A stretch of 62,089 bases of DNA, from positions 1 to 62,089 of the forward strand of contig JADHVR010000011.1 in NCBI GenBank assembly GCA_016783885.1, written 5' to 3'. The DNA comes from Bacteroidales bacterium. Lineage in GTDB: Bacteria > Bacteroidota > Bacteroidia > Bacteroidales > JAADJA01. Shown one piece after another: positions 1-62,089 of this stretch. The notes beneath the pieces were generated by a model. It saw only the letters and a program-made list of their open reading frames with translations, was not told where the DNA came from and searched no databases. Both the position numbers and the translations under genes were made by a program. Each line of letters starts with the position of its first letter. The stretch's first letter is position 1.

Positions 1-317
1 ACGGCTGCGAGAACTTTGCTCAAGATAGCATTTATGTTGGCGAATGTTTGGGGATAAATGAAATTGTTAATGGAATACATTTTGAGATTTTCCCGAATCC
101 ATCAAATGGAGAATTTGCCGTCAAATTCAATAAAAGCCTGGGAATGACTAATGTTACCGTGATGAATATGCTGAACGAAATTGTCTTTAAGAGCAAAACA
201 GAAATCGTTACAGGTAAGTCATTTAATATTGATTTGAGTGGCAATCCGGAAGGCGTTTATTTTGTACAAATAAAATCTGATAAAACAGAGCTGGTACGGA
301 AGATCATTATTCGATAA
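1..317 (+). CDS. C-terminal fragment of a T9SS-secreted protein
   Basis: The reading frame is open from base 3 to the stop at 315-317, so this is the 3' end of a gene that begins before the window. The last 80 or so residues form a type A T9SS sorting domain: the FPNPSNGEF motif, a middle strand with ITDM-like pattern (VTVMNMLNE), then the LSGNPEGVYFVQI and VRKIIIR ending. Such domains direct a protein from the periplasm across the outer membrane through the Gld/Por machinery, and are then removed. The passenger domain is not visible. A TTG at 48 could be read as a start, but the frame runs on upstream with protein-like sequence, so it is not one. The stop lies 5 bases before the next gene. 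Confidence 0.85.
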   Translation, partial: GCENFAQDSIYVGECLGINEIVNGIHFEIFPNPSNGEFAVKFNKSLGMTNVTVMNMLNEIVFKSKTEIVTGKSFNIDLSGNPEGVYFVQIKSDKTELVRKIIIR

Positions 318-322
318 ATATT

Positions 323-565
323 ATGTTAAAGGTTTTTATTATTGCTTCGGTTTTATTATTACTTGCTATTCTTATCATGGGGATAAAAATATTCTTTACA
401 AAATCAGGTAAGTTTCCCAAAACCCGTATCGGGGATAATAAAGCCATGAAGAAAAAGGGAATATACTGCCCTAAAACTTTGGACGCCATCGAACGTAAAG
501 ACTGCCAGACTTGCAATGACTACCAGGCAAAACAGAAAGTTGCCGCTTCAAGCGTGGACGCTTGA
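323..565 (+). CDS. Small single-pass membrane protein, conserved type
   Basis: An 80-residue protein with one N-terminal membrane segment (about residues 3-23, LKVFIIASVLLLLAILIMGI), then a basic cytoplasmic-type tail with four cysteines (IYCPKTL, KDCQTCNDY). I have seen small proteins of this pattern in Bacteroidota, with no known function. The Cys-x-x-Cys pair could bind a metal, which is inference. The last residues and the stop codon come from a perfect palindrome at 543-570, so the native C-terminus has probably been replaced by repeat-encoded residues. The start ATG is 5 bases after the stop of the cargo gene, so the two may be cotranscribed. Confidence 0.65.
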   Translation: MLKVFIIASVLLLLAILIMGIKIFFTKSGKFPKTRIGDNKAMKKKGIYCPKTLDAIERKDCQTCNDYQAKQKVAASSVDA

Positions 566-570
566 AGCGG
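543..570. repeat. Perfect palindrome with 13-bp arms at a gene end
   Basis: CCGCTTCAAGCGT (543-555) and ACGCTTGAAGCGG (558-570) are exact reverse complements separated by GG. The element encodes the last residues and the TGA of the small membrane protein at 323-565. No T-tract follows at once, so it is better read as a dispersed palindromic repeat than a standard terminator. It does lie between convergent genes and could still stop transcripts from both sides. Confidence 0.8.
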
Positions 571-602
571 TGGAGCAGTTTGTAATTTTTCAAACGTAAT
601 TT

Positions 603-3600
603 TCATTTCCATCTGTTTTTTATCTTATGCAAGCCGACCTTCCCTAAATACAATACATGATACATTGCCGGAACAATTATCAGCGTAAGAAAAGTAGCGA
701 ATGATAATCCGAAGATAATCGTCCATGACATAGGTCCCCAGAATGCGGCATTATCACCACCGAAATATATTTTCGGATCGAAATTCCGGAGCATGGAAAT
801 AATATCGATATTCAAACCCGATGCTAAAGGTAAAAGTCCTAAAATGGTTGTAATGGCAGTGAGCAATACAGGTCTGAGCCTCGTTTTACCGGCTTCCACA
901 ATACATCTTACTGATATATCTATTGGCAAAATAGCATTTTCTTCCAAACCCATCTCTACTCTTTTGCGTTTCTTTACCAGGTTTATATAATCAATTAATA
1001 CAATACCATTGTTAACCACAACACCTGCCAGAGAAACGATTCCGATGCCGGTCATAATTACAACAAAATCCATATTAAAGGTGGCTAAACCTCCAAACAC
1101 GCCAATGGTGCTTAAAAGAACCGTAAACATTATAATTGCAGGTTTAACAACAGAATTAAACTGGCTTACAAGAATAACCATAATAACAGCAATGGCAATA
1201 AGTAAAGCCTTAATTAAAAATGCCATAGACTCCTGCTGTTCTTCCTGTTCGCCGGTAAATTCGTAGTCGTATCCTTCAGGCATTTCAAAGTCAGCAAGCA
1301 ATTCGCGTAATTGATTGTTGATCACGGTAGCATTGTATCCCTCCAAAATGTTTGAATAAATTGTGATCACCCTGTCGAGGTCTTTTCGCATCACCGAGCC
1401 GTAAGTGGTGCTGTATTCAATATCAGCGACTGCGGAGATAGGAACCTGTATAATTTTTCCTGTTGACTGGCTCCGGAAGGTAACCCTCTGATTCAGCAGC
1501 GAAACGATATTATTCCTGTATTCTTCCTTTAAACGCAACTGAACAGGGTATTCATCCTCACCATCTTTAAAATCCGATATTTCTTTTCCGAAAAGCGCTG
1601 TTCGCAGGGTCATAGCTATCTGAGCAGTGGATAATCCGAAACGGCGCGCCTTATCCCTGTCGATCTTTATCAGCAATTCAGGCTTTCCTATGTCGAGATC
1701 AATCTTCAATCCTTCAATACCTTCGATGCTGGTGGCTTCGATAAAATCCTGTATTGTGTCGGTTAACCAAAGTAATTTTGTAAATTCTTTACCGCTTACC
1801 TCTATGTTAACAGCTTTACCTGCAGGCGGACCATCAATCTGTTTATCTATTGAAAATTGCACGCCCGGGTACCTGCCAATAAGCGTATCGCTAAATTGCT
1901 TTAAAATGTCCGTTGTGTTAATGCCACCCCTGAATTCAAAATCTACAAAGCTTATCGTTATCAATCCCCTGTTTGGTCCGCCGGATTTTCCGCTGAAACC
2001 TTCATTTTCCGAATTCGCCCCTTTACCAACGATGGTCAGTACCGATTTTACAATATCTTTATTAGGCTCTATAACCTCATATACTTTATTTTCAATTTTC
2101 CTCATAAACGTGTCCGTTGCGTCAATATCAGTTCCTATTGGCAATTCAGTCAAAATGTTTATGTATTTGGGTTGGGTTTCAGGGAAAAAGATGATCTTTG
2201 GGTTACTGCCAAAATAAAAACTGATAGTCAGCACTAAAAGAAGAACAGTGCCTGAAATAAAGTAATACGGGTTTCTTTTTCTAAGTCCGAATTTTAAAAA
2301 TCTAAGATAAGATTGCTCCATCCATACAAGAAACACCTCCTGGAACCATTTAGATATCCTGTAAAGACAAAACAGGTTGAATAATCCGATTATAGCAAAA
2401 ATGACCAGCAGGCTTCCCGGAATGTTATACCCGCCGATAAAGAAAAATATGGAAAGGATGATCATAATAGCTGCTATTGCCAATGTTTTTTTAACGTGAG
2501 GTTTTGGGTTTTGATCACCATATTTTATAAACGAAGATGAAACCACAGGAATGATAACCAAAGCAACAAATAATGAAGAAGACAATACAATGATCAGCGT
2601 TATAGGCAGGTACTTCATAAACTCGCCCATCATACTGTCCCAGAACAATAGCGGGACAAACGCAGCGAGAGTAGTGGCAGTGGACGAAATAATCGGCATG
2701 GCAATTTCGCCTACCGCATTCTTTGCAGCCTCGTATTTCGAATATCCCCTGTCGATAAAACGATAAATATTTTCAACAACTACAATAGCATTGTCAACTA
2801 ACATACCCAGTGCAAGGATCAATGAAAACAATACTATCATGTTGATGCTAGAATCCATCAATCCATATATCATGAACGATAAAAACATGGATGTCGGAAT
2901 AGCCAGCCCGACAAAAAGACCATTTCTGATACCAAGGAAAAAATACAAAACGAGCAAAACGAAAATAATCCCCAAAATAATACTGTTCTCTAAATTACTC
3001 AATTGTTTCCTGATGATATCCGATTGATCGTTTGTAATGGTAATATTTAAATTATCTGGAATTGCTTTGGCTTCTCTTGCATGATCCAATATTGCAAAAA
3101 TTTTATCCGTTGCTTTCAGCAGGTTTTCTCCGCCTTTTTTCACCACCTGCAAAGTTACCACAGGCTGTCTGTCCAGGCGGGCATAGCTGTCAGGGTCTGC
3201 AAAACCGTAAATTACATCAGCTACATCACGCAGGTAAACAATATCCTGGTGTTCGTGCTTTACGATAATAGATTCCATTTCTTTCACATTCTGAAACTCA
3301 CCAATTACCCTGATGGTTCGCCGTGTATCGCCCAACCGCAAATCTCCGCCCGACATAGAAACGTTTTCCGATGAAATGGCATTTTCAATATCATTGAAGC
3401 TAAGTTCAAAGTCGGTAAGCTTGTGCATATCAATATTGATCTTTACTTCTCTTTCGTTCAATCCTGAAATTTCAACCTTTGATATTTCATAAATGCTTTC
3501 TATCTCATCTTCCAGATATTCTGCATAGTTTCTAAGTTCGTTTAAGCTATAGTCGCCTGAGAGGTTTATACTTATAATAGGAAATTCAGAGAAGTCGATA

Positions 3601-4031
3601 TCGGAAATGTAAGGATCATCTAAGAGGTCGTTGGGCAGTTCGCTTTTGGCTTTATCCACGGCATCCCTGACTTCCTGCAAAGCCTGGTTGATCTCCACAT
3701 TGGTATTGAACTCAACAAAAATGGATGAAACATCCTGTAAGGAGTTTGATGTGATCTTTTTTATCCCCCTGATGGATTCCAGTTCTTTTTCTATTGGGCG
3801 TGTGATCAGGTTTTCTATGTCGATGGGTGGATTTCCCGGATACATGGTTTGCACAATTACAGTTGGGAAATAAATTTCAGGGAACAACTCCTTTGGCAGT
3901 GAACGGTAACTGTAAAATCCGAAAGCCACAAGGATGAATAAAAGCAGGAATATCGTATTTCTATTATTTAGCGCAAAAGTGGTGAGCTTAAACTCTCTTT
4001 TGACTTTCTCTTCTTTGAAATGTTTTTCCAT
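603..4031 (-). CDS. RND efflux transporter, inner-membrane permease
   Basis: A 1142-residue resistance-nodulation-division permease of the AcrB/HAE1 type, about 100 residues longer than AcrB. The order is typical: one N-terminal membrane helix, a porter/docking domain, a helix bundle around residues 340-560, a second porter domain, and a second bundle near the C-terminus. It would use the proton gradient to push substrates from the periplasm and inner membrane into the outer-membrane channel. TM4 reads GMLVDNAIVVVEN, so only the first of AcrB's two aspartates (D407/D408) is kept. TM10 reads VVVNNGIVLIDY, with Asn where AcrB has Lys940. The proton relay must therefore differ from AcrB's; many divergent family members show this. 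It is the last gene of the TetR-to-RND operon, with a hairpin repeat just before its start. Substrate unknown. Confidence 0.93.
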   Translation of the reverse strand: MEKHFKEEKVKREFKLTTFALNNRNTIFLLLFILVAFGFYSYRSLPKELFPEIYFPTVIVQTMYPGNPPIDIENLITRPIEKELESIRGIKKITSNSLQDVSSIFVEFNTNVEINQALQEVRDAVDKAKSELPNDLLDDPYISDIDFSEFPIISINLSGDYSLNELRNYAEYLEDEIESIYEISKVEISGLNEREVKINIDMHKLTDFELSFNDIENAISSENVSMSGGDLRLGDTRRTIRVIGEFQNVKEMESIIVKHEHQDIVYLRDVADVIYGFADPDSYARLDRQPVVTLQVVKKGGENLLKATDKIFAILDHAREAKAIPDNLNITITNDQSDIIRKQLSNLENSIILGIIFVLLVLYFFLGIRNGLFVGLAIPTSMFLSFMIYGLMDSSINMIVLFSLILALGMLVDNAIVVVENIYRFIDRGYSKYEAAKNAVGEIAMPIISSTATTLAAFVPLLFWDSMMGEFMKYLPITLIIVLSSSLFVALVIIPVVSSSFIKYGDQNPKPHVKKTLAIAAIMIILSIFFFIGGYNIPGSLLVIFAIIGLFNLFCLYRISKWFQEVFLVWMEQSYLRFLKFGLRKRNPYYFISGTVLLLVLTISFYFGSNPKIIFFPETQPKYINILTELPIGTDIDATDTFMRKIENKVYEVIEPNKDIVKSVLTIVGKGANSENEGFSGKSGGPNRGLITISFVDFEFRGGINTTDILKQFSDTLIGRYPGVQFSIDKQIDGPPAGKAVNIEVSGKEFTKLLWLTDTIQDFIEATSIEGIEGLKIDLDIGKPELLIKIDRDKARRFGLSTAQIAMTLRTALFGKEISDFKDGEDEYPVQLRLKEEYRNNIVSLLNQRVTFRSQSTGKIIQVPISAVADIEYSTTYGSVMRKDLDRVITIYSNILEGYNATVINNQLRELLADFEMPEGYDYEFTGEQEEQQESMAFLIKALLIAIAVIMVILVSQFNSVVKPAIIMFTVLLSTIGVFGGLATFNMDFVVIMTGIGIVSLAGVVVNNGIVLIDYINLVKKRKRVEMGLEENAILPIDISVRCIVEAGKTRLRPVLLTAITTILGLLPLASGLNIDIISMLRNFDPKIYFGGDNAAFWGPMSWTIIFGLSFATFLTLIIVPAMYHVLYLGKVGLHKIKNRWK

Positions 4032-4048
4032 TATTGATTTGTTTTAAA

Positions 4049-4107
4049 AAGGCTGAAGCTGAGGCTAAGTCTCTCCTCAGCCTCAGCCTTAGCCTCTCTT
4101 CAGCCTT
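4049..4107. repeat. Long hairpin of GAGGCT-type repeats
   Basis: AAGGCTGAAG (4049-4058) pairs exactly with CTTCAGCCTT (4098-4107), and GAGGCTAAG (4061-4069) with CTTAGCCTC (4088-4096). That gives about 19 paired bases around an 18-base loop, itself made of the same CCTCAG units. It lies between the four-helix-bundle gene and the RND start. Related units recur at 4529-4557 on the other side of the same gene. Confidence 0.8.
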
Positions 4108-4126
4108 CACCTAATTCCCCTTTCCT

Positions 4127-4495
4127 TTAATTATCTCTGTTTTCAATAGATTTTATCATTGAATCTAATTCATCAATAACTTCCCTATATCCTATTATTA
4201 GATTTTCGCTTTCCTCTTTTGTTAAATATTCTAATGCTTCAGAAACAAAACTCTGACTTATGATTTCATATGCACTACCTCTTGAAATTTTATAAAATCT
4301 TGTTTTATCCCTTTTCTCATATCTCCCAAACCCTTCAGCAATATTATGTGTTACAGAATTTGCCGACCTTCTAATGTCAGAAATCATCCCATACCTTTCT
4401 TCTTTTGGAAAAGATTTTGAAAGTCTATATACTTCAACTAATAAACTGAAAGCCTTTTGCCAAACCGGCATCTCAGTAAAATCTTTATATGCCAT
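4127..4495 (-). CDS. Four-helix-bundle protein, S23/rRNA-intervening-sequence family
   Basis: A 122-residue protein with the family hallmarks: an opening YKDFTEMPVWQKAF, then RYGMISDIRRSANSVTHNIAEGFGR, then a helical C-terminus ending in a repeated ELDSMIKSIE. These proteins were first found encoded in 23S rRNA intervening sequences and form pentameric helical bundles; the diversity-generating-retroelement accessory protein Avd has a related fold. Here there is no rRNA or reverse transcriptase nearby. The gene sits between the membrane-fusion and permease genes of an efflux operon and is flanked on both sides by GAGGCT-type repeats, so it looks like an insertion. Its role is unknown; nucleic-acid binding is the usual suggestion. 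Confidence 0.88.
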   Translation of the reverse strand: MAYKDFTEMPVWQKAFSLLVEVYRLSKSFPKEERYGMISDIRRSANSVTHNIAEGFGRYEKRDKTRFYKISRGSAYEIISQSFVSEALEYLTKEESENLIIGYREVIDELDSMIKSIENRDN

Positions 4496-4528
4496 AATTT
4501 TTATTAAAAATCTACAATTCCTTTTTTT

Positions 4529-4557
4529 CCTTAGCCTCAGCCTTAGCCTCAGCCTTA
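4529..4557. repeat. 12-bp tandem repeat next to the membrane-fusion stop codon
   Basis: Two exact copies of CCTTAGCCTCAG followed by CCTTA. The last three bases (4555-4557) are the complement of the TAA stop of the membrane-fusion gene. The sequence matches the units in the hairpin at 4049-4107, so the four-helix-bundle gene is enclosed by related repeats. Confidence 0.8.
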
Positions 4558-5685
4558 TTTTACTTCAACCTCCGCCCCGTCCGAAACCTGGTTATATCCA
4601 TTTACAATCACTTTGTCTCCTTCGTGCAACCCTTCGGTTATTATTGTTTCATCACCATAAGACATCCCGGTTTTAACATACCTTTTCATAGACGTAATAT
4701 TATTACTATGTTTCTGCACTACGTAAACATACGAGCCTTTTAAATCTTGTTTAATAACTAAGGATGGCACCAGCAAAGAGGATTCGGCGGAAAAATCATT
4801 GATCTTTATAATTGCCAGCACATTTGGTTTTATCACTTCATTTTTATTTTTAATTTTCAATTGAACTGTAAATGTACGATTGGCAGTTTTTACCACATTT
4901 CCGATTCGATGTACCGGAACTTTCATTTTTATATCAGGGTATGAGGGAAATTCAAGCAGCACCATATCTCCTTTTTTGACTTTAGTAAGATAGGCTTCCG
5001 AAACGTCGGCATCCACGTACAGGTTATCAAGATTTACTACCTGCATCGTCTGCAGCCCGGGCATAGCCATTTCTCCTTCCTTAATAAAAATATCATCAAC
5101 AATACCGTTGACAGGGGATTTTACCAATGCCATGTCTTGTTGAGCGTGGAGAGTTTTCAGCTTGCTTTCAAGGGCTTCTTTATTGTTTTTAGCTGTAAGA
5201 TAATCAATCTCCGAACCTATATTTTTATCATAAAGACGCTTTTGCCTTTCGTAAATCGTATTGGCAAGCTCAAGGCTTGTTTCAACTTCTTTGATGGAAC
5301 TTTCGGTAATGCTGGAGTTCAGCTTTAACAGAGGTTGCCCTTTTTTCACCCTCTCTCCTTCCTGTACAAATATATTCAGTACCTGCCCGTTAATCTCGGG
5401 GCTGATGAATGCCGCATTAATGGCTTCGACTGTTCCGTTCACTTCAAAATAATGAAAAAAAGGTTCGTATTTCATCTCCTTTACCGATACCGGAATTTTA
5501 TTAGAAATTTTTGCAGGATCATCGTTTAATTGCTTTTCCAAATCTGCAATTTTAGTATTCAGTTCATCAACCTGTTTTTTGTATTCCGTTATCTGCTTTT
5601 TGATCTCATCCTTATTTTCAGGATTATTATTACTGCTACAAGCAGCAAAAAAAATTACGATCGATATAAAAATTAACTTTTTCAT
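4555..5685 (-). CDS. RND efflux periplasmic adaptor (membrane-fusion lipoprotein)
   Basis: A 376-residue adaptor of the AcrA/HlyD class. A lipoprotein signal peptide with lipobox FFAAC gives a lipid-anchored Cys near residue 16. A heptad-rich segment follows at about 25-55 (KKQVDELNTKIADLEKQL), then the barrel-sandwich (lipoyl-like) half-motif GQVLNIFVQEGERVKKGQPL, an alpha-hairpin (about 125-190), the second half-motif (VNGIVDDIFIKEGEMAMPG), and a beta-barrel and membrane-proximal domain. It would join the RND permease to the TolC-like channel. The extra coiled coil straight after the lipid anchor is not in AcrA. Downstream on its strand the stop codon abuts the 12-bp repeat that precedes the four-helix-bundle gene. 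Confidence 0.92.
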   Translation of the reverse strand: MKKLIFISIVIFFAACSSNNNPENKDEIKKQITEYKKQVDELNTKIADLEKQLNDDPAKISNKIPVSVKEMKYEPFFHYFEVNGTVEAINAAFISPEINGQVLNIFVQEGERVKKGQPLLKLNSSITESSIKEVETSLELANTIYERQKRLYDKNIGSEIDYLTAKNNKEALESKLKTLHAQQDMALVKSPVNGIVDDIFIKEGEMAMPGLQTMQVVNLDNLYVDADVSEAYLTKVKKGDMVLLEFPSYPDIKMKVPVHRIGNVVKTANRTFTVQLKIKNKNEVIKPNVLAIIKINDFSAESSLLVPSLVIKQDLKGSYVYVVQKHSNNITSMKRYVKTGMSYGDETIITEGLHEGDKVIVNGYNQVSDGAEVEVK

Positions 5686-5715
5686 TTATTAATACTTTTA
5701 TCTTATATCTTGGTT

Positions 5716-6420
5716 CTATTTAACTATTTCAATCAATTCAATAGTATATATCAGTGTTGAACCGGCAGGTATTACATTAGCGAAATTCTGATCGCCATAA
5801 GCAAGTTCGGGCGGAATATAAAGTTCGTAAATACCGCCTTCTTTCATTTGCTGAATTCCCTCTGATAATCCTTTGATCACATTATTTAACCTGATTCCGG
5901 CTGGTCCCCTGTCGTACGACATATCAAAAACCGTCCTGTCCGCGAACATTGCCCTGTAATGAACCAGAACACTATCATTAACAGCAGGCTGCGAACCCCC
6001 GCCTTCTTTCATAACTTTATACTGCAAGCCGCTGTTAAGCTGTATTACACCTTCTTTATTTTTATTCTCATTCATAAACATTGCACCATCTGCTTTATTT
6101 TTTTCAAGAAATATTTTCCCTTTTTCTTCCATGCGTGTTTTGAGTTCTTCATTAAATTCATCAATTATTACCTGCTTTAATGAATCCGGCAGAAGTGTGG
6201 TATCATTTAGTCCGTCAACCAAACCTTTGTAAACCGCCAGGTTATTTACATCAATTTCCTGTTCATTAATTCCAATTCCATAATCAAGCCCGATAATGTA
6301 GCTAATGGTATCCATCTGTGTTTTCAATTCAATTTTGCTTGTATCCTCCACAGGACTTTTGCAAGATTGAAAAAGAAATGCAACAGAAAATATTATTACA
6401 AAGTACTTTTGAAATTTCAT
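5716..6420 (-). CDS. FKBP-type peptidyl-prolyl isomerase, lipoprotein
   Basis: A 234-residue FkpA/Mip-like isomerase. The N-terminus is a lipoprotein signal (FLFQSC). A helical dimerisation region follows (about 35-120, including the SYIIGLDYG motif typical of this class), then a complete FKBP domain with VLVHYRAMF, VFDMS, GLSEGIQQMKEGG, YIPPELAYG and IPAGSTLIYTIELI. It would catalyse prolyl isomerisation and chaperone proteins in the periplasm or at the outer membrane. It lies inside the efflux operon between the channel and adaptor genes with gaps of about 30 bases, so it may help fold the channel or adaptor; that is inference from position only. Confidence 0.92.
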   Translation of the reverse strand: MKFQKYFVIIFSVAFLFQSCKSPVEDTSKIELKTQMDTISYIIGLDYGIGINEQEIDVNNLAVYKGLVDGLNDTTLLPDSLKQVIIDEFNEELKTRMEEKGKIFLEKNKADGAMFMNENKNKEGVIQLNSGLQYKVMKEGGGSQPAVNDSVLVHYRAMFADRTVFDMSYDRGPAGIRLNNVIKGLSEGIQQMKEGGIYELYIPPELAYGDQNFANVIPAGSTLIYTIELIEIVK

Positions 6421-6450
6421 GTTATTTTTCTTTTCGTTATTCCAACCAAA

Positions 6451-7800
6451 TCAATAACTCACCTTAGTCAGCTCTTTTTCAAGATCGGACTTCTTATTTA
6501 ATAAATCCAGGATTGAAGTTAAATAATCGATCTGGATTGTAAGATATTGATTATAGGTTTGTGATAAGTTTAAGCTTGTTGCAATACCTTCACGGTATTT
6601 AATTTCGGTTTTCTGATAAATTTTTTCAGCATTAGACAGGCTCATTTTTTTATTCAAATAAATCAGGTAAGCATTATTAAATTCGGATTTAACAGTTCTT
6701 ACTCGTAAGGATAAGCCTTGTTGTAACTGGTTATCTATAACCTTTATTTTATCGATTTCGAGTTGAGCCTGCTGAACTTTATATTTTCTGTTACCACTGC
6801 TGAAAATTGGCACACTTAGTTCCACGCCCAACATTTGGTTTGTGTACCATTTTTTATCTGAAGCAAAGAAAGTGAATTTATCGCGCATTGCGTTTTGCTG
6901 ATAAGAATAAAATCCATTCAGGGTTGGTAAATATTCCGACTTTTTAAGTTTTAGCTGAAGAACAGCCATCTTTTCCTGGTCTTTAAGTAATTTATAGTCA
7001 ATATGGTTGTTAAAGTTAAAAGAAGTATTCATCAGGTATTCCCTGTTCACCTCGCCTAACAGGTCATCTAATTTTTCAGTTAATTCAATATTTTCATCCG
7101 CCCTTATGCCCAATTGATATTTCAAGAGATTTGAAGCGATTTCAAGCTGATTATTAATATTTGTTATAGTTGTTTGCATGTCAGAAATTAATAATTTTAA
7201 CTGGTCAACATCAGTATCTTCAGCAAAACCACTCTTGTAGTATTCTTCGGTTTCATAAAGCATTTTGTTAAGACTTGTTAAAGTGCTGTCAAATACTTTC
7301 TTGTTTTCCCGGAGTATTATAATCGGATAATATGCCTTGGCTATGGCATCCTTAATTTCAATCTCACTTTTTTGATAATTGGTTTCAATAATGCCTACAT
7401 ACGCTTTAGAAGCCATTACTCCCACAATATATTGACCACTGAAAATCAACTGGCTTAAATTTGCCTCCCAGGCTGCATTATGCTGAGTGCCAAATTTGAT
7501 TTCTATATCTTCACCAGGTGTGCCAAATATATCACCCGGAATCAGGGTTGTGGGTAGTTCAAGGTAATTATTATAACTTGCACTTGCATTTACCTGCGGC
7601 AAACCAATTGCAAGATTTTCTTTTACCCTTTTCCTGGCAATCTCAACATCAGTGCCCGCGTTTATAACATCATAATTATTTTCCAGGGCATATTGCTGTG
7701 CTTCTTTAAGAGAGAATTTTTTAACCTCCTGGGCATAATTTATATTAGAGGCTAAAAACAGGCTTAAACCAATTAACAATATATTTTTAATTCTGTGCAT
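6451..7800 (-). CDS. TolC-family outer-membrane efflux channel
   Basis: A 449-residue outer-membrane efflux protein. A cleavable signal peptide ends near NINYAQ, followed by the FSLKEAQQYALENNYDVINA motif that opens these proteins. Two TolC-type repeats of long helices and short strands follow, with VDQLKLLISDMQTTITNINNQLEIASNLLKY-type heptads in the first and AEKIYQKTEIKYREGIATSLNLSQ in the second. Three such chains would form the channel that receives substrate from the RND permease through the adaptor. It directly follows the TetR gene (7 bases), so the repressor and pump are one operon. Confidence 0.92.
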   Translation of the reverse strand: MHRIKNILLIGLSLFLASNINYAQEVKKFSLKEAQQYALENNYDVINAGTDVEIARKRVKENLAIGLPQVNASASYNNYLELPTTLIPGDIFGTPGEDIEIKFGTQHNAAWEANLSQLIFSGQYIVGVMASKAYVGIIETNYQKSEIEIKDAIAKAYYPIIILRENKKVFDSTLTSLNKMLYETEEYYKSGFAEDTDVDQLKLLISDMQTTITNINNQLEIASNLLKYQLGIRADENIELTEKLDDLLGEVNREYLMNTSFNFNNHIDYKLLKDQEKMAVLQLKLKKSEYLPTLNGFYSYQQNAMRDKFTFFASDKKWYTNQMLGVELSVPIFSSGNRKYKVQQAQLEIDKIKVIDNQLQQGLSLRVRTVKSEFNNAYLIYLNKKMSLSNAEKIYQKTEIKYREGIATSLNLSQTYNQYLTIQIDYLTSILDLLNKKSDLEKELTKVSY

Positions 7801-7807
7801 GTCTTTT

Positions 7808-8437
7808 CTAAATATTGAAATTCAACTTTTCTTTTTGTCGCTCAAAATATTCGATACCCTTTTGGTTTGATATCCCGCGGATATGATTTTCGAACATCAC
7901 TTTAAACACGGTTTCAAAAGAAAAATTTTCAGATTTAAAAAAATCAGTTTTATGTATGTCCTCTATTTTCTGAAAATACAAATGAGCGATAACTTCTTTA
8001 TTTAAGTCCTGACGATACAAACCCTCTTTTATTCCCTTTTCGATGTTATTTTTAATATAATTTATGATGAGTTCCTTTTTTGAATCAAAATATTCTTTGT
8101 AAACCTGCGGATAAAATTTCTGAAGTTCGAAAGAGATAACAGGATTGATATTGTAATGTTTGATGTTGGCAATCTTACTCATTTCTAACAATACATCAAT
8201 GGCATTCATATCCATCTTTTTCATTTCCTCCATCCTTATGAATATCTGGTCCTTTACATAAGCAAAAACCTTTCTGATAAGGTCAATTTTGTTTTCGACG
8301 CACCGGTACAAGGTCTTTTTTGAAATACCAAGACTTCTGCTTATGTCGTCCATCGAAACATTACGAATACCGTTTTCGGCAAATATATTATATGCACCTT
8401 CTATAATGGTTTTGTATTTCTTTTCAAAATCAGACAT
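7808..8437 (-). CDS. TetR-family transcriptional regulator
   Basis: A 209-residue regulator. The N-terminal helix-turn-helix (about residues 10-55) contains GIRNVSMDDISRSLGISKKTLYR, the TetR pattern, and an all-helical C-terminal region would bind ligand and dimerise. It is the first gene of the efflux operon, so it probably represses its own operon and is released by a pump substrate. A near-ideal promoter and an overlapping inverted repeat lie just upstream (8458-8507). Confidence 0.93.
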   Translation of the reverse strand: MSDFEKKYKTIIEGAYNIFAENGIRNVSMDDISRSLGISKKTLYRCVENKIDLIRKVFAYVKDQIFIRMEEMKKMDMNAIDVLLEMSKIANIKHYNINPVISFELQKFYPQVYKEYFDSKKELIINYIKNNIEKGIKEGLYRQDLNKEVIAHLYFQKIEDIHKTDFFKSENFSFETVFKVMFENHIRGISNQKGIEYFERQKEKLNFNI

Positions 8438-8457
8438 TAGTTATTTTTTTAAAAATG

Positions 8458-8507
8458 CAAAAATACATATAAGAAACGAAGGAAACAAATTTATATTATT
8501 TCGTTTC
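8458..8507 (-). promoter_or_regulatory. Promoter and candidate operator of the TetR/efflux operon
   Basis: Read on the minus strand, TTTG (8489-8486) and TATTTTTG (8465-8458) are 20 bases apart, an exact fit to the Bacteroidota promoter form TTTG-N17-23-TAnnTTTG. The predicted transcript starts roughly 15 bases before the TetR ATG (8437). GAAACGAA (8473-8480) and TTCGTTTC (8500-8507) are exact reverse complements with 19 bases between them and overlap the -33 region. A dimeric TetR protein bound here would block initiation. The promoter is seen directly; the operator role is inferred. Confidence 0.65.
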
Positions 8508-8690
8508 CAAAAATGTAAGCAGAAAAACCATATTAAGAGTAAAAAGTCCGTTGGATAAAATAAAAATATGATTACATTTGAGCCAATAATTAAAAAGAAT
8601 AAAACATTCGCTTTACAACACCTATACCCAATTGGCGGTGAAGTCTTTTTGCTAATAACCAAATTTAATTTCAGTTTTTCCCTAATATTC

Positions 8691-8718
8691 TAACTTTTTC
8701 CCCTATTTTTGAATTTCG
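8691..8718 (+). promoter_or_regulatory. 28-base motif shared with 15324-15351
   Basis: This segment matches 15324-15351 at 26 of 28 positions with no gap. It starts TAACTTTTT and contains TATTTTTG (a -7 box form) followed by AATTTCG. Both copies lie upstream of genes with cassette-like borders. The rest of the 8438-8914 gap holds the TetR promoter, an AACCGTT/AACGGTT inverted repeat (8762-8768 and 8791-8797), the palindrome GTTTATAAAC (8863-8872) and the border at 8875-8884. I see no gene in it. Confidence 0.5.
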
Positions 8719-8874
8719 TATCCCAAAGCTTCGGGGCTATTATTTTGATTTAAGAAACATTAACCGTTGAAGAATAAATAAATAATTATAAACGGTTATA
8801 CACGGATTTATAGTTGGTAATTAGTGAATTAACTAAATTTTGTATAAAAAACCGGAGTTGCGTTTATAAACAAG

Positions 8875-8884
8875 TTAGCACATA
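8875..8884 (+). repeat. Left border of cassette-like unit 1 (GTTAGCACAT)
   Basis: GTTAGCACAT is the exact reverse complement of ATGTGCTAAC at 9596-9605, directly after the stop of the enclosed gene. Integron cassettes show the same geometry, since the first bases of a cassette complement its inverse core. The sequence does not strictly fit the integron core GTTRRRY. Confidence 0.6.
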
Positions 8885-8914
8885 TTTTAGGACAAGACAT
8901 TTAAAAACAAAAAA

Positions 8915-9592
8915 ATGACAAGAGAAGAACAATTAACATTTTGCAGAAAATGCTTAAATCGTGAAATGGATTTGCAACAAGGAATTATTTGCAATTTAAC
9001 AAAACAAAAAGCATCATTCGAAAAAGAATGTCCAGACTTTAAATTAGATGAATCAGTTAAAGAAAAACCTGCTGACGATAAGGAAGGATTACACCAAAGT
9101 GAAATTAAAGAGAAATTATCTCCTGAATTATTTGAAAAATTAAGACTTGACCAAAATCTGCCATTTGGAATTATTGCTGGATTTATTGCTGCAATTATTG
9201 GAGCTGTTATTTGGGGAATCATAACTGTATCAACAGGATTTCAAATAGGATATATGGCATTAGCAATTGGTGCTTTAGTTGGAATTACAATCCGAATAAC
9301 AGGAAAAGGGATTGACCAAATTTTTGGATTTTGGGGAGCTGGAATAGCACTATTTGGTGTTGTGTTAGGTAACTTTTTAAGTATCATTGGGTTTATTGCG
9401 AACGCTGAAGGACTTGGATACTTTGAAACCCTGACTTTGTTAGATTATAATTATGTACCTGAATTAATGGCAGAAACATTTAGTATTATAGATTTGGTTT
9501 TTTATGGAATTGCAATTTATGAAGGTTATAGATTTTCTTTTAGACAAGTCACAGAGAAAGATATTCAAGAAATTAGAATTGAAAACAAATAA
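8915..9592 (+). CDS. Multi-pass membrane protein with N-terminal cysteine motif
   Basis: A 225-residue protein of no known function. The N-terminus has a four-cysteine pattern (FCRKCLNRE, IICNLT, KECPDF) that looks like a small zinc- or metal-binding knuckle; I recall this pattern in other Bacteroidota membrane proteins. After a charged linker there are about four hydrophobic segments, at roughly residues 88-110, 114-130, 140-165 and 185-205. A short soluble tail follows. The gene lies between inverted GTTAG/CTAAC borders, with its stop 3 bases before the right border, so it looks like a mobile single-gene unit. A/T content is higher than in the neighbouring operon. Confidence 0.75.
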   Translation: MTREEQLTFCRKCLNREMDLQQGIICNLTKQKASFEKECPDFKLDESVKEKPADDKEGLHQSEIKEKLSPELFEKLRLDQNLPFGIIAGFIAAIIGAVIWGIITVSTGFQIGYMALAIGALVGITIRITGKGIDQIFGFWGAGIALFGVVLGNFLSIIGFIANAEGLGYFETLTLLDYNYVPELMAETFSIIDLVFYGIAIYEGYRFSFRQVTEKDIQEIRIENK

Positions 9593-9595
9593 AAC

Positions 9596-9730
9596 ATGTG
9601 CTAACAGCAAATAATAGCCCATAGCCGCTTCAGTGTTATCAAGAAAAATTATTACTAAATTTGAAAAGCCAAGTAATCAATAAAAATCAGAATTTAATAA
9701 ATCGGCTAAAGGCCATATTTGCAAACCGTT
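9596..9730 (+). repeat. attC-like structured 3' end of cassette-like unit 1
   Basis: ATGTGCTAAC (9596-9605) complements the left border at 8875-8884. After one base comes GCAAATA (9607-9613), which pairs with TATTTGC (9716-9722). Further in, GCC (9617-9619) pairs with GGC (9711-9713) and AGCCG (9623-9627) with CGGCT (9703-9707), around a loop of about 75 bases. Five bases after the outer stem is GTTTATA (9728). The interrupted long stem with small unpaired spacers is the architecture of an integron attC site, but the final core is not a strict GTTRRRY. The 205-base gap to the next gene is otherwise featureless. Confidence 0.5.
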
Positions 9731-9797
9731 TATAGGGCGATTAAAAGAAACCAACCAATATAAATAATTAATATTTATAACAATTAAAATAAATAAA

Positions 9798-10037
9798 ATG
9801 AAAAAGAAAACAATTGGATTTTATATTATCGCAAGTGCTGTTATTTGGGGAGCAGTAATGATCGGATGTTCTTTAAAATTGAAAGGTACGTCGTGTTATG
9901 AGGAAATAAGCAATATTCTCTATGGCGGAACAGTTTTCCACTTGCTGTTTATATGGGGACCTCTCGGAAGTCAATTCAGAAAAACTAAAGATAAAAAATC
10001 AGAAGAAAATGAAAAGAATATAAAGCAAAGGAAATGA
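9798..10037 (+). CDS. Small two-pass membrane protein
   Basis: A 79-residue protein with two hydrophobic segments (about residues 5-25 and 42-58) and a highly charged C-terminal tail (KTKDKKSEENEKNIKQRK). The first segment ends in IGCSLKLKGTSCYEEI, a pattern I have seen in unnamed small Bacteroidota membrane proteins. Function unknown. It may be a second cassette-like unit in tandem: GTTTATAGGGC lies upstream (9728) and GCCCATAAC downstream (10044-10052), which are imperfect reverse complements. That reading is weak. Confidence 0.6.
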   Translation: MKKKTIGFYIIASAVIWGAVMIGCSLKLKGTSCYEEISNILYGGTVFHLLFIWGPLGSQFRKTKDKKSEENEKNIKQRK

Positions 10038-10275
10038 AACCCAGCCCATAACTATTAATAATATTTTCATTTTTACATCAAATTGATAGAAAACCATAAC
10101 TTTAGTCAATTTAGGCACTCAAAACTCAAGGCACTCTGATTACTTACTTGTTATTTTCACATTCGTTAAGATAAATAATTATTTCCTTATACAATTTCTA
10201 CAATCCGGCAAATATTTTTTGTATTCTTGCACGAATTTTTATATTACCATAATAATTAAGCTAAAAAAAACAACA

Positions 10276-10593
10276 GTGACACAATTGGAAATTGAAGGTA
10301 AAGTATTTAACGTTGACGGTGATGGTTTTTTAGTTAACCCTCAACTCTGGAATGAAGAAATAGCAGCTCTTTTCGCTAAACACGACGGCACAGGGCAGCT
10401 TAATGAAAAACATTGGGCAATAATTAACTTTATAAGAAATCACTGGCTCGAAAATGATATGGCACCAATGGTCAGGAAGATATGCCAAAATACAGGGTTA
10501 AGATTAAAAGAAATTTATACTCTATTTCCAATGGGCCCGGCAAAAGGTGCCTGTAAAATAGCAGGTTTGCCAAAACCTGACGGTTGTGTATAA
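10276..10593 (+). CDS. dsrC: DsrC sulfur-carrier protein with both redox cysteines
   Basis: A 105-residue DsrC/TusE-family protein. The C-terminal arm reads GACKIAGLPKPDGCV, with cysteines at 93 and 104 when counted from the GTG at 10276, the same positions as the two redox cysteines of sulfate-reducer DsrC. TusE-type relatives keep only the last one. In DsrC the two cysteines carry sulfur as a persulfide or trisulfide and are reduced by DsrMK. I chose GTG 10276 because the residues before it (from a TTG at 10219) are AT-rich and unlike the family, and because the family begins with an xxEIEGK strand. The stop is 11 bases before the dsrM-like gene. No dsrAB is in the window, so the substrate is unknown. 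Confidence 0.9.
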   Translation: MTQLEIEGKVFNVDGDGFLVNPQLWNEEIAALFAKHDGTGQLNEKHWAIINFIRNHWLENDMAPMVRKICQNTGLRLKEIYTLFPMGPAKGACKIAGLPKPDGCV

Positions 10594-10604
10594 AATATAG
10601 TATC

Positions 10605-11222
10605 ATGACAATATTTCACTGGATTCTTTTAGCAGGATTTGTAATATGCCTGTTATCATGTTTATATCATTTTTTCATGGCATTACCTGCTGGTAAAGAT
10701 ATTGATTATGCAACTCCTGATGCAAAAACAAGGCAAGCTGTTGTATACTCCTTTACAAAAGCTATGTCACCCAAAAAAAAGGAGACAGCATTTATGCACC
10801 TGCCAACATATACTGCAGGAATTTTTTATCATTTAGGCACATTTCTTTCTCTGTTTTTGGTAATATTTATTTTTTTTAATGTTAGTTTTCCTACATGGTT
10901 GGCATATTCAATAATTGTTTTTCTTGCATTCACAAGTATATGTGGATTGTCCATCCTTATAAAGAGAATGACAAGCTCCCTGTTAAAAAATTTATCAAAT
11001 CCTGATGATTATTTTAGTAATATCCTGGTAACAGGATTTCAGATTATTACAGCTATCTATTTATTGCTAAATACCGGATTGGAGTATTACTTCATTATAA
11101 CCACAATTTTGTTTCTATATCTTCCAATAGGGAAATTAAGACATACAATATATTTCTTCACAGCACGTCTTCATTTAGGTATCTTTTATGGCAGAAGAGG
11201 TACATGGCCGGTGAAAAAGTAA
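10605..11222 (+). CDS. dsrM: DsrM-like membrane subunit (NarI-type cytochrome b fold)
   Basis: A 205-residue protein with about five to six membrane helices. Histidines fall in helices or at their ends (FHW, LYHFFM, MHLPTYTAGIFYHLG, LRHTIYF, RLHLGIFYGRRG), consistent with bis-histidine haem b ligation. The KLRHTIYFFTARLHLGIFYGRRG-type ending resembles the C-terminus of DsrM and NarI relatives. It would take electrons from menaquinol and pass them to the DsrK-like partner. ATG 10605 is preferred over a TTG at 10584 that lies inside the dsrC coding end. The stop (11220-11222) is 5 bases before the next start. The subunit name rests on context plus pattern, not on strong identity. Confidence 0.75.
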   Translation: MTIFHWILLAGFVICLLSCLYHFFMALPAGKDIDYATPDAKTRQAVVYSFTKAMSPKKKETAFMHLPTYTAGIFYHLGTFLSLFLVIFIFFNVSFPTWLAYSIIVFLAFTSICGLSILIKRMTSSLLKNLSNPDDYFSNILVTGFQIITAIYLLLNTGLEYYFIITTILFLYLPIGKLRHTIYFFTARLHLGIFYGRRGTWPVKK

Positions 11223-11227
11223 TTATT

Positions 11228-12541
11228 ATGGCTAAAAATAATTCATTAACCGAGAAACAAAAAAAAGCACTAAAGCTTCTCAAAAGCAGATTAAACGGCA
11301 GGTTATTAACCCACCTGAACAGCTGTGTTCATTGTGGTTTATGTGGTGAATCCTGTCATTATTATCTTGCTACTAAAAATAAAAATTTTATTCCCGGGAA
11401 GAAGGTGGATATTGTTTCAAGTATTTACCAACGCTATCACACATTAGCCGGAAAAGTAGCACCCAGGCTTTATGGTGCTAAAGACTTTAATGATAAGACG
11501 GTTGAAGAATTAATAGATATAGTTTTCGGAGCTTGTTCTATGTGCGGTCGTTGTTCTGTTCATTGTTCCATTGGAGTAGATGTACCATATATTGTCCGTA
11601 CAGCCCGTTCAATGCTTGTTGAAATGGAACTGGTTTCGCCGGGATTACAATCTACTGTTGATGCAGCTATCAATACCGGAAATAATATGGGCATTCCGCG
11701 TGATGAGTTTGTTGATACTCTTGAATGGCTTTCTGAAGACCTTGAGATGGAAGTAGAGGATGAAGATGCTTCAATCCCTTTGGATAAAAAAGGTGTTGAT
11801 ATATTATATACGCTAAATCCCAGAGAGCCTAAATTCTTTCCGCTCTCTATAAGTGCAATAGCCAAAATCTATTATGCAGCAAAAGAAAACTGGACTCTTT
11901 CTACCAATGTTTATGATGTTACAAATTATGCCTATTTTTCAGGGGATGATAAAGGAGCTAAAGAGCTTACTGAAAGACTTTGTGATGAAATGTCAAAACT
12001 TGAAGCAAAAACTCTTGTTTTGGCTGAATGTGGCCATGGTTACAGGGCAATCAGATGGGAAGGTCCAAACTGGATAGAAAGACCATATCCTTTTAAGGTT
12101 ATCTCTGTTGTTGAACTAATTGGAGATTATATTCGTTCCTGCCGTATAAAACTTGATCCATCACTAAATAAATTACCTGTTACCCTGCATGATCCATGTA
12201 ACATGGTAAGGGGCGGTGGTGTAATTGAAGTGCAAAGATTTGTCATAAAGAATGCTGTTGAGAATTTCATTGAAATGATGCCAAACCGCGCAAACAACTT
12301 CTGTTGTGGTGGCGGCGGCGGTCAGCTTGCAATGAGTGAATATGCCGAAAGAAGAATTAAATCCGGTAAAATAAAAGCAGATCAAATCCGTAAAACCGGT
12401 GCCAAAATAGTAGCTACTCCATGCCATAACTGTATTGACCAGCTTATGGAATTAAACAAGGAATACCAGTTGGGTGTTGAAATCAAGACAATTGGAGAAC
12501 TGGTTGCAGATGCATTAGTTCTGGAAGAAAAATCAAATTAA
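11228..12541 (+). CDS. dsrK: DsrK/HdrD-like iron-sulfur heterodisulfide reductase subunit
   Basis: A 437-residue protein. Two ferredoxin-type cluster motifs lie near the N-terminus, CVHCGLCGESCHY and CSMCGRCSVHCSI, each CxxCxxCxxxC followed by a hydrophobic run. The C-terminal half has one CCG domain (HDPCNMVRGGG, NNFCCGGGGGQL, TPCHNC), which in HdrB/HdrD and DsrK holds the special 4Fe-4S cluster where disulfide is reduced. Together with DsrM it would reduce the Cys93-Cys104 disulfide or trisulfide of DsrC at the cytoplasmic face. ATG 11228 is preferred; an in-frame ATG at 11204 overlaps the upstream gene. No DsrJ, DsrO or DsrP is seen, so this is the minimal MK form. Confidence 0.85.
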   Translation: MAKNNSLTEKQKKALKLLKSRLNGRLLTHLNSCVHCGLCGESCHYYLATKNKNFIPGKKVDIVSSIYQRYHTLAGKVAPRLYGAKDFNDKTVEELIDIVFGACSMCGRCSVHCSIGVDVPYIVRTARSMLVEMELVSPGLQSTVDAAINTGNNMGIPRDEFVDTLEWLSEDLEMEVEDEDASIPLDKKGVDILYTLNPREPKFFPLSISAIAKIYYAAKENWTLSTNVYDVTNYAYFSGDDKGAKELTERLCDEMSKLEAKTLVLAECGHGYRAIRWEGPNWIERPYPFKVISVVELIGDYIRSCRIKLDPSLNKLPVTLHDPCNMVRGGGVIEVQRFVIKNAVENFIEMMPNRANNFCCGGGGGQLAMSEYAERRIKSGKIKADQIRKTGAKIVATPCHNCIDQLMELNKEYQLGVEIKTIGELVADALVLEEKSN

Positions 12542-12602
12542 CCTGCCTCGTGAAGAACTTTATTAAACATATAATTCTACCAAAGCGAAATATGAAATAA
12601 TA

Positions 12603-13763
12603 TTATCTTTTTATTTCTGCTATTTCACTTATTGCATCAATTGCAGCATCCACATGTTCTTCAGTTGTAAATGCACCAAGGCTCAATCTTACTGTTCCGT
12701 GAATTTTATCAGTACCCAATTGTACATGTACTTTTGGAGCACATTGCAATCCTGTTCTACTGGCGATATTATAATCAACATCAAGTATAGTACCAACATC
12801 ACCGGCTTCCCAGCCATCAATATTACAACTTAGAACCGCATTCTGATTCTCAATATCATTGGCACAATAGGTTATTACACCTTCAATATTTTGAATTCCT
12901 TTCCTGAGCCTGTCCCATAACAAAATTTCTCTCTCGTGGATATTATTTATTCCTTCTTTCAATATCCATTTCACACCGGCATTAAGACCGGCAACTCCAA
13001 CAATATTCAAGGTTCCGCACTCCATACGATATGGAAATTCCTCAAGATGGAATGGATATGCTGACTTTACACCGGTACCTCCAAAACGAGTACCTTTAAT
13101 ATTCACACCTTCTTTAATATATGATCCACCTATACCTGTTGGGCCCATTAAACATTTATGACCGGTAAATACAACAACGTCAATATTCATTGCTTCAATA
13201 TCAATATCAATTATACCGGCAGTCTGGCTTGCATCAACAGCAAAAGGTATTCCTGCCTCGTTACAATACTTTCCAACCTGAGCAATTGGCTGAACAGTAC
13301 CAATAATATTCGAACCGTGATTTATGATTACAAGACTGGTATTACTTTTAAATGCCTTTTTTATATCATCCGGATCAATATAACCCTTATTATCAAAAGG
13401 AATATATGTAACCTCTATCTCCCCATCGTGCATCTTATGATACAGCGGTCTAAGCACAGAATTATGCTCAAGGTTTGTTGTAATTACATGGTCACCTTTT
13501 GAAGTCATCCCCTGAATAATCATATTTAGCGTATCGCTGGCATTATAACTAAATGTCAGTCGGTTAGGATCAGTTCCATTAAAAAAGTCTGTTAATAATT
13601 TTCTGGTTTCATGTACAACCTCTTCAGTTTCAATAGCTGCATCAAATCCTGAACGGCCGGGATTTACGCCATGCTTCTGATAAAACTCATGCATAAAATC
13701 ATATACTTCCTTTGGCTTTGGAAAAGAAGTTGCTCCGTTGTCTAAGTAAATTAATTTATTCAT
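12603..13763 (-). CDS. Cysteine desulfurase (class V aminotransferase fold)
   Basis: A 386-residue PLP enzyme of the NifS/SufS group. It opens with YLDNGATSFPKP, has the PLP lysine in VVFTGHKCLMGPTG (Lys203) and a catalytic-type cysteine in SRTGLQCAP (Cys341), and ends with the LSLGAFTTEEHVDAAI motif. It would take sulfur from cysteine as a protein persulfide. The length and the short loop around Cys341 fit the subgroup often annotated as cysteine desulfurase family protein rather than housekeeping IscS. It converges on the dsrK-like gene with 61 bases between, so it may give persulfide sulfur to DsrC. That link is inference from position; it is on the opposite strand and not in the same transcript. 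Confidence 0.88.
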   Translation of the reverse strand: MNKLIYLDNGATSFPKPKEVYDFMHEFYQKHGVNPGRSGFDAAIETEEVVHETRKLLTDFFNGTDPNRLTFSYNASDTLNMIIQGMTSKGDHVITTNLEHNSVLRPLYHKMHDGEIEVTYIPFDNKGYIDPDDIKKAFKSNTSLVIINHGSNIIGTVQPIAQVGKYCNEAGIPFAVDASQTAGIIDIDIEAMNIDVVVFTGHKCLMGPTGIGGSYIKEGVNIKGTRFGGTGVKSAYPFHLEEFPYRMECGTLNIVGVAGLNAGVKWILKEGINNIHEREILLWDRLRKGIQNIEGVITYCANDIENQNAVLSCNIDGWEAGDVGTILDVDYNIASRTGLQCAPKVHVQLGTDKIHGTVRLSLGAFTTEEHVDAAIDAISEIAEIKR

Positions 13764-14023
13764 TCAAGTACAATATTTATCTGTATTCGTTTTAGAAAAT
13801 AATTTTTATATATGAATATTTATATATGAAAATACAAAGCTAAAAAAAATTTCCGTTAAGACAATTTTTTGTTAACAAAACAAAAACTGGTGTAATTCCC
13901 AGTGGAAGCTAAATTGCCAATTGATTATTTAACTTTTTTCATAAATTCCCCTTACCGAACAACGACCGGTGGTGAAGTTTATACCGATTTTTTAAAGCAT
14001 TATATGAAACATAATATAGAAAT

Positions 14024-15052
14024 ATGAAAACAAAAGAAGTTTTAGGAGTATTATTAATTTTATTAGGATTATCATCCTGTATTACTAAAGACAATGAAAA
14101 ATTTGCATTAAAAGAGATTGCATCGTCAAAGGGTCTATGGACAGGTATTGCGATTAGTGGGAAAGATAGAATATTTGTTAATTTCCCCAGATGGTCTGAA
14201 AATGTTCCTATATCTGTAGGTGAACTAAAAGATGTGGAAATAGTCCCATATCCTAATAATGATTTTAATAATCCGGCTATTGGTTTTAATTGCATTCAGA
14301 GTGTTTTTGTTGATCGCAATGATATACTATGGGTACTTGAAACAAATAATCCTATGTTTATGGGTGTTAAAGATCCAGGACCTGCCTTGTACAAATTTGA
14401 TTTGTCAAAAGACTCACTGATAAAAAAATATAATTTTGATTCAACTACCTTTTTGTCCAATTCTTACTTTAATGACGTCCGGATTGATGAAGTAAAAGAA
14501 GTGGCGTATATCACAGATTCAGGTACAGGTGCCATCATAACTCTTGATTTGCAAACAGGAGAATGCAAAAGGCTTTTGGCAAATCATTATTCTACCAAAG
14601 CCGAGAGAAATTATTTAATTATAAACTCCAAAAAATGGTCAAATACTGTTCATTCAGATGGGATTGCTCTTTCTCCTGATAGAGCTTACTTATACTATAT
14701 AGCTCTTACAGGAGACCATTTGTACAGGATTGCGACAAAAGAACTTTTAAATCCAGATTTGTCTGAGGCAGAATTAGAGGAGCATGTTGAAAAGGTAATA
14801 AAAACCGGGCCTGCAGATGGAATGTTATTTAATGAGCAAGGTGATTTATTTATGGCAAATCTTGAGAGCAATTCAGTTATTAAGTTTAACTATCCCAACA
14901 AATTACAAACTGTAGTTAAAGGCAGCCAGATCAAATGGGCTGACAGTTTTTCTAAAGACTCCCAGGGAAATATTTATTTTACAACTTCACAAATTCACTT
15001 GTCAGAAAAGGAACGTTCTGATTATCGTATATATAAAATAGGAGAAAACTAA
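14024..15052 (+). CDS. Yellow/major-royal-jelly-family lipoprotein
   Basis: A 342-residue secreted lipoprotein; the signal ends in a lipobox LLGLSSC (Cys near residue 22). The rest is a six-bladed propeller of the Yellow/MRJP type: KGLWTGIAISGKDRIFVNFPRW, a DILWVLETNNPMFMG blade, YFNDVRIDE, VAYITDSGTGAIITLDL, HSDGIALSPDRAYLYYIALTGDHLYRI and the closing blade with LESNSVIKF. Bacterial members are often labelled L-dopachrome tautomerase-related; the real activity is unknown. It is a single gene followed by a hairpin terminator. It lies 260 bases after the divergent cysteine desulfurase gene, and no functional tie is seen. Confidence 0.88.
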   Translation: MKTKEVLGVLLILLGLSSCITKDNEKFALKEIASSKGLWTGIAISGKDRIFVNFPRWSENVPISVGELKDVEIVPYPNNDFNNPAIGFNCIQSVFVDRNDILWVLETNNPMFMGVKDPGPALYKFDLSKDSLIKKYNFDSTTFLSNSYFNDVRIDEVKEVAYITDSGTGAIITLDLQTGECKRLLANHYSTKAERNYLIINSKKWSNTVHSDGIALSPDRAYLYYIALTGDHLYRIATKELLNPDLSEAELEEHVEKVIKTGPADGMLFNEQGDLFMANLESNSVIKFNYPNKLQTVVKGSQIKWADSFSKDSQGNIYFTTSQIHLSEKERSDYRIYKIGEN

Positions 15053-15096
15053 TGCTGACATATTAGGATTTATAACTCAATTGAGCCAAAAAAATG

Positions 15097-15134
15097 AGGC
15101 AGAATGTTGAAGTAACTTACTGCCTTTTTATTTT
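15097..15134 (+). terminator. Terminator of the Yellow-family gene
   Basis: AGGCAG (15097-15102) and CTGCCT (15120-15125) pair, with GTT/AAC continuing inside the loop, and a T-rich tract TTTTTATTTT follows. It is 45 bases past the stop codon. Confidence 0.65.
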
Positions 15135-15173
15135 ATACAATATTGTTTGAAAATCCAGGCTCAATTTAACCTT

Positions 15174-15227
15174 GCTCATCGGGATTTGTGCGGCAGGTAT
15201 TTGGGAAGGATAATCCCGATAAAAATA
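15174..15227 (+). repeat. 54-base dispersed palindromic repeat, copy 1
   Basis: It matches the reverse complement of 35101-35154 at 49 of 54 positions. Within the element ATCGGGATT (about 15178-15186) and AATCCCGAT (15212-15220) are exact reverse complements, so it can fold on itself. In the 331-base gap between genes it is followed by another imperfect stem (CCCGCCT 15243-15249, AGGCGGG 15271-15277) and by the 28-base motif at 15324. The gap holds no gene. Confidence 0.75.
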
Positions 15228-15323
15228 ACTATAGGATTCCTGCCCGCCTTTGTATTAGCTTATTGGTGGCAGGCGGGTGTAATACCCCTTTGCAACATTA
15301 ATTTCAGATTCTACCTTACATGT

Positions 15324-15351
15324 TAACTTTTTTTCCTATTTTTGAATTTCG
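15324..15351 (+). promoter_or_regulatory. 28-base motif shared with 8691-8718
   Basis: The second copy of the motif described at 8691-8718 (26 of 28 identical). It ends 16 bases before the cassette border at 15368 and about 33 bases before the lipoprotein ATG. With TATTTTTG at 15337-15344 it could serve as the promoter of the enclosed gene. No clear -33 TTTG is seen at the normal distance. Confidence 0.5.
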
Positions 15352-15367
15352 CTTAAAATACCAATAC

Positions 15368-15376
15368 GTTAGGCGC
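15368..15376 (+). repeat. Left border of cassette-like unit 2 (GTTAGGCGC)
   Basis: GTTAGGC matches the integron core form GTTRRRY exactly. GTTAGGCGC is the perfect reverse complement of GCGCCTAAC at 16004-16012. In an excised circle the left border would complete the inverse core of the same cassette, which is how integron cassettes are built. Confidence 0.65.
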
Positions 15377-15383
15377 AAATAGA

Positions 15384-15992
15384 ATGAAGAAATTGTATCA
15401 AATAATTGCTTTAATAATTTTGATTGGTTGTTCAGGTAGCAATCAAGAGAACCTGCAATCAAACTCGACAATAATTAAGATATTCAATAAATCTGAAATT
15501 CGAGACTTAACTAGAATTTTGGAATTCTTTAATAAACAAATCTGTACAAATCAACAGCTTGGTAAGAAAAATTTTAATGATTGCTATCTGAGTTTCTTTG
15601 AGAGAATGTCAGAAGTCGAAAAAATTGGAAGTATTAAAATAAAAATATCTTTTGACGAACAAAAAAAAATGTACGCACAATTAAGTGACTCTACATTCAA
15701 CCAAATTTGGACTTTTGGTAAGGTTGTGAATCGTTTATCTAATGACACTCTTCAACAAATTGAGATAAAGTATGATTGCAAATATGTAGATTTTCTAAAC
15801 CAATTAGGTAAGGACTATAATGTGATCAATAAATACTATGAAAACTTTAGATCAATTGGGGACATTGGTCCAAGTATGGTTGCTGATTTATTGATAAACC
15901 ATGACAGTTATAACTTTAAAGACATAAGAGTAAAATTATTTGTAGCAATACATTATTTGACTTTAAATGACCAATATGAACGAAAGAGATAA
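15384..15992 (+). CDS. Lipoprotein of unknown function in a cassette-like unit
   Basis: A 202-residue lipoprotein; the signal ends in LIGCSG, giving a lipid-anchored Cys near residue 16. The mature part is mostly helical and charged, with three cysteines, including QICTNQQ and NDCYLSF. I do not recognise a family. The start is 8 bases after the GTTAGGCGC border, and the stop is 11 bases before its complement. The A/T content is higher than in the adjoining housekeeping genes, consistent with acquisition. Confidence 0.65.
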   Translation: MKKLYQIIALIILIGCSGSNQENLQSNSTIIKIFNKSEIRDLTRILEFFNKQICTNQQLGKKNFNDCYLSFFERMSEVEKIGSIKIKISFDEQKKMYAQLSDSTFNQIWTFGKVVNRLSNDTLQQIEIKYDCKYVDFLNQLGKDYNVINKYYENFRSIGDIGPSMVADLLINHDSYNFKDIRVKLFVAIHYLTLNDQYERKR

Positions 15993-16003
15993 TACAAATA
16001 TCA

Positions 16004-16107
16004 GCGCCTAACACTTAAGTATCGTTTTCGGCGGTAGCCGAATATGTACTTTATGTTGAACTAAACCCCCCTGCACCTTGAACTTTGTAACTTCAAGGAC
16101 GTTAGAC
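16004..16107 (+). repeat. attC-like site of cassette-like unit 2
   Basis: GCCTAAC (16006-16012, an inverse core of the form RYYYAAC) and GTTAGAC (16101-16107, a core of the form GTTRRRY) bound a 102-base segment. Inside, CTTAAGT (16014-16020) pairs with ACTTCAAG (16090-16097) apart from one extra C, like the extrahelical base of attC sites. A small hairpin TTCGGC-GGTA-GCCGAA is at 16027-16042. The spacers between outer and inner boxes are 1 and 3 bases, shorter than in classic attC sites. A competing stem CCTTGAA/TTCAAGG lies near 16077-16098. Confidence 0.55.
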
Positions 16108-16128
16108 ACCGGGATTCCTGCCTTGTCG

Positions 16129-16152
16129 CCTGCCTGACGGCAGTCAGGGCAG
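16129..16152. repeat. Imperfect palindrome in the gap before psd
   Basis: CTGCCTGAC pairs with GTCAGGGCAG with one bulged G. GGATTCCTGCC at 16112-16122 also occurs at 15234-15244, so an 11-base direct repeat lies on each side of the cassette-like lipoprotein gene. The 219-base gap contains this and the attC-like site and no gene. Confidence 0.5.
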
Positions 16153-16211
16153 ACAGGTACAATCCAATTTAATACAAAAATATTTTGCAATTACAAATTG
16201 CAATTTACTTA

Positions 16212-16874
16212 TCAAAACCTTGCAATCACCGTTTCACAACCTATTGTCTTTTGTCCTATTTCTACTTCTACTTTAGCATCCGGAGGTAAAAACAGGTCGA
16301 ACCGCGAACCAAACTTTATTATTCCCAGTTCCTTACCCTGAGTAGCTTCTTTCCCTTCTTTAGCATAACATACAATTCGCCGGGCAACAGTGCCTGCTAT
16401 CTGGCGGAACATAATTTCCTTATTGTCTTCGGTTTCAACAACGACTGTTGTCCGCTCATTTTGCTCAGATGATTTAGGTTTGGATGCGATAAAATAAGAA
16501 CCGTGATTATATTTATAATACTTAATTTTACCGCTTACGGGAAACCAGTTGACGTGCACATCAAGCGGGCTCATATAAACAGATACCTGTTTTCGTTTAT
16601 CATTAAAATATTCCTTCACTTCAACCTCCTCAATTACTACAACTTTTCCGTCGGCTCCGCTAAGTATTAAATTATTTTGGGGAGTAACATCACGTATGGG
16701 ATTCCTGAAAAACCTGACAACAAAAAAATAAAATATCAATCCTGCAAGATAAAGTAAATAATGAACTGGTGTTTGTTTAGGAAACAATATATTAATCAGC
16801 ACTATTATTACCAGCAAAAGCAATAACACTACTATTATTACCGGATATCCCTCTTTATGTAACTTTATCTTCAT
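16212..16874 (-). CDS. psd: Phosphatidylserine decarboxylase, short form
   Basis: A 220-residue proenzyme that makes phosphatidylethanolamine from phosphatidylserine. Two N-terminal membrane helices (about residues 12-50) anchor it. It then has SGADGKVVVIEEV, the MSPLDVHVNWFPVSG signature and, near the C-terminus, the self-cleavage site IIKFGSRFDLFLP, where chain cleavage between Gly and Ser creates the pyruvoyl group. FGS replaces the LGS of E. coli Psd, as in the short archaetidylserine-type group. Its start codon overlaps the cdsA stop by one base. CdsA makes CDP-diacylglycerol and Psd acts two steps later, so the pair forms a phospholipid unit. Confidence 0.93.
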   Translation of the reverse strand: MKIKLHKEGYPVIIVVLLLLLVIIVLINILFPKQTPVHYLLYLAGLIFYFFVVRFFRNPIRDVTPQNNLILSGADGKVVVIEEVEVKEYFNDKRKQVSVYMSPLDVHVNWFPVSGKIKYYKYNHGSYFIASKPKSSEQNERTTVVVETEDNKEIMFRQIAGTVARRIVCYAKEGKEATQGKELGIIKFGSRFDLFLPPDAKVEVEIGQKTIGCETVIARF

Positions 16875-17698
16875 TACTGATTTATTACAAAAGCAAAATA
16901 AATAAAGACAAAAGGAGCAGCAAATAAAATACTGTCTAACCTGTCTAAAACACCTCCATGCCCCGGCATTATACTACCTGAGTCTTTTAAATCCAGGTTT
17001 CTTTTCAACATAGACTCAAAAAGATCGCCAAAAGTACCAAAAATTATAATAATGAATGCCAGTCCTGTCCATTCCAATATATTCAATTCGTGGAAAAATA
17101 GAGATAACACGTAAGCTCCTGCAACACTGAAAACAGCTCCGCCAATACTTCCCTCCCATGTTTTATTAGGAGAAATGCTATTGAACAATTTGTGTTTTCC
17201 AAAAAGGGTTCCTGTTAGATAAGCAAGAATATCATTCACCCAGATTAAAATAAAAAATCCATATAAAATTTCCTTGTATGGAACTGATAGATTAAGACCC
17301 GGATAAAAGAGGAGATTAATAACCGAAAGCGGAATAACTATGTAAATAAGCCCAAGAACACTGAAGCCGATATTCCCGAATGGCTTAGTTTCTTTTCTGA
17401 ACAATTCAACGATAAAAATAAGGAAAAGCAAGAGTAAGCTTAACAACAGGCTTGCAGGTGCAAGGTAATCCCACGAATATAATAAAACCAGTAAATACAA
17501 AAAAATTCCTACAGAAAGGAAAGTAAATTTTTCGGGTTTAAAACCTGCTTTTAATGCTAATTTATAAAATTCGAGCAAGCTCAGAATCAGGAAAAATAAA
17601 AACAATATTCCAAAAGCAAAAGGTCCCCAAATAATAGAACCCCAAATAAGTATTACGTAAACGGCGCCTGAAAAAGCTCTTGTCAGAAGGGTTTTCAC
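16874..17698 (-). CDS. cdsA: Phosphatidate cytidylyltransferase
   Basis: A 274-residue multi-pass membrane enzyme that makes CDP-diacylglycerol from phosphatidic acid and CTP. The family signature is in full near the C-terminus: SMLKRNLDLKDSGSIMPGHGG followed by VLDRLDS, with the KD pair and HGG that bind metal and CTP. WVNDILAYLTG and SPNKTWEGSIGG are also typical. Its start overlaps the DUF2007 stop by 4 bases, so these genes are translationally coupled. Confidence 0.96.
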   Translation of the reverse strand: MKTLLTRAFSGAVYVILIWGSIIWGPFAFGILFLFFLILSLLEFYKLALKAGFKPEKFTFLSVGIFLYLLVLLYSWDYLAPASLLLSLLLLFLIFIVELFRKETKPFGNIGFSVLGLIYIVIPLSVINLLFYPGLNLSVPYKEILYGFFILIWVNDILAYLTGTLFGKHKLFNSISPNKTWEGSIGGAVFSVAGAYVLSLFFHELNILEWTGLAFIIIIFGTFGDLFESMLKRNLDLKDSGSIMPGHGGVLDRLDSILFAAPFVFIYFAFVINQ

Positions 17699-17901
17699 TT
17701 CTCGTTGTGTGTAGTTATAATTCGTTTAGCTTTTAATAGATTATCCACACGAACATAAAGTTCAAGTTCGCCGAATAAATATGCTGAATCTTTTTTATTA
17801 ATAATAACAGCTTCAATACTATTTTCTAATAATAATCCTTTAAGAATTTCGGCTTTATAACTTTCGCTTGTTGAAAATATTTTCACCCAGTTTTTATCCA
17901 T
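17695..17901 (-). CDS. DUF2007 small protein, copy 1
   Basis: A 68-residue protein of the DUF2007 type (putative signal-transducing protein): WVKIFSTSESYKAEILKGLLLENSIEAVIINKKD, then LFGELELYVRVDNLLKAKRII. The fold is a small alpha-beta domain seen with membrane and signalling genes; its function is unknown. A paralogue lies upstream at 18022-18225. The stop overlaps the cdsA start by 4 bases. Confidence 0.85.
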   Translation of the reverse strand: MDKNWVKIFSTSESYKAEILKGLLLENSIEAVIINKKDSAYLFGELELYVRVDNLLKAKRIITTHNEK

Positions 17902-17950
17902 GTTTACTAAATCTTAACGGGTTTACGAGGTAAAGCTGTTTAGAGTTAGT

Positions 17951-18004
17951 TATACCGATAGGAACAACCTTTTAAATTTGGCAAACCTGTTCCGTATCGG
18001 TATA
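17951..18004. repeat. 54-base palindromic element between the DUF2007 genes
   Basis: TATACCGATA (17951-17960) and TATCGGTATA (17995-18004) pair exactly, and GGAACA (17961-17966) pairs with TGTTCC (17988-17993) with one extra G. About 16 bp of stem surround a loop of about 21 bases. It has no T-tract and lies within an operon, so it is more like a repeat element or RNA processing site than a terminator. Confidence 0.7.
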
Positions 18005-18021
18005 AAATATTGTTACATAAT

Positions 18022-18225
18022 CTACATTTCATGCTTTTTTATTATAGCAAGAGCTTTAGCTTCATCTTTTTCATCTACATAAAGATTAATATCTCCAATG
18101 AGAAATGCCGAACCTTTCTGATTCAGTACGTAACTTTCAATATTATTTTCAGTTAGCAATTCCTGTATAATGCTAATTTTATACATTTTATTTGCCGAAA
18201 ATATTTCTCTTAAATTTTCTTCCAT
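18022..18225 (-). CDS. DUF2007 small protein, copy 2
   Basis: A 67-residue paralogue of the protein at 17695-17901, sharing the REIFSANKMYKISIIQELLTENNIESYVLNQKG and LIGDINLYV pattern. The two genes are separated by a palindromic repeat. The stop codon of the LUD-domain gene is 11 bases upstream. A local duplication is likely, since both keep the same layout of conserved residues. Confidence 0.83.
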   Translation of the reverse strand: MEENLREIFSANKMYKISIIQELLTENNIESYVLNQKGSAFLIGDINLYVDEKDEAKALAIIKKHEM

Positions 18226-18236
18226 AACAAAATATT

Positions 18237-18878
18237 TTATTCTTCATCAATTAAAAACAAATAAAGTTCTTTTGGTCCGTGAGCTCCCATAACAAGTGTT
18301 TTTTCAATATCTGCCGTTCTGCTTGGTCCGGTAATAACCGAAATAAGCGAAGGCATATTATTTATATATTTTTCTTTAATATTTTTTAGTGCATCTTTCA
18401 GATCGGCGACAATCTGTGATGTATAAGCTATAACAATATGATTTTCCGGAAAAACATTCAATCTTCTGCCCGAAGTCTGTCTTGAAGTTATCATTATACT
18501 TCCCAGGCGGGCAATAAGATATTCGCAATAGGTGATACCGGCTTCCATTTTAGTAAAATCCGCTTTTTCACTTTTAAATGGTATTCCTGCATTGTCGAGC
18601 GTTTTTTTTATATCCGGTTCAAGGCAAAAAATGTTTACCCATTTTTTTTCTGCGATTAAGGATATCAGATTATCGTATAATTCTTTTTCATTTTCGCAAT
18701 AAATAAATTTACCTTCAGCTTTAGTAAATTCATGGGCAAATGTAATATCTAAGGTATCTTCAAATTCATGGTAAACTAAAGACTCGATATCAACAGAAGG
18801 ATAAGGATTTTCGGTTTTATTAATCAGGGCATTCCTGATTTTTTTTAAAACTTTTTCTCTCGATGTCGTTTCTTCCAT
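18237..18878 (-). CDS. LUD-domain protein (LutC/YkgG type)
   Basis: A 213-residue protein with the LUD domain of LutC, found in lactate-utilisation iron-sulfur systems. The family features are a helical N-terminus (REKVLKKIRNAL), then a nucleotide-binding-like fold with EAGITYCEYLIARLGSIMI, the VFPENHIVIAYTSQIVADL segment and the ending SVITGPSRTADIEKTLVMGAHGPKELYLFLI. No lutA or lutB lies nearby. In this group of genes, which includes ftsH and cdsA, its role is not known. It is 26 bases downstream of the ftsH stop. Confidence 0.88.
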   Translation of the reverse strand: MEETTSREKVLKKIRNALINKTENPYPSVDIESLVYHEFEDTLDITFAHEFTKAEGKFIYCENEKELYDNLISLIAEKKWVNIFCLEPDIKKTLDNAGIPFKSEKADFTKMEAGITYCEYLIARLGSIMITSRQTSGRRLNVFPENHIVIAYTSQIVADLKDALKNIKEKYINNMPSLISVITGPSRTADIEKTLVMGAHGPKELYLFLIDEE

Positions 18879-18904
18879 GTAAATTAATAACTAAAATACT
18901 TAAA

Positions 18905-21040
18905 TTATTTCTCCTGAGGTTCGGGTTGTTTCTTTTGGACTTTCTCAGTCTTTTTATCTTCTATTAGGGCTGCGCTCTTTCCTGTTTTTTTTACAGGCAA
19001 AGCCTTTCTGTTTTTCTTTATCTTATTATTATTGGCTTTAAGCTGTTTTACTTCTTCTTCGGCAGCTTCTTCGAACCTTTTCCTTTCTTCTTCAAAGGGA
19101 CGTGGTCCAAAAATATCTTTAAGGTCCTCGCCGAAAATGACTTCCTTTTCGAGTAATAATTTAGCGAGACTTACAACCTTATCTTTATTTTCCTTGATAA
19201 TTTTAACCGCTCTTTGATATGCTTTTTCAACAATCTTGCTTACTTCCTCATCAATCATCTGGGCGGTTTTTTCGCTATAAGGCTTATGAAACGAAAATTC
19301 CTGCTGACCGGTTGAATCATAAAAAGAAACATTTCCAATTTTACTATTCAATCCAAAGTAAACTACCATGTTATATGCCATTTTGGTTACCTTTTCAAGG
19401 TCGTTTAAAGCGCCGGTAGATATTTTTCCGAAATTAATTTTTTCCGAAGCCCTGCCTCCCAAAGCAGAAGTCAATTCATCGAACATCTGATCATAAGTTG
19501 TAATTTGCCTTTCTTCGGGTAAATACCATGCAGCGCCAAGTGATTTTCCTCTTGGTACAATAGTAACCTTAACAAGTGGATTGGCATGTTCGGTCAGCCA
19601 ACTAACTGTTGCATGACCTGATTCATGGTATGCAATGACTTTTTTTTCGGAAGCCGAAATGATCTTGTTTTTTTTCTCAAGCCCACCGATGATCCTGTCA
19701 ATTGCATCCATAAAGTCTTGTTTATCTATTTTCTTTTTATCCTTACGGGCTGCAATCAAAGCCGATTCATTACAAACATTTGCAATATCCGCACCCGAGA
19801 ATCCCGGAGTTTGTTTGGCAAGAAATACCATGTCAACTGTTTTATCAAGTTTAAGCGGTTTCGAATGTACATTAAATATGGCTTTTCTTTCTTCGAGGTC
19901 AGGTAGTTCAACGTGAATTTGCCTGTCGAATCGTCCGGCTCTCAACAGCGCCCTGTCAAGAATATCGGCACGGTTGGTGGCGGCAAGGATGATAACGCCT
20001 GTATTAGTTAGGAATCCATCCATTTCGGTGAGCAACTGGTTCAAGGTATTTTCCCTTTCATCATTAGCGCCCGTCATCGGGTTTTTACCTCTTGCCCTGC
20101 CAATGGCATCAATTTCATCAATAAAAATAATACACGGCGCTTTTTCTTTTGCCTGCTTGAACAAATCGCGAACCCTTGATGCGCCGACTCCAACAAACAT
20201 TTCAACAAAATCGGAACCGGAAATTGAGAAAAACGGAACCTGTGCTTCACCGGCAACAGCTTTTGCAAGTAATGTTTTACCTGTACCTGGAGGCCCGACC
20301 AGCAACGCACCTTTTGGGATTTTTCCACCTAAGTTTGTATATTTTTCAGGTTTCTTCAGGAAATCGACTATCTCCATCACTTCAACCTTGGCTTCTTCCA
20401 AACCTGCAACATCTTCAAAATCTACACTTACAGAAGTCTCTTTATCATAGAGCTGTGCTTTTGATTTGCCGATATTGAAAATATGAGCGCCACCCGGTCC
20501 TCCCCGGCTCATCATTCGCATAATAACAATCCATACTACAACTAAAATTAACAAAGGTAAAATCCAGCTTAAGATTTCTCCCGACCAGTTATGCCTCTTT
20601 TCATTTCTTATGTAAATGGGATTTTCCAATCCTTCCTGCGCTCGTTCAACGTCTTCCTTAAAAGTATCATAAGAACCTATGTTATAAGTGTAATGAGGTC
20701 CTGTGCCGCTTATACCCTTTTCATTTTCTTGTTTATATTTAGAATCGTGTAATCTGTCTTGTTTAATAAAAATTTCAGCCTCTTCCCTGTTTACGACAAT
20801 TATTTTCTCCACATCCTGACTTGAAAGCATTTGCTTGAGCTCGCCCCAGTCGATTTCTTTAACTTTATTTGCATTCCAGCCGGTATATGTATATGTCAGG
20901 AAAATCAGCGCGATAATACCATAAATCCAATAGAAACTAAACTTCTTATTAGGAGTTTTTCCTTTAGGAAAACCTACAGGTGTCTTGCTTTTCTGTTGTT
21001 TTTCTTGCTTTTCTTGTTCTTTTTGTTTTTCTGCTGCCAT
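18905..21040 (-). CDS. ftsH: ATP-dependent membrane zinc protease FtsH
   Basis: A 711-residue AAA+ protease that degrades membrane and short-lived cytosolic proteins as a hexamer. Membrane helices lie at about residues 37-53 and 155-175, around a periplasmic domain. The Walker A motif GPPGTGKT is at 249-256, Walker B IIFIDEID at 304-311, the second region of homology is around 354-375, and the zinc site HESGH is at 472-476. The N-terminal ([15 protein letters not shown]) and C-terminal ([16 protein letters not shown]) tails are Lys/Gln/Glu-rich and longer than in E. coli FtsH. It follows rsfS with a 78-base gap on the same strand. Confidence 0.98.
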
Positions 21041-21118
21041 TATGTCCTTGTTTTAGCAATCCTGTCCCGAATCACGAATCACGAAGTTTCAGGACGGGAC
21101 GGGATACAAACTTCATAA

Positions 21119-21493
21119 TTAGTTACTGTCGTATTTTTTAATTTCTGCGTCAGCCCATAATTTTTCAAGATTATAAAACATCCTCGTGTGTTCCTGGAAT
21201 ATATGAACAACAACGTCAACGTAGTCAATCAAAATCCATTCCGCATTTTCAAAACCTTCCTTATGCCAGGGTTTAGCTCTAACACCTTTGATAACTTCAT
21301 CCTCAACCGATTCGGCTATTGCTTCCACATGTATTTTTGTATTTCCATGACATAAAATAAAATAATTACAAACTGCATTTGGAAGCTTCGTTAAATTCAA
21401 ACTGATTATATCCTTTCCTTTTTTTTCAAGTATTCCTTTAATAATAATGTCTTTTAATATCTCAGATTCGGTTTGCTTTTGTTTTCCCGGCAT
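21119..21493 (-). CDS. rsfS: Ribosome silencing factor RsfS
   Basis: A 124-residue Iojap/RsfS-family protein that binds ribosomal protein uL14 and blocks joining of the two subunits in slow growth. The conserved core is present: KGKDIISLNLTKLPNAVCNYFILCHGN, VEAIAESVEDEV, and KPWHKEGFENAEWILIDYVDVVVHIF with the LWADAE ending. It is the first gene of the minus-strand rsfS-ftsH-LUD-DUF2007-cdsA-psd series and is divergent from birA. Confidence 0.96.
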   Translation of the reverse strand: MPGKQKQTESEILKDIIIKGILEKKGKDIISLNLTKLPNAVCNYFILCHGNTKIHVEAIAESVEDEVIKGVRAKPWHKEGFENAEWILIDYVDVVVHIFQEHTRMFYNLEKLWADAEIKKYDSN

Positions 21494-21642
21494 ATAACAA
21501 GTTTGAAATTCTATACAAAATTAATCATTTTCTGATAATTAAAAGGCTTTTAGCTTATGTTTATCAGGTAAACAATAAAATTAGATGATTTATTTTGTAT
21601 TTTCTTTATAATTTTAGACACTTATAACTAAAGGCATTCTCT

Positions 21643-22395
21643 ATGAACATTATCGGGAAAAAAATAGTAAGGCTCGCTACGGTTGATTCAACGAATTATT
21701 ATATGTCTGATGAAATCAGGAGAGGTGCTATAATACAGGAAGGTACAATAATAATTGCAGATAAACAAACAAAGGGTAAAGGATTGGATGCTAATACCTG
21801 GGAGAGTGAAACCGGTAAAAACCTTACATTTTCGATTTTTATAACGCCTGATTTCCTTAAAGCAGAAAGGCAATTTATGCTAAATAAAACCATTGCTCTT
21901 GGAATATATGATTTTGTGAAGTCGGTGGTTAAAAAACAAAAAGTCAGTATTAAATGGCCTAATGATATTTATATTGATAACGGAAAAGTCGCCGGTATCC
22001 TCATTAACAATACAATCAGCGGAAATAATTTCGTGTATTCCATCGTTGGTGCCGGGATCAATATCAATCAAACCCGGTTTGTAAGCGATGCTCCCAACCC
22101 GGTTTCTTTAAGGAAATATTTAAAACATAACCTGGATTTGGAAGAATGTTTAAATTCATTATGCAGTTTTTTGAACGCAAGGTATAAGCAATTAGAAAAG
22201 CCGGACTATTCCGGTCTCGATTCCTGTTATCTTTCGGTTTTATTCAGATTGAATGAAATACATCCTTACAGGTTTGAAAATAATATTATTTATGCCCGGA
22301 TAACCGGCGTATCGGAATATGGTAAACTTCAACTGCTAACAAAGAATAACCAAAAAATTGAGTGCGATTTAAAGGAAATTGAATATGTGATTTGA
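21643..22395 (+). CDS. birA: Biotin-[acetyl-CoA carboxylase] ligase
   Basis: A 250-residue biotin protein ligase, of the kind without a DNA-binding N-terminal domain. It attaches biotin to acetyl-CoA carboxylase and similar carriers using ATP. Visible motifs are LATVDSTNYYMSDEI, the adenylate loop region KGKGLDANTWESETGKNLTFSI, and SIKWPNDIYIDNGKVAGILI, with a small C-terminal beta domain. The usual GRGRxGxxW is KGKGLDANTW here, a mild change. The gene diverges from rsfS with a 149-base spacer. Confidence 0.95.
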   Translation: MNIIGKKIVRLATVDSTNYYMSDEIRRGAIIQEGTIIIADKQTKGKGLDANTWESETGKNLTFSIFITPDFLKAERQFMLNKTIALGIYDFVKSVVKKQKVSIKWPNDIYIDNGKVAGILINNTISGNNFVYSIVGAGININQTRFVSDAPNPVSLRKYLKHNLDLEECLNSLCSFLNARYKQLEKPDYSGLDSCYLSVLFRLNEIHPYRFENNIIYARITGVSEYGKLQLLTKNNQKIECDLKEIEYVI

Positions 22396-22442
22396 TTTAC
22401 GATTTTCAATTTGCATTTTCAAATTTGAGTGCAGTCTAAAAA

Positions 22443-22521
22443 GACCTGACAGGTTTAACTTACCAGGATGTTTAAAATGTATCAATCTAACAAGCAGTCA
22501 ATTAAAAAAACCTGTCAGGTC
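22443..22521. repeat. Inverted ACCTGACAGGT repeat supplying a stop codon
   Basis: GACCTGACAGGTTT (22443-22456) and AAACCTGTCAGGTC (22508-22521) are exact reverse complements with 51 bases between. Each arm contains the near-palindrome ACCTG-A/T-CAGGT. The right arm overlaps the end of the SRPBCC gene and gives its TGA (minus strand). Similar sequences are dispersed in Bacteroidota genomes as far as I recall. It lies between convergent genes. Confidence 0.75.
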
Positions 22522-22925
22522 TCAATCACTTCCATTATCTCTTTGAGTTTGTTAACTAATAAATTGATAAAATTTTTCAGAGGTCTGACTGCCATGAGCT
22601 TTAACATCGGACTTAAATCGGCATTAAGGATTATTTGCACTTTCGACTGATTGCCGTTTTCTGCAAGGAAGCAATCCAAAGTAAAACCAAAAGGTGCATT
22701 GCCATCCGAAACATAATTGATCTCCGAAAATTCGCTTTTGGATTTTATACGCATAGCAAGGTCAGCCATACCCTTAATCGTAAACGAACAGGTATCTGCT
22801 GTTGACTTCCAGTTAATAACCTGCTCAGGCATCAGCTTTTCAAAGTTATTGAAATCGCTAAGGAATGAAAAAATGCTTTTACCGGTATTATTTATTGAAA
22901 CCTTGTTGCTTTTTATTTTGGTCAT
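22515..22925 (-). CDS. SRPBCC/START-like domain protein
   Basis: A 136-residue protein with the helix-grip fold pattern: SIFSFLSDFNNFEKLMPEQVINW, a central run of strands (CSFTIKGMADLAMRIKSKSEF), and a long C-terminal helix (KNFINLLVNKLKEI). Such domains bind hydrophobic ligands, or act on lipids and polyketides. I recall the neighbourhood with pyrE from other Bacteroidota. The start is 6 bases after the pyrE stop on the same strand. The C-terminal residues may have been altered by the overlapping repeat. Confidence 0.83.
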   Translation of the reverse strand: MTKIKSNKVSINNTGKSIFSFLSDFNNFEKLMPEQVINWKSTADTCSFTIKGMADLAMRIKSKSEFSEINYVSDGNAPFGFTLDCFLAENGNQSKVQIILNADLSPMLKLMAVRPLKNFINLLVNKLKEIMEVIET

Positions 22926-22931
22926 ATAATT

Positions 22932-23570
22932 TCACTTCCACTTTTCAGGATTTTCGCGCCATTTAATTAGTGATTGCAAGTCCTTTTCCAAGGCATAATT
23001 ACTTTCAACAGCCTGTTTAATAAGTTCATCATAATCGGTGAGGGTGAAAAGCCGGCATTTGGCTTTTTTGAAATTAGCTTGTGCTTTTTCCAGGTTATAA
23101 CTAAAAATAGCCGCCATTCCTTTCACATCGCAACCTGCTTTCCTGAGAGTTTCAACGACATTTAGGCTGCTATTACCTGTTGAAACGAGGTCTTCAATTA
23201 CTACTACCGATTGACCAGATTCATAATGACCTTCGATTTTATTTTCCAAACCATGCTTTTTTTCCGAAGGTCTGACATATATAAATGGCAATCCAAGTCC
23301 CTCGGCAACCAGCACCCCATGTGCTATAGCTCCCGTGGCAACGCCTGCAATAATATCGGCTGAGCTGTATTTCTCGCTGATAATATCTACAAACTGCTGT
23401 CGTATGAACGTACGAATTTTTGGGAACGAAAGAGTTTTCCTGTTGTCACAATAAATCGGGGATTTTATGCCTGAAGCCCATGTAAAAGGCTTTTCCACAC
23501 TTAATTTTACTGCTTTTACCTGTAATAGATACTCCGAAATGGCTATCGCTGTTTCTTTATTATAAACCAT
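22932..23570 (-). CDS. pyrE: Orotate phosphoribosyltransferase
   Basis: A 212-residue enzyme that joins orotate to PRPP in pyrimidine synthesis. The PRPP-binding loop is VVVIEDLVSTGNSSLN, and the substrate region is KPFTWASGIKSPIYCDNR with IIAGVATGAIAHG before it. It has the family length and pairs with the SRPBCC gene. A -7 box lies only 4 bases before its ATG (see 23575-23582), so its mRNA may have almost no leader. Confidence 0.96.
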   Translation of the reverse strand: MVYNKETAIAISEYLLQVKAVKLSVEKPFTWASGIKSPIYCDNRKTLSFPKIRTFIRQQFVDIISEKYSSADIIAGVATGAIAHGVLVAEGLGLPFIYVRPSEKKHGLENKIEGHYESGQSVVVIEDLVSTGNSSLNVVETLRKAGCDVKGMAAIFSYNLEKAQANFKKAKCRLFTLTDYDELIKQAVESNYALEKDLQSLIKWRENPEKWK

Positions 23571-23574
23571 GTGG

Positions 23575-23582
23575 CAAATGTA
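23575..23582 (-). promoter_or_regulatory. -7 box of pyrE, 4 bases before the start codon
   Basis: On the minus strand this reads TACATTTG, an exact TAnnTTTG match. The ATG of pyrE is at 23570, so transcription would begin at or within a few bases of it. No strong -33 TTTG is evident at the usual distance. Confidence 0.5.
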
Positions 23583-23647
23583 TGAGATTTATTTTAATCG
23601 TTTATATTAAACTTTTATATTGTTATTTAATTGCAACACATTTTTGT

Positions 23648-23655
23648 TATTTTTG
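23648..23655 (+). promoter_or_regulatory. -7 box of the C10 peptidase gene
   Basis: TATTTTTG fits TAnnTTTG. It would give a leader of about 45 bases before the ATG at 23705. The upstream TTG candidates are at 25 and 14 bases, neither at the ideal spacing. Confidence 0.4.
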
Positions 23656-23704
23656 TAGAAATCAAAATAAGCTTTTTTTATTTATAACACTTAAACATAA
23701 GATC

Positions 23705-26155
23705 ATGACTAAAAAAATCTTACACGCAGCTTTATTTTTATTATTCTTAAATTCAATGCTATATGCCGGAGAAGTTTCCGTTGACAAAGCAAGGAACACA
23801 GCGAAAAATTTATTCTTCGAAAGAGCCGGTCAATTTTCGGATGTGAAATACGAAAAAATTATTTTTTCAGATGAATTGATCATTAAAGAAAACCAAACTC
23901 TTCTTTTCTATGTTTTCAATTTGCCGGATAATAAGGGCTTTGTGATAGTATCAGCCGAAGATAATGTATATCCGATACTTGGTTATTCATTTGAGAGCAA
24001 TTATTCAGAAGAGGATCAACCTCCTGCATTCGTTGATTGGTTTGAAAATTACAAGGATCAGATTATTTATGTTAAAAAGAATAAATTAAAAAGCACATCT
24101 GAAATTAAATCACAATGGGAGAAATATACCACCAAACCGGAAAAATCCACAAAAAATTATGTAGAGCCATTAATACAGACAGCCTGGGACCAGGATTGTT
24201 ATTATAATGAACAATGCCCGGTTGATTATAGCGGCGCATGCGACCGTGCCAGGGTCGGTTGTGTTGCAGTGGCAATGGCACAGGTAATGAAATATCACAG
24301 TTATCCACCGCAGGGAACAGGCTCGCATGGTTACTATTCCTCTTACGGATACCTTACAGCCAATTTCGGTGAAACAACTTATAACTGGGATGAGATGCCC
24401 GATTATATTACTGATTTTAATTTTGAAATTGCCCAGATTGGATCCCATTGCGGCATTGCAGTAGAAATGTGGTACGGACCAAATGGTTCAGGAGCTAATT
24501 CCGCAGATGTGGGTCCGGCATTAATGAACTATTTTGGATACTCATCAGGGGCAACATTGGAATATAAAGATGACTATAGCAATTCCGAATGGGAAAATCT
24601 TCTGAGAACAGAATTGGACGCATTAAGACCAATGTATTACCGCGGTTCCGGCAGCGGAGGACATGCATTTGTATGTGAAGGGTACCAGGATAACAACCAT
24701 TTTCATTTTAACTGGGGCTGGGGAGGATTGTATAACGGATATTATTATGTTTCAAACCTGCATCCGGGCACTCATTATTATTCCGAAAACCAGGCAGTAT
24801 TGATAAACGTTAAACCACCCGAACCACCTGTGGCTGATTTTGCCGCTAATACAACTGTTGTCCTTACAGGAAGCGGTGTAAATTTCACTGACCTTACCGA
24901 ACACACTCCCGCTTCCTGGTCATGGACATTTGATGGAGCATCTCCTGCAACTTCCGATATGCAGAATCCTGAAAACATTATTTATTCTTCACCGGGTAAT
25001 TATACTGTTACCTTAACTGCAACAAACTGGAATGGTTCGGATACCAAAACAAAGACAGATTATATTACTGTTACTGATGACGCCCTGCCAATTGCTGATT
25101 TTGAAGTTAACCTGACAAATGTATGTTTGGAATCTACAGTAATTTTCACCAATCTTTCTCTTAACTCTCCTGATAACTGGCAATGGTCTTTTGATCCAAA
25201 CACTGTTACTTTTATTAACGGAACAAATGCAAACTCTCAAAATCCACAGGTAGTATTTAATGAGCCTAAGATATATTCAGTAACACTAACAGCCACAAAT
25301 TCAAACGGAAGTAGTTCTATGACCAAACCTGACCTTATCACTGCCGGAGGAGTACCATTACCTTTTATCGAAACATTTGAACTTGGTGCATTCAAAAATT
25401 ACTGGACTATTGAAAATCCGGATAATGATATAACCTGGGACGGATATTACAAACTATCGGGAAACCTGCCGAGCCGTAAAGCAGCATGGATGAACTTCTA
25501 TGAATATAACGACGTTGGTCAGAGAGACAGGTTGGTTTCTCCTCTGCTGAATTTTACCGTGTACAATACCATTGATTTTAGCTTTACTCATGCTTATGCT
25601 ATTTATAATTCGTCAAGAAAAGATTCAATAATTATTTATATCTCTACCGACTGTGGAACTAATTGGACCCGGATATTTGAAGCCGGAGAGGATTTTGCAA
25701 CGCATCCCCCAACCACCGGCGATTTCGTACCATCAATAGCAAGCGATTGGTGTGGTGTTGGTTATGGTGATGATTGTCATACGCTTGATTTAAGTCAGTG
25801 GGTAGGTAATTCGGATGTGCTTATTATGTTTGAATCATACAACGGGCATGGTAATATGATGTATATCGATGATGTTGTAATAACCGGAGAAACAGGCACC
25901 GGGTTAGCTGAAACTCCGGATAAAAGAATTTCAATCTTCCCTAATCCATCAGATGGATTGTTTAATGTTTCCACTGAAGATATGAAGTATCCTCTTGATT
26001 TGTATGTTTACAATAACCTCGGACAAATTGTATATAACGGAAAAATTAATACCGTAAATTCTCAGCTTGATCTTAGCTCTTTTAAAAAAGGAATTTATTA
26101 CATTAAATTTTTTAACAAAAATATTAATCAGATAAAGAAGGTTATTATTAAGTAA
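23705..26155 (+). CDS. C10-family cysteine protease with PKD domains and T9SS sorting domain
   Basis: An 816-residue secreted protease of the streptopain type. ATG 23705 starts a clear signal peptide (KKILHAALFLLFLNSMLYAG); residues upstream in frame are not protein-like. A Spi/propeptide region (about 22-150) inhibits until activation. The catalytic cysteine is Cys186 in RVGCVAVAMAQVMKYH, and the histidine is His320 in GGHAFVCEGYQ, followed by FHFNWGWGG. Two PKD-type domains follow (about 375-450 and 460-555; the WSWTFDG and WQWSFDP motifs), then a jelly-roll adhesin-like domain, then a T9SS sorting domain with FPNPSDGLF and KKVIIK. It is exported by the Gld/Por system and is likely to degrade external protein. 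Confidence 0.93.
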   Translation: MTKKILHAALFLLFLNSMLYAGEVSVDKARNTAKNLFFERAGQFSDVKYEKIIFSDELIIKENQTLLFYVFNLPDNKGFVIVSAEDNVYPILGYSFESNYSEEDQPPAFVDWFENYKDQIIYVKKNKLKSTSEIKSQWEKYTTKPEKSTKNYVEPLIQTAWDQDCYYNEQCPVDYSGACDRARVGCVAVAMAQVMKYHSYPPQGTGSHGYYSSYGYLTANFGETTYNWDEMPDYITDFNFEIAQIGSHCGIAVEMWYGPNGSGANSADVGPALMNYFGYSSGATLEYKDDYSNSEWENLLRTELDALRPMYYRGSGSGGHAFVCEGYQDNNHFHFNWGWGGLYNGYYYVSNLHPGTHYYSENQAVLINVKPPEPPVADFAANTTVVLTGSGVNFTDLTEHTPASWSWTFDGASPATSDMQNPENIIYSSPGNYTVTLTATNWNGSDTKTKTDYITVTDDALPIADFEVNLTNVCLESTVIFTNLSLNSPDNWQWSFDPNTVTFINGTNANSQNPQVVFNEPKIYSVTLTATNSNGSSSMTKPDLITAGGVPLPFIETFELGAFKNYWTIENPDNDITWDGYYKLSGNLPSRKAAWMNFYEYNDVGQRDRLVSPLLNFTVYNTIDFSFTHAYAIYNSSRKDSIIIYISTDCGTNWTRIFEAGEDFATHPPTTGDFVPSIASDWCGVGYGDDCHTLDLSQWVGNSDVLIMFESYNGHGNMMYIDDVVITGETGTGLAETPDKRISIFPNPSDGLFNVSTEDMKYPLDLYVYNNLGQIVYNGKINTVNSQLDLSSFKKGIYYIKFFNKNINQIKKVIIK

Positions 26156-26250
26156 TGATTTGCTGAGAAGCAATGTCAGTATATGTTAAAAGTTATATGT
26201 TATATGTTATTTGTTAAGAGTTTAATGAGAAGATTACTAAAAACTGAATA

Positions 26251-26745
26251 ATGACAGTAATGAAAAAAACAGCCGTTTTTCCCGGTTCATTCGATCCTAT
26301 CACCATAGGACATGAATCCATCATAAAAAGAGCTTTGCCTCTGTTTGACGAATTGTATGTGGCAATAGGGATAAATATCGAAAAAAAAGACTTTTTCCCC
26401 ATTGATCAAAGAGTTGAATGGATAAAAAAGGTATTTAAAGATCACTCGCAGGTAAAAGTGTTAAAGTACGAAGGCTTGACTGTTGATCTTTGTAAAAAGT
26501 TAAATGCAGGTTATATATTAAGAGGACTAAGAACTTCTGCCGATTTTGAATTCGAACGTAGCATAGGTCAGATCAATAAAAAGCTATATCCTGAAATTGA
26601 AACTGTGTTTTTACTTACTTCAACCGAACATACACCTCTGAACTCCTCGATGGTCCGTGATATACTCCGGCACGGGGGTGATGCAAGCCAGTTTGTTCCT
26701 CAAGAGGTTGATTTGTCAGCATACTTTAAAAAACAAATCCGTTAA
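26251..26745 (+). CDS. coaD: Phosphopantetheine adenylyltransferase
   Basis: A 164-residue nucleotidyltransferase that makes dephospho-CoA from phosphopantetheine and ATP. It shows AVFPGSFDPITIGHESII, where TIGH is the HxGH motif (His at the usual first place is Thr), RGLRTSADFEFE, and TSTEHTPLNSSMVRDI in place of ISSTxxR. An ATG at 26260 also fits. The change from HxGH to TIGH is common in this family. The following gene begins 33 bases later. Confidence 0.95.
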   Translation: MTVMKKTAVFPGSFDPITIGHESIIKRALPLFDELYVAIGINIEKKDFFPIDQRVEWIKKVFKDHSQVKVLKYEGLTVDLCKKLNAGYILRGLRTSADFEFERSIGQINKKLYPEIETVFLLTSTEHTPLNSSMVRDILRHGGDASQFVPQEVDLSAYFKKQIR

Positions 26746-26778
26746 TCCGGCGTTTCTCTTTTGCAAAAAATCAATTAT

Positions 26779-28176
26779 ATGATTAAAAAAACCTTTTTGG
26801 CTTTCATTTTAATTCTGTCAATTTTATATTCTTTTTCAACCGAGACAATAATTACCGGGAATTTGCCTGGTGCAGAGAGTCTGGAAATAAGACTGCTCGT
26901 TTATTCCGATCAAATTACTTATGATGAACTGGTTCTGGATCGAAAAATAATTGATAAAAACGGTTTTTTTTCATTTAATATTGATATAAAAGAACCAATT
27001 ATTTCTTTTTTTGATATCGAATTTTATTCATTCATACTTTACCTTGAACCCGGAGGCAAATATGAAATTAATTGCGATTCAATATCTATTGATGACCAGT
27101 ACAGACCATACTATAAAAAAGAGCACCTCGGTTGCAAAATCACCACTGATCTTAAACCCGGGCTGAATAACCTGATAGCAGAATTCAATACATTGTATAA
27201 TGAATTTGTCATAAATAATTTTGATGAAATTTATAAAAAAAGAAAAAGAAGCCTGATTGATTCCTTTAAAAAGGAGAACGTGCAAAAATATAAGGACATT
27301 GATAATGATTATTTTCAGGATTACATCGAATATAAAATTGCTTCTATCGAGTTAGCCGGGGCGTCGGTTAAGAAATCGGAAATTTTTTTAAAGTATTTGG
27401 ATAAAAAGCCGGTACTTTATCACAATACGGAATACATGTATTTTTTCAACCGGTTTTTTGACCATTATTTAACATCCGGATCAAAATCCATTTCAAGGAC
27501 CGACCTTTTATCTGCCATTAATTATCAAAGTAGTTATGCAGCATTAATGGATACCCTTGGCAAAGACACCATACTCAGAAATGAGGTTATACGCGAAATG
27601 GTGATGTTAAAAGGATTAAAAGAGCTTTATTATTCGCCTGATTATTCGCGACAGAACATTTTGGATATCCTGAAGCAAGTTGCCGCTGCCGGTAAATTTC
27701 CTGAGCACCGGTTGATAGCAAATAACCTTATAATTACTTTAACGAAACTTCAAAAAGGAACACACACGCCGAATTTCAAACTGCCCGACCTGAACGGAAA
27801 AATGGTTGAGCTATCGGAGTTATTCGGGAAACCGGTTTACCTTAGCTTTATAACTACATGGAGTTACGCCTGCCTTGCAGAAATGAAATTAATGGCTGAT
27901 CTGTATAACAATTATAAAAATCGCATTGAATTCGTTTCAGTCTCTCTTGATAACAATCCGGAGATTGTAAGAAAATATGTAAAGGATAAGGGATATGAAT
28001 GGCTCTTCCTTTTTAATGGCAGCGGCTATGATTTGTTAAAAGATTACGACATAAAGACTTTCCCGCTTTTTATTTTGATAAATAAAGAAGGAGAAATTCT
28101 CCAGTATCCGGCATACAAGCCGAGTGAGAATATTGAAACTTACTTTCAGGCTTTGACAAAAGAATCTGATGAGTAA
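26779..28176 (+). CDS. Thioredoxin-fold envelope protein with SxxC active site
   Basis: A 465-residue exported protein; ATG 26779 is followed by a signal peptide ending at SFSTETI. The N-terminal part (about 22-130) is a beta-rich domain of the sort common in Bacteroidota TlpA/ResA proteins, and a helical middle region follows. The C-terminal thioredoxin domain (about 330-465) has HTPNFKLPDLNGKMVELSEL, then FITTWSYACLAEM. The usual WCxPC is here Ser362-Tyr-Ala-Cys365, so the first (attacking) cysteine is missing. SLDNNPEIVRKYVKDKGYEW and the cis-Pro region KTFPLFILI are normal. It is more likely a monothiol or structural protein than a standard disulfide reductase. Confidence 0.87.
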   Translation: MIKKTFLAFILILSILYSFSTETIITGNLPGAESLEIRLLVYSDQITYDELVLDRKIIDKNGFFSFNIDIKEPIISFFDIEFYSFILYLEPGGKYEINCDSISIDDQYRPYYKKEHLGCKITTDLKPGLNNLIAEFNTLYNEFVINNFDEIYKKRKRSLIDSFKKENVQKYKDIDNDYFQDYIEYKIASIELAGASVKKSEIFLKYLDKKPVLYHNTEYMYFFNRFFDHYLTSGSKSISRTDLLSAINYQSSYAALMDTLGKDTILRNEVIREMVMLKGLKELYYSPDYSRQNILDILKQVAAAGKFPEHRLIANNLIITLTKLQKGTHTPNFKLPDLNGKMVELSELFGKPVYLSFITTWSYACLAEMKLMADLYNNYKNRIEFVSVSLDNNPEIVRKYVKDKGYEWLFLFNGSGYDLLKDYDIKTFPLFILINKEGEILQYPAYKPSENIETYFQALTKESDE

Positions 28177-28350
28177 CCTGCCGGACTTCCAAAATAAATT
28201 TTAAAAGTTCGGATATTTGATTCATTGATTTCAAGTTTTATTTTACCGGCTATTCCGGATCTTAAACCTACATTATTGGAAACAAACTACGAAATCGTAC
28301 AATTAAATCATACCCCTCTTATCTGAAATCATATTTTATTTTTTTTACCA

Positions 28351-28365
28351 TGCTTATAATAAGCA
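28351..28365. promoter_or_regulatory. Perfect 15-base palindrome upstream of the sigma-54 promoter
   Basis: TGCTTATAATAAGCA has two exact 7-base arms around a central A. It lies about 35 bases before the -24 element. A site for a dimeric enhancer-binding protein is the natural guess, although such sites are usually further upstream. Confidence 0.45.
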
Positions 28366-28398
28366 CTTTATACTTCGGCAATCATTTGTTGTACTGAA

Positions 28399-28414
28399 TT
28401 GGCATGGGTCTTGC
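28399..28414 (+). promoter_or_regulatory. Sigma-54 type promoter (-24/-12)
   Basis: TTGGCATGGGTCTTGC fits the sigma-54 form YTGGCACG-N4-TTGC with one change (T for C after GGCA). The GG at 28401-28402 and GC at 28413-28414 have the required 10 bases between them. The predicted start is near 28426, giving a leader of about 56 bases to the ATG at 28482. The rest of the 305-base gap is AT-rich and holds no gene. Confidence 0.7.
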
Positions 28415-28481
28415 GTTGTCCGTTGTAATTAACGAAATGAAGTAATCATTTCAATTTTAAACTTTTAAATTTATTTATTTT

Positions 28482-28877
28482 ATGAAAACACACAAATTAT
28501 TTTTTTTAGTATTTTGTTTTGCGATTACGAACCTGGCATTTAGCCAGTCGGGAATTCAAAACGTTTGTTTATCTCCTGTCGATCAGCATGTTGATGTAAC
28601 TTCGACAAATTCAGCAAACTTTATTTGGTCTCTAAGGCACGGAGCATCTGCTTGGGATATAGAAGTTGGTGAGGTTGGCTTCGAACCAGGGCAAGGAGAT
28701 TTTATTAGTAGATATAAGGTCAGACAAAGTGCACCGTCTATTTCTACTAAAGTGGAATTTACTATGAGAGGATTAGAGCCCGGAACAGTCTATAATGTTT
28801 TTATTAGGACAAATTGCGGTGGTGGCGACTTCAGTGAATGGAGTAAACCTGTTACCTTTACAACAAAGAGTTTGTAA
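28482..28877 (+). CDS. Small secreted protein with a single Fn3 domain
   Basis: A 131-residue protein with a signal peptide ending at LAFSQSG and one fibronectin type III domain over most of the rest: ANFIWSLRHGASAWDIEVG, the AFMRGLEPGTVYNVFIRTNCGGG-like core with GLEPGTVYNVFIRT, and the FSEWSKPVTFTT ending. Fn3 domains usually bind proteins or glycans. There is no T9SS sorting domain and no lipobox, so the protein probably stays in the periplasm or leaves by another route. The gene is monocistronic: a sigma-54 promoter lies before it and a strong terminator after it. Confidence 0.82.
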   Translation: MKTHKLFFLVFCFAITNLAFSQSGIQNVCLSPVDQHVDVTSTNSANFIWSLRHGASAWDIEVGEVGFEPGQGDFISRYKVRQSAPSISTKVEFTMRGLEPGTVYNVFIRTNCGGGDFSEWSKPVTFTTKSL

Positions 28878-28929
28878 TAAATTGCTTAATTAAAATATTC
28901 GATTAAATTTAAATTACGTATGCAATTTG

Positions 28930-28960
28930 AACCGCCCTAAACATTGGGGCGGTTTTTTTT
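28930..28960 (+). terminator. Strong intrinsic terminator
   Basis: AACCGCCC (28930-28937) and GGGCGGTT (28947-28954) pair exactly around a 9-base loop, and a run of eight T follows. It ends the Fn3 gene 52 bases past its stop. Confidence 0.9.
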
Positions 28961-29080
28961 ATGCGTGAAAATATTATTAAGGTGCCAGAAGTATTAAGTA
29001 ACATTTAGTGCTAAGAATATTTACAACCAGGTTTCGAACGTTGAACATCCCTGTCAGGGCGTGAAACATCGAATATAAAA

Positions 29081-29638
29081 CTACCATTCCTCATCCGTAG
29101 CTTCCGCTTTCGGCATCATGCCTTTTTTCAGGCTTTCGATCCACGATTTGGCAAAGCTGTCAACCTGAATCAGGTATTCATCCCATGTAGGATTGTATTG
29201 CGGGTCATCTTTGTTCAGCCATTTTTCCACCGGAACTTTTGACGCCTGGCGCATTATAAATTCGGTTAATATGTACCGGTACCTTCCTTCTTTAAACTCA
29301 AGGGTAAAGATGTACTGGATAACCCCTGCATCGGTTTGGAAGCCATTTTCATCCGTATTTTTTATCTTGAACCTGTGGAGTCCTTTTATAATACCGGTTT
29401 CCGGATCACGGGTTTTAGTAACATCAACTGGATTTTTGTAGTAAGTGTTGATCCAGCCTATTGCCCGGTTAAAGAAATCTTGTTTTGTGCCTTCTTCCTG
29501 TATTACTTTTTTGTAAGTTATTAAACCTGTTTTTTCGTCAATTGGAGGCTTAATATTTTGCACATTTTGACCAACTAAAATCAAATTTGGAAATAGGATA
29601 AAGCATAAGAAGGTAATAATCAAAAAAAGATTCTTCAT
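29081..29638 (-). CDS. DUF4468-type exported protein
   Basis: A 185-residue protein with a signal peptide (ending LILVGQ) and a domain of the DUF4468 (TBP-like fold) type. It shows LITYKKVIQEEGTKQDFFNRAIGWINTYYKNPVDV, then RDPETGIIKGLHRFKI and YIFTLEFKEGRYRYILTEFI, followed by a helical C-terminus. Members are common in Bacteroidota and their function is unknown. It is a single gene with no close partner; the groEL end lies 166 bases upstream of its start codon. Confidence 0.82.
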   Translation of the reverse strand: MKNLFLIITFLCFILFPNLILVGQNVQNIKPPIDEKTGLITYKKVIQEEGTKQDFFNRAIGWINTYYKNPVDVTKTRDPETGIIKGLHRFKIKNTDENGFQTDAGVIQYIFTLEFKEGRYRYILTEFIMRQASKVPVEKWLNKDDPQYNPTWDEYLIQVDSFAKSWIESLKKGMMPKAEATDEEW

Positions 29639-29750
29639 ATTGTATAATTTTTTTTAGATTATAAACGATTTAAGTATAATTTTATTCTTTAATTTAACAG
29701 TTCGTATGACAAACTCAAAATCAATGCAAAAAAATATTAAAAAGTACAAA

Positions 29751-29778
29751 TAAAAAACCCCTCGCTTTGGAGGGGTTT
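29751..29778 (-). terminator. Terminator of groEL
   Basis: AAACCCCTC (29755-29763) and GAGGGGTTT (29770-29778) are exact reverse complements. On the minus strand the stem is followed by a run of T. It lies 26 bases past the groEL stop. Confidence 0.9.
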
Positions 29779-29803
29779 ATAAAATTTTGATCATATATTG
29801 ATT

Positions 29804-31456
<1,653 letters not shown>

Positions 31457-31491
31457 TTATTTTTTTTTTAGTTAATTACAAAATAGTGATT

Positions 31492-31770
31492 TTAAATTAT
31501 TGCATAAATATCTGATTCTTTCATGATGAGGTAATCTTTATCATCATAAGTTATTTCGGTGCCGGCATATTTGCCATAAAGCACAGTATCACCAACTTTA
31601 ACTGTTGGTTTTTCATCTTTTGTTCCCGGACCAACTGCAACGATTACACCTTTTTGAGGTTTTTCCTTTGCAGTATCAGGAATTATAATTCCGCCCGAAG
31701 TTTTTTCTTCGGCATTTGCCGGTTCAATCAGTACACGGTCTGCTAATGGTTTAATTTTAATTTCTGACAT
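31492..31770 (-). CDS. groES: Co-chaperonin GroES
   Basis: A 92-residue 10-kDa chaperonin with [35 protein letters not shown] (the mobile loop and its flank), then VGPGTKDE and [11 protein letters not shown]. It caps the GroEL ring. It heads the groES-groEL pair, downstream of the secG terminator. Confidence 0.98.
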
Positions 31771-31845
31771 AATATTATAGTATTATAGTTTTAAAATAAT
31801 TTAATTTTTTCAAAGTCGCCTTAGACATAATTTATGCCAAAACAA

Positions 31846-31879
31846 AAAATGTCAGAATTAGATGACATTCTGACATTTT
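31846..31879 (-). terminator. Terminator between secG and groES
   Basis: AAAATGTCAGAAT (31846-31858) and ATTCTGACATTTT (31867-31879) pair over 13 bases with an 8-base loop. On the minus strand T residues follow. It ends secG and separates the upstream operon from groES. Confidence 0.85.
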
Positions 31880-31900
31880 AATTTTTATTTTTAATTGTTT

Positions 31901-32257
31901 TTATTGTCCTTCGGGATTTTCTGTTTCAGATTGGTCAGGTGGCGGTAAATAGTCTTCAATAGGTTGCACATCGGGTAAATCCTGGTATAGTTCCTGTAAT
32001 TCACTATCGCCTGCTTGTATATTGACTCCTCTTGGAATAACAAATATGGAAAACAAGCTAAGTAATAATAGCATCACTGCAAGTGTCCAAGTAGATTTTT
32101 CAAGAAAATCAGCCGTTTTTCTAACACCCATAAACTGGTTGGATGATGAAAAATTTGATGCTAATCCGCCGCCTTTAGAACTTTGAACCAATACAATCAG
32201 CGTCAGCAATACGCAGGTTACAAAAATTAAAACTGCAATAACAATATAAGCTCCCAT
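31901..32257 (-). CDS. secG: Preprotein translocase subunit SecG
   Basis: A 118-residue SecG. Two membrane helices (about 3-25 and 55-75) flank the conserved LIVLVQSSKGGGLASNF loop, with FLEKSTWTLAVMLLLLSLF after it. It helps SecYE move preproteins. The C-terminal tail is acidic and Pro-rich (LPDVQPIEDYLPPPDQ), longer than in E. coli, as in other Bacteroidota. It is 30 bases after the stop of the TPR-type gene. Confidence 0.95.
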   Translation of the reverse strand: MGAYIVIAVLIFVTCVLLTLIVLVQSSKGGGLASNFSSSNQFMGVRKTADFLEKSTWTLAVMLLLLSLFSIFVIPRGVNIQAGDSELQELYQDLPDVQPIEDYLPPPDQSETENPEGQ

Positions 32258-32287
32258 TTTATTTTGTCTTTTAAATTAATTATCAGA

Positions 32288-33082
32288 TTATTTAATCTCT
32301 TTCTTTATTTTTTCAATTTGGGCTGCAAAGTAACTACTTTTTTTCGGATTAAGCAAACTTAATTTATGGTATATTTTAATGGCTTTAGCTAAATTTCCTT
32401 GTTTATAATAAATATTTGCAAGCGTTTCCGATACTATTTCCACGTTATCAACAAGGCTTTGTTTTGCCGTATCAACAGGATTAAAAAATTCGGTTTTTGA
32501 CGGAGCAGATATCTTTGGTTCTTCTTTAATGAATTTATCAATGATATCTTCATTGGCTTTCAGGTTGTTTTCTTTAGGAGGCGAATCTTCTTTTGTTTTT
32601 GTTTCAATTGAAGTAGAATATTGTTGTAATAACCCTTCAAGTTTGTCAGTTAAATTGTGAAGTGTGAGGTACTGCCTGCCGGTATCATGTAGCCCTGACG
32701 ACAATAATAATGAATTTACCTCACTCTTTAACAGGTTGGTCAAATCCAGAATATTTGTTTTTTGATCAATGACTTGCGGTTTAATATCTGCTGATGAAAT
32801 TTCTTTTTTGCTTATAACTTCTGTATCTTTAAGAGGAGAAAATGCTTTTTGAAGTGAATTTAACAGTTGTTTAAGAACTTTACGATCGGGAGCATAAGCA
32901 GATGCCATCTTAAGTTGACTGTTGAATTTTATATTGCTTTCTTTGTAAAGGTTTAAAACGAACAAAATGTCAGCAGTCTGGCAATAAGGATAATCATTTA
33001 CCAGGTTTTCCAGCAACAGTATGCTTTCAGCATTTAGTTTTTCGGGCGATTTAATATAGTCGATAAATTGCTGACGATTCAT
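32288..33082 (-). CDS. TPR-type hypothetical protein between lptE and secG
   Basis: A 264-residue cytosolic protein. The N-terminus (about 1-90) is helical and regular (FIDYIKSPEKL, LVNDYPYCQTADILFVLNLYKESN), the middle is charged and low-complexity, and the C-terminus has a single TPR-like motif (ETLANIYYKQGNLAKAIKIYHKLSLLNP). It keeps the lptE-tpr-secG position I recall in other Bacteroidota. Function not known; a scaffold role is a guess. Confidence 0.8.
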   Translation of the reverse strand: MNRQQFIDYIKSPEKLNAESILLLENLVNDYPYCQTADILFVLNLYKESNIKFNSQLKMASAYAPDRKVLKQLLNSLQKAFSPLKDTEVISKKEISSADIKPQVIDQKTNILDLTNLLKSEVNSLLLSSGLHDTGRQYLTLHNLTDKLEGLLQQYSTSIETKTKEDSPPKENNLKANEDIIDKFIKEEPKISAPSKTEFFNPVDTAKQSLVDNVEIVSETLANIYYKQGNLAKAIKIYHKLSLLNPKKSSYFAAQIEKIKKEIK

Positions 33083-33087
33083 TTCTT

Positions 33088-33603
33088 TTACCAGTTTATT
33101 ACAGCTTTGTTAAAAACATCTTCAACTAGCATTTCGTTTATTTCATCAATTAATTGCCCTTGTATTTCTGCCAGATTCTGATCGCTTGCATAATCGGCAT
33201 ATCTTGAAAAAACAGATTCAAAACTCATTTTTTCATCAAAAGTATTTGTATAATTAACATCAATCGTAATTGTAAGGCGGTTCATAGCTGCCTGGTCATT
33301 TTCCTGAATTGCCACAGGCTGGGTTCTATAACCTGTTATAGCTCCTTCAAGGATTAAGTCGCCTCCTTCATTTACAAGGATCAGGCTGGTTTCCGAAACG
33401 AATTTATCCTCCAGGCCATCTGTTAATTTTTGGCTGAGAGTTGGTTCGATCAATGAGGCATTATTGGTGAAATATTTAATGTTTATTGTTTTTACTTCAA
33501 TCGGTATGGAAGCGCCGGTGAAAGAATAGTTAACAGTACAGGCGGTCATAAAAATTAATGTCGCAATGAAAATAATATTTTTTATTACAGAGAGTTTTAT
33601 CAA
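33088..33603 (-). CDS. lptE: LPS-assembly lipoprotein LptE
   Basis: A 171-residue lipoprotein; the signal ends in FMTACTVNYSFTGASIP, with the lipid-bearing Cys near residue 22. The pattern (YSFTGASIPIEVKTINIKYF, LSQKLTDGLEDKF, LEGAITGYRTQPVAI, and VNYTNTFDEKMSFE) is that of Bacteroidota LptE, which forms the outer-membrane LPS insertion complex with LptD. Five bases separate it from the TPR-type gene. Confidence 0.9.
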   Translation of the reverse strand: MIKLSVIKNIIFIATLIFMTACTVNYSFTGASIPIEVKTINIKYFTNNASLIEPTLSQKLTDGLEDKFVSETSLILVNEGGDLILEGAITGYRTQPVAIQENDQAAMNRLTITIDVNYTNTFDEKMSFESVFSRYADYASDQNLAEIQGQLIDEINEMLVEDVFNKAVINW

Positions 33604-33638
33604 GTTTTGAAAATTTAATAAATTGAAACTATTAATAT

Positions 33639-34868
33639 TTAATTAATGTCGTATTCCTTTATCTTCCGGTAAAGAGTTCTTTCGGATATACCGAGTTCTT
33701 TGGCAGCTTTTTTTCGTTTACCGTTATATTTTGTAAGAGCTTTTTTAATAAGATCGACTTCTTTATCCTGGATTGACAGCGATTCTTCAATGACTTCCGT
33801 TTCCTGTATCGGTTCAACGACAGGATCAGCCGGAGGCCGGTGTATTTGAATGTCGTCAGTTTGATCTTCGAAAGACTCGATATTTTGGTAAAGTTTTTTT
33901 ATTAGCTGAGCATTGTTTTGTTGAATGTTTTTAGTAATATCTTCGTTTTGTAATATTTCTCCAACTATGCTTTTCAGGTCGTTAATGTCTTTTTTCATAT
34001 CAAAAAGCACCTTATACAGGAGGTCCCGCTCCGAAATTTCTTTTCTTTCTTCTTCTTTCCTGTATAAAACGGGTAAATCTCTGTACTGACTTTGAGGAAG
34101 ATATTTCAGTAAAGTTTGGGCATTGATGTCTCTGTTTTTTTCGATAATGGAAATTTGTTCAGTGATATTTTTCAATTGCCTCACGTTTCCCTGCCACCTG
34201 TAATTAGTAAGGATTTTAACAGCTTCTTCATCAAGTTGAAGAACAGGCATGCGGTATTTTTCGGCAAAGTCGGCAGCAAATTTCCTGAACAGCAAGTAGA
34301 TGTCTTCTTTTCTCTCCTTTAAAGCTGGAATGTAAATTGGTACAGTATTCAACCTGTAATATAAATCTTCCCTGAATTTTCCTTCGCTGATAGCTTCCCC
34401 GATATCTACATTAGAGGCTGCCACAACCCTGACGTCTGTTTTAATAACTTTTGAAGACCCTACTTTGAAGAACTCACCGGTTTCGATCACGCGTAACAAC
34501 CGAACCTGGGTAGATAACGGTAGTTCAGCTATCTCATCCAGGAAAATAGTGCCTCCGTTGGCTACTTCGAAATAACCTTTTCTTGCCTCGTGAGCACCGG
34601 TAAAAGATCCCTTTTCGTGTCCGAACAACTCGGAATCAATAGTGCCTTCAGGGATGGCGCCACAGTTTACGGCAATGTAGTTACCGTGTTTCCTGGCGCT
34701 TAGCTGATGAATTATCTTTGGGAACACTTCCTTTCCTACGCCGCTTTCACCCGAAATCAGAACGGTTAGATCGGTAGGAGCTACCTGGCTGGCAATATCT
34801 ATTGCCCTGTTGAGCAGGGGAGAAGTACCGATGATGCCGAAGCGTTGTTTTATTGCCTGAACGTCCAT
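33639..34868 (-). CDS. Sigma-54 dependent transcriptional activator
   Basis: A 409-residue enhancer-binding protein with no receiver domain. The AAA+ domain begins almost at residue 1: Walker A GESGVGKE at 40-47, the sigma-54 contact loop GSFTGA at 87-92 (GAFTGA in most), and Walker B FLDEIAEL at 109-116. After an acidic linker with a heptad region (about 270-330), a Fis-type helix-turn-helix ends the protein (KKAAKELGISERTLYRKIKEY). Activity must be controlled by another protein, or be constant, since no sensor domain is present. It heads the lptE-tpr-secG group. A sigma-54 promoter is seen at 28399-28414. Confidence 0.94.
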   Translation of the reverse strand: MDVQAIKQRFGIIGTSPLLNRAIDIASQVAPTDLTVLISGESGVGKEVFPKIIHQLSARKHGNYIAVNCGAIPEGTIDSELFGHEKGSFTGAHEARKGYFEVANGGTIFLDEIAELPLSTQVRLLRVIETGEFFKVGSSKVIKTDVRVVAASNVDIGEAISEGKFREDLYYRLNTVPIYIPALKERKEDIYLLFRKFAADFAEKYRMPVLQLDEEAVKILTNYRWQGNVRQLKNITEQISIIEKNRDINAQTLLKYLPQSQYRDLPVLYRKEEERKEISERDLLYKVLFDMKKDINDLKSIVGEILQNEDITKNIQQNNAQLIKKLYQNIESFEDQTDDIQIHRPPADPVVEPIQETEVIEESLSIQDKEVDLIKKALTKYNGKRKKAAKELGISERTLYRKIKEYDIN

Positions 34869-35045
34869 TAAGGTATTTGTCTGAATTGGAGTGTAAAATT
34901 ACTTAAAAAAACGAAAGGCGTATTTAAAAATTGTTAAGGATGGGGGAAATAGGGGTATATAAGTAAATAGGTTAATAATCACCGGGGCTTTTTCGGATTT
35001 ATGCAAAGGAAATAGCGTATGATAATCCGAAAATTAATTACACGG

Positions 35046-35094
35046 GGATTTGTAATCCTTGTATGGTTATATATTTAAAGCGGATTACAAATCC
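35046..35094. repeat. Inverted 13-base repeat near the nucleotide-sugar dehydrogenase
   Basis: GGATTTGTAATCC (35046-35058) and GGATTACAAATCC (35082-35094) are exact reverse complements, separated by 23 bases. It lies next to the dispersed 54-base repeat at 35101. The 306-base gap holds only these elements. Confidence 0.7.
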
Positions 35095-35100
35095 TTAAAT

Positions 35101-35154
35101 TATTTTCATCGGGATTATCTTTCCCACATGCCTGCCGTACAAATCCCGATGAGC
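35101..35154 (-). repeat. 54-base dispersed palindromic repeat, copy 2
   Basis: The reverse complement of this stretch matches 15174-15227 at 49 of 54 positions. It ends 20 bases before the stop of the nucleotide-sugar dehydrogenase, so it lies at a gene end, as copy 1 follows a terminator. Confidence 0.75.
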
Positions 35155-35174
35155 AGCGCTAAACGCGTCAACCT

Positions 35175-36812
35175 CTAATCACTATTCTTCACCTCTTTCT
35201 TCAGTCTTTGAATATGTCCGCGTCCCAGGGCTTTCACTTCGCAGCTTAATTCGAAGTACCTGCGGATTTTATCATCCGGTAAAATACCGAAAGCATCAAC
35301 CACTGCAATAGGCCCGCCAGCCCATTTAACAATGTCTTCAGGATCGAGCTTGAGATATTCGGAATGAGGCACTGCAAGTATTAATGCTTCAACACCCTTA
35401 AGCGCTTTTGGCAGGTCTTTCAGTACCCGTGTTTCCGTGAGATGATCCTGGTTGCGGAAGAAACGACTCCATGAATGTTCGGGGTCTAAGTCCTGGTTTT
35501 CCAGTTCATACCAATTATCAATATAAGGATCGTGTACATGTATTTCCGCACCCATTTCCGTGAGTTTTCTAACCACCATCTCGCTTCCGCTGTAACGGGT
35601 GTCGCCTACATCCTGCCTGTAGCTTGCGCCACATAACAATACATCAGAACCTGCAATGTATCTTCCCATATTACGGAGTGCGTCGCGGGTTAATTCTGCC
35701 ACATGTAATCCGCGGGTATCATTAATATCAATAGAAGTAGGTGTGATCTGAAATACATTATCGCCATCCTCAAACCCGAGAATATGGCGGTATGCCCAAT
35801 AGCCTAATCCTCCGTCTTTCGGTAAGCAATAACCACCTATTCCCGGTCCGGGAAAGATCATATTACTATGTGTCGGTCGCATTTTTATGGCATTTATCAC
35901 TTTAATCAGGTCAACACCGTTGCGCTCGGCAAACAAGCTCCATTCGTTCATAAAAGCTAAAATAGTAGCACGATATGAATTTTCAACAATCTTAGTTGTT
36001 TCCGATTCTATCGGGCGGTCCATTACTGTTAAAGGAAATTCTTTAGTGTTAAGCACTTCATGAAGGAATTTTTCCACCTTGTCTCTTGCTTCTTTGTTAC
36101 AACCCGAACAAACGCGCCAGAAATCACGGATAGACGAAACATATTCTTTACCCGGCATTACACGCTCGAAGCTGTGCGACAACAGTGGTGTTTCTTTTAA
36201 CCTGCGTTTTGCAAAAGCCTTTTTCAAGATGGGCCATGCAACAAATTCAGTGGTTCCCGGGGCAACCGTTGTCTCAATAAGAGTTAGTGCATGTGGTTGA
36301 ATATGTTCTCCGATAGTCTTCATTGAAGCTTCAAGGGCTAACATGTCGGTTTCTCCTGTTCGCATATTACCCAGTTCTGTTTTGGAGTAGTCGCACTGTA
36401 CATCAACTACCACCACATCGGCTAACTTCAGGCAATCGCTGTTGTAAGTGGCAACAAAGGTTTTCTCTTCATCCACCGTTCTTATAATTAGCTCTTCAAC
36501 TTCAGGGTCCTCAGCTTTTACAGGAGATTCACCACGGTTAACAACAGGTATTTTCCAATGGCTTCTTGCACTTGGACGTTGATAGCCTATCACAAATTTT
36601 GTATAGTTTCCGTTTTCATCCTTAGTATCCGCTACAATGGCTGCCATTACTATACCCACGAATCCTAATCCCATAACAACAACTATTTCTTTACCCTGAG
36701 ATTTAGCTTCATCGGCTAAATTTTTTAAGCGTTGTAACTCTGCGTCATATTCCTCCGGCATTGGAATAGGGAATTTCTCACCTGCCGGACTTACTGAATA
36801 TTTATTTTCCAT
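35175..36812 (-). CDS. Nucleotide-sugar dehydrogenase (UDP-glucose/UDP-ManNAc type)
   Basis: A 545-residue NAD-dependent dehydrogenase that would oxidise a UDP- or GDP-sugar to its uronic acid. The Rossmann motif is VVVMGLGFVGIVMAAIVAD (about residues 44-62) and the catalytic cysteine is in GIGGYCLPKDGG. The family is usually about 430 residues; the extra length is at the N-terminus and in the middle region. No glycosyltransferases or other sugar genes are near, so the substrate cannot be told. It follows pheT by 38 bases that contain a small hairpin. Confidence 0.9.
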   Translation of the reverse strand: MENKYSVSPAGEKFPIPMPEEYDAELQRLKNLADEAKSQGKEIVVVMGLGFVGIVMAAIVADTKDENGNYTKFVIGYQRPSARSHWKIPVVNRGESPVKAEDPEVEELIIRTVDEEKTFVATYNSDCLKLADVVVVDVQCDYSKTELGNMRTGETDMLALEASMKTIGEHIQPHALTLIETTVAPGTTEFVAWPILKKAFAKRRLKETPLLSHSFERVMPGKEYVSSIRDFWRVCSGCNKEARDKVEKFLHEVLNTKEFPLTVMDRPIESETTKIVENSYRATILAFMNEWSLFAERNGVDLIKVINAIKMRPTHSNMIFPGPGIGGYCLPKDGGLGYWAYRHILGFEDGDNVFQITPTSIDINDTRGLHVAELTRDALRNMGRYIAGSDVLLCGASYRQDVGDTRYSGSEMVVRKLTEMGAEIHVHDPYIDNWYELENQDLDPEHSWSRFFRNQDHLTETRVLKDLPKALKGVEALILAVPHSEYLKLDPEDIVKWAGGPIAVVDAFGILPDDKIRRYFELSCEVKALGRGHIQRLKKEVKNSD

Positions 36813-36830
36813 AATAAAAATTTTATTTTT

Positions 36831-36848
36831 TGATAAATCGGTTTATCA
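36831..36848. repeat. Small hairpin between pheT and the dehydrogenase
   Basis: TGATAAA and TTTATCA pair around TCGG. It lies in the gap on the minus strand and lacks a clear T run, so it could weaken rather than end readthrough. Confidence 0.4.
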
Positions 36849-36850
36849 GT

Positions 36851-39325
36851 TTATCTTATTGTTGCATTCAAATTATCTTCAAAGGCTTTCATCATTTTAT
36901 TCATGATCTTATCTATCACTTTATCGGTAAGGGTTTTTTCTTCGTCCTGTAAAATAAAGCTGACAGCATACGATTTTTTACCATCTTCAATGTTTTTACC
37001 TTCATAAACATCAAAGAGATTTACTTCTTTCAGTATTTTACTTTCAACATTGTAAGCTAACTTTTCAACCTCCGCAAACGGCACATTTCTGTCTAACAAT
37101 AAAGCCAGGTCTCGTCTGACTTCTGGAAATTTAGGAACTTCTTTATACCGGATTTTATTTTCCCTGATCAAATCTAAAGCAAGGTCCCGGTTTAATTCAG
37201 CATAAAAAACATTTTGCTTAATATCCAATTCTACAAGCATATTCTTTGAAATAACACCAATTTCAAGCAATTTGCCTTTATCCGAAATATAACTCATTCC
37301 TGTGGATAAATAATTTCTTTTGGTTTTTTCTGAATTAAGTTTGGAAATATCAATTCCAATTCGTTTGAGAAGATTCGATAATAGAGCTTTGAGATAATTA
37401 TAGTCCACCGGTTTATAGTCGGTGTACCAACTTTCCTTATCTATTCTCCCGGTAATAAAGAGTGCAAGATGATTAACTTCACTGTATTTTTCGGTAACAT
37501 CATGCGCTTCTGATTTTTCCGGAATCAGCGTGTAAACTTTGCCAAACTCATAAATTTTTTGGTCGTAATTTTTTCTGTTGAGATTATACAATATTGTTTC
37601 CAGTCCGCCAAAAAGAAGAGTTTGACGCATCACATTCAGATCACGGCTTAAAGGATTAAGTATATTTACACTTATACCCTTGTCAAAATCCTTATGCGTT
37701 TCATAATAAGCCGACTTTGTCAGCGAATTGTTTATTATTTCTTTAAATCCATTATTGCTGAGGTAATCAGACACAAGATTCTGAATTTTTTCCGCATCAG
37801 GTTTTATAGTGTGCGAAATGGACGAGAGTTGTTGAGCTGGTATTTCTATATTATTATAACCGTAAATCCTGAGGATTTCTTCGATTACGTCTGCTTCCCT
37901 TGTTACATCCACGCGGTAGGGAGGAACGGCAAGCTTAAGTCCTTCATCGTTTTTTCCCAGGATCTCAAATTCAAGTGAATGAAGAATATTTTTAATTACG
38001 TCTTTGCCAATGGATTTTCCAATCAGTCTGTCGATATTTTTCCATGTAACATTGATGTTAATTTTTTTAAAAGGATCGGGATAAACATCTTTGATTTCGG
38101 ATGATATTGTGCCTCCGGCTAATTCCTTTATCATCAATGCTGCTCTTTTCAGTGTGTATAAAATCATTTCGGGATCAACTCCGCGTTCGAACCTGAAAGA
38201 AGCATCGGTTTGCAAATCATGATGTTTGGAAGTTTTCCTGATATGGACAGGGTCGAACAAGGCACTTTCAAGGAAAATACTTTTGGTTTTTTCTGTTACT
38301 CCCGATTTCACTCCACCGAATACACCGCCTATACACATTCCTCCTGTTGCATTGCAAATCATAAGATCATTCCCTGTGAGCCTTCTTTCAATTTCGTCAA
38401 GTGTTATGAATATTGAATCTTTGGGTAATTTCTTAACGATGACTTTGTTGCCTGTAATTTCATCTGCATCAAAGGCGTGAAGCGGCTGTCCGGTTTCATG
38501 CAGCACATAGTTAGTAATGTCAACGATGTTATTTATCGGACGAAGCCCAATAACATTCAACCGGTTTTTAAGCCAATCGGGAGATTCCTTTACTTCAATC
38601 CCGGTAATCGTAACGCCGGCATAACGCGGACAAGCCTCTGTATTTTCAACAATAACTTCAATATCTCTGCTATGGTTTTCGGTTTTGAAATTTTCAATTG
38701 GTGGAATTTTTAGTTCCCTGGTTTGTGTTTTATTAGTTATAAAATCATTATTGTCCAAAACAGCTTTTATATCCCTTGCTACGCCGATGTGCGCCATAGC
38801 ATCGGTACGGTTTGGGGTAAGTCCGATCTCGAAAATGTAGTCTTCTTCAATATTAAAGTATTCTTTAGCGGGAGTGCCGGCTTTTGCTTCGGGGTCTAAA
38901 ACCATAATGCCCTCATGAGAAGTTCCTAATCCAATCTCATCTTCGGCGCATATCATACCTTCGGAAACTGCGCCTCTTAATTTGGTTTTTTTTATCTCGA
39001 AAGAATCACCCTCTTTATACAACTTTGTTCCAACCGTGGCAACCACCACTTTTTGTCCGGCAGCAACATTTGGCGCTCCGCAAACAACAGGAAGCAATTT
39101 GTCGCGTCCAACATCCACTGTTGTAATGCTAAGCCGGTCGGCATGGGGATGTTTTTCGCAGGTTTTCACCTCGCCAATTACAATTCCTTCAAGTCCGCCT
39201 TTAACCGATTGCCATTTCTCAAGCCCTTCCACTTCAAGTCCACAATCGGTTAATAATTCTGAGAGCTTTTCAGGCGAAAGGTCGAAATCAAGGTATTGTC
39301 TTAGCCAGTTGTACGAAATTTCCAT
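36851..39325 (-). CDS. pheT: Phenylalanyl-tRNA synthetase beta subunit
   Basis: An 824-residue beta chain. The order of domains is normal: N-terminal EMAP/tRNA-binding domain (residues about 40-150), B3/B4 editing domain, B5 domain, catalytic-like core (VEEILRIYGYNNIE) and a C-terminal anticodon-binding FDX domain (VPKFPEVRRDLALLLDRNVPF, then KKSYAVSFILQDEEKTLTD). With PheS it charges tRNA-Phe and clears Tyr. The alpha subunit is not in the window. The 593-base region upstream is full of hairpins but no T-box was recognised. Confidence 0.98.
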   Translation of the reverse strand: MEISYNWLRQYLDFDLSPEKLSELLTDCGLEVEGLEKWQSVKGGLEGIVIGEVKTCEKHPHADRLSITTVDVGRDKLLPVVCGAPNVAAGQKVVVATVGTKLYKEGDSFEIKKTKLRGAVSEGMICAEDEIGLGTSHEGIMVLDPEAKAGTPAKEYFNIEEDYIFEIGLTPNRTDAMAHIGVARDIKAVLDNNDFITNKTQTRELKIPPIENFKTENHSRDIEVIVENTEACPRYAGVTITGIEVKESPDWLKNRLNVIGLRPINNIVDITNYVLHETGQPLHAFDADEITGNKVIVKKLPKDSIFITLDEIERRLTGNDLMICNATGGMCIGGVFGGVKSGVTEKTKSIFLESALFDPVHIRKTSKHHDLQTDASFRFERGVDPEMILYTLKRAALMIKELAGGTISSEIKDVYPDPFKKININVTWKNIDRLIGKSIGKDVIKNILHSLEFEILGKNDEGLKLAVPPYRVDVTREADVIEEILRIYGYNNIEIPAQQLSSISHTIKPDAEKIQNLVSDYLSNNGFKEIINNSLTKSAYYETHKDFDKGISVNILNPLSRDLNVMRQTLLFGGLETILYNLNRKNYDQKIYEFGKVYTLIPEKSEAHDVTEKYSEVNHLALFITGRIDKESWYTDYKPVDYNYLKALLSNLLKRIGIDISKLNSEKTKRNYLSTGMSYISDKGKLLEIGVISKNMLVELDIKQNVFYAELNRDLALDLIRENKIRYKEVPKFPEVRRDLALLLDRNVPFAEVEKLAYNVESKILKEVNLFDVYEGKNIEDGKKSYAVSFILQDEEKTLTDKVIDKIMNKMMKAFEDNLNATIR

Positions 39326-39384
39326 TTATTATGTAATGATTTAACCCTAATAATTCACAAAACAATTTATATTCTTTATCTAAT

Positions 39385-39455
39385 CGACTAAGTTTTAGTA
39401 AGTTTTTATGCCAACCTGCATTCCTCCTAAAATAAAAACAACTAAAACTAAGTCG
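39385..39455. repeat. Long hairpin upstream of pheT
   Basis: CGACTAAGTTTTAGT (39385-39399) pairs with ACTAAAACTAAGTCG (39441-39455) with one mismatch. Inside it, GTTTTTAT (39402-39409) pairs with ATAAAAAC (39432-39439). About 22 bp of stem surround a 22-base loop. It starts 60 bases upstream of pheT and may be part of its leader or a repeat element. Confidence 0.6.
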
Positions 39456-39458
39456 GGG

Positions 39459-39513
39459 TTAACCTGCATCAATTAAAATAGACATAAAAAATGTATGAAT
39501 ACATGCAGGTTAA
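39459..39513. repeat. Inverted repeat TTAACCTGCAT / ATGCAGGTTAA
   Basis: Eleven-base arms are at 39459-39469 and 39503-39513, with a small inner hairpin ATGTAT-GA-ATACAT (39491-39504). AACCTGCAT also occurs in the loop of the neighbouring hairpin (39385-39455), so the two elements share sequence. Confidence 0.6.
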
Positions 39514-39659
39514 AAAGTTGCAAAAGTAAGATTTTATTTTTTAATGACAATTTCCTATGATTCGGTTGTTTGTGATTTTTAACCGAATATATGGTATAGC
39601 ATAATTTATTCAGGTTCTAAATAAGCAATCGATTCCTATATAAGAAATTACGAATAGTG

Positions 39660-39710
39660 TATAGCAGAAAACTACTAATTTTTTTTCTAGTGGTTTTCTG
39701 CTATATTTTT
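39660..39710 (+). terminator. Strong hairpin with T-tract in the pheT/protease gap
   Basis: TATAGCAGAAAACTACTA (39660-39677) pairs over all 18 bases, one as a T-G pair, with 39688-39705; TTTTT follows. It looks like an intrinsic terminator, yet no plus-strand gene ends nearby, since pheT begins at 39325 on the other strand. An unrecognised small RNA upstream is possible, or it is a repeat. Confidence 0.5.
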
Positions 39711-39781
39711 CTCGAAAATATTATATAATATTATTGCCGGATAAATAAGAAAGAAGGCGAGCCTGCAAAGATAATGAATTT

Positions 39782-39818
39782 TAAATTAAGATAAGACCGG
39801 CAATCTTATCTTAATTTA
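39782..39818. repeat. Perfect 15-bp hairpin before the giant cargo gene
   Basis: TAAATTAAGATAAGA (39782-39796) and TCTTATCTTAATTTA (39804-39818) pair exactly around CCGGCAA. It lies about 100 bases upstream of the ATG at 39919. The 593-base gap 39326-39918 holds this and three further hairpins and no gene that I can support. Confidence 0.65.
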
Positions 39819-39918
39819 GTCTAAGCATGGGGATTCAAATTCCGATCATGTAAAATATTTGGAAAAAAGAAAATGCACTTTTAATCTAAAAAATTATTAA
39901 TTTTATAAATTTTAAGAG

Positions 39919-42900
39919 ATGAAAAAATTTAACTTTATTTTAGTAACACTTTTATTATTTGCCGGTTATGCCTTTGCGCAAGAGCCGGTTTTTGACAACT
40001 CTATCAGTATCGAACAAACATTTACAACCGATACTGAAATCTATCCATTTAACGGCGAAACACTTTATGGAGTTGGCGTTAACGGGAACATAACATTCAA
40101 CAGCGATTCGAGCCTAATAAGATTAATATTAAAAGATTCGCTAAGCATTGAATATATGATTTATGAATCGTATCCGATGCTGGATACGGTTTGGAACTTT
40201 ACCTTTAACGAGGAGTGTGAGGAAACTTGTTTTTTTGATGGATTCATTGCAACTTCATTAATAATACAAGTACTCGATGCCAGTATTTATCTTGATGAGA
40301 TAGGATGGAGCGGAAGCCCGTCGGATAATCCTGTTGAGTTGCAACGACAGGCCAAGCATAATAAGGATTTGGAAAAGATTGATGAACTTAATAGTTTCAT
40401 CAGAAACCATAACATGCTTTGGCTGGCAGGCGAATCAAGTTATTCAAGTATGTTCTATTATGATAAAAAAAATCTATGGGGAAATTATAAAAACACCAGT
40501 GGTTTTGAATTTTATTCGGGAGGAATATTTGAATTCTATAATCCGGATAACAACGTATATGATCCTACATATAATATTGTAGATTACTTTAACTGGATGG
40601 AAAAGCATGATGCTCATGATCCAACCTCATCATACTGGGATGGCGATCCCGATGATGACGAAACAGGAAATGGATGGATGACTTCAATAAAATGCCAGTC
40701 AGGTTGTTGGAATGATGAATTACAAATAATTGAGTGTATTCCTTCTTCATCATGTCCTCCGCTTAACTGGAGAACCGGATTAACATGTTGGGCATTTTCT
40801 TCTGTAGCGGCGGTTGAGTCTATGACAAACATTTATTTCAATGATCATTTAAATCTCGATTTATCAGAACAAGAGATTATTTCTTGTACTGGTATAGGAA
40901 ATAATGCTTCATCTACGACAACAGCTTTAAATTATATAAGAGATTATGGTGTCCGGCTTGAAGAATGCTATCCTTATATTGCTGATGATGGTGATTGTGA
41001 CGATGTTTGTACTAATATACTTGATTCTGCATCCATTGAAGACTATCAAGGTCAAATTGCAAATAATGATATAGAAAAGTTAAAAAAAGACTTGATTGTA
41101 TTCGGCCCTTATATTTGGAAAAAGTTTGTTCCATCAACTTTTGTCAATCACGGTATGACATTAGTTGGATTTGGGACAATTACAGAAGGAATGTATTTAT
41201 ATTTTGATCCTATATTACAACATGTCTACATCAACGAATATTATCCTAATATAGGCGATACATATTGGATATTTAAAAATAGCGGAGGCACTTATGATGG
41301 TATTGATGGCTATTTTTATATGAGATTAACTGAGTTTCCTTCCGGAGGATTAGTTGGATATGATTATGAAATAATAGAAACGCCAATGTATGTTTATCCA
41401 ACTGTTGATAGATTATGTCGTGATGAAGATAATGATGATTATTACAATTGGGGTATTGGCACTGCCCCTGCCGGATGTACAGGAGAAATGGACGGCAATG
41501 ACAATGATCCGGCACTTGGGCCTATGGATGAAAATGGATTTTGTAAAATAATAGATACATATCATACAAGCTTTGAAGAAAATTTTGATGGATGGAAACA
41601 ATCTGGTGGTGATGATAAAGATTGGTTGAAACATAGTGGCGCGGCTGATTACCTTTTTGGAACACAATGGGGTCCTGAAAACGCGTATGATGATGGGGGG
41701 GAGTATTATCTATATGTTTATGGTCAAACTAATTCACAACTATATGAAGATGCAATATTAGAAAGCCCGATTATTGAATTTGATGATCTTCTATGTACGT
41801 ATGAGTTTAGTTTTGCATTTCATAAAGAAGCACCATATGGTGGAGAAAATAGTATGTTGGAGGTGCAAGTTAGTACTAATGGAGGAGAAACATGGTGTGT
41901 AGCCTGGGGTATTTATGGGAACTGCTCTAATTATACTGAATATGACTGTAATGCCTGGAATTTGGAAACAATCATGTTGACTTCAAATGTTAATAAGATA
42001 AGGTTTTATGCAAAAACAGGATATTCATATGCTACATCAAGTATTGCGATTGATTACGTGACTATAAATAAGATTGATAACCAGAACCAATTAATAATTA
42101 CCGGCAATTTGGAATGGAATAGTGATTACCACGCATGTAATGATATAATTATAAAACCCGGAGCCAAACTTACAATCGGAGCAAACTGCACATTGTTTAT
42201 GCCTTCGGGGAAAAAGATAATTGTGGAAAGAACAGGTGTGTTAGCAATATATGGAGGAACTATTACGGGTGAAAATGAAGGTTGGTGGCCCGGTGTTGAG
42301 CTATGGGGAGAAAACGGAACACCGAATAACCTATTGCATCAGGGAAAAGTGGCAATAACTCAGGGTGGAACCATTAAAAATGCAGTAATTGGTATTCAAA
42401 CAATAAAAACTATTGAAGGTGAGTATAACTATGATTACTCCGGGGGAATAATTGGTACAACAGATGCAAATTTTATTAATAATCAATTGGCAATTTTGTT
42501 CTTTCCTTATGAGCCTGATAATAGTAACAGTATTTTAAAAAACTGCACTTTTGAAGTTAATGATGATTTCCCGGAAGAAATTTCAGTTAATAGCTTAGTA
42601 TCATTAAACGATATCAATGGTGTATATTTTCAAAACGCTACTTTTAACGATTTTCGTACTTATAAACCTATAGATGAAAAATGTACCGGCATATACAGTA
42701 TGGATGCCGATTTCACTGTTAAAGCAGTTTGTGCGAATCCTTTACAAAATCCTTGCCTAGAATGGGATAATTCCACTTTTAATAATTTGAAATACGGTAT
42801 TAAAGCACTAAGGTCAACATCGGGCGAACCTTTTACTGTTGAGCATACCGATTTTGTAAATAATGTAAGGGGCATTTATGCTTCAGGTGCTGATGAAATT

Positions 42901-44646
42901 TCGGTTACATTATCAAGTTTCCAGACTTACAAATATGATGGCGAATTGCCCGAAAACTACGGTATGTACCTTGAAGAATGCACCGGCTACCAGATAGAAG
43001 AAAACAACTTTTATAATATAAATGAAAGTGTTATGGGCAACGGACTGGTAGTTAGCAACTCCGGCATTGCAACCAACCAGGTTTACAACAATACTTTTGA
43101 CAAACTGGAATATGGTTTGATTGCACAGCATGATAACAGGACTGAAGATGGAGAAGATGGTTTGAGTATAAAATGCAACAGTTTTACCAATTGTGAATAT
43201 GATATTGCAGTAACCGGACGAGGTGAAAGTCCATATTTGGGGATAAAATGGTATCAGGGATCAAATGACCCCGAACCGGATGCCCCGGCAGGCAACAGGT
43301 TCAGCTATACCTGGAATAATGAAGAAAGCGACTATTACAACGAAACGCAGGATATCATTTACTGGTACCACCAGCATGATGGAGGGTACAATGTGGAACC
43401 TAAAAAGTTTAGTAAAGAGCTGGTGAACCCACAGGCAAACTATAATAATCCACAACCTTTTGATCCGGAAACAGCCTGCCCATCAAATCTTGGCGGCGGC
43501 GGCACTGATGATTTAAGGGGTAAAATGGCAGCGGCAGAGCAAAAAATTGATTCGGTTCAAAACCTGCTTAGTATTTTGGTTGACGGAGGAAATACAAATG
43601 TGCTTACAATAGAAGTACAAACAAGTATTCCTCCCGAAACCTGGGATTTATATATAAATTTGTTGGGCAAATCACCATATTTATCCGATACCGTAATGAA
43701 AAGCGCCATAAACAAGGTAAATGTTTTACCGTCGGAATTGCTTACCGATGTGCTTGTAGCAAATCCGCAAAGCGCCAAATCAGACGAAGTGTTGACAGAA
43801 GTTGAAAACAGGACTATACCGCTTACCGATGAAATGAAAGAGGAAATAATGCTTAACTGGTATGTTGCAAGTGCAAAAGAATCGCTTGAGTCGAAACTGG
43901 CAGCATACAAAGCCCGACGTGGTAAGGCGCTTAATGACCTGTTAAGGTATTTCAGAAACGATACTGTAAGCCCGTCGCCCCGCGATAGCATTATCGCAGT
44001 TTTGCAGCAGGAAAACAGCCTGTGGGCTAAATACTCTCTTGCTTATGAACATCTTGCAAAAGGTGAAACAATACAGGCAGAGGTTGTAATGAATAATATT
44101 CCTGTTGAATTCACTTTGTCATTATCAGAACAGGAAGACTACCAGGATCACCTGATGTATTTTAATATCCTGAAACAATTAAAACAGGAAGGGAAAGAAT
44201 GGTACGAAGCCGACACCTTGCAAATTGAGGCTTTGTACGGACTGGCTTATAATAATAATAACAAAGCCAACGCTTATGCCCGTAATGTATTGATATTTTA
44301 CGATACATTAAGTTATGAAGAACCAATTCAGTATCCTTCGTTTCTGAAATCAAGCCCTATTATACCCATACCTGCACAAAAACCGGCAGAGAGGAACAGC
44401 TTAACCATATATCCCAATCCTGCAAAAGATTATTTTATTATAAGATATGAGTTGGATAACAGTTATGCGGAAGCGGTGATACATATAACAGATATGACAG
44501 GCAGGAATGTAAAGGAATTTAATGTAATGGCTACACGCGATTATTTGATTGTGCCAACTTCGGAACTTAACAATGGAATATATGTTGTAAAGCTGATTTT
44601 GAATGGAAAGGAGGCGGGTATACAGAAAGTAAGTGTCAAAAATTAA
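39919..44646 (+). CDS. Giant papain-family (C1) T9SS cargo protein
   Basis: A 1575-residue exported protein with a signal peptide (ending YAFAQEP). Residues about 285-500 are a C1 peptidase domain with Cys290 (GLTCWAFSSVAAVE), His411 (VNHGMTLVGFG) and Asn454 (IFKNSGG). The glutamine that normally lies six residues before Cys is Trp here. A short acidic calcium-binding-like stretch follows (DEDNDDYYNWG), then a jelly-roll region (about 550-720), a right-handed beta-helix-like region (about 730-1100), a helical region, and a T9SS sorting domain (YPNPAKDYFIIRYE, ending KVSVKN). The last part, from about residue 1440, was copied downstream at 46401-46791. Likely a cell-surface or released protein; activity not proven. 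Confidence 0.9.
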   Translation: MKKFNFILVTLLLFAGYAFAQEPVFDNSISIEQTFTTDTEIYPFNGETLYGVGVNGNITFNSDSSLIRLILKDSLSIEYMIYESYPMLDTVWNFTFNEECEETCFFDGFIATSLIIQVLDASIYLDEIGWSGSPSDNPVELQRQAKHNKDLEKIDELNSFIRNHNMLWLAGESSYSSMFYYDKKNLWGNYKNTSGFEFYSGGIFEFYNPDNNVYDPTYNIVDYFNWMEKHDAHDPTSSYWDGDPDDDETGNGWMTSIKCQSGCWNDELQIIECIPSSSCPPLNWRTGLTCWAFSSVAAVESMTNIYFNDHLNLDLSEQEIISCTGIGNNASSTTTALNYIRDYGVRLEECYPYIADDGDCDDVCTNILDSASIEDYQGQIANNDIEKLKKDLIVFGPYIWKKFVPSTFVNHGMTLVGFGTITEGMYLYFDPILQHVYINEYYPNIGDTYWIFKNSGGTYDGIDGYFYMRLTEFPSGGLVGYDYEIIETPMYVYPTVDRLCRDEDNDDYYNWGIGTAPAGCTGEMDGNDNDPALGPMDENGFCKIIDTYHTSFEENFDGWKQSGGDDKDWLKHSGAADYLFGTQWGPENAYDDGGEYYLYVYGQTNSQLYEDAILESPIIEFDDLLCTYEFSFAFHKEAPYGGENSMLEVQVSTNGGETWCVAWGIYGNCSNYTEYDCNAWNLETIMLTSNVNKIRFYAKTGYSYATSSIAIDYVTINKIDNQNQLIITGNLEWNSDYHACNDIIIKPGAKLTIGANCTLFMPSGKKIIVERTGVLAIYGGTITGENEGWWPGVELWGENGTPNNLLHQGKVAITQGGTIKNAVIGIQTIKTIEGEYNYDYSGGIIGTTDANFINNQLAILFFPYEPDNSNSILKNCTFEVNDDFPEEISVNSLVSLNDINGVYFQNATFNDFRTYKPIDEKCTGIYSMDADFTVKAVCANPLQNPCLEWDNSTFNNLKYGIKALRSTSGEPFTVEHTDFVNNVRGIYASGADEISVTLSSFQTYKYDGELPENYGMYLEECTGYQIEENNFYNINESVMGNGLVVSNSGIATNQVYNNTFDKLEYGLIAQHDNRTEDGEDGLSIKCNSFTNCEYDIAVTGRGESPYLGIKWYQGSNDPEPDAPAGNRFSYTWNNEESDYYNETQDIIYWYHQHDGGYNVEPKKFSKELVNPQANYNNPQPFDPETACPSNLGGGGTDDLRGKMAAAEQKIDSVQNLLSILVDGGNTNVLTIEVQTSIPPETWDLYINLLGKSPYLSDTVMKSAINKVNVLPSELLTDVLVANPQSAKSDEVLTEVENRTIPLTDEMKEEIMLNWYVASAKESLESKLAAYKARRGKALNDLLRYFRNDTVSPSPRDSIIAVLQQENSLWAKYSLAYEHLAKGETIQAEVVMNNIPVEFTLSLSEQEDYQDHLMYFNILKQLKQEGKEWYEADTLQIEALYGLAYNNNNKANAYARNVLIFYDTLSYEEPIQYPSFLKSSPIIPIPAQKPAERNSLTIYPNPAKDYFIIRYELDNSYAEAVIHITDMTGRNVKEFNVMATRDYLIVPTSELNNGIYVVKLILNGKEAGIQKVSVKN

Positions 44647-44659
44647 TTTTTTTCTTGGA

Positions 44660-44691
44660 AGCAGTGCCCTATAAGCAGGGTGCTGCTTTTT
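44660..44691 (+). terminator. Terminator of the giant cargo gene
   Basis: AGCAGTGCCCT (44660-44670) pairs with AGGGTGCTGCT (44677-44687), two pairs being G-T, and T residues follow. A related copy is at 46805-46837. Confidence 0.75.
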
Positions 44692-44704
44692 AAAAATTTG
44701 TTTT

Positions 44705-46267
44705 ATGAAAACAATAAAAAAACTATATCTGCTTTTTATACTGGTAATGCCTTTTATTGCATATTCACAGTCAATTTATTTCAACGAAAAATATCAATCT
44801 GTTTCTAATTCTGGTAGTGGTGTACATTCCTTAATAGAAATAGAAAATGGATATTTGGTTGGTGGTGGAACCGGTACCCCTCCGAATAATTACTGGATTC
44901 AGATAACTCTAATGATTTTGGATTTAGAAGGAAATAAAATTGATGAAAAACTTATTGGAGACACCATATCACAGTATTTTATTGCACAAAAATCACTTAT
45001 AAGAACTTCTGATAACCTATTAACTTTCGCGGGTAGTAGACGAACGAATTTTGAAAATTTCCCACACGATGAAGTATTATTAGTAAAACTAGATAATGAA
45101 TACGATACTTTATGGTCAAAGTTTTATGGTGAAAAAGAATTGCCTTATGATTCAGCTTACAATGCCAGGCAACTAATCGAAACATTGGACAGCAATTTAA
45201 TTATTGTTGGTACCATGACCCCTGAAATTAATTACCGTGATAATGTTGTGCTTCTAAAAACTGATAATAACGGTAATAAAATTTCCGAATGGTTATACAC
45301 TTACCCAAATATAAATTATAAATTAAGAGGGTTTAGTGTTATTGAAACCGAAGATAAAGGTTTTGCAATAGGAGCGTATCGTTTTAAGCCCGGTTTTAAT
45401 TATACCGGCGAACCTATGGTTTACAAAGTTGACAGCCTGGGAAACGAAGAATGGTATGTAGATGTCGGCGGGATATACTACGATACTAAAGCCCTATTAT
45501 GCAATGCCTACGATGGAAACATTATTGCAGCCAACTGCTATGCTGATTCTATGTCGGGTAGCTGGGATGCTTACCGCACAATTAATATTAAAAAAATAGA
45601 TTTGGAAGGTAATATTATTTGGGACAAAAGATTTGGTACAAGTGAATACAACAAAAGGGTTAGTAACATCAGGCAAACAAACGATGGAGGATATATAACA
45701 ACCGGATATACCTGGACAGCACAGCTTGGCTATTTATATCCTCATTTTTCAGGCTGGATGTTAAAAATAAATAATGAAGGAGACAGCCTGTGGTACAGAT
45801 TATACTATAACTTAAGTGGTAGTTATGAAAGTAATTATCTTTATGATATAATCATTACAAGCGATAACGGCTTTGCAGCCTGCGGCCAGGTATTTGGCCC
45901 CACAACAAACTATACCCAACATGCCTGGGTTGTAAAGGTTGACAGCATGGGCTGCGATACGCCTGGGTGCGCAACGGGTACTTTTATCCATGAAATCTCC
46001 CCCTCTGGAGGGGGCTGGGGGGAGGTCAAGGTTTGGCCGAATCCGGCAAAAAATCAGTTTAGTGTTTACAGTTTAAAGTTTCGTGTTGAAGGAGAAAAGG
46101 TAATTATGATTTATAATTCGCAAGGATTGAAGGTAGAGGAAATAAAAGTACCTGATGGGAAAGAAACCATAACCGTAAATGTAAAAGGCTGGCAGAAAGG
46201 GATGTATTTTGTGCAATTGGTAGTAGGTGGAGAAAGTACAGCAAATACAAAAGTAATCATCTATTGA
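44705..46267 (+). CDS. T9SS cargo protein with beta-propeller-like repeats, copy 1
   Basis: A 520-residue exported protein with a signal peptide (ending IAYSQS) and repeats with a propeller look (GYLVGGG, NLIIVGTMTPE, GFAIGAYRF, DGNIIAANCYADS, GGYITTGYTWTA, GFAACGQVFGP), then a T9SS sorting domain (VKVWPNPAKNQF, KVIIY). The family has no assigned activity. It is a close paralogue of the protein at 46952-48508. Just before the sorting domain it carries repeat-encoded residues (SPSGGGWGE) that the paralogue lacks. Confidence 0.88.
   Translation: MKTIKKLYLLFILVMPFIAYSQSIYFNEKYQSVSNSGSGVHSLIEIENGYLVGGGTGTPPNNYWIQITLMILDLEGNKIDEKLIGDTISQYFIAQKSLIRTSDNLLTFAGSRRTNFENFPHDEVLLVKLDNEYDTLWSKFYGEKELPYDSAYNARQLIETLDSNLIIVGTMTPEINYRDNVVLLKTDNNGNKISEWLYTYPNINYKLRGFSVIETEDKGFAIGAYRFKPGFNYTGEPMVYKVDSLGNEEWYVDVGGIYYDTKALLCNAYDGNIIAANCYADSMSGSWDAYRTINIKKIDLEGNIIWDKRFGTSEYNKRVSNIRQTNDGGYITTGYTWTAQLGYLYPHFSGWMLKINNEGDSLWYRLYYNLSGSYESNYLYDIIITSDNGFAACGQVFGPTTNYTQHAWVVKVDSMGCDTPGCATGTFIHEISPSGGGWGEVKVWPNPAKNQFSVYSLKFRVEGEKVIMIYNSQGLKVEEIKVPDGKETITVNVKGWQKGMYFVQLVVGGESTANTKVIIY
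45997..46026 (+). repeat. Palindromic G/C repeat inside a coding region
   Basis: CTCCCCCTCTGGAGGGGG (45997-46014) and the G-rich tail after it form a stem and keep the reading frame, adding ISPSGGGWGEV at the join before the sorting domain. The paralogue has VEETNGEL here, 6 bases shorter. Sequences of this CCCCCTCnnGAGGGGG kind are familiar to me as dispersed repeats in Bacteroidota. Confidence 0.65.
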
Positions 46268-46270
46268 AAT

Positions 46271-46299
46271 TCATCGGATGACTGGCAGTCATCCGATGA
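46271..46299. repeat. Perfect 13-bp hairpin
   Basis: TCATCGGATGACT and AGTCATCCGATGA pair around GGC, 3 bases past the stop of the cargo gene. No T run follows. It could end or stabilise the transcript, or be one of the dispersed repeats. It marks the junction before the duplicated block. Confidence 0.7.
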
Positions 46300-46400
46300 G
46301 TAAGCGCCTGATCCCGAAGGTTTGGGGTTGAACAAAAGCCAAAGCGGGAGCGAACCTGGCCCATACGGGGCGAACGTCCAGGTCGAAAAAATAATATATT

Positions 46401-46791
46401 ATGAACAACAACAAAGCCAACGCCTTTGCCCGAAATGTTTTAATGTTTTACGATACATTAAGCTATGAAGAACCGATACAGTATCCTTCATTCCTGAAGT
46501 CTGGTTCTATAATACCTATCCCGGCACAAAAGCCGGCAGAGAGGAATAGCCTAACCGTATATCCTAATCCTGCAAAGGATTATTTTATTGTTAGGTATGA
46601 GCTGGATAATAGCTATGCAGAAGCGATAGTCAGGATTACGGATTTAAGTAAACATTAAGGAGTTTAATGTAACGGCAACACGCGACTATCTTATAGTACC
46701 TACTGAAGGAATTAATAGCGGAATGTATGTTGTTAAACTAATTCTAAACGGTAAGGAGCTCGGTACACAGAAAGTAAATATACAGAATTAA
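46401..46791 (+). pseudogene. Broken duplicate of the giant cargo gene's 3' end
   Basis: The sequence matches the last 130 or so residues of the 1575-residue protein (KANAFARNVLMFYDTLSYEE, PAQKPAERNSLT, YPNPAKDYFIVRYE). After ITDLSKH the frame is broken by a small deletion and a stop (46656-46658). The last 45 residues (EFNVTATRDYLIVPT to VNIQN) continue in another frame to 46791. The copy lacks the 5' portion of the gene and has no signal peptide, so it is a relic of segmental duplication. Confidence 0.85.
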
Positions 46792-46804
46792 TTTTTTACA
46801 AAAA

Positions 46805-46837
46805 AGCAGTACCCTTTTTATCAGGGTGCTGCTTTTA
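46805..46837 (+). terminator. Duplicated terminator after the pseudogene
   Basis: AGCAGTACCCT (46805-46815) pairs with AGGGTGCTGCT (46823-46833), followed by TTT. It is the copy of the terminator at 44660-44691 and shows that the duplication carried the intergenic region too. Confidence 0.7.
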
Positions 46838-46923
46838 AACTGATAATAAACGAAAATACAAAATTTAAAACACATAACTTTCACAATATCAACCCTGTAA
46901 TTTTTTTGTTATTTGTGAAGTTT

Positions 46924-46940
46924 ATGCGTTTCAGTATAAT
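46924..46940 (+). promoter_or_regulatory. 17-base motif shared with 58495-58511
   Basis: ATGCGTTTCAGTATAAT is found exactly in the upstream regions of the cargo paralogue at 46952 and of the zinc-ribbon gene at 58554. Here TAAATTTG follows (46940-46947) as a possible -7 box and TTTG lies 24 bases before it. It may be a regulator site or a repeat. Confidence 0.35.
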
Positions 46941-46951
46941 AAATTTGTTTT

Positions 46952-48508
46952 ATGAAGACAATAAAAAACGTATTTCTGTTTTATTTGCTGATTGTGCCAA
47001 TTGTTTTAAATGCTCAGTCCATTTATTTCAACGAAAGATATCAGTCGAACAGTGGGATATGGAGCGGAGCAATATCTATAATAGAAACAAATGAAGGATA
47101 TTTAATTGGCGGAACAACAGGAACTCCTCCTAATAATAGCTGGCACCAAATTACTTTGACTATTTTAAATGAATATGGCGAAAAAATAGATGAAAAGTTA
47201 TTAGGTAATACTATTTCGGAGTATTATATTGCTGGTAATTCACTAATCAGGTCAAATGATGAATTAATACCATTTGCCGGAACAAGAAGAACCTTCCCCG
47301 GAAAATTTGCTCACGACGAAATTCTATTAATGAAATTAAATAATGAATACGATACTTTATGGTCAAAATTTTATGGTGAAAAAGAATTACCTTATGATTC
47401 ATCTTACATTGCAAGGCAGCTAATCGAAGCCTCAGATAGCAATTTAATTATTGTTGGTACTATGACTCCTGAATTGGATTACATATACCAAATTCTACTA
47501 ATTAAAATTGATTCAACAGGCAATTTTTTATGGGAGCGGTTTTATACTTATCCAAATACAAATTATGTATTAAAAGGATATAGTGTAACAGAAACCCCTG
47601 ACAAAGGCTTTGCAATAGGAGCGTATCGTTTTAAACCCGGTTTTAATTATACCGGCGAGCCAATGGTTTACAAGGTTGACAGCCTGGGAAATGAAGAATG
47701 GTTTATAAATGTCGGAGGTCCGTACTACGACACTAAAACACTGTTGTGTAATGCCCACGACGGCAATATCATTGCAGCAGCCTGCTATGCCGATTCTATG
47801 TCGGGTAGTTGGGATGCTTACCGCACTATTAAGATAAAAAAAATAGACTTGGAAGGTAATATTATCTGGGACAAGAAATTTGGTACAAGCGAATACAACA
47901 AAAGGGTTAGTAACATCAGGCAAACAAACGATGGAGGATATATAGCAACCGGTTATACTACTACAGCACAGCTTGTATGGCCATATCCTGATTTTTCAGG
48001 ATGGATGTTAAAAATAAACAGTGAAGGAGACAGCCTGTGGTATAGGTTGTACTATAATTTAAGCGGGACTAATGGTTATAATTATCTTTATGATGTAATC
48101 ACTACAAGCGATAACGGCTTTGCAGCCTGCGGCCAGGTATTTGGACCCTCTACTAATTATACCCAACATGCCTGGGTAATAAAAGTTGACAGTATGGGCT
48201 GTGATACGCCTGGGTGCGCAACGGGTACAAATACTTATGAGTTTGTAGAGGAGACGAATGGGGAGTTGAAGGTGTGGCCGAATCCAGTTAAGGAAAAGTT
48301 TCAGGTTTCAGGTTACGGGTTTCAGGTTGGTGGGCAAATGGTGATCAAAGTTTACAATTCGCAGGGGTTGAAGGTGGAGGAAATAAAAGTGCCGGATGGA
48401 AAAGAAACCATTACTGTAAATGTAAAAGGCTGGCAGAAAGGGATGTATTTTGTGCAATTAATCGTAAACGGTATAGAAACCGGCAGCGCAAAATTTATTA
48501 AGTCATAA
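46952..48508 (+). CDS. T9SS cargo protein with beta-propeller-like repeats, copy 2
   Basis: A 518-residue paralogue of the protein at 44705-46267 with the same layout: signal peptide (ending VLNAQS), repeats such as GYLIGGTTGTPP, NLIIVGTMTPE, GFAIGAYRFKPGFN and GFAACGQVFGP, then a sorting domain (LKVWPNPVKEKF). Long runs are identical, so the copies are recent or kept alike by gene conversion. The N-terminal third is more diverged than the middle. It is the second gene of the duplicated block. Confidence 0.88.
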   Translation: MKTIKNVFLFYLLIVPIVLNAQSIYFNERYQSNSGIWSGAISIIETNEGYLIGGTTGTPPNNSWHQITLTILNEYGEKIDEKLLGNTISEYYIAGNSLIRSNDELIPFAGTRRTFPGKFAHDEILLMKLNNEYDTLWSKFYGEKELPYDSSYIARQLIEASDSNLIIVGTMTPELDYIYQILLIKIDSTGNFLWERFYTYPNTNYVLKGYSVTETPDKGFAIGAYRFKPGFNYTGEPMVYKVDSLGNEEWFINVGGPYYDTKTLLCNAHDGNIIAAACYADSMSGSWDAYRTIKIKKIDLEGNIIWDKKFGTSEYNKRVSNIRQTNDGGYIATGYTTTAQLVWPYPDFSGWMLKINSEGDSLWYRLYYNLSGTNGYNYLYDVITTSDNGFAACGQVFGPSTNYTQHAWVIKVDSMGCDTPGCATGTNTYEFVEETNGELKVWPNPVKEKFQVSGYGFQVGGQMVIKVYNSQGLKVEEIKVPDGKETITVNVKGWQKGMYFVQLIVNGIETGSAKFIKS

Positions 48509-48565
48509 AACGGATTGTCTAAGGAGTTCAGCCAATAGCTTCTTCTCTGTTATTCCGAACACGTC

Positions 48566-48743
48566 TTCCTGTCATTTCGAGCCGGGGGGAAGGCATGTGC
48601 GAAGGAGCGAGGAATCCCCCGGCGAAACCCGAGTGTCTGAAACACTAACGGAGCACGCAATAGCCAGGGGATTCCTCACTTCGCCACACAAGTCCACCGC
48701 ATAGGTTCCTACGGATTTCCTTTGGTCATCGGAATGACAGGAA
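48566..48743. repeat. 178-base element with terminal inverted repeats
   Basis: TTCCTGTCATT (48566-48576) and AATGACAGGAA (48733-48743) are exact reverse complements. Inside, GAGGAATCCCC and GGGGATTCCTC pair too. The ends resemble repeats with TGTCATTnCGA that occur in many copies in Bacteroidota. It has no coding capacity and looks like a MITE-like or REP-like element. It sits between the cargo paralogue and recG. Confidence 0.75.
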
Positions 48744-48760
48744 AAGCAAAAAAACATACT

Positions 48761-50869
48761 TCAACTTATCAGACTCCAGTTAGGTTTGTTTTTATTAATA
48801 TACCTGAGCTGATTTAGAACAGGTATATTTTTCTCCATTTCAAGATGCGGGTCCTCTTCAAGGATGTCAGCAGCAACCTTTCTTGAATATTTTAATATTT
48901 TCTCATCTTTTATTAGGTCAGCTATCTTCAGGTCAAGAATTCCGCTTTGCTGTGTGCCTTGCAGGTCGCCCGGGCCTCTGAGCTTTAGATCGGCTTCGGC
49001 TATTTCGAATCCGTCAGTCGTTCTTACCATCGTTTGTATTCTTTGCCGTGCTTCATTAGTGAGCTTATCTTTTGTCATCAAAATACAATATGATTGATCA
49101 GCGCCTCTGCCAACCCTTCCTCTTAACTGATGAAGCTGTGACAGTCCGAACCGTTCTGCATTTTCTATCACCATTACCGAAGCATTGGGAATATCAACTC
49201 CCACCTCGATTACAGTAGTAGCCACCATTAATTGGGTTTCACCTTTTACAAACCGTTGCATCTCGTAGTCTTTTTCCTTGCTGCTTTTTTGTCCGTGTAC
49301 AATACTGACTGCATATTCCGGCAACGGAAAAGCACGAGTAATGCTCTCATATCCATCCATCAGGTCTTTCAAATCTAGTTTTTCCGATTCATTTATTAAA
49401 GGATAAACATTGTAAACCTGTCTGCTCGATTTTATTTGTTTTTTTAGAAATCCGAATACTTTTAGCCTGTCCTTATCATAATAATGAGCGGTTTTTATTG
49501 ATTTCCTGCCCGGAGGCATTTCGTCTATAATAGAGACATCAAGGTCGCCGTATAGCGTCATTGCTAATGTTCGTGGTATGGGAGTTGCGGTCATTACAAG
49601 AATATGAGGCGGAATAACATTCTTTTTCCAGAGTTTTGCTCTTTGTGCAACACCAAAGCGATGTTGTTCATCAATTACCACCAATCCGAGGTTTTTGAAT
49701 TTTACCGTTTCTTCAATCAAAGCATGTGTACCGATAAGAATTTGTAAAGTGCCATCCTGTAATTGAGTGTGAATTTCATTTCTTAGCGATGTTTTAGTTG
49801 ATCCGGTCAATAACCTAGTATTAATACCGAGTCCTGAGAGCATTTTCGAAACGGTTGCATAATGCTGGTTTGCCAGGATTTCGGTGGGCGCCATTATGCA
49901 AGCCTGGTAATTGTTGTCTAAAGCTATCAGCATAGTCATAAGCGCCACAAGGGTCTTGCCACTGCCCACATCCCCCTGCAGCAATCTGTTCATTTGTTTT
50001 CCAGACCCCAGATCCGCCCTGATTTCCTTTATTACTTTTTTCTGAGCATTTGTTAAATCAAATGGAAGGTTGTTATTGTAGAAATCATTGAAAAAGGAAC
50101 CGACAACAGGAAATTTGTGACCTTTGATTTTCTCAATTCTAAGTAGTTTTAGTTTTAAAAGGTTTAGCTGGATAAAAAATAATTCTTCAAACTTCAGCCG
50201 TGCCCGTGCTTTTTCTAATATTTGTTGGTTTCCTGGAAAATGAACAGTTAGCAGGGATTCTTTTCCGGGAATCAGTTTAAGGTTTTCCAGTATGTCTGTT
50301 GAAAGTGTTTCAGGAATATAATCTTTAACAGCGACAATAAGATTTTTCATTATCCTGCCGATTCCTTTGCTGTCTAATCCTTTTGATTTCAGTTTTTCAG
50401 TTGAAGAGTAAAAGGCTTGTAATTTTTCGCCAAGGTTTATTTTCCCGTCAGAAACAGCTTCAATTTCGGGGTGCGGAATATTATACTTTCCATTGAAATA
50501 AGCCGGTTTTCCAAACACAATATATTCTTCATCAGGTTTAAACTTATTAATGATCCATCTTAATCCTTTAAACCAGACCAACTCTATTGTTCCCGTCTCA
50601 TCTTCAAAGTATGCAACAATTCGTTGTGCCCGCGGTTTTCCAACCTTTTGAATATTTTTTATATTTCCTTTTAGCTGAACATATGAGGCATCACTATTAA
50701 TATCCTGAATCTTAAAAAATTTACTTCTGTCAACATATCTGAAAGGGAAATAATTGAGCAGGTGATTAAATGTAAAAATATTTAATTCTTTTTTCAGAAG
50801 GTCAGCCCTAACAGGACCAACTCCCTTGAGGTATTTGATTGGTGTATCAAGTATGTTAACAGGTTTCAT
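48761..50869 (-). CDS. recG: ATP-dependent DNA helicase RecG
   Basis: A 702-residue helicase that reverses stalled forks and moves branched DNA. An OB-fold wedge domain lies N-terminal (about 60-160, IQKVGKPRAQRIVAYFEDETG). The helicase domains follow with Walker A LQGDVGSGKTLVA, VVIDEQHRFG (DExH), TATPIPRTLAMT and ATTVIEVGVDIPNA, then the TRG-type ending LRGRVGRGADQSYCIL and SGILDLKIADLIKD. Length is normal. The -7 box TAATTTTG lies 8 bases before its ATG. It lies downstream of the T9SS operon on the same strand, beyond a terminator. Confidence 0.98.
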   Translation of the reverse strand: MKPVNILDTPIKYLKGVGPVRADLLKKELNIFTFNHLLNYFPFRYVDRSKFFKIQDINSDASYVQLKGNIKNIQKVGKPRAQRIVAYFEDETGTIELVWFKGLRWIINKFKPDEEYIVFGKPAYFNGKYNIPHPEIEAVSDGKINLGEKLQAFYSSTEKLKSKGLDSKGIGRIMKNLIVAVKDYIPETLSTDILENLKLIPGKESLLTVHFPGNQQILEKARARLKFEELFFIQLNLLKLKLLRIEKIKGHKFPVVGSFFNDFYNNNLPFDLTNAQKKVIKEIRADLGSGKQMNRLLQGDVGSGKTLVALMTMLIALDNNYQACIMAPTEILANQHYATVSKMLSGLGINTRLLTGSTKTSLRNEIHTQLQDGTLQILIGTHALIEETVKFKNLGLVVIDEQHRFGVAQRAKLWKKNVIPPHILVMTATPIPRTLAMTLYGDLDVSIIDEMPPGRKSIKTAHYYDKDRLKVFGFLKKQIKSSRQVYNVYPLINESEKLDLKDLMDGYESITRAFPLPEYAVSIVHGQKSSKEKDYEMQRFVKGETQLMVATTVIEVGVDIPNASVMVIENAERFGLSQLHQLRGRVGRGADQSYCILMTKDKLTNEARQRIQTMVRTTDGFEIAEADLKLRGPGDLQGTQQSGILDLKIADLIKDEKILKYSRKVAADILEEDPHLEMEKNIPVLNQLRYINKNKPNWSLIS

Positions 50870-50877
50870 CCGGGTAA

Positions 50878-50885
50878 CAAAATTA
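50878..50885 (-). promoter_or_regulatory. -7 box of recG, 8 bases before the start codon
   Basis: On the minus strand this reads TAATTTTG, and the ATG is at 50869. With a start about 4-5 bases after the box, the leader would be a few bases only. No clear -33 element is seen. Confidence 0.4.
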
Positions 50886-50992
50886 GCACATTATTTGAAT
50901 TTCGTTACCGGAATTTTCCTTACGGACTAACTTCGTATCGCTTACTTTGTTTCGTTTGATATTTGTCTTTTCCTGTTTATCGGGTTCGGGGC

Positions 50993-51019
50993 AAAAAAAC
51001 TCCCCCGGGCAGAGGAGTT
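50993..51019 (-). terminator. Terminator of the T9SS gldK-gldN operon
   Basis: AACTCC (50998-51003) and GGAGTT (51014-51019) pair. On the minus strand the stem is followed by a run of seven T. It is 20 bases past the gldN stop. Confidence 0.75.
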
Positions 51020-51039
51020 ATTTATATTATAAGCTTGTA

Positions 51040-51891
51040 TTAAAATTCCCAAAGTTGGTGTTCATATTCAAACAGCTCGTTTTTTATTCTTTCAGCTTCC
51101 AAAAGGGCATCCATTCCTGATGCGTAATCAGTGATTTCTCTGTTATAAACATTTTCTTCTTTATAAACATAGCTGCCGAACATCCTTTTCCAAAATACTT
51201 CATCGTAAGTTCGTCTTTCCGCTCCATTTTTTCTATTAAATACTTCTGCCTGGGCAAATATCGGTCTTGCTTCCGGGAAATAGATCCAGAACATATCTTC
51301 AAATCCGAATTGATTTCCATCATCGTCATAAAGATTCCTGACCGGACAAATCCCAAGAATACGAACATCCATAACAGATCTTTGTTTATCAAAAAACCAA
51401 TCTTCCTTTAATTTGATCCTTTGTACTTCAGTTGGGTCAAAGTCTTCTACTACCACTTCATATCTTAAAATTCTCTGTGGATTTTCCGGATCAAAAATAG
51501 GTACCGTATCGGTCCCTGTGAATTTTTTTTCAATTTCCTGATAAGTTAAAGGAACTAAAAACTGGTCGTCATTGGGATCATACGCAGTTATAGACCCTTC
51601 CCGAATGGCATCCATTATTGTTGTCATAAAATTCTTCCATCCTTTCTGAGGTGTTTCGGGGTAATAAAAAGGAAGGTTCATCTTTTGTCGTAAATCAATG
51701 ATTCGCCATATTCTTTTTTTCCAAACAACATCAGCTTCCCTGACAGGATAATAAGGTATAGGTTTTTTATCCAAAAGGTTTATCTCATCACATACACCAT
51801 CACGCGGACTGTCAAGAATCTGAGCAGTTGACAGGGTATTAATCCCAAAGAAAATACCAACCATTAACAGTATGCTTACTATTGTTTTCAT
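51040..51891 (-). CDS. gldN: T9SS periplasmic ring protein GldN/PorN
   Basis: A 283-residue exported protein (signal peptide ending NTLSTAQ). It contains the GldN patterns DVVWKKRIWRIIDLRQKMNLPFYYP, AYDPNDDQFLVPLTYQEI, EDWFFDKQRSVMDVRILGICPVR, MFWIYFPEARPIF and RTYDEVFWKRMFGSYVYKE. With the lipoprotein GldK it forms the ring on the periplasmic side of the outer membrane. It is the last gene of the cluster, 27 bases past gldM. Confidence 0.95.
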   Translation of the reverse strand: MKTIVSILLMVGIFFGINTLSTAQILDSPRDGVCDEINLLDKKPIPYYPVREADVVWKKRIWRIIDLRQKMNLPFYYPETPQKGWKNFMTTIMDAIREGSITAYDPNDDQFLVPLTYQEIEKKFTGTDTVPIFDPENPQRILRYEVVVEDFDPTEVQRIKLKEDWFFDKQRSVMDVRILGICPVRNLYDDDGNQFGFEDMFWIYFPEARPIFAQAEVFNRKNGAERRTYDEVFWKRMFGSYVYKEENVYNREITDYASGMDALLEAERIKNELFEYEHQLWEF

Positions 51892-51918
51892 AAAATTTAT
51901 AAGTTAGTTTATTATTTT

Positions 51919-53517
51919 TTAGTTTATAGTAATATTAATAGATTCGATTTTACGAGGTCCTTCCGGTCCTCGTACTTTAATATCTTGAAAAAGAATCACA
52001 TCATTTTTTTTCAGATTTTGTATCTGGTCAACCATTTTTTGAGAGAACATTTGGTTTTCAGCCTTTTCGGTTGAAAAATAACCACCACCCTGCGGGATAA
52101 ACATGGTGAAAGAGGTTACTTTAAAATCATATTCAAAATCGACACCTTCAGGCAACTGACATAATAAAAACGGATTGGCAAGCATTTTTTTTGTTGAAAT
52201 TTTTCCATCAGAAATCCCGATGACTTTAGCAATAGGGTCAGGCAATCTTTTCACCCTGAATAATTGTTCACCCATGAATTTCCTTCCACCATTATCTTCA
52301 GCAAAAATCCTTATAGTAGTTTCATAAGCTTCAGGAGGAATGTTGCGTACAACCCACCCCTGGTCAGTTCTGACTATTCTTCCGGAAGTAATATCAGGCC
52401 GTATTTGTGCATCAGCTTTACCTGAAGCAGAAATTGATACGGGATTATCAACACCTCTGTAAAAAACGTTCATTTTGGTAGCAGAAATTGTAGCGGAAGG
52501 CTTGGCAACAATAAATTCACTTTTAAAATGATAATTAGTCGGAACACCCCATGGATTTTTTATCTGAACAATACCGGCATATTTTTTCGTCCCTTCGGTG
52601 CTTTGCGGCAATATTAATATCCCTTTCCCTTTATCTGTTTCTATTTTTTTTGCTAAATTGATTTTACCGTGAGGTAAAGTATCAGCTCCTTCTAAAACAT
52701 ATATATCAGGATGTTGTTTTGAATCATAAGCGGCAACAATAATCTCCGCACGATAATCATCACCCTGGAATATATAGTTGCTACTTGCAATTACTTTGGC
52801 ACTCACTTCATCAAACTTAAAGTCTTCTGCTGATATGGAGGAGTACAAATAATTAATAACGTTTGCTTCAGCATTATATATTTCAGCAATAAATTTATTC
52901 AGGATAGCAAGATCGGCTGCTAGAATGGTATGATAAAAATGATGCCTTGCCCAAGGTTGTGATTTCCCATCGGCATTTCTGTAATCACCATCTGTTTTAA
53001 GCCCCAAATCAAATCCTGCTCTGTCGTCTTCATCAACCAGCTTAATCATTTTCTCTTTATAAGTAGTAATGCTGTCTAATAAATTAGTTGCTTCACCTTT
53101 TTTTGTATCCGAACCAATGAAAAAATTCGTAGGTCTGTCAAAATTATCTTTTTTGTTAATATTATATAAACTAATTGTATCTGCTTCTTCTATCGAAATC
53201 CCTTCGGTAAGGGAAATAACTTTGGCTTTTAAGCCTTCGATGTAATTTACCAAACTGTCAGATAAAGATCTTGCAGTTTGTGCTTGTTCCCAATATTTAC
53301 CAACTTTTTTAGGATTAATAGTATATTGTGCTTCAAAGTCAGTAAAGATTTCATCAACTTTAAGGGAAAACTGTTCAGTCGTAGTTTCCATACTTTCATT
53401 TACAACAAGAAAAGCACTTAAAATTTCCCTTGATACATTCAGTGCCAATAGAGCAGTCAGTACCAGGTACATCATGGCTATCATCTTCTGCCGCGGGGTT
53501 TCCTTATATCCGGCCAT
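51919..53517 (-). CDS. gldM: T9SS motor protein GldM/PorM
   Basis: A 532-residue protein with a single N-terminal membrane helix (MIAMMYLVLTALLALNVSREILSAF) and a long periplasmic part of four domains. It opens with GYKETPRQKMI, the typical start. With GldL it forms the proton-driven motor that powers type IX export and gliding; the dimeric periplasmic arm reaches the GldK/N ring. It follows gldL with a 44-base gap. Confidence 0.95.
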   Translation of the reverse strand: MAGYKETPRQKMIAMMYLVLTALLALNVSREILSAFLVVNESMETTTEQFSLKVDEIFTDFEAQYTINPKKVGKYWEQAQTARSLSDSLVNYIEGLKAKVISLTEGISIEEADTISLYNINKKDNFDRPTNFFIGSDTKKGEATNLLDSITTYKEKMIKLVDEDDRAGFDLGLKTDGDYRNADGKSQPWARHHFYHTILAADLAILNKFIAEIYNAEANVINYLYSSISAEDFKFDEVSAKVIASSNYIFQGDDYRAEIIVAAYDSKQHPDIYVLEGADTLPHGKINLAKKIETDKGKGILILPQSTEGTKKYAGIVQIKNPWGVPTNYHFKSEFIVAKPSATISATKMNVFYRGVDNPVSISASGKADAQIRPDITSGRIVRTDQGWVVRNIPPEAYETTIRIFAEDNGGRKFMGEQLFRVKRLPDPIAKVIGISDGKISTKKMLANPFLLCQLPEGVDFEYDFKVTSFTMFIPQGGGYFSTEKAENQMFSQKMVDQIQNLKKNDVILFQDIKVRGPEGPRKIESINITIN

Positions 53518-53561
53518 TCTTTTTTTCTGTTTTAATTCCTGATTAAAAGTTTATTTAAATT

Positions 53562-54740
53562 CTAACTTTCTGTTTTAACATTCATTGCTGAAAGCATATT
53601 GCTGTAAACTGTATTAAGTGCAGCCACTTTTTCAGACAAATTACCAAGTTCTTCATTATATTTGATGGTCTTGTCGGCTGATTCGTTCAGTTTGTTCAGG
53701 AATTCATCCAGAGTGTTTTTAAGTTTAGCCGTAGTTTCAACCTGCTCAGAAGTACCCTGTAACTGATTTTGAAAAATGTTGTTCAGTGCAGATATATTCT
53801 CCTTGTATTTAGATGTATTTTCAATAGAACTGTTGAGATTGCTGACAAATTTCTCAAACGTTTCCTGAAGTTTATTTGAAGATTCTGTTTGTAAGTTTGA
53901 ATTTTGCAATTGCATTTCATAAGCTGCATTCAGCGAAGCAAGGTTTTGAGATATTTTATTTAATTGGTCTCCGTAATTATTTTCTTTTAAAGTGGTAAAA
54001 TCAAGAGCTTCCGCTGATTTTGATAAAAGTTCTGATGATTTATTATAGTTTTGAGCCAGTTGATTTGCCGATTGAGTTGCAGCTTTAACACTTTCGGCAA
54101 AACTTCCTGTTGCAGCAAGGTCATTTTTAATCGATTCTGAAGCCTGCGAATATATTTTTGATAATCCGGATGCAGAATCTGATGCATTCTTAATAGAATT
54201 ACGATAGTTTTCTGATATTGAAATATCATTATTAATGGTTTCAGCTTGTTTATTATAAGATTTAGATAAGGAACCAACAGATTGAGATGCATTTTTTACC
54301 TTTTCGGTAAATTCATTTGTGGCAATTGAAGCATCTGTTATATCGCTTAATTTGTTTGTGTTATCACTCAGGTTTCTTAATCCTTGTCCGAGACTTTCTA
54401 TTAGCTTAGGTCCAATTTTTGCATTGGCAAGCATCTTGTCCAAATCTTCAGCACGTCCTTCCGTTTTATCTTCTTCAATTTCTGCTGATATACCATGGTA
54501 CATTCCTGCAAGTTCGGGATAAACCATGCTCCAGTCGGGTTCAACATGAGGTGGTTCAAAAGCTGAGAAGAAAAATATTATAGCCTCTGTACCAAGACCA
54601 AAAATCAACATAATATCAGCACCCGCATAGTGATTGATCTTAAAAAGCGCTCCGAGAATAACAAGGGAAGCTCCCCAGCCGTAAAGCTTTGCCATGAAAT
54701 TTCTAAACCCTCTGCTCTTAACAATATTATCTAATCCCAT
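53562..54740 (-). CDS. gldL: T9SS motor protein GldL/PorL, extended form
   Basis: A 392-residue inner-membrane protein. Two membrane helices lie at about residues 15-36 and 40-60 (KLYGWGASLVILGALFKINHYAGADIMLIFGLGTEAIIFFFSAF), with the Glu in the second helix (GTEAII) that is essential for the motor. The usual GldL is about 215-310 residues. Here the cytoplasmic tail after about residue 110 carries many helical repeats of about 36 residues (NASQSVGSLSKSYNKQAE, NASDSASGLSKIYSQASE, AATQSANQLAQNYNKSSE and related), so it is an extended coiled-coil form. It is cotranscribed with gldK and gldM. Confidence 0.93.
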   Translation of the reverse strand: MGLDNIVKSRGFRNFMAKLYGWGASLVILGALFKINHYAGADIMLIFGLGTEAIIFFFSAFEPPHVEPDWSMVYPELAGMYHGISAEIEEDKTEGRAEDLDKMLANAKIGPKLIESLGQGLRNLSDNTNKLSDITDASIATNEFTEKVKNASQSVGSLSKSYNKQAETINNDISISENYRNSIKNASDSASGLSKIYSQASESIKNDLAATGSFAESVKAATQSANQLAQNYNKSSELLSKSAEALDFTTLKENNYGDQLNKISQNLASLNAAYEMQLQNSNLQTESSNKLQETFEKFVSNLNSSIENTSKYKENISALNNIFQNQLQGTSEQVETTAKLKNTLDEFLNKLNESADKTIKYNEELGNLSEKVAALNTVYSNMLSAMNVKTES

Positions 54741-54800
54741 AATTAATTATTATAAAATTTAACTTAATGATTTTACACTCAAATTTATTTTATTCTATCA

Positions 54801-56165
54801 TTATTTTTTATATATATGCGAGGCTTTTGCAGGATTATCATCTTTTTGCCTGCCAAGGAAAGGCTCAACACACCTGAAACCGATATATGATTTTGCAGTA
54901 TCCTGATATTCATAAGTACGAGACGTAACTTGCATATAATATCCGATATCTTTCCATGAACCACCTCTTACAACTTTTCTTTTTAGAATAGGCGGGTCAT
55001 TGTCTTCAGCGTTGTATTGATAATGGGGGTTGAGATCCCAGGTAAAATTATATGATGACTCGTCAAATGCATCGCCGATCCATTCAGCAACATTTCCTGC
55101 CATATCATAAAGACCCCAGTCATTAGGAGGATAGTGAGCAACGATGATTGGAGTTGCCCCTCCATCATCGGTATAATTTCCTCTTATGGGTTTATAGTTA
55201 CCCAGGAAACAACCTTTGTCATTTTTTGTATATGGACCTCCCCAGGGATATGGGTTATAGTCATGTCCGCCTCTGGCTGCCCATTCCCATTCAGCTTCTG
55301 TTGGTAAGCGGTAATCATGAATGCTGGCTTCTCCTTTTTTACGTGCAAGGTATCTGTTTTTCAATTGTGTTCTCCAAACACAAAATGCTGTTGCCTGACA
55401 CCAGTTTACACCGACAACAGGATAGTTGTCATAGGCTGGATGCCAAAAATATTTTTGGGCCAGAGGTTCATTAAACGAATATGAATAATCAAATAACCAT
55501 ACGAGTGTGTCAGGGTAAACATTGATTATTTCTTTCCTGACATAAACTGACCTGTCTTGCAAGCCCTGAGGACGGTTTGCCAATGCTCCGGCTTCAGAAT
55601 TTCCATCTTGTGAGAAATCTTTTTTTGCCGCAGCTCTTATATCAACCCAATAATACTCATAATTAAGTTTCCTTGTATCGATTTCTTTTTTTCTGAAATA
55701 TCTTTCATGTTCAGGAAGGAAAAGCTCTTCCAGTACTTCTTTTTCTTCTTCGCCATGCCAGTCAATCTTTTTATCCCAGTTTAAGTAAGGAGGATCATAG
55801 ATTTCACCTGTTTTTCTATTTTCCTCAATAAGGTAATCTTCGGGTAAGATATCTCCTAACAATACTCTGGCTATTGAATCTCTAACCCAATAAACAAACT
55901 CTCGGTATTCATTATTGGTAATTTCCGTTTCATCCATATAAAAGGCAGAAATAGTAATTGTTTTGGGTTGATGAACGTGTGCGTAAGCAGCATCCTCCTC
56001 TCCGGCACCCATTGTATAACTGCCTAATGGAATATAAGCCATTCCAAAAGGAGTAGGCTGATAATAAGGTTTTCTGTTTTGTACACCGATAAGTTCACCA
56101 TTTCCCGAACTACCACAGCTACCTAAAATAAGTAATGCGACCAAATAAAAAAGAATCCTTTTCAT
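54801..56165 (-). CDS. gldK: T9SS lipoprotein GldK/PorK
   Basis: A 454-residue lipoprotein; the signal ends at LGSCGSSG. The rest is a formylglycine-generating-enzyme-like (FGE/SUMF1) domain: FGMAYIPLGSYTMGAGEED, FYMDETEITNNEYREFVYW, NYPVVGVNWCQATAFCVWRT, LPTEAEWEWAARGG and WGLYDMAGNVAEWIGD, with WKDIGYYMQVTSRTYE near the end. GldK lacks the enzymatic role and forms the outer-membrane ring with GldN. It starts 76 bases past the porP stop. Confidence 0.95.
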   Translation of the reverse strand: MKRILFYLVALLILGSCGSSGNGELIGVQNRKPYYQPTPFGMAYIPLGSYTMGAGEEDAAYAHVHQPKTITISAFYMDETEITNNEYREFVYWVRDSIARVLLGDILPEDYLIEENRKTGEIYDPPYLNWDKKIDWHGEEEKEVLEELFLPEHERYFRKKEIDTRKLNYEYYWVDIRAAAKKDFSQDGNSEAGALANRPQGLQDRSVYVRKEIINVYPDTLVWLFDYSYSFNEPLAQKYFWHPAYDNYPVVGVNWCQATAFCVWRTQLKNRYLARKKGEASIHDYRLPTEAEWEWAARGGHDYNPYPWGGPYTKNDKGCFLGNYKPIRGNYTDDGGATPIIVAHYPPNDWGLYDMAGNVAEWIGDAFDESSYNFTWDLNPHYQYNAEDNDPPILKRKVVRGGSWKDIGYYMQVTSRTYEYQDTAKSYIGFRCVEPFLGRQKDDNPAKASHIYKK

Positions 56166-56241
56166 ATTAATAGCTGATTTTATTCAATTGTAATATAATA
56201 TTTAATTTTTTACTTTATAATAAATTTATAGTTTCGTTTTT

Positions 56242-57219
56242 TTACAAGAACCTTGTGTTCTTATAACTTCTTCTACCCTTATCAATTTCAATTTTAAAAC
56301 AATAACCAATCATTACTTCATGGCTTCCACTGCTGCCTATTTTCGATGTTGGTATTGTGTATGCATAACCAATTCTAACATCCTTTACTTTCAGTCCGAT
56401 TAAAACCGAAAGAGGATCCACTGTTCTAATTATGCTATAACTAACGCCACCCCATACTTTATTATTGTATTTAAGAAGTGCTGCAATATCAAATTGCGTT
56501 TTTACGCCATCAGATTTAACTAAAATCGAAGGATCAATCTCGAAAGACGGATTATTCGGAAATAAAAATTCGTATCCTGCCGAAAGATAGTAATGCCTTT
56601 TGGTTTTATATGCCAAAATATCAGCTGGTGATTCTGATTCGGATAAGCGTTGTGTTGACAGTCCGACATAAAACTTATTAGGTACAACGTAATGCAATCC
56701 GAATCCCAAATCGAGCAGCATATCGCTTTCATCACTTTTATCCATTAAGATTGGATCGTCCTGTTGATTAGCTCCATCAATTAATTTATTAAAGTCGATA
56801 CTTCCGTTAATAAATCCTACCTGGATTCCAATTCCAAGATTACCCATTCCAATATCAGTACGGTATGCATATATCAATTTTACACCTATTTCTTTGGAAT
56901 ATCCAAGCTTATCCTGATAAACAACAGCTCCAATACCACCATGTAGTATATTTAAAGGGGAATGAATGCCAAACAGATATGTTTCGGGTGCTACATTATC
57001 TCCTGTTTCAGTATCTTTAAATCCTATCCATTGTTGACGGGCTATACCTGTTGCACAAATAGCGTTTATGCTTCCGGCAAAACCGGGATTAATAGATAAA
57101 TTATTGAACATATTGTGCGCATAATGTGCCTCTTGCTGAGCATTTATTATACACACCGGCAAAATCATTACTATAAAAAATACTGCCCTTATATGTATTT
57201 TCATCTGAAAATATTCCAT
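56242..57219 (-). CDS. T9SS outer-membrane protein PorP/SprF family
   Basis: A 325-residue outer-membrane beta-barrel protein. It shows QQEAHYAHNMFNNLSINPGFAGS, IARQQWIGF, GVGAVVYQDKLGYSKE-like and SLGFGLHYVVPNKFYVGLSTQRLSE patterns and the VMIGYCFKI ending, all typical of PorP/SprF. ATG 57204 (MKIHIRAVFF) gives a better signal peptide than the ATG at 57219. PorP/SprF proteins bridge cargo or SprA to the motor ring. As the first gene of the gldKLMN series it is the usual neighbour. Confidence 0.93.
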   Translation of the reverse strand: MEYFQMKIHIRAVFFIVMILPVCIINAQQEAHYAHNMFNNLSINPGFAGSINAICATGIARQQWIGFKDTETGDNVAPETYLFGIHSPLNILHGGIGAVVYQDKLGYSKEIGVKLIYAYRTDIGMGNLGIGIQVGFINGSIDFNKLIDGANQQDDPILMDKSDESDMLLDLGFGLHYVVPNKFYVGLSTQRLSESESPADILAYKTKRHYYLSAGYEFLFPNNPSFEIDPSILVKSDGVKTQFDIAALLKYNNKVWGGVSYSIIRTVDPLSVLIGLKVKDVRIGYAYTIPTSKIGSSGSHEVMIGYCFKIEIDKGRRSYKNTRFL

Positions 57220-57370
57220 GTTAAAAAAGTTCGCTAAATTAAAAAAAAATTAATACCAAAACAACAGGGCTGCAAATTACCTGTATTTAAAGCGCACAGA
57301 TAATTTGAATATTAACGTTATAAATTGATTGTTAGTCTTTAACAAAATTAATTATTTAAATTATCCTTAT

Positions 57371-57382
57371 GTCTTGCAAGAC
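57371..57382. promoter_or_regulatory. Perfect 12-base palindrome between porP and the YitT gene
   Basis: GTCTTGCAAGAC is a perfect palindrome, 150 bases from the porP start and 132 from the YitT-type start. It could be an operator for one of the two divergent units. A near -7 box TACTTTCG is at 57464-57471 on the plus strand. The 295-base gap holds no gene. Confidence 0.3.
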
Positions 57383-57514
57383 AGCTATTATGTTGAAAAA
57401 GTTGCTTTTATATATAAATTATCTTCAAATATAACTTTTTTCTGTGAGAATAAAATAAAAGATTACTTTCGCAGCCTTTTAAAAACGAATTATTTAACGT
57501 AAAGTACTAATATC

Positions 57515-58408
57515 ATGTCATTTATAGTTAAAGAGAAATTATTTTCTAAAAAGTGGTTTATTGCATACAGCCTTATAATTATCGGGTCGTTTATATTAGC
57601 TTCGGGTTTTGTATTTTTTATCACTCCGTATAAGATAGTCCCGGGAGGTGTTTACGGAATATCAATTGTATTACATTATTTACTTGGGACACCCGTAGGT
57701 TTAATGGCATTGTGTTTTGATATTCCGCTTACATTGATCGGAATTAAAATATTAGGACCCCGGTTTGGTATAAAAACAGTTATCGGATTTGTACTAACCG
57801 CAGTCTTTGTTGATGGATTAGCTTATTTTTGGGGAGAAAACCCGTTAGTGGAGGATGATGCATTGCTATCTTCCATTTTTGGCGGTGTATTAATGGGTTT
57901 AGGGCTGGGCCTGATATTTAAAGCAAAAGCAACTTCAGGCGGGTCGGATGTTGTTGCGATGATCATTGGTAAATACACAAAGCTTCCGCTCGGACAATTA
58001 TTGATAGCCGTCGATTCTGTTATTGTTATATTTGGATTGATTGCATTTCAGGATTGGAAAATACCATTGTATTCGTTATTGGTTATCTTTATTACGGGAA
58101 GAGTAATAGATGTTGTGCTGCAAGGTATCAGTTATGATAAATCATTATTTATCGTATCGGAGAAACCACAGGAATTGCGTGATAAGATCATTAATGACCT
58201 GAACAGGGGAGGTACTTTTATTCAGGGAAAAGGTATGTACAACGGAAATGAAAGAACCATTATATATACTGTTGTTAATCGCAGGGAACTTGCCATACTG
58301 CAGGAATTTATTAATAGGGTTGACCCCAGGGCATTTATGACTGTAATTAATGCCAATGAAATTATCGGGAATGGATTTAAATCGTTAAATGATAAATTTT
58401 CTGAGTAA
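57515..58408 (+). CDS. YitT-family membrane protein with DUF2179 domain
   Basis: A 297-residue protein with about five membrane helices in the first 200 residues (FIAYSLIIIGSFILASGFVFFI, GVYGISIVLHYLLGTPVGL, then GGVLMGLGLGLIFKAKATSGGSDVVAMII) and a C-terminal soluble DUF2179 domain (SEKPQELRDKIINDLNRGGTFIQGKGMYNG, RAFMTVINANEIIGNGF). The family is of uncertain function, perhaps transport. It diverges from porP. Confidence 0.9.
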   Translation: MSFIVKEKLFSKKWFIAYSLIIIGSFILASGFVFFITPYKIVPGGVYGISIVLHYLLGTPVGLMALCFDIPLTLIGIKILGPRFGIKTVIGFVLTAVFVDGLAYFWGENPLVEDDALLSSIFGGVLMGLGLGLIFKAKATSGGSDVVAMIIGKYTKLPLGQLLIAVDSVIVIFGLIAFQDWKIPLYSLLVIFITGRVIDVVLQGISYDKSLFIVSEKPQELRDKIINDLNRGGTFIQGKGMYNGNERTIIYTVVNRRELAILQEFINRVDPRAFMTVINANEIIGNGFKSLNDKFSE

Positions 58409-58494
58409 ACTGACACCGAACAAGAATACGAGAAAATTGAGACACACTTAACTTATAGCCAAATAATTAATTAATGTTATATTTGTCCGTACGG

Positions 58495-58511
58495 ATGCGT
58501 TTCAGTATAAT
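58495..58511 (+). promoter_or_regulatory. 17-base motif shared with 46924-46940
   Basis: The exact copy of ATGCGTTTCAGTATAAT found upstream of the cargo paralogue at 46952. A -7 box TACTTTTG (58516-58523) follows within a few bases and TTTG lies at 58482-58485. Confidence 0.35.
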
Positions 58512-58553
58512 TTGATACTTTTGTGCTTTAGATCTATTTTAAAATTATAAACT

Positions 58554-58763
58554 ATGCAGCATTTAAAATATACTTGCCCTAAATGTGGGAATAAACAATT
58601 TGAGACCGGTGAAATGAGGGCTACCGGCAGTTTTGTTACAAAACTCTTTAATATTCAGAACCGAAAATTTACCACTGTTAGCTGTACACGCTGTAAGTAC
58701 ACTGAATTTTTTGCCGCTTCGAGTAATCAATTGGGAAATATTTTGGATTTCTTTACTAATTAA
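58554..58763 (+). CDS. Zinc-ribbon protein (nucleic-acid-binding type)
   Basis: A 69-residue protein with two Cys-x-x-Cys knuckles: YTCPKCGNKQF near the N-terminus and SCTRCKYTEFF near the C-terminus, which together bind one zinc ion. This is the small ribbon family annotated as DUF2082 or nucleic-acid-binding zinc ribbon. No partner is known. It lies 54 bases before glyQS and could share its transcript, but glyQS has its own -7 box. Confidence 0.82.
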   Translation: MQHLKYTCPKCGNKQFETGEMRATGSFVTKLFNIQNRKFTTVSCTRCKYTEFFAASSNQLGNILDFFTN

Positions 58764-58806
58764 GATTTAATTAAGATTTAAATTTAAGTCATTTCAAAAT
58801 TCTTCT

Positions 58807-58814
58807 ACTTTTGC
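58807..58814 (+). promoter_or_regulatory. -7 box of glycyl-tRNA synthetase, 3 bases before the start codon
   Basis: TACTTTTG is an exact TAnnTTTG match. The ATG is at 58818, so the predicted start of transcription falls on or next to the A of the ATG. The -33 region has TTTAAG at 58783-58788 as the best, imperfect, candidate. Confidence 0.5.
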
Positions 58815-58817
58815 ACC

Positions 58818-60344
58818 ATGGCAAATAACGAGGATAAATTCAGAAAGATCATTGCCCATGCTAAAGAGTATGGGTTTGTTTTTCAATCCAGTGAAATATA
58901 CGATGGATTGAGTGCCGTTTACGATTACGGACAGTATGGCGTTGAGTTGAAAAACAACATCAAGGATTACTGGTGGAAATCAATGGTTCAGTACCATGAG
59001 AATATTGTTGGTGTGGATGCTGCTATTTTTATGCATCCTGCCGTGTGGAAGGCTTCCGGGCATGTGGACGCGTTTAGCGATCCGATGATAGATAACAAAG
59101 ATTCCAAAAAGCGGTACAGGGCGGATGTTTTGGTTGAAGACCATATTGTTAAACTTGAAGGTAAGATACAAAAGGAAGTAACAAAGGCTGCAAAACGTTT
59201 TGGTGATTCTTTCGATGAAGAACAGTTTTCAAATACTAATCCCAGGGTACTTAGTAATAAAAAGAAAATCGAAGATATCAAGCAACGGCTTTATTCAGCC
59301 ATGAAGGATAAAAGACTGGGTGATGTAAAAACCCTGATTGAAGACCTCGGTATTGTTTGCCCTATATCCGGCTCACGAAACTGGACCGATGTACGCCAGT
59401 TTGACCTGATGTTTTCAACACGGATTGGTTCGCTGAGTGATGAGGCAAACGAGATTTATCTTCGTCCTGAAACAGCACAGGGTATTTTTGTGAATTACCT
59501 GAATATCCAGAAAACTGGCAGGATGAAAATCCCATTCGGCATTGCACAGATGGGTAAGGCTTTCAGGAATGAGATCGTGGCACGCCAGTTTATTTTCCGT
59601 ATGCGGGAGTTCGAACAAATGGAGATGCAGTTTTTTGTACGTCCGGGAGATGAAATAAAGTGGTTCGATTACTGGAAGGAAGAACGTATGAAGTGGCACC
59701 TGGGAATGGGAATACCGCAGGAAAAATATAAATTCCATGAACACGAAAACCTGGCGCATTATGCCAATGCTGCCTTCGACATCGAGTTTGAATTCCCAAT
59801 AGGATTTAAAGAACTTGAAGGAATTCATTCAAGAACAGATTTTGACCTGAAATCTCATCAGGAATATTCGGGAAAGAAAATACAGTACTTCGACCCGGAA
59901 ATCAATGACAGTTATATTCCTTACGTTGTAGAAACTTCTATTGGTTTGGACAGGACTTTCCTTGCAGTTTTAAGTAATGCTTATACAGAAGAGAAACTTG
60001 AGGATGGCTCTGAAAGAATTGTAATGAAAATTCCTCCCTTCCTTGCACCCATCAAAGCAGCAGTTTTACCTTTGGTGAAGAAAGACGGATTGCCCGAAAA
60101 AGCAATGGAGATATTTGATAAGCTGAAATATAATTACATGTGCTTTTATGAAGAAAAGGATTCCATCGGAAAAAGGTACCGCCGTCAGGATGCTATCGGA
60201 ACACCTTATTGTTTCACGATTGACCACCAGACTTTTGAAGATAATACCGTTACCATCCGCGAAAGGGATTCAATGAAGCAGGACAGGATTGGAATTGACA
60301 GGATTTCTGAGATTATTTCGGAGCGGCTTAAATCAAATAAGTAA
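58818..60344 (+). CDS. glyQS: Glycyl-tRNA synthetase (alpha-2 type)
   Basis: A 508-residue class II synthetase that charges tRNA-Gly. It opens with RKIIAHAKEYGFVFQSSEIYDGLSAVYDYGQYG; motif 2 lies at FRNEIVARQFIFRMREFEQMEMQFF, and motif 3 at VVETSIGLDRTF. A C-terminal anticodon-binding domain follows (APIKAAVLPLVKK, RYRRQDAIGTPYCFTID). The start cannot move downstream without losing conserved residues, which is why the promoter position is notable. Confidence 0.98.
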   Translation: MANNEDKFRKIIAHAKEYGFVFQSSEIYDGLSAVYDYGQYGVELKNNIKDYWWKSMVQYHENIVGVDAAIFMHPAVWKASGHVDAFSDPMIDNKDSKKRYRADVLVEDHIVKLEGKIQKEVTKAAKRFGDSFDEEQFSNTNPRVLSNKKKIEDIKQRLYSAMKDKRLGDVKTLIEDLGIVCPISGSRNWTDVRQFDLMFSTRIGSLSDEANEIYLRPETAQGIFVNYLNIQKTGRMKIPFGIAQMGKAFRNEIVARQFIFRMREFEQMEMQFFVRPGDEIKWFDYWKEERMKWHLGMGIPQEKYKFHEHENLAHYANAAFDIEFEFPIGFKELEGIHSRTDFDLKSHQEYSGKKIQYFDPEINDSYIPYVVETSIGLDRTFLAVLSNAYTEEKLEDGSERIVMKIPPFLAPIKAAVLPLVKKDGLPEKAMEIFDKLKYNYMCFYEEKDSIGKRYRRQDAIGTPYCFTIDHQTFEDNTVTIRERDSMKQDRIGIDRISEIISERLKSNK

Positions 60345-60620
60345 TTACAAAAGTGCTTTAACTAAGTACTATTTTCTATTATTTAAATTTCCATCGCTTA
60401 AGTTTTTATAAACTTAGAAAGACGTAAAAGAACTATATTTAAAACTGAAAGGATTTTATTGTCAGTCTGTTTCATACATTTCGGAATTTGCACTCCAGAT
60501 ATTCATTTCATTCAGGCAATCAGAAGCTAAGGAAGTAAAAAAATTTCAAAGGATAAAAAAAGAGTAAGAATTAGTTGCAATTCGCAAAACGTCTGTAGTA
60601 ATTTTGAAAAAAATACATAT

Positions 60621-60853
60621 ATGATGAAAAATTATTATGGAAAATGGATTAGCACATCCAGCAATAAAGAAATTATTATACATTTGAATTTATTTGTTTC
60701 AAAGAGATTCAAGGAAGTAAAAGAGCAGTTGATATTTATCAGATTACAAATTATTCAAGATTTATTTTACATGGTGTAGTTTTAGAGTTTATTAACAATA
60801 GTAAATTAATTGTAACAATTAGAAATAATAAAGAAGAATTTAAAAGAAAGTGA
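60621..60853 (+). pseudogene. Possible decayed small ORF
   Basis: ATG 60621 opens a frame of 52 codons. From about 60684 a second frame reads more like protein (FICFKEIQGSKRAVDIYQI, then FILHGVVLEFINNSKLIVTI) up to a stop at 60851-60853. One frameshift near 60683 would join them into about 77 residues. The rest of the 60345-61040 gap is AT-rich and I see nothing else in it. No family recognised. Confidence 0.3.
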
Positions 60854-61040
60854 ACAAATGAATAACCCCGAGCCGGCTTAACGAAATTGAGACATTTTTT
60901 TATCCCATGATTTTATTAGTTCTTGTCTAATAGATTTTCTAATGAATCAAGCAACTAATAAAAAATTGTCTTTTTATTTTTTATTATTATCATTTTTTTC
61001 TATAATTTAATAAATAACTATTTCTTTTGAAATATCAATT

Positions 61041-61922
61041 TTATTCAATATTTTTATTTTTGTCACGAATAAATTTATAATTACTTAAAACTGTTATCTT
61101 TCCTTTTTTAAACAAAAATGTATTTGAATTTGTTACTACAACAAATTCAAACATAGAGCCTATTATCATTTTAACATTGTGAATGTCTATAAAATAAGTT
61201 GCTTTTTTATAGTATATTTTTGCATAAAAAAAATCCGACTTAACACGGGGTTTTAATATTTGACCTTTATCTAATGCAGAAGAATTAAATGCGTTAATTT
61301 CTAAATCATCATTATTTCTGTTAAAAAATTCAATTTCCCCAAACTTATAAATAATATTATGGAAGTATAAAATATCGGCTGCATATTTATATGCACTTTT
61401 TTGTTTAAAGTCAAAGTATGAAAATTTTAAAAATTGTTTGTAATCATTTTTCCTCAATTCGACTAGATATTGTTTAATTAGCTTAGAACTATTGTTAGGA
61501 GGATTATATGTATTAAGAGACTTATTGAAATATGAATAATATGTTGATGTATAAATCTCTTGTCTGTGATTAATCAACTTTTCTGGCTCATTGAATTTTG
61601 TTTTTATTTTATTGTAATTTTTATCAGTTAAGTAGATATACCATCCATTAATATTGTAAAATCTAAAATGTCTAAAAAAATTCCTTTTGAAAGATACTTT
61701 TTTATATATTCGCTCAATAAGAAATGCTAAAGAAACTAGTAATATAGATTGAATTCCTACGATGTGTTTATTGCTAACTCCCAAGTTAACACAAACATTA
61801 TCAACTAAATAATATAACAAAAATACTAATATTAAAAAAACACCAATAAAAATAAATAAATAACTTTCTTTTTTTAGCTTTTTTACGAAACTCCTTAATC
61901 TTTCAATTTGTATCTTATTCAT
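61041..61922 (-). CDS. Unknown membrane protein, two N-terminal helices
   Basis: A 293-residue protein. The first 70 residues hold two membrane helices (YLFIFIGVFLILVFLLYYLVD and IVGIQSILLVSLAFLIERIY), and the remaining part is Lys/Tyr/Phe/Asn-rich and probably cytoplasmic. I do not recognise it. The base composition is far more AT-rich than the neighbouring synthetase gene, and it borders an insertion sequence, so it is likely acquired. Confidence 0.6.
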   Translation of the reverse strand: MNKIQIERLRSFVKKLKKESYLFIFIGVFLILVFLLYYLVDNVCVNLGVSNKHIVGIQSILLVSLAFLIERIYKKVSFKRNFFRHFRFYNINGWYIYLTDKNYNKIKTKFNEPEKLINHRQEIYTSTYYSYFNKSLNTYNPPNNSSKLIKQYLVELRKNDYKQFLKFSYFDFKQKSAYKYAADILYFHNIIYKFGEIEFFNRNNDDLEINAFNSSALDKGQILKPRVKSDFFYAKIYYKKATYFIDIHNVKMIIGSMFEFVVVTNSNTFLFKKGKITVLSNYKFIRDKNKNIE

Positions 61923-61952
61923 ACAATATTAATTTTAATAGATTAGTTTGGA

Positions 61953-62089
61953 TGTTTTAGCCCCTCAGAAAGTCGGACAAGGTTATAGTTAAAAATCTAT
62001 AAATTTGTACGATTATGACAAGAAAAAGAACATTTACCAAGGAAGAAAAGCTTCAGTTTTTACAAGAGGCTGAACAAAATGGTGTAAAG
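61953..62089 (+). mobile_element. Left end of an IS3-type insertion sequence
   Basis: The element appears to start TGTTTTAGCCCCTCAGAAAG at 61953, an IS3/IS150-like terminal repeat, 62 bases before the transposase gene. The right end is outside the window. Confidence 0.6.
62015..62089 (+). CDS. Transposase OrfA, N-terminal fragment
   Basis: The first 25 residues (TRKRTFTKEEKLQFLQEAEQ) match the start of the helix-turn-helix OrfA protein of IS3-family elements, which binds the terminal repeats. The frame runs off the window. It is AT-rich like its surroundings. Confidence 0.75.
   Translation, partial: MTRKRTFTKEEKLQFLQEAEQNGVK

Follow-up and report, generated by a model that had tools for sequence, protein, structure and literature searches.

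A dsrC gene set with an accompanying cysteine desulfurase, found without siroheme sulfite reductase in a Bacteroidales genome, suggests a possible quinone-linked route for sulfane sulfur

Several described systems resemble the cassette analysed here. The DsrC–DsrMK(JOP) systems of sulfate and sulfite reducers and of Dsr-type sulfur oxidisers share with it both C-terminal cysteines of DsrC, a membrane subunit (here M) and an HdrD-like subunit with a CCG domain (here K). Partial text of PMC10504309 and PMC6470260 describes reduction of the DsrC trisulfide by DsrMK(JOP), the former also reporting DsrMK without JOP in some lineages, and an excerpt of PMC3397948 ties two-cysteine DsrC to DsrAB with few exceptions. 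The cassette departs from these systems in that no siroheme reductase was found with it, a cysteine desulfurase is its usual neighbour, and K falls under the DsrK cut-off. HmcEF and TmcBC of sulfate reducers are also similar (K scores 302.8 bits on the HmcF model and 303.5 on TmcB, and the named match of M is HmcE), but the respective cut-offs of 750 and 735 are far off, and the cassette adds DsrC and the desulfurase. In the E. coli Tus relay (IscS, TusA, TusBCD, TusE) a cysteine desulfurase feeds a carrier of the DsrC/TusE family, and IscS with cysteine places a persulfide on the penultimate cysteine of DsrC in vitro (both from PMC3397948); the cassette, in contrast, combines a two-cysteine DsrC, a membrane complex containing an HdrB-type subunit and a desulfurase of another family. 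EtfD (9ojn) and the methanogen proteins HdrB and HdrD have the fold and CCG motif of K, and the EtfD structure also matches M weakly (E 2.0), whereas M and K are two genes and DsrC, rather than ETF or CoM-S-S-CoB, is their probable partner. Full-text searching at the level of title and abstract start, with subscription papers mostly outside coverage, found no description of the cassette among the papers listed.

The window, a 62,089-nucleotide stretch of one contig from a Bacteroidales genome (89.65% complete), contains the following four genes:

10276..10593, + strand: dsrC, DsrC-type sulfur carrier, 105 aa (TIGR03342, PF04358)
10605..11222, + strand: M, HmcE/NarI-like membrane subunit, 205 aa (HmcE model, AlphaFold2, Foldseek)
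11228..12541, + strand: K, HdrD-like iron-sulfur subunit, 437 aa (PF02754, PF13183)
12603..13763, - strand: cysteine desulfurase, TIGR01977 family, 386 aa (TIGR01977; PLP Lys203 and Cys341)

The close-set, co-directional trio at 10276-12541 had been recognised in an earlier note made from the DNA alone, which overlooked the fourth conserved member, the desulfurase gene. M starts 11 bases past dsrC, and the desulfurase gene converges on K across a gap of 61 bases. A promoter and terminator scan gave no excess over shuffled sequences. The grouping is not a chance arrangement, because dsrC, M and K recur together in several phyla, as the neighbourhood check proposed earlier revealed, and the cluster-motif cysteines of K are all kept in 81/81 sequences.

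The dsrC gene begins with GTG and encodes a protein ending in GACKIAGLPKPDGCV, with cysteines at positions 70 (codon 10483), 93 (10552) and 104 (10585), the last two being the C-terminal pair correctly read in the earlier note. It scores 105 bits on TIGR03342 (cut-off 53.5) and 117.1 on PF04358 (cut-off 24.9), falls under the TusE equivalog cut-off (69.8 bits against 191), and has 2xsj_C as its closest solved structure (E 2.8e-30). An alignment of the window DsrC with the best DsrC from 73 of the 80 K loci retains Cys70 in 74/74 sequences, Cys93 in 73/74 and Cys104 in 74/74. The additional Cys70 separates the cassette protein from f19-type DsrC, in which position 70 is Thr in 30/30 sequences. 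Ten one-cysteine DsrC loci, fetched with wide flanks, have SQR-like, DUF1641 and DsrE-type neighbours, and M and K are absent from them.

The best start of M is ATG 10605 and its stop lies at 11222; there is no Pfam match, no match in a sequence search of the PDB up to E 1, and a single, weak NCBIfam match, HmcE (E 3e-5), whose 23.7 of 275 bits are far under the cut-off. The AlphaFold2 model is helical (pLDDT 92.6), and its top eight Foldseek matches are all NarI chains, at weak values (E 0.13-0.29, TM 0.39-0.47). Two histidines are kept in 75/77 and 77/77 aligned rows and three more in 51-71 of 77. M is probably a heme b/quinone subunit.

K (best start ATG 11228, stop 12541) carries two [4Fe-4S] motifs of the form CxxCxxCxxxC (codons 11324-11566) and an HdrB-type motif CX34CCX38CXXC (codons 12197-12433), with a CCG domain (PF02754), in agreement with the architecture read earlier. 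The names DsrM and DsrK proposed with it hold less well: K is HdrD-like in architecture, but reaches 259 bits on the DsrK model (NF045796) against a cut-off of 400, four other cassette Ks score 229-258 bits, and M has HmcE as its sole named match. On the same model two f19 DsrKs, taken for Chlorobi proteins, score 715 and 718 bits, and a DsrK-like protein of genome G357 scores 304, under the cut-off; the two f19 proteins have CxxD where cassette K has CxxC. The TmcB and HmcF models give K slightly better scores than the DsrK model does, and its model fold matches EtfD 9ojn best (E 9.7e-13), with LutA and HdrB also matched. A glycolate- or lactate-type subunit, which the earlier note had named as the contrary outcome, is rejected by scores of 56.5 bits for LdhH and 18.8 for GlcF beside 259 for DsrK. 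A quick tree spreads K placement across phyla, although its outgroup consists of just three rows whose branches are very long, HmcF and TmcB sequences are left out, and 23/85 inner branches are drawn open.

To describe the conserved neighbourhood, 80 K loci from named records were compared within a radius of 3 kb. M accompanies K in 75/80 loci, DsrC in 73/80 and the desulfurase in 65/80, leaving 5, 7 and 15 loci, respectively, where each is not within this distance (one of the 15 at a contig edge). The cysteine desulfurase is the fourth member of the conserved dsrC-M-K set. It lies downstream on the same strand in 56 of its 65 loci, convergent as in the window in 7 and upstream in 2. A small cysteine-rich protein, fam8, precedes dsrC in 29/80 loci; it has no Pfam match (one member searched) and no NCBIfam match (two members), and none was seen by eye upstream of the window dsrC. 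The commonest family apart from the cassette and fam8, among the 45 commonest compared, occurs in 17/80 loci. The yak-rumen K has DsrC, M and desulfurase all absent within 3 kb.

The window desulfurase scores 425 bits on TIGR01977 (cut-off 377), and Lys203 and Cys341, which by family motif we take to be the PLP lysine and the catalytic cysteine, are kept in 63/63 sequences. The source genome contains nine TIGR01977 matches, one of them over the cut-off. Across 41 genomes, matches over the cut-off occur in seven (source included), all within the eight that carry two-cysteine DsrC (one-sided Fisher 3.6e-7, uncorrected for kinship), and within the genus in 6/17, all among the seven two-cysteine DsrC genomes (5.7e-4, likewise uncorrected). 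In genome G411, dsrC-M, K and the desulfurase are split over three contigs, all kept. G402 has DsrC and the desulfurase with K not close; in G404 the DsrC tail is altered, K is not close and no desulfurase exceeds the cut-off.

The siroheme sulfite reductase family PF01077, which covers DsrA, DsrB, AsrC and CysI, has no match in the source genome, in agreement with the earlier statement that dsrAB is lacking, nor in 16 congeners (0/17 of the genus) or in any of the 50 cassette genomes searched (control, 11/14); all genomes examined are drafts. PF01077 is also missing in 40/41 genomes with or without the cassette, so its lack may be due in part to lineages in which assimilatory sulfate reduction is missing. 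On these searches we rejected a distant DsrAB or AsrC as a means of reducing sulfite, which leaves the sulfite route once suggested for the module unsupported and is in keeping with the accompanying idea of a different pathway. The absence of DsrP, also proposed earlier, is borne out by the source genome, which has no NrfD-family protein (PF03916). A molybdenum polysulfide/thiosulfate reductase partner was rejected there as well, as the translations of the two PF00384 matches look NuoG/formate-dehydrogenase-type and NrfD is lacking. The window DsrC, with two cysteines and no DsrAB found in the genome, breaks the rule linking the two, as worded in the excerpt of PMC3397948, and points to sulfur handling that bypasses sulfite.

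Where the sulfur might come from is suggested by a second contig of the source genome, C147, where the rhodanese and tusA genes sought on the earlier proposal are both found. It carries a Crp-like regulator, TusA, a YedE-type transporter and three rhodanese genes, together with DsrE, DsrE2, TusA, FlpD and an HdrA/QmoA-like gene. Consideration of the sulfur source had previously omitted both this cluster and the desulfurase, which together point to sulfane sulfur. The grouping of yedE, tusA and dsrE recalls the YTD cluster of sulfur disproportionators and cable bacteria, with which C147 shares YedE-type, TusA, DsrE and DsrE2 genes, but C147 adds the three rhodanese genes and FlpD-HdrA/Qmo-like genes; among the phyla studied, the available part of PMC12998232 places complete YTD in Desulfobacterota and Nitrospirota only. 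In 7/80 loci the cassette is followed immediately, on the same strand, by the DsrE2-TusA-FlpD-HdrA part. An HdrA query at E 1e-30 found no match in 9/34 genomes, and since seven of these carry K, the HdrA part is accessory. A gene of the relative G473 scores 212.5 bits on the QmoC model (cut-off 300, not reached), and C147 ends before the QmoC position.

We consider it an even proposition that the cassette is a DsrAB-free, quinone-linked DsrC module fed by sulfane sulfur from cysteine rather than by sulfite, a reading drawn from gene content and sequence. On in vitro precedent, the desulfurase would take sulfur from cysteine and place it as a persulfide on Cys104 of DsrC, either directly or through TusA/DsrE proteins; the TusA, DsrE and YedE-type genes of C147 could also bring in outside sulfane sulfur. 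By known DsrC chemistry, Cys93 would then attack the persulfide, releasing H2S and leaving a Cys93-Cys104 disulfide, or the sulfur may be kept as a DsrC trisulfide. M-K, by homology, would pass electrons between menaquinol, heme b of M and the HdrB-type cluster of K, yielding reduced DsrC, such that persulfide sulfur and quinol would give H2S overall. We favour this reductive direction, from menaquinol to H2S, as a hypothesis. Going by textbook potentials, menaquinol has little reducing power towards S0 or a disulfide, and the reductive direction may therefore need membrane energy; the source genome shows no NrfD partner. More tentatively, and with distinctly less confidence, cysteine or sulfane persulfide on two-cysteine DsrC may serve as a terminal electron acceptor for menaquinol-linked M-K, with a cysteine desulfurase dedicated to it, amounting to a distinct and widespread form of sulfidogenesis without a sulfite reductase.

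The same components could operate in reverse, with K oxidising DsrC thiols or persulfide and M delivering the electrons to menaquinone, the direction suggested for sulfur oxidisers. Textbook potentials make electron flow from thiol to menaquinone favourable, the YedE-type, TusA and DsrE-type genes of the source genome would suit such a scheme, and 5/80 loci have SQR-like genes upstream of the cassette. A cable-bacteria model, in the part of PMC13293266 available, has YeeE, TusA and type II DsrEFH feeding DsrC while DsrMKJ reduces quinone. However, the searches found neither DsrAB nor any other siroheme enzyme that could oxidise the sulfur on DsrC, and the record titles Go_SlDig and Yak_Rumen suggest digester and rumen habitats that are probably anaerobic, although the yak-rumen K is the one noted above as lacking cassette neighbours within 3 kb. 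We regard the reverse direction as unlikely, though worth keeping in view, and hold the same of its corollary that DsrC-bound sulfur passes on to some acceptor. A biosynthetic or protective relay, in which the desulfurase and DsrC serve tRNA thiolation, Fe-S or other cofactor synthesis, or the handling of reactive sulfur while M-K keeps DsrC reduced, is improbable. The E. coli homologue TusE does work with IscS in tRNA thiolation (PMC3397948, same excerpt), and patchy presence inside one genus fits an accessory role, but the window DsrC retains both redox cysteines and scores below the TusE cut-off, other desulfurase-like enzymes are available in the genome, and patchiness with cross-phylum K placement does not suit an essential modification.

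That M-K works as a quinone oxidoreductase of the EtfD or Hmc/Tmc kind, with some other redox partner and DsrC as regulator, is very improbable. The top fold match of K and its slight preference for the TmcB and HmcF models fit that idea; yet a separate EtfD-like protein already adjoins EtfAB elsewhere in the source genome, DsrC stays near K in most loci, and among the 45 commonest families no other beyond the cassette and fam8 recurs comparably. Selenium in place of sulfur is the explanation to which we give least credence. In this view the desulfurase would be a selenocysteine-lyase-like enzyme and the YedE and TusA-like proteins would move selenium. Selenium gene clusters do include TIGR01977 proteins, and the selenium YedE/FdhT model (cut-off 350) gives the C147 YedE-type protein 120.7 bits, against 92.4 from the model of the thiosulfate transporter TsuA (cut-off 400), but the desulfurase remains under the SclA selenocysteine lyase cut-off (307.5 against 525).

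In the cassette, two-cysteine DsrC and a cysteine desulfurase are kept together in several phyla, with no siroheme sulfite reductase match in the 50 carriers searched. If sulfidogenesis free of sulfite reductase does take place, uncultured Bacteroidales, Ignavibacteria and members of other phyla would respire cysteine itself, or sulfur passed on by TusA/DsrE proteins, with H2S as the product. Should our reading of the cassette be right, the gene set would split the Dsr pathway, setting DsrC and its membrane complex apart from sulfite reductase so that they could be tested alone, and surveys that use dsrAB as a marker would miss a sulfide-producing or sulfur-oxidising route.

Three genes lie on one strand at window positions 10276-12541, where the earlier note had placed them, and the encoded DsrC carries both Cys93 and Cys104, as that note had said. 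A convergent cysteine desulfurase gene completes the cassette:

10276 (GTG start), + strand: dsrC, 105 amino acids, passing the TIGR03342 and PF04358 cut-offs
10605 (ATG start), + strand: M, membrane subunit gene, putatively HmcE/NarI-like, 11 bases 3′ of dsrC
11228 (ATG start), + strand: K, HdrD-like iron-sulfur subunit gene, 5 bases 3′ of M
12603-13763, - strand: cysteine desulfurase, 61 bases past K, TIGR01977 425 bits (cut-off 377)

Residue numbering of M and K begins at the second residue. Elsewhere in the window are a major royal jelly protein domain (14024-15052, +; PF03022, E 1.3e-21) and a LUD-domain (LutC-like) protein (18237-18878, -; PF02589), whose adjoining gene reads as ftsH.

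The absence of dsrAB claimed in the earlier note is borne out by a search for PF01077, the siroheme sulfite reductase domain, which found no match in the draft genome carrying the window (89.65% complete) or in 16 congeners. Over its full set of 41 genomes this search gave a match in one, so that absence of PF01077 is common in this neighbourhood, with or without the cassette. Likewise, no match occurred in the 50 cassette genomes searched (all drafts), which cover 50 of the 80 K loci described below; in the control for that search, 11 of 14 known genomes matched.

Profile scores place K outside the named families: 303.5 on TmcB, 302.8 on HmcF and 259 on DsrK are all under the respective cut-offs of 735, 750 and 400, and the GlcF model gives 18.8. 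Four further cassette Ks show the same pattern on TmcB, HmcF and DsrK, unlike two comparison DsrKs of family f19, taken for Chlorobi, for which the DsrK model gives 715 and 718; the DsrK-like protein of genome G357 reaches 304 on that model, likewise under the cut-off. These scores make K a branch of its own within the DsrK/HmcF/TmcB/HdrD family. All 81 of 81 sequences retain the motif C323-X34-CC-X38-CXXC together with eight cluster cysteines; in an alignment of 26 rows, the two f19 DsrKs have Asp in place of the last motif cysteine. The structure model of K (pLDDT 88.6, with residues 360-367 of the CCG region under 50) matches EtfD (E 9.7e-13), LutA and HdrB. The genome carrying the window also encodes an EtfD-like protein beside EtfAB and an acyl-CoA dehydrogenase (contig C150). 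M gave no Pfam match; its model (pLDDT 92.6) ranks NarI chains first, weakly (E 0.13-0.29, TM 0.39-0.47), and for this reason NarI is a tentative label. His75 and His179 of M are kept in 75/77 and 77/77 rows, respectively.

Named genomes were scanned with an alignment of eight Ks, and the best 80 of 229 relatives were kept. By title, these 80 are mostly Bacteroidales or Bacteroidetes, with Ignavibacteria, Phycisphaerae, Zixibacteria, Eisenbacteria and Aminicenantes also represented; one locus titled Alphaproteobacteria (L136) has a K nearly identical to a Bacteroidales row in the K tree and is probably mislabelled. Within 3 kb of K at these loci lie M (75/80), DsrC (73/80), the desulfurase (65/80) and fam8, a small cysteine-rich protein family (29/80). 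By the edge rule, contig-edge endings apply to 1 of the 15 desulfurase-less, 2 of the 7 DsrC-less and 1 of the 5 M-less loci; at L160, DsrC is some 7 kb away from K. Of the desulfurase genes, 56 lie downstream and point the same way, 7 are convergent and 2 are upstream; that the gene stays close in all these arrangements suggests that proximity to K is under selection. Members of fam8 (~84 aa, several conserved cysteines; e.g. L064:9496-9750) precede dsrC and gave no Pfam match (one member searched) or NCBIfam match (two members). Outside the cassette and fam8, the commonest family is a second PLP enzyme (17/80 loci), directly upstream of a two-cysteine dsrC in 10 of its loci; it is ~490 aa, with Aminotran_5 and weak SufS-like matches (e.g. 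L120, L121, L122, L128, L134, L138, L145 and L147).

Across the 41 genomes, TIGR01977 is over cut-off in seven (the window genome G000, and G398, G399, G402, G406, G408 and G411, in which dsrC-M, K and the desulfurase occupy three separate contigs), and a two-cysteine DsrC occurs in those seven plus G404. The association has a one-sided Fisher value of 3.6e-7, or 5.7e-4 within the genus (17 genomes), both ignoring kinship; within the genus, presence is patchy. G404 is without a close K or an over-cut-off desulfurase. Its locus (L065) retains fam8-dsrC, the DsrC tail is altered to ...KPFTCD, and no M, K or desulfurase lies within the 19.8 kb fetched; this dsrC may be decaying or reassigned. A quick tree of 88 sequences sets the window K apart from the Ks of congeners G406 and G398 and places it in a set of 19 rows (SH-aLRT 98) that includes Planctomycetota, Zixibacteria and Eisenbacteria. 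This position can be explained by transfer or by ancient paralogy, and stray contigs in bins may contribute.

Residue conservation was evaluated on the window plus 73 DsrC, 76 M, 80 K and 62 desulfurase rows remaining after score cut-offs (DsrC dropped or lacking: L083, L085, L112, L119, L131, L152 and L157). Cys70 is kept in 74/74 of these DsrCs and in all ten two-cysteine DsrCs from relatives; in a phylum sample, the position is Thr in 30/30 f19-type sequences and Cys in 1/16 others. The other 17 of the 27 DsrC rows aligned from relatives are of a different, one-cysteine type. Ten such loci, fetched wide, have SQR-like, DUF1641 and DsrE neighbours and neither M nor K nearby. At two congener loci (L071, L072), genes for a molybdopterin oxidoreductase, a Fer4_11 protein and NrfD occur near SQR-DUF1641-DsrC-DsrE, a group resembling a PsrABC-type reductase. 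The window DsrC is the single PF04358 match in its own genome.

Further sulfur genes occur on contig C147, which holds both TusA matches of the genome: a Crp-like regulator, TusA, a PF04143 YedE-type transporter and three rhodanese genes, together with DsrE, DsrE2, TusA and FlpD; the contig then breaks off within an HdrA/QmoA-like gene. The nearest relative in named genomes (G473; K 76% identical) has the same gene order on another contig, where it continues into a QmoC-like gene that scores below the QmoC cut-off. In seven named loci, DsrE2-TusA-FlpD-HdrA-HdrA follows 3′ of the cassette on the same strand. This part is accessory, because an HdrA query (E 1e-30) matched only 25/34 genomes, many through distant paralogues. 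Contig C111 carries hydrogenase large-subunit-like, Oxidored_q6, FlpD and HdrA/HdrC-like genes, a set resembling the Mvh-Hdr complex.

Precedents for the individual steps exist. In A. vinosum, the penultimate DsrC cysteine is persulfurated by IscS and cysteine (PMC3397948, section 7). DsrMK(JOP) is reported to reduce the DsrC trisulfide with release of sulfide (PMC10504309 and PMC6470260), and in sulfur oxidisers it is described as running the opposite way (PMC13293266). Joined together, these suggest a cassette in which the desulfurase would load DsrC and a quinone-linked M-K complex would service it. We prefer the reductive direction, sulfur to H2S, since the searches turned up no enzyme that would oxidise the sulfur on DsrC and the record titles of some carriers point to sites that are probably anoxic, although the menaquinol potential counts against it. 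DsrMK without DsrJOP is already known, as are a few DsrK- or DsrM-type proteins from genomes without identified DsrAB (passages of PMC10504309). Among the matches listed in a full-text literature search, no description of a DsrC-M-K-TIGR01977 set without sulfite reductase was found. In the relevant passage of PMC3397948, the first DsrC cysteine is confined, with few exceptions, to organisms with DsrAB, and the cassette clade looks like a broad exception to the rule as worded there.
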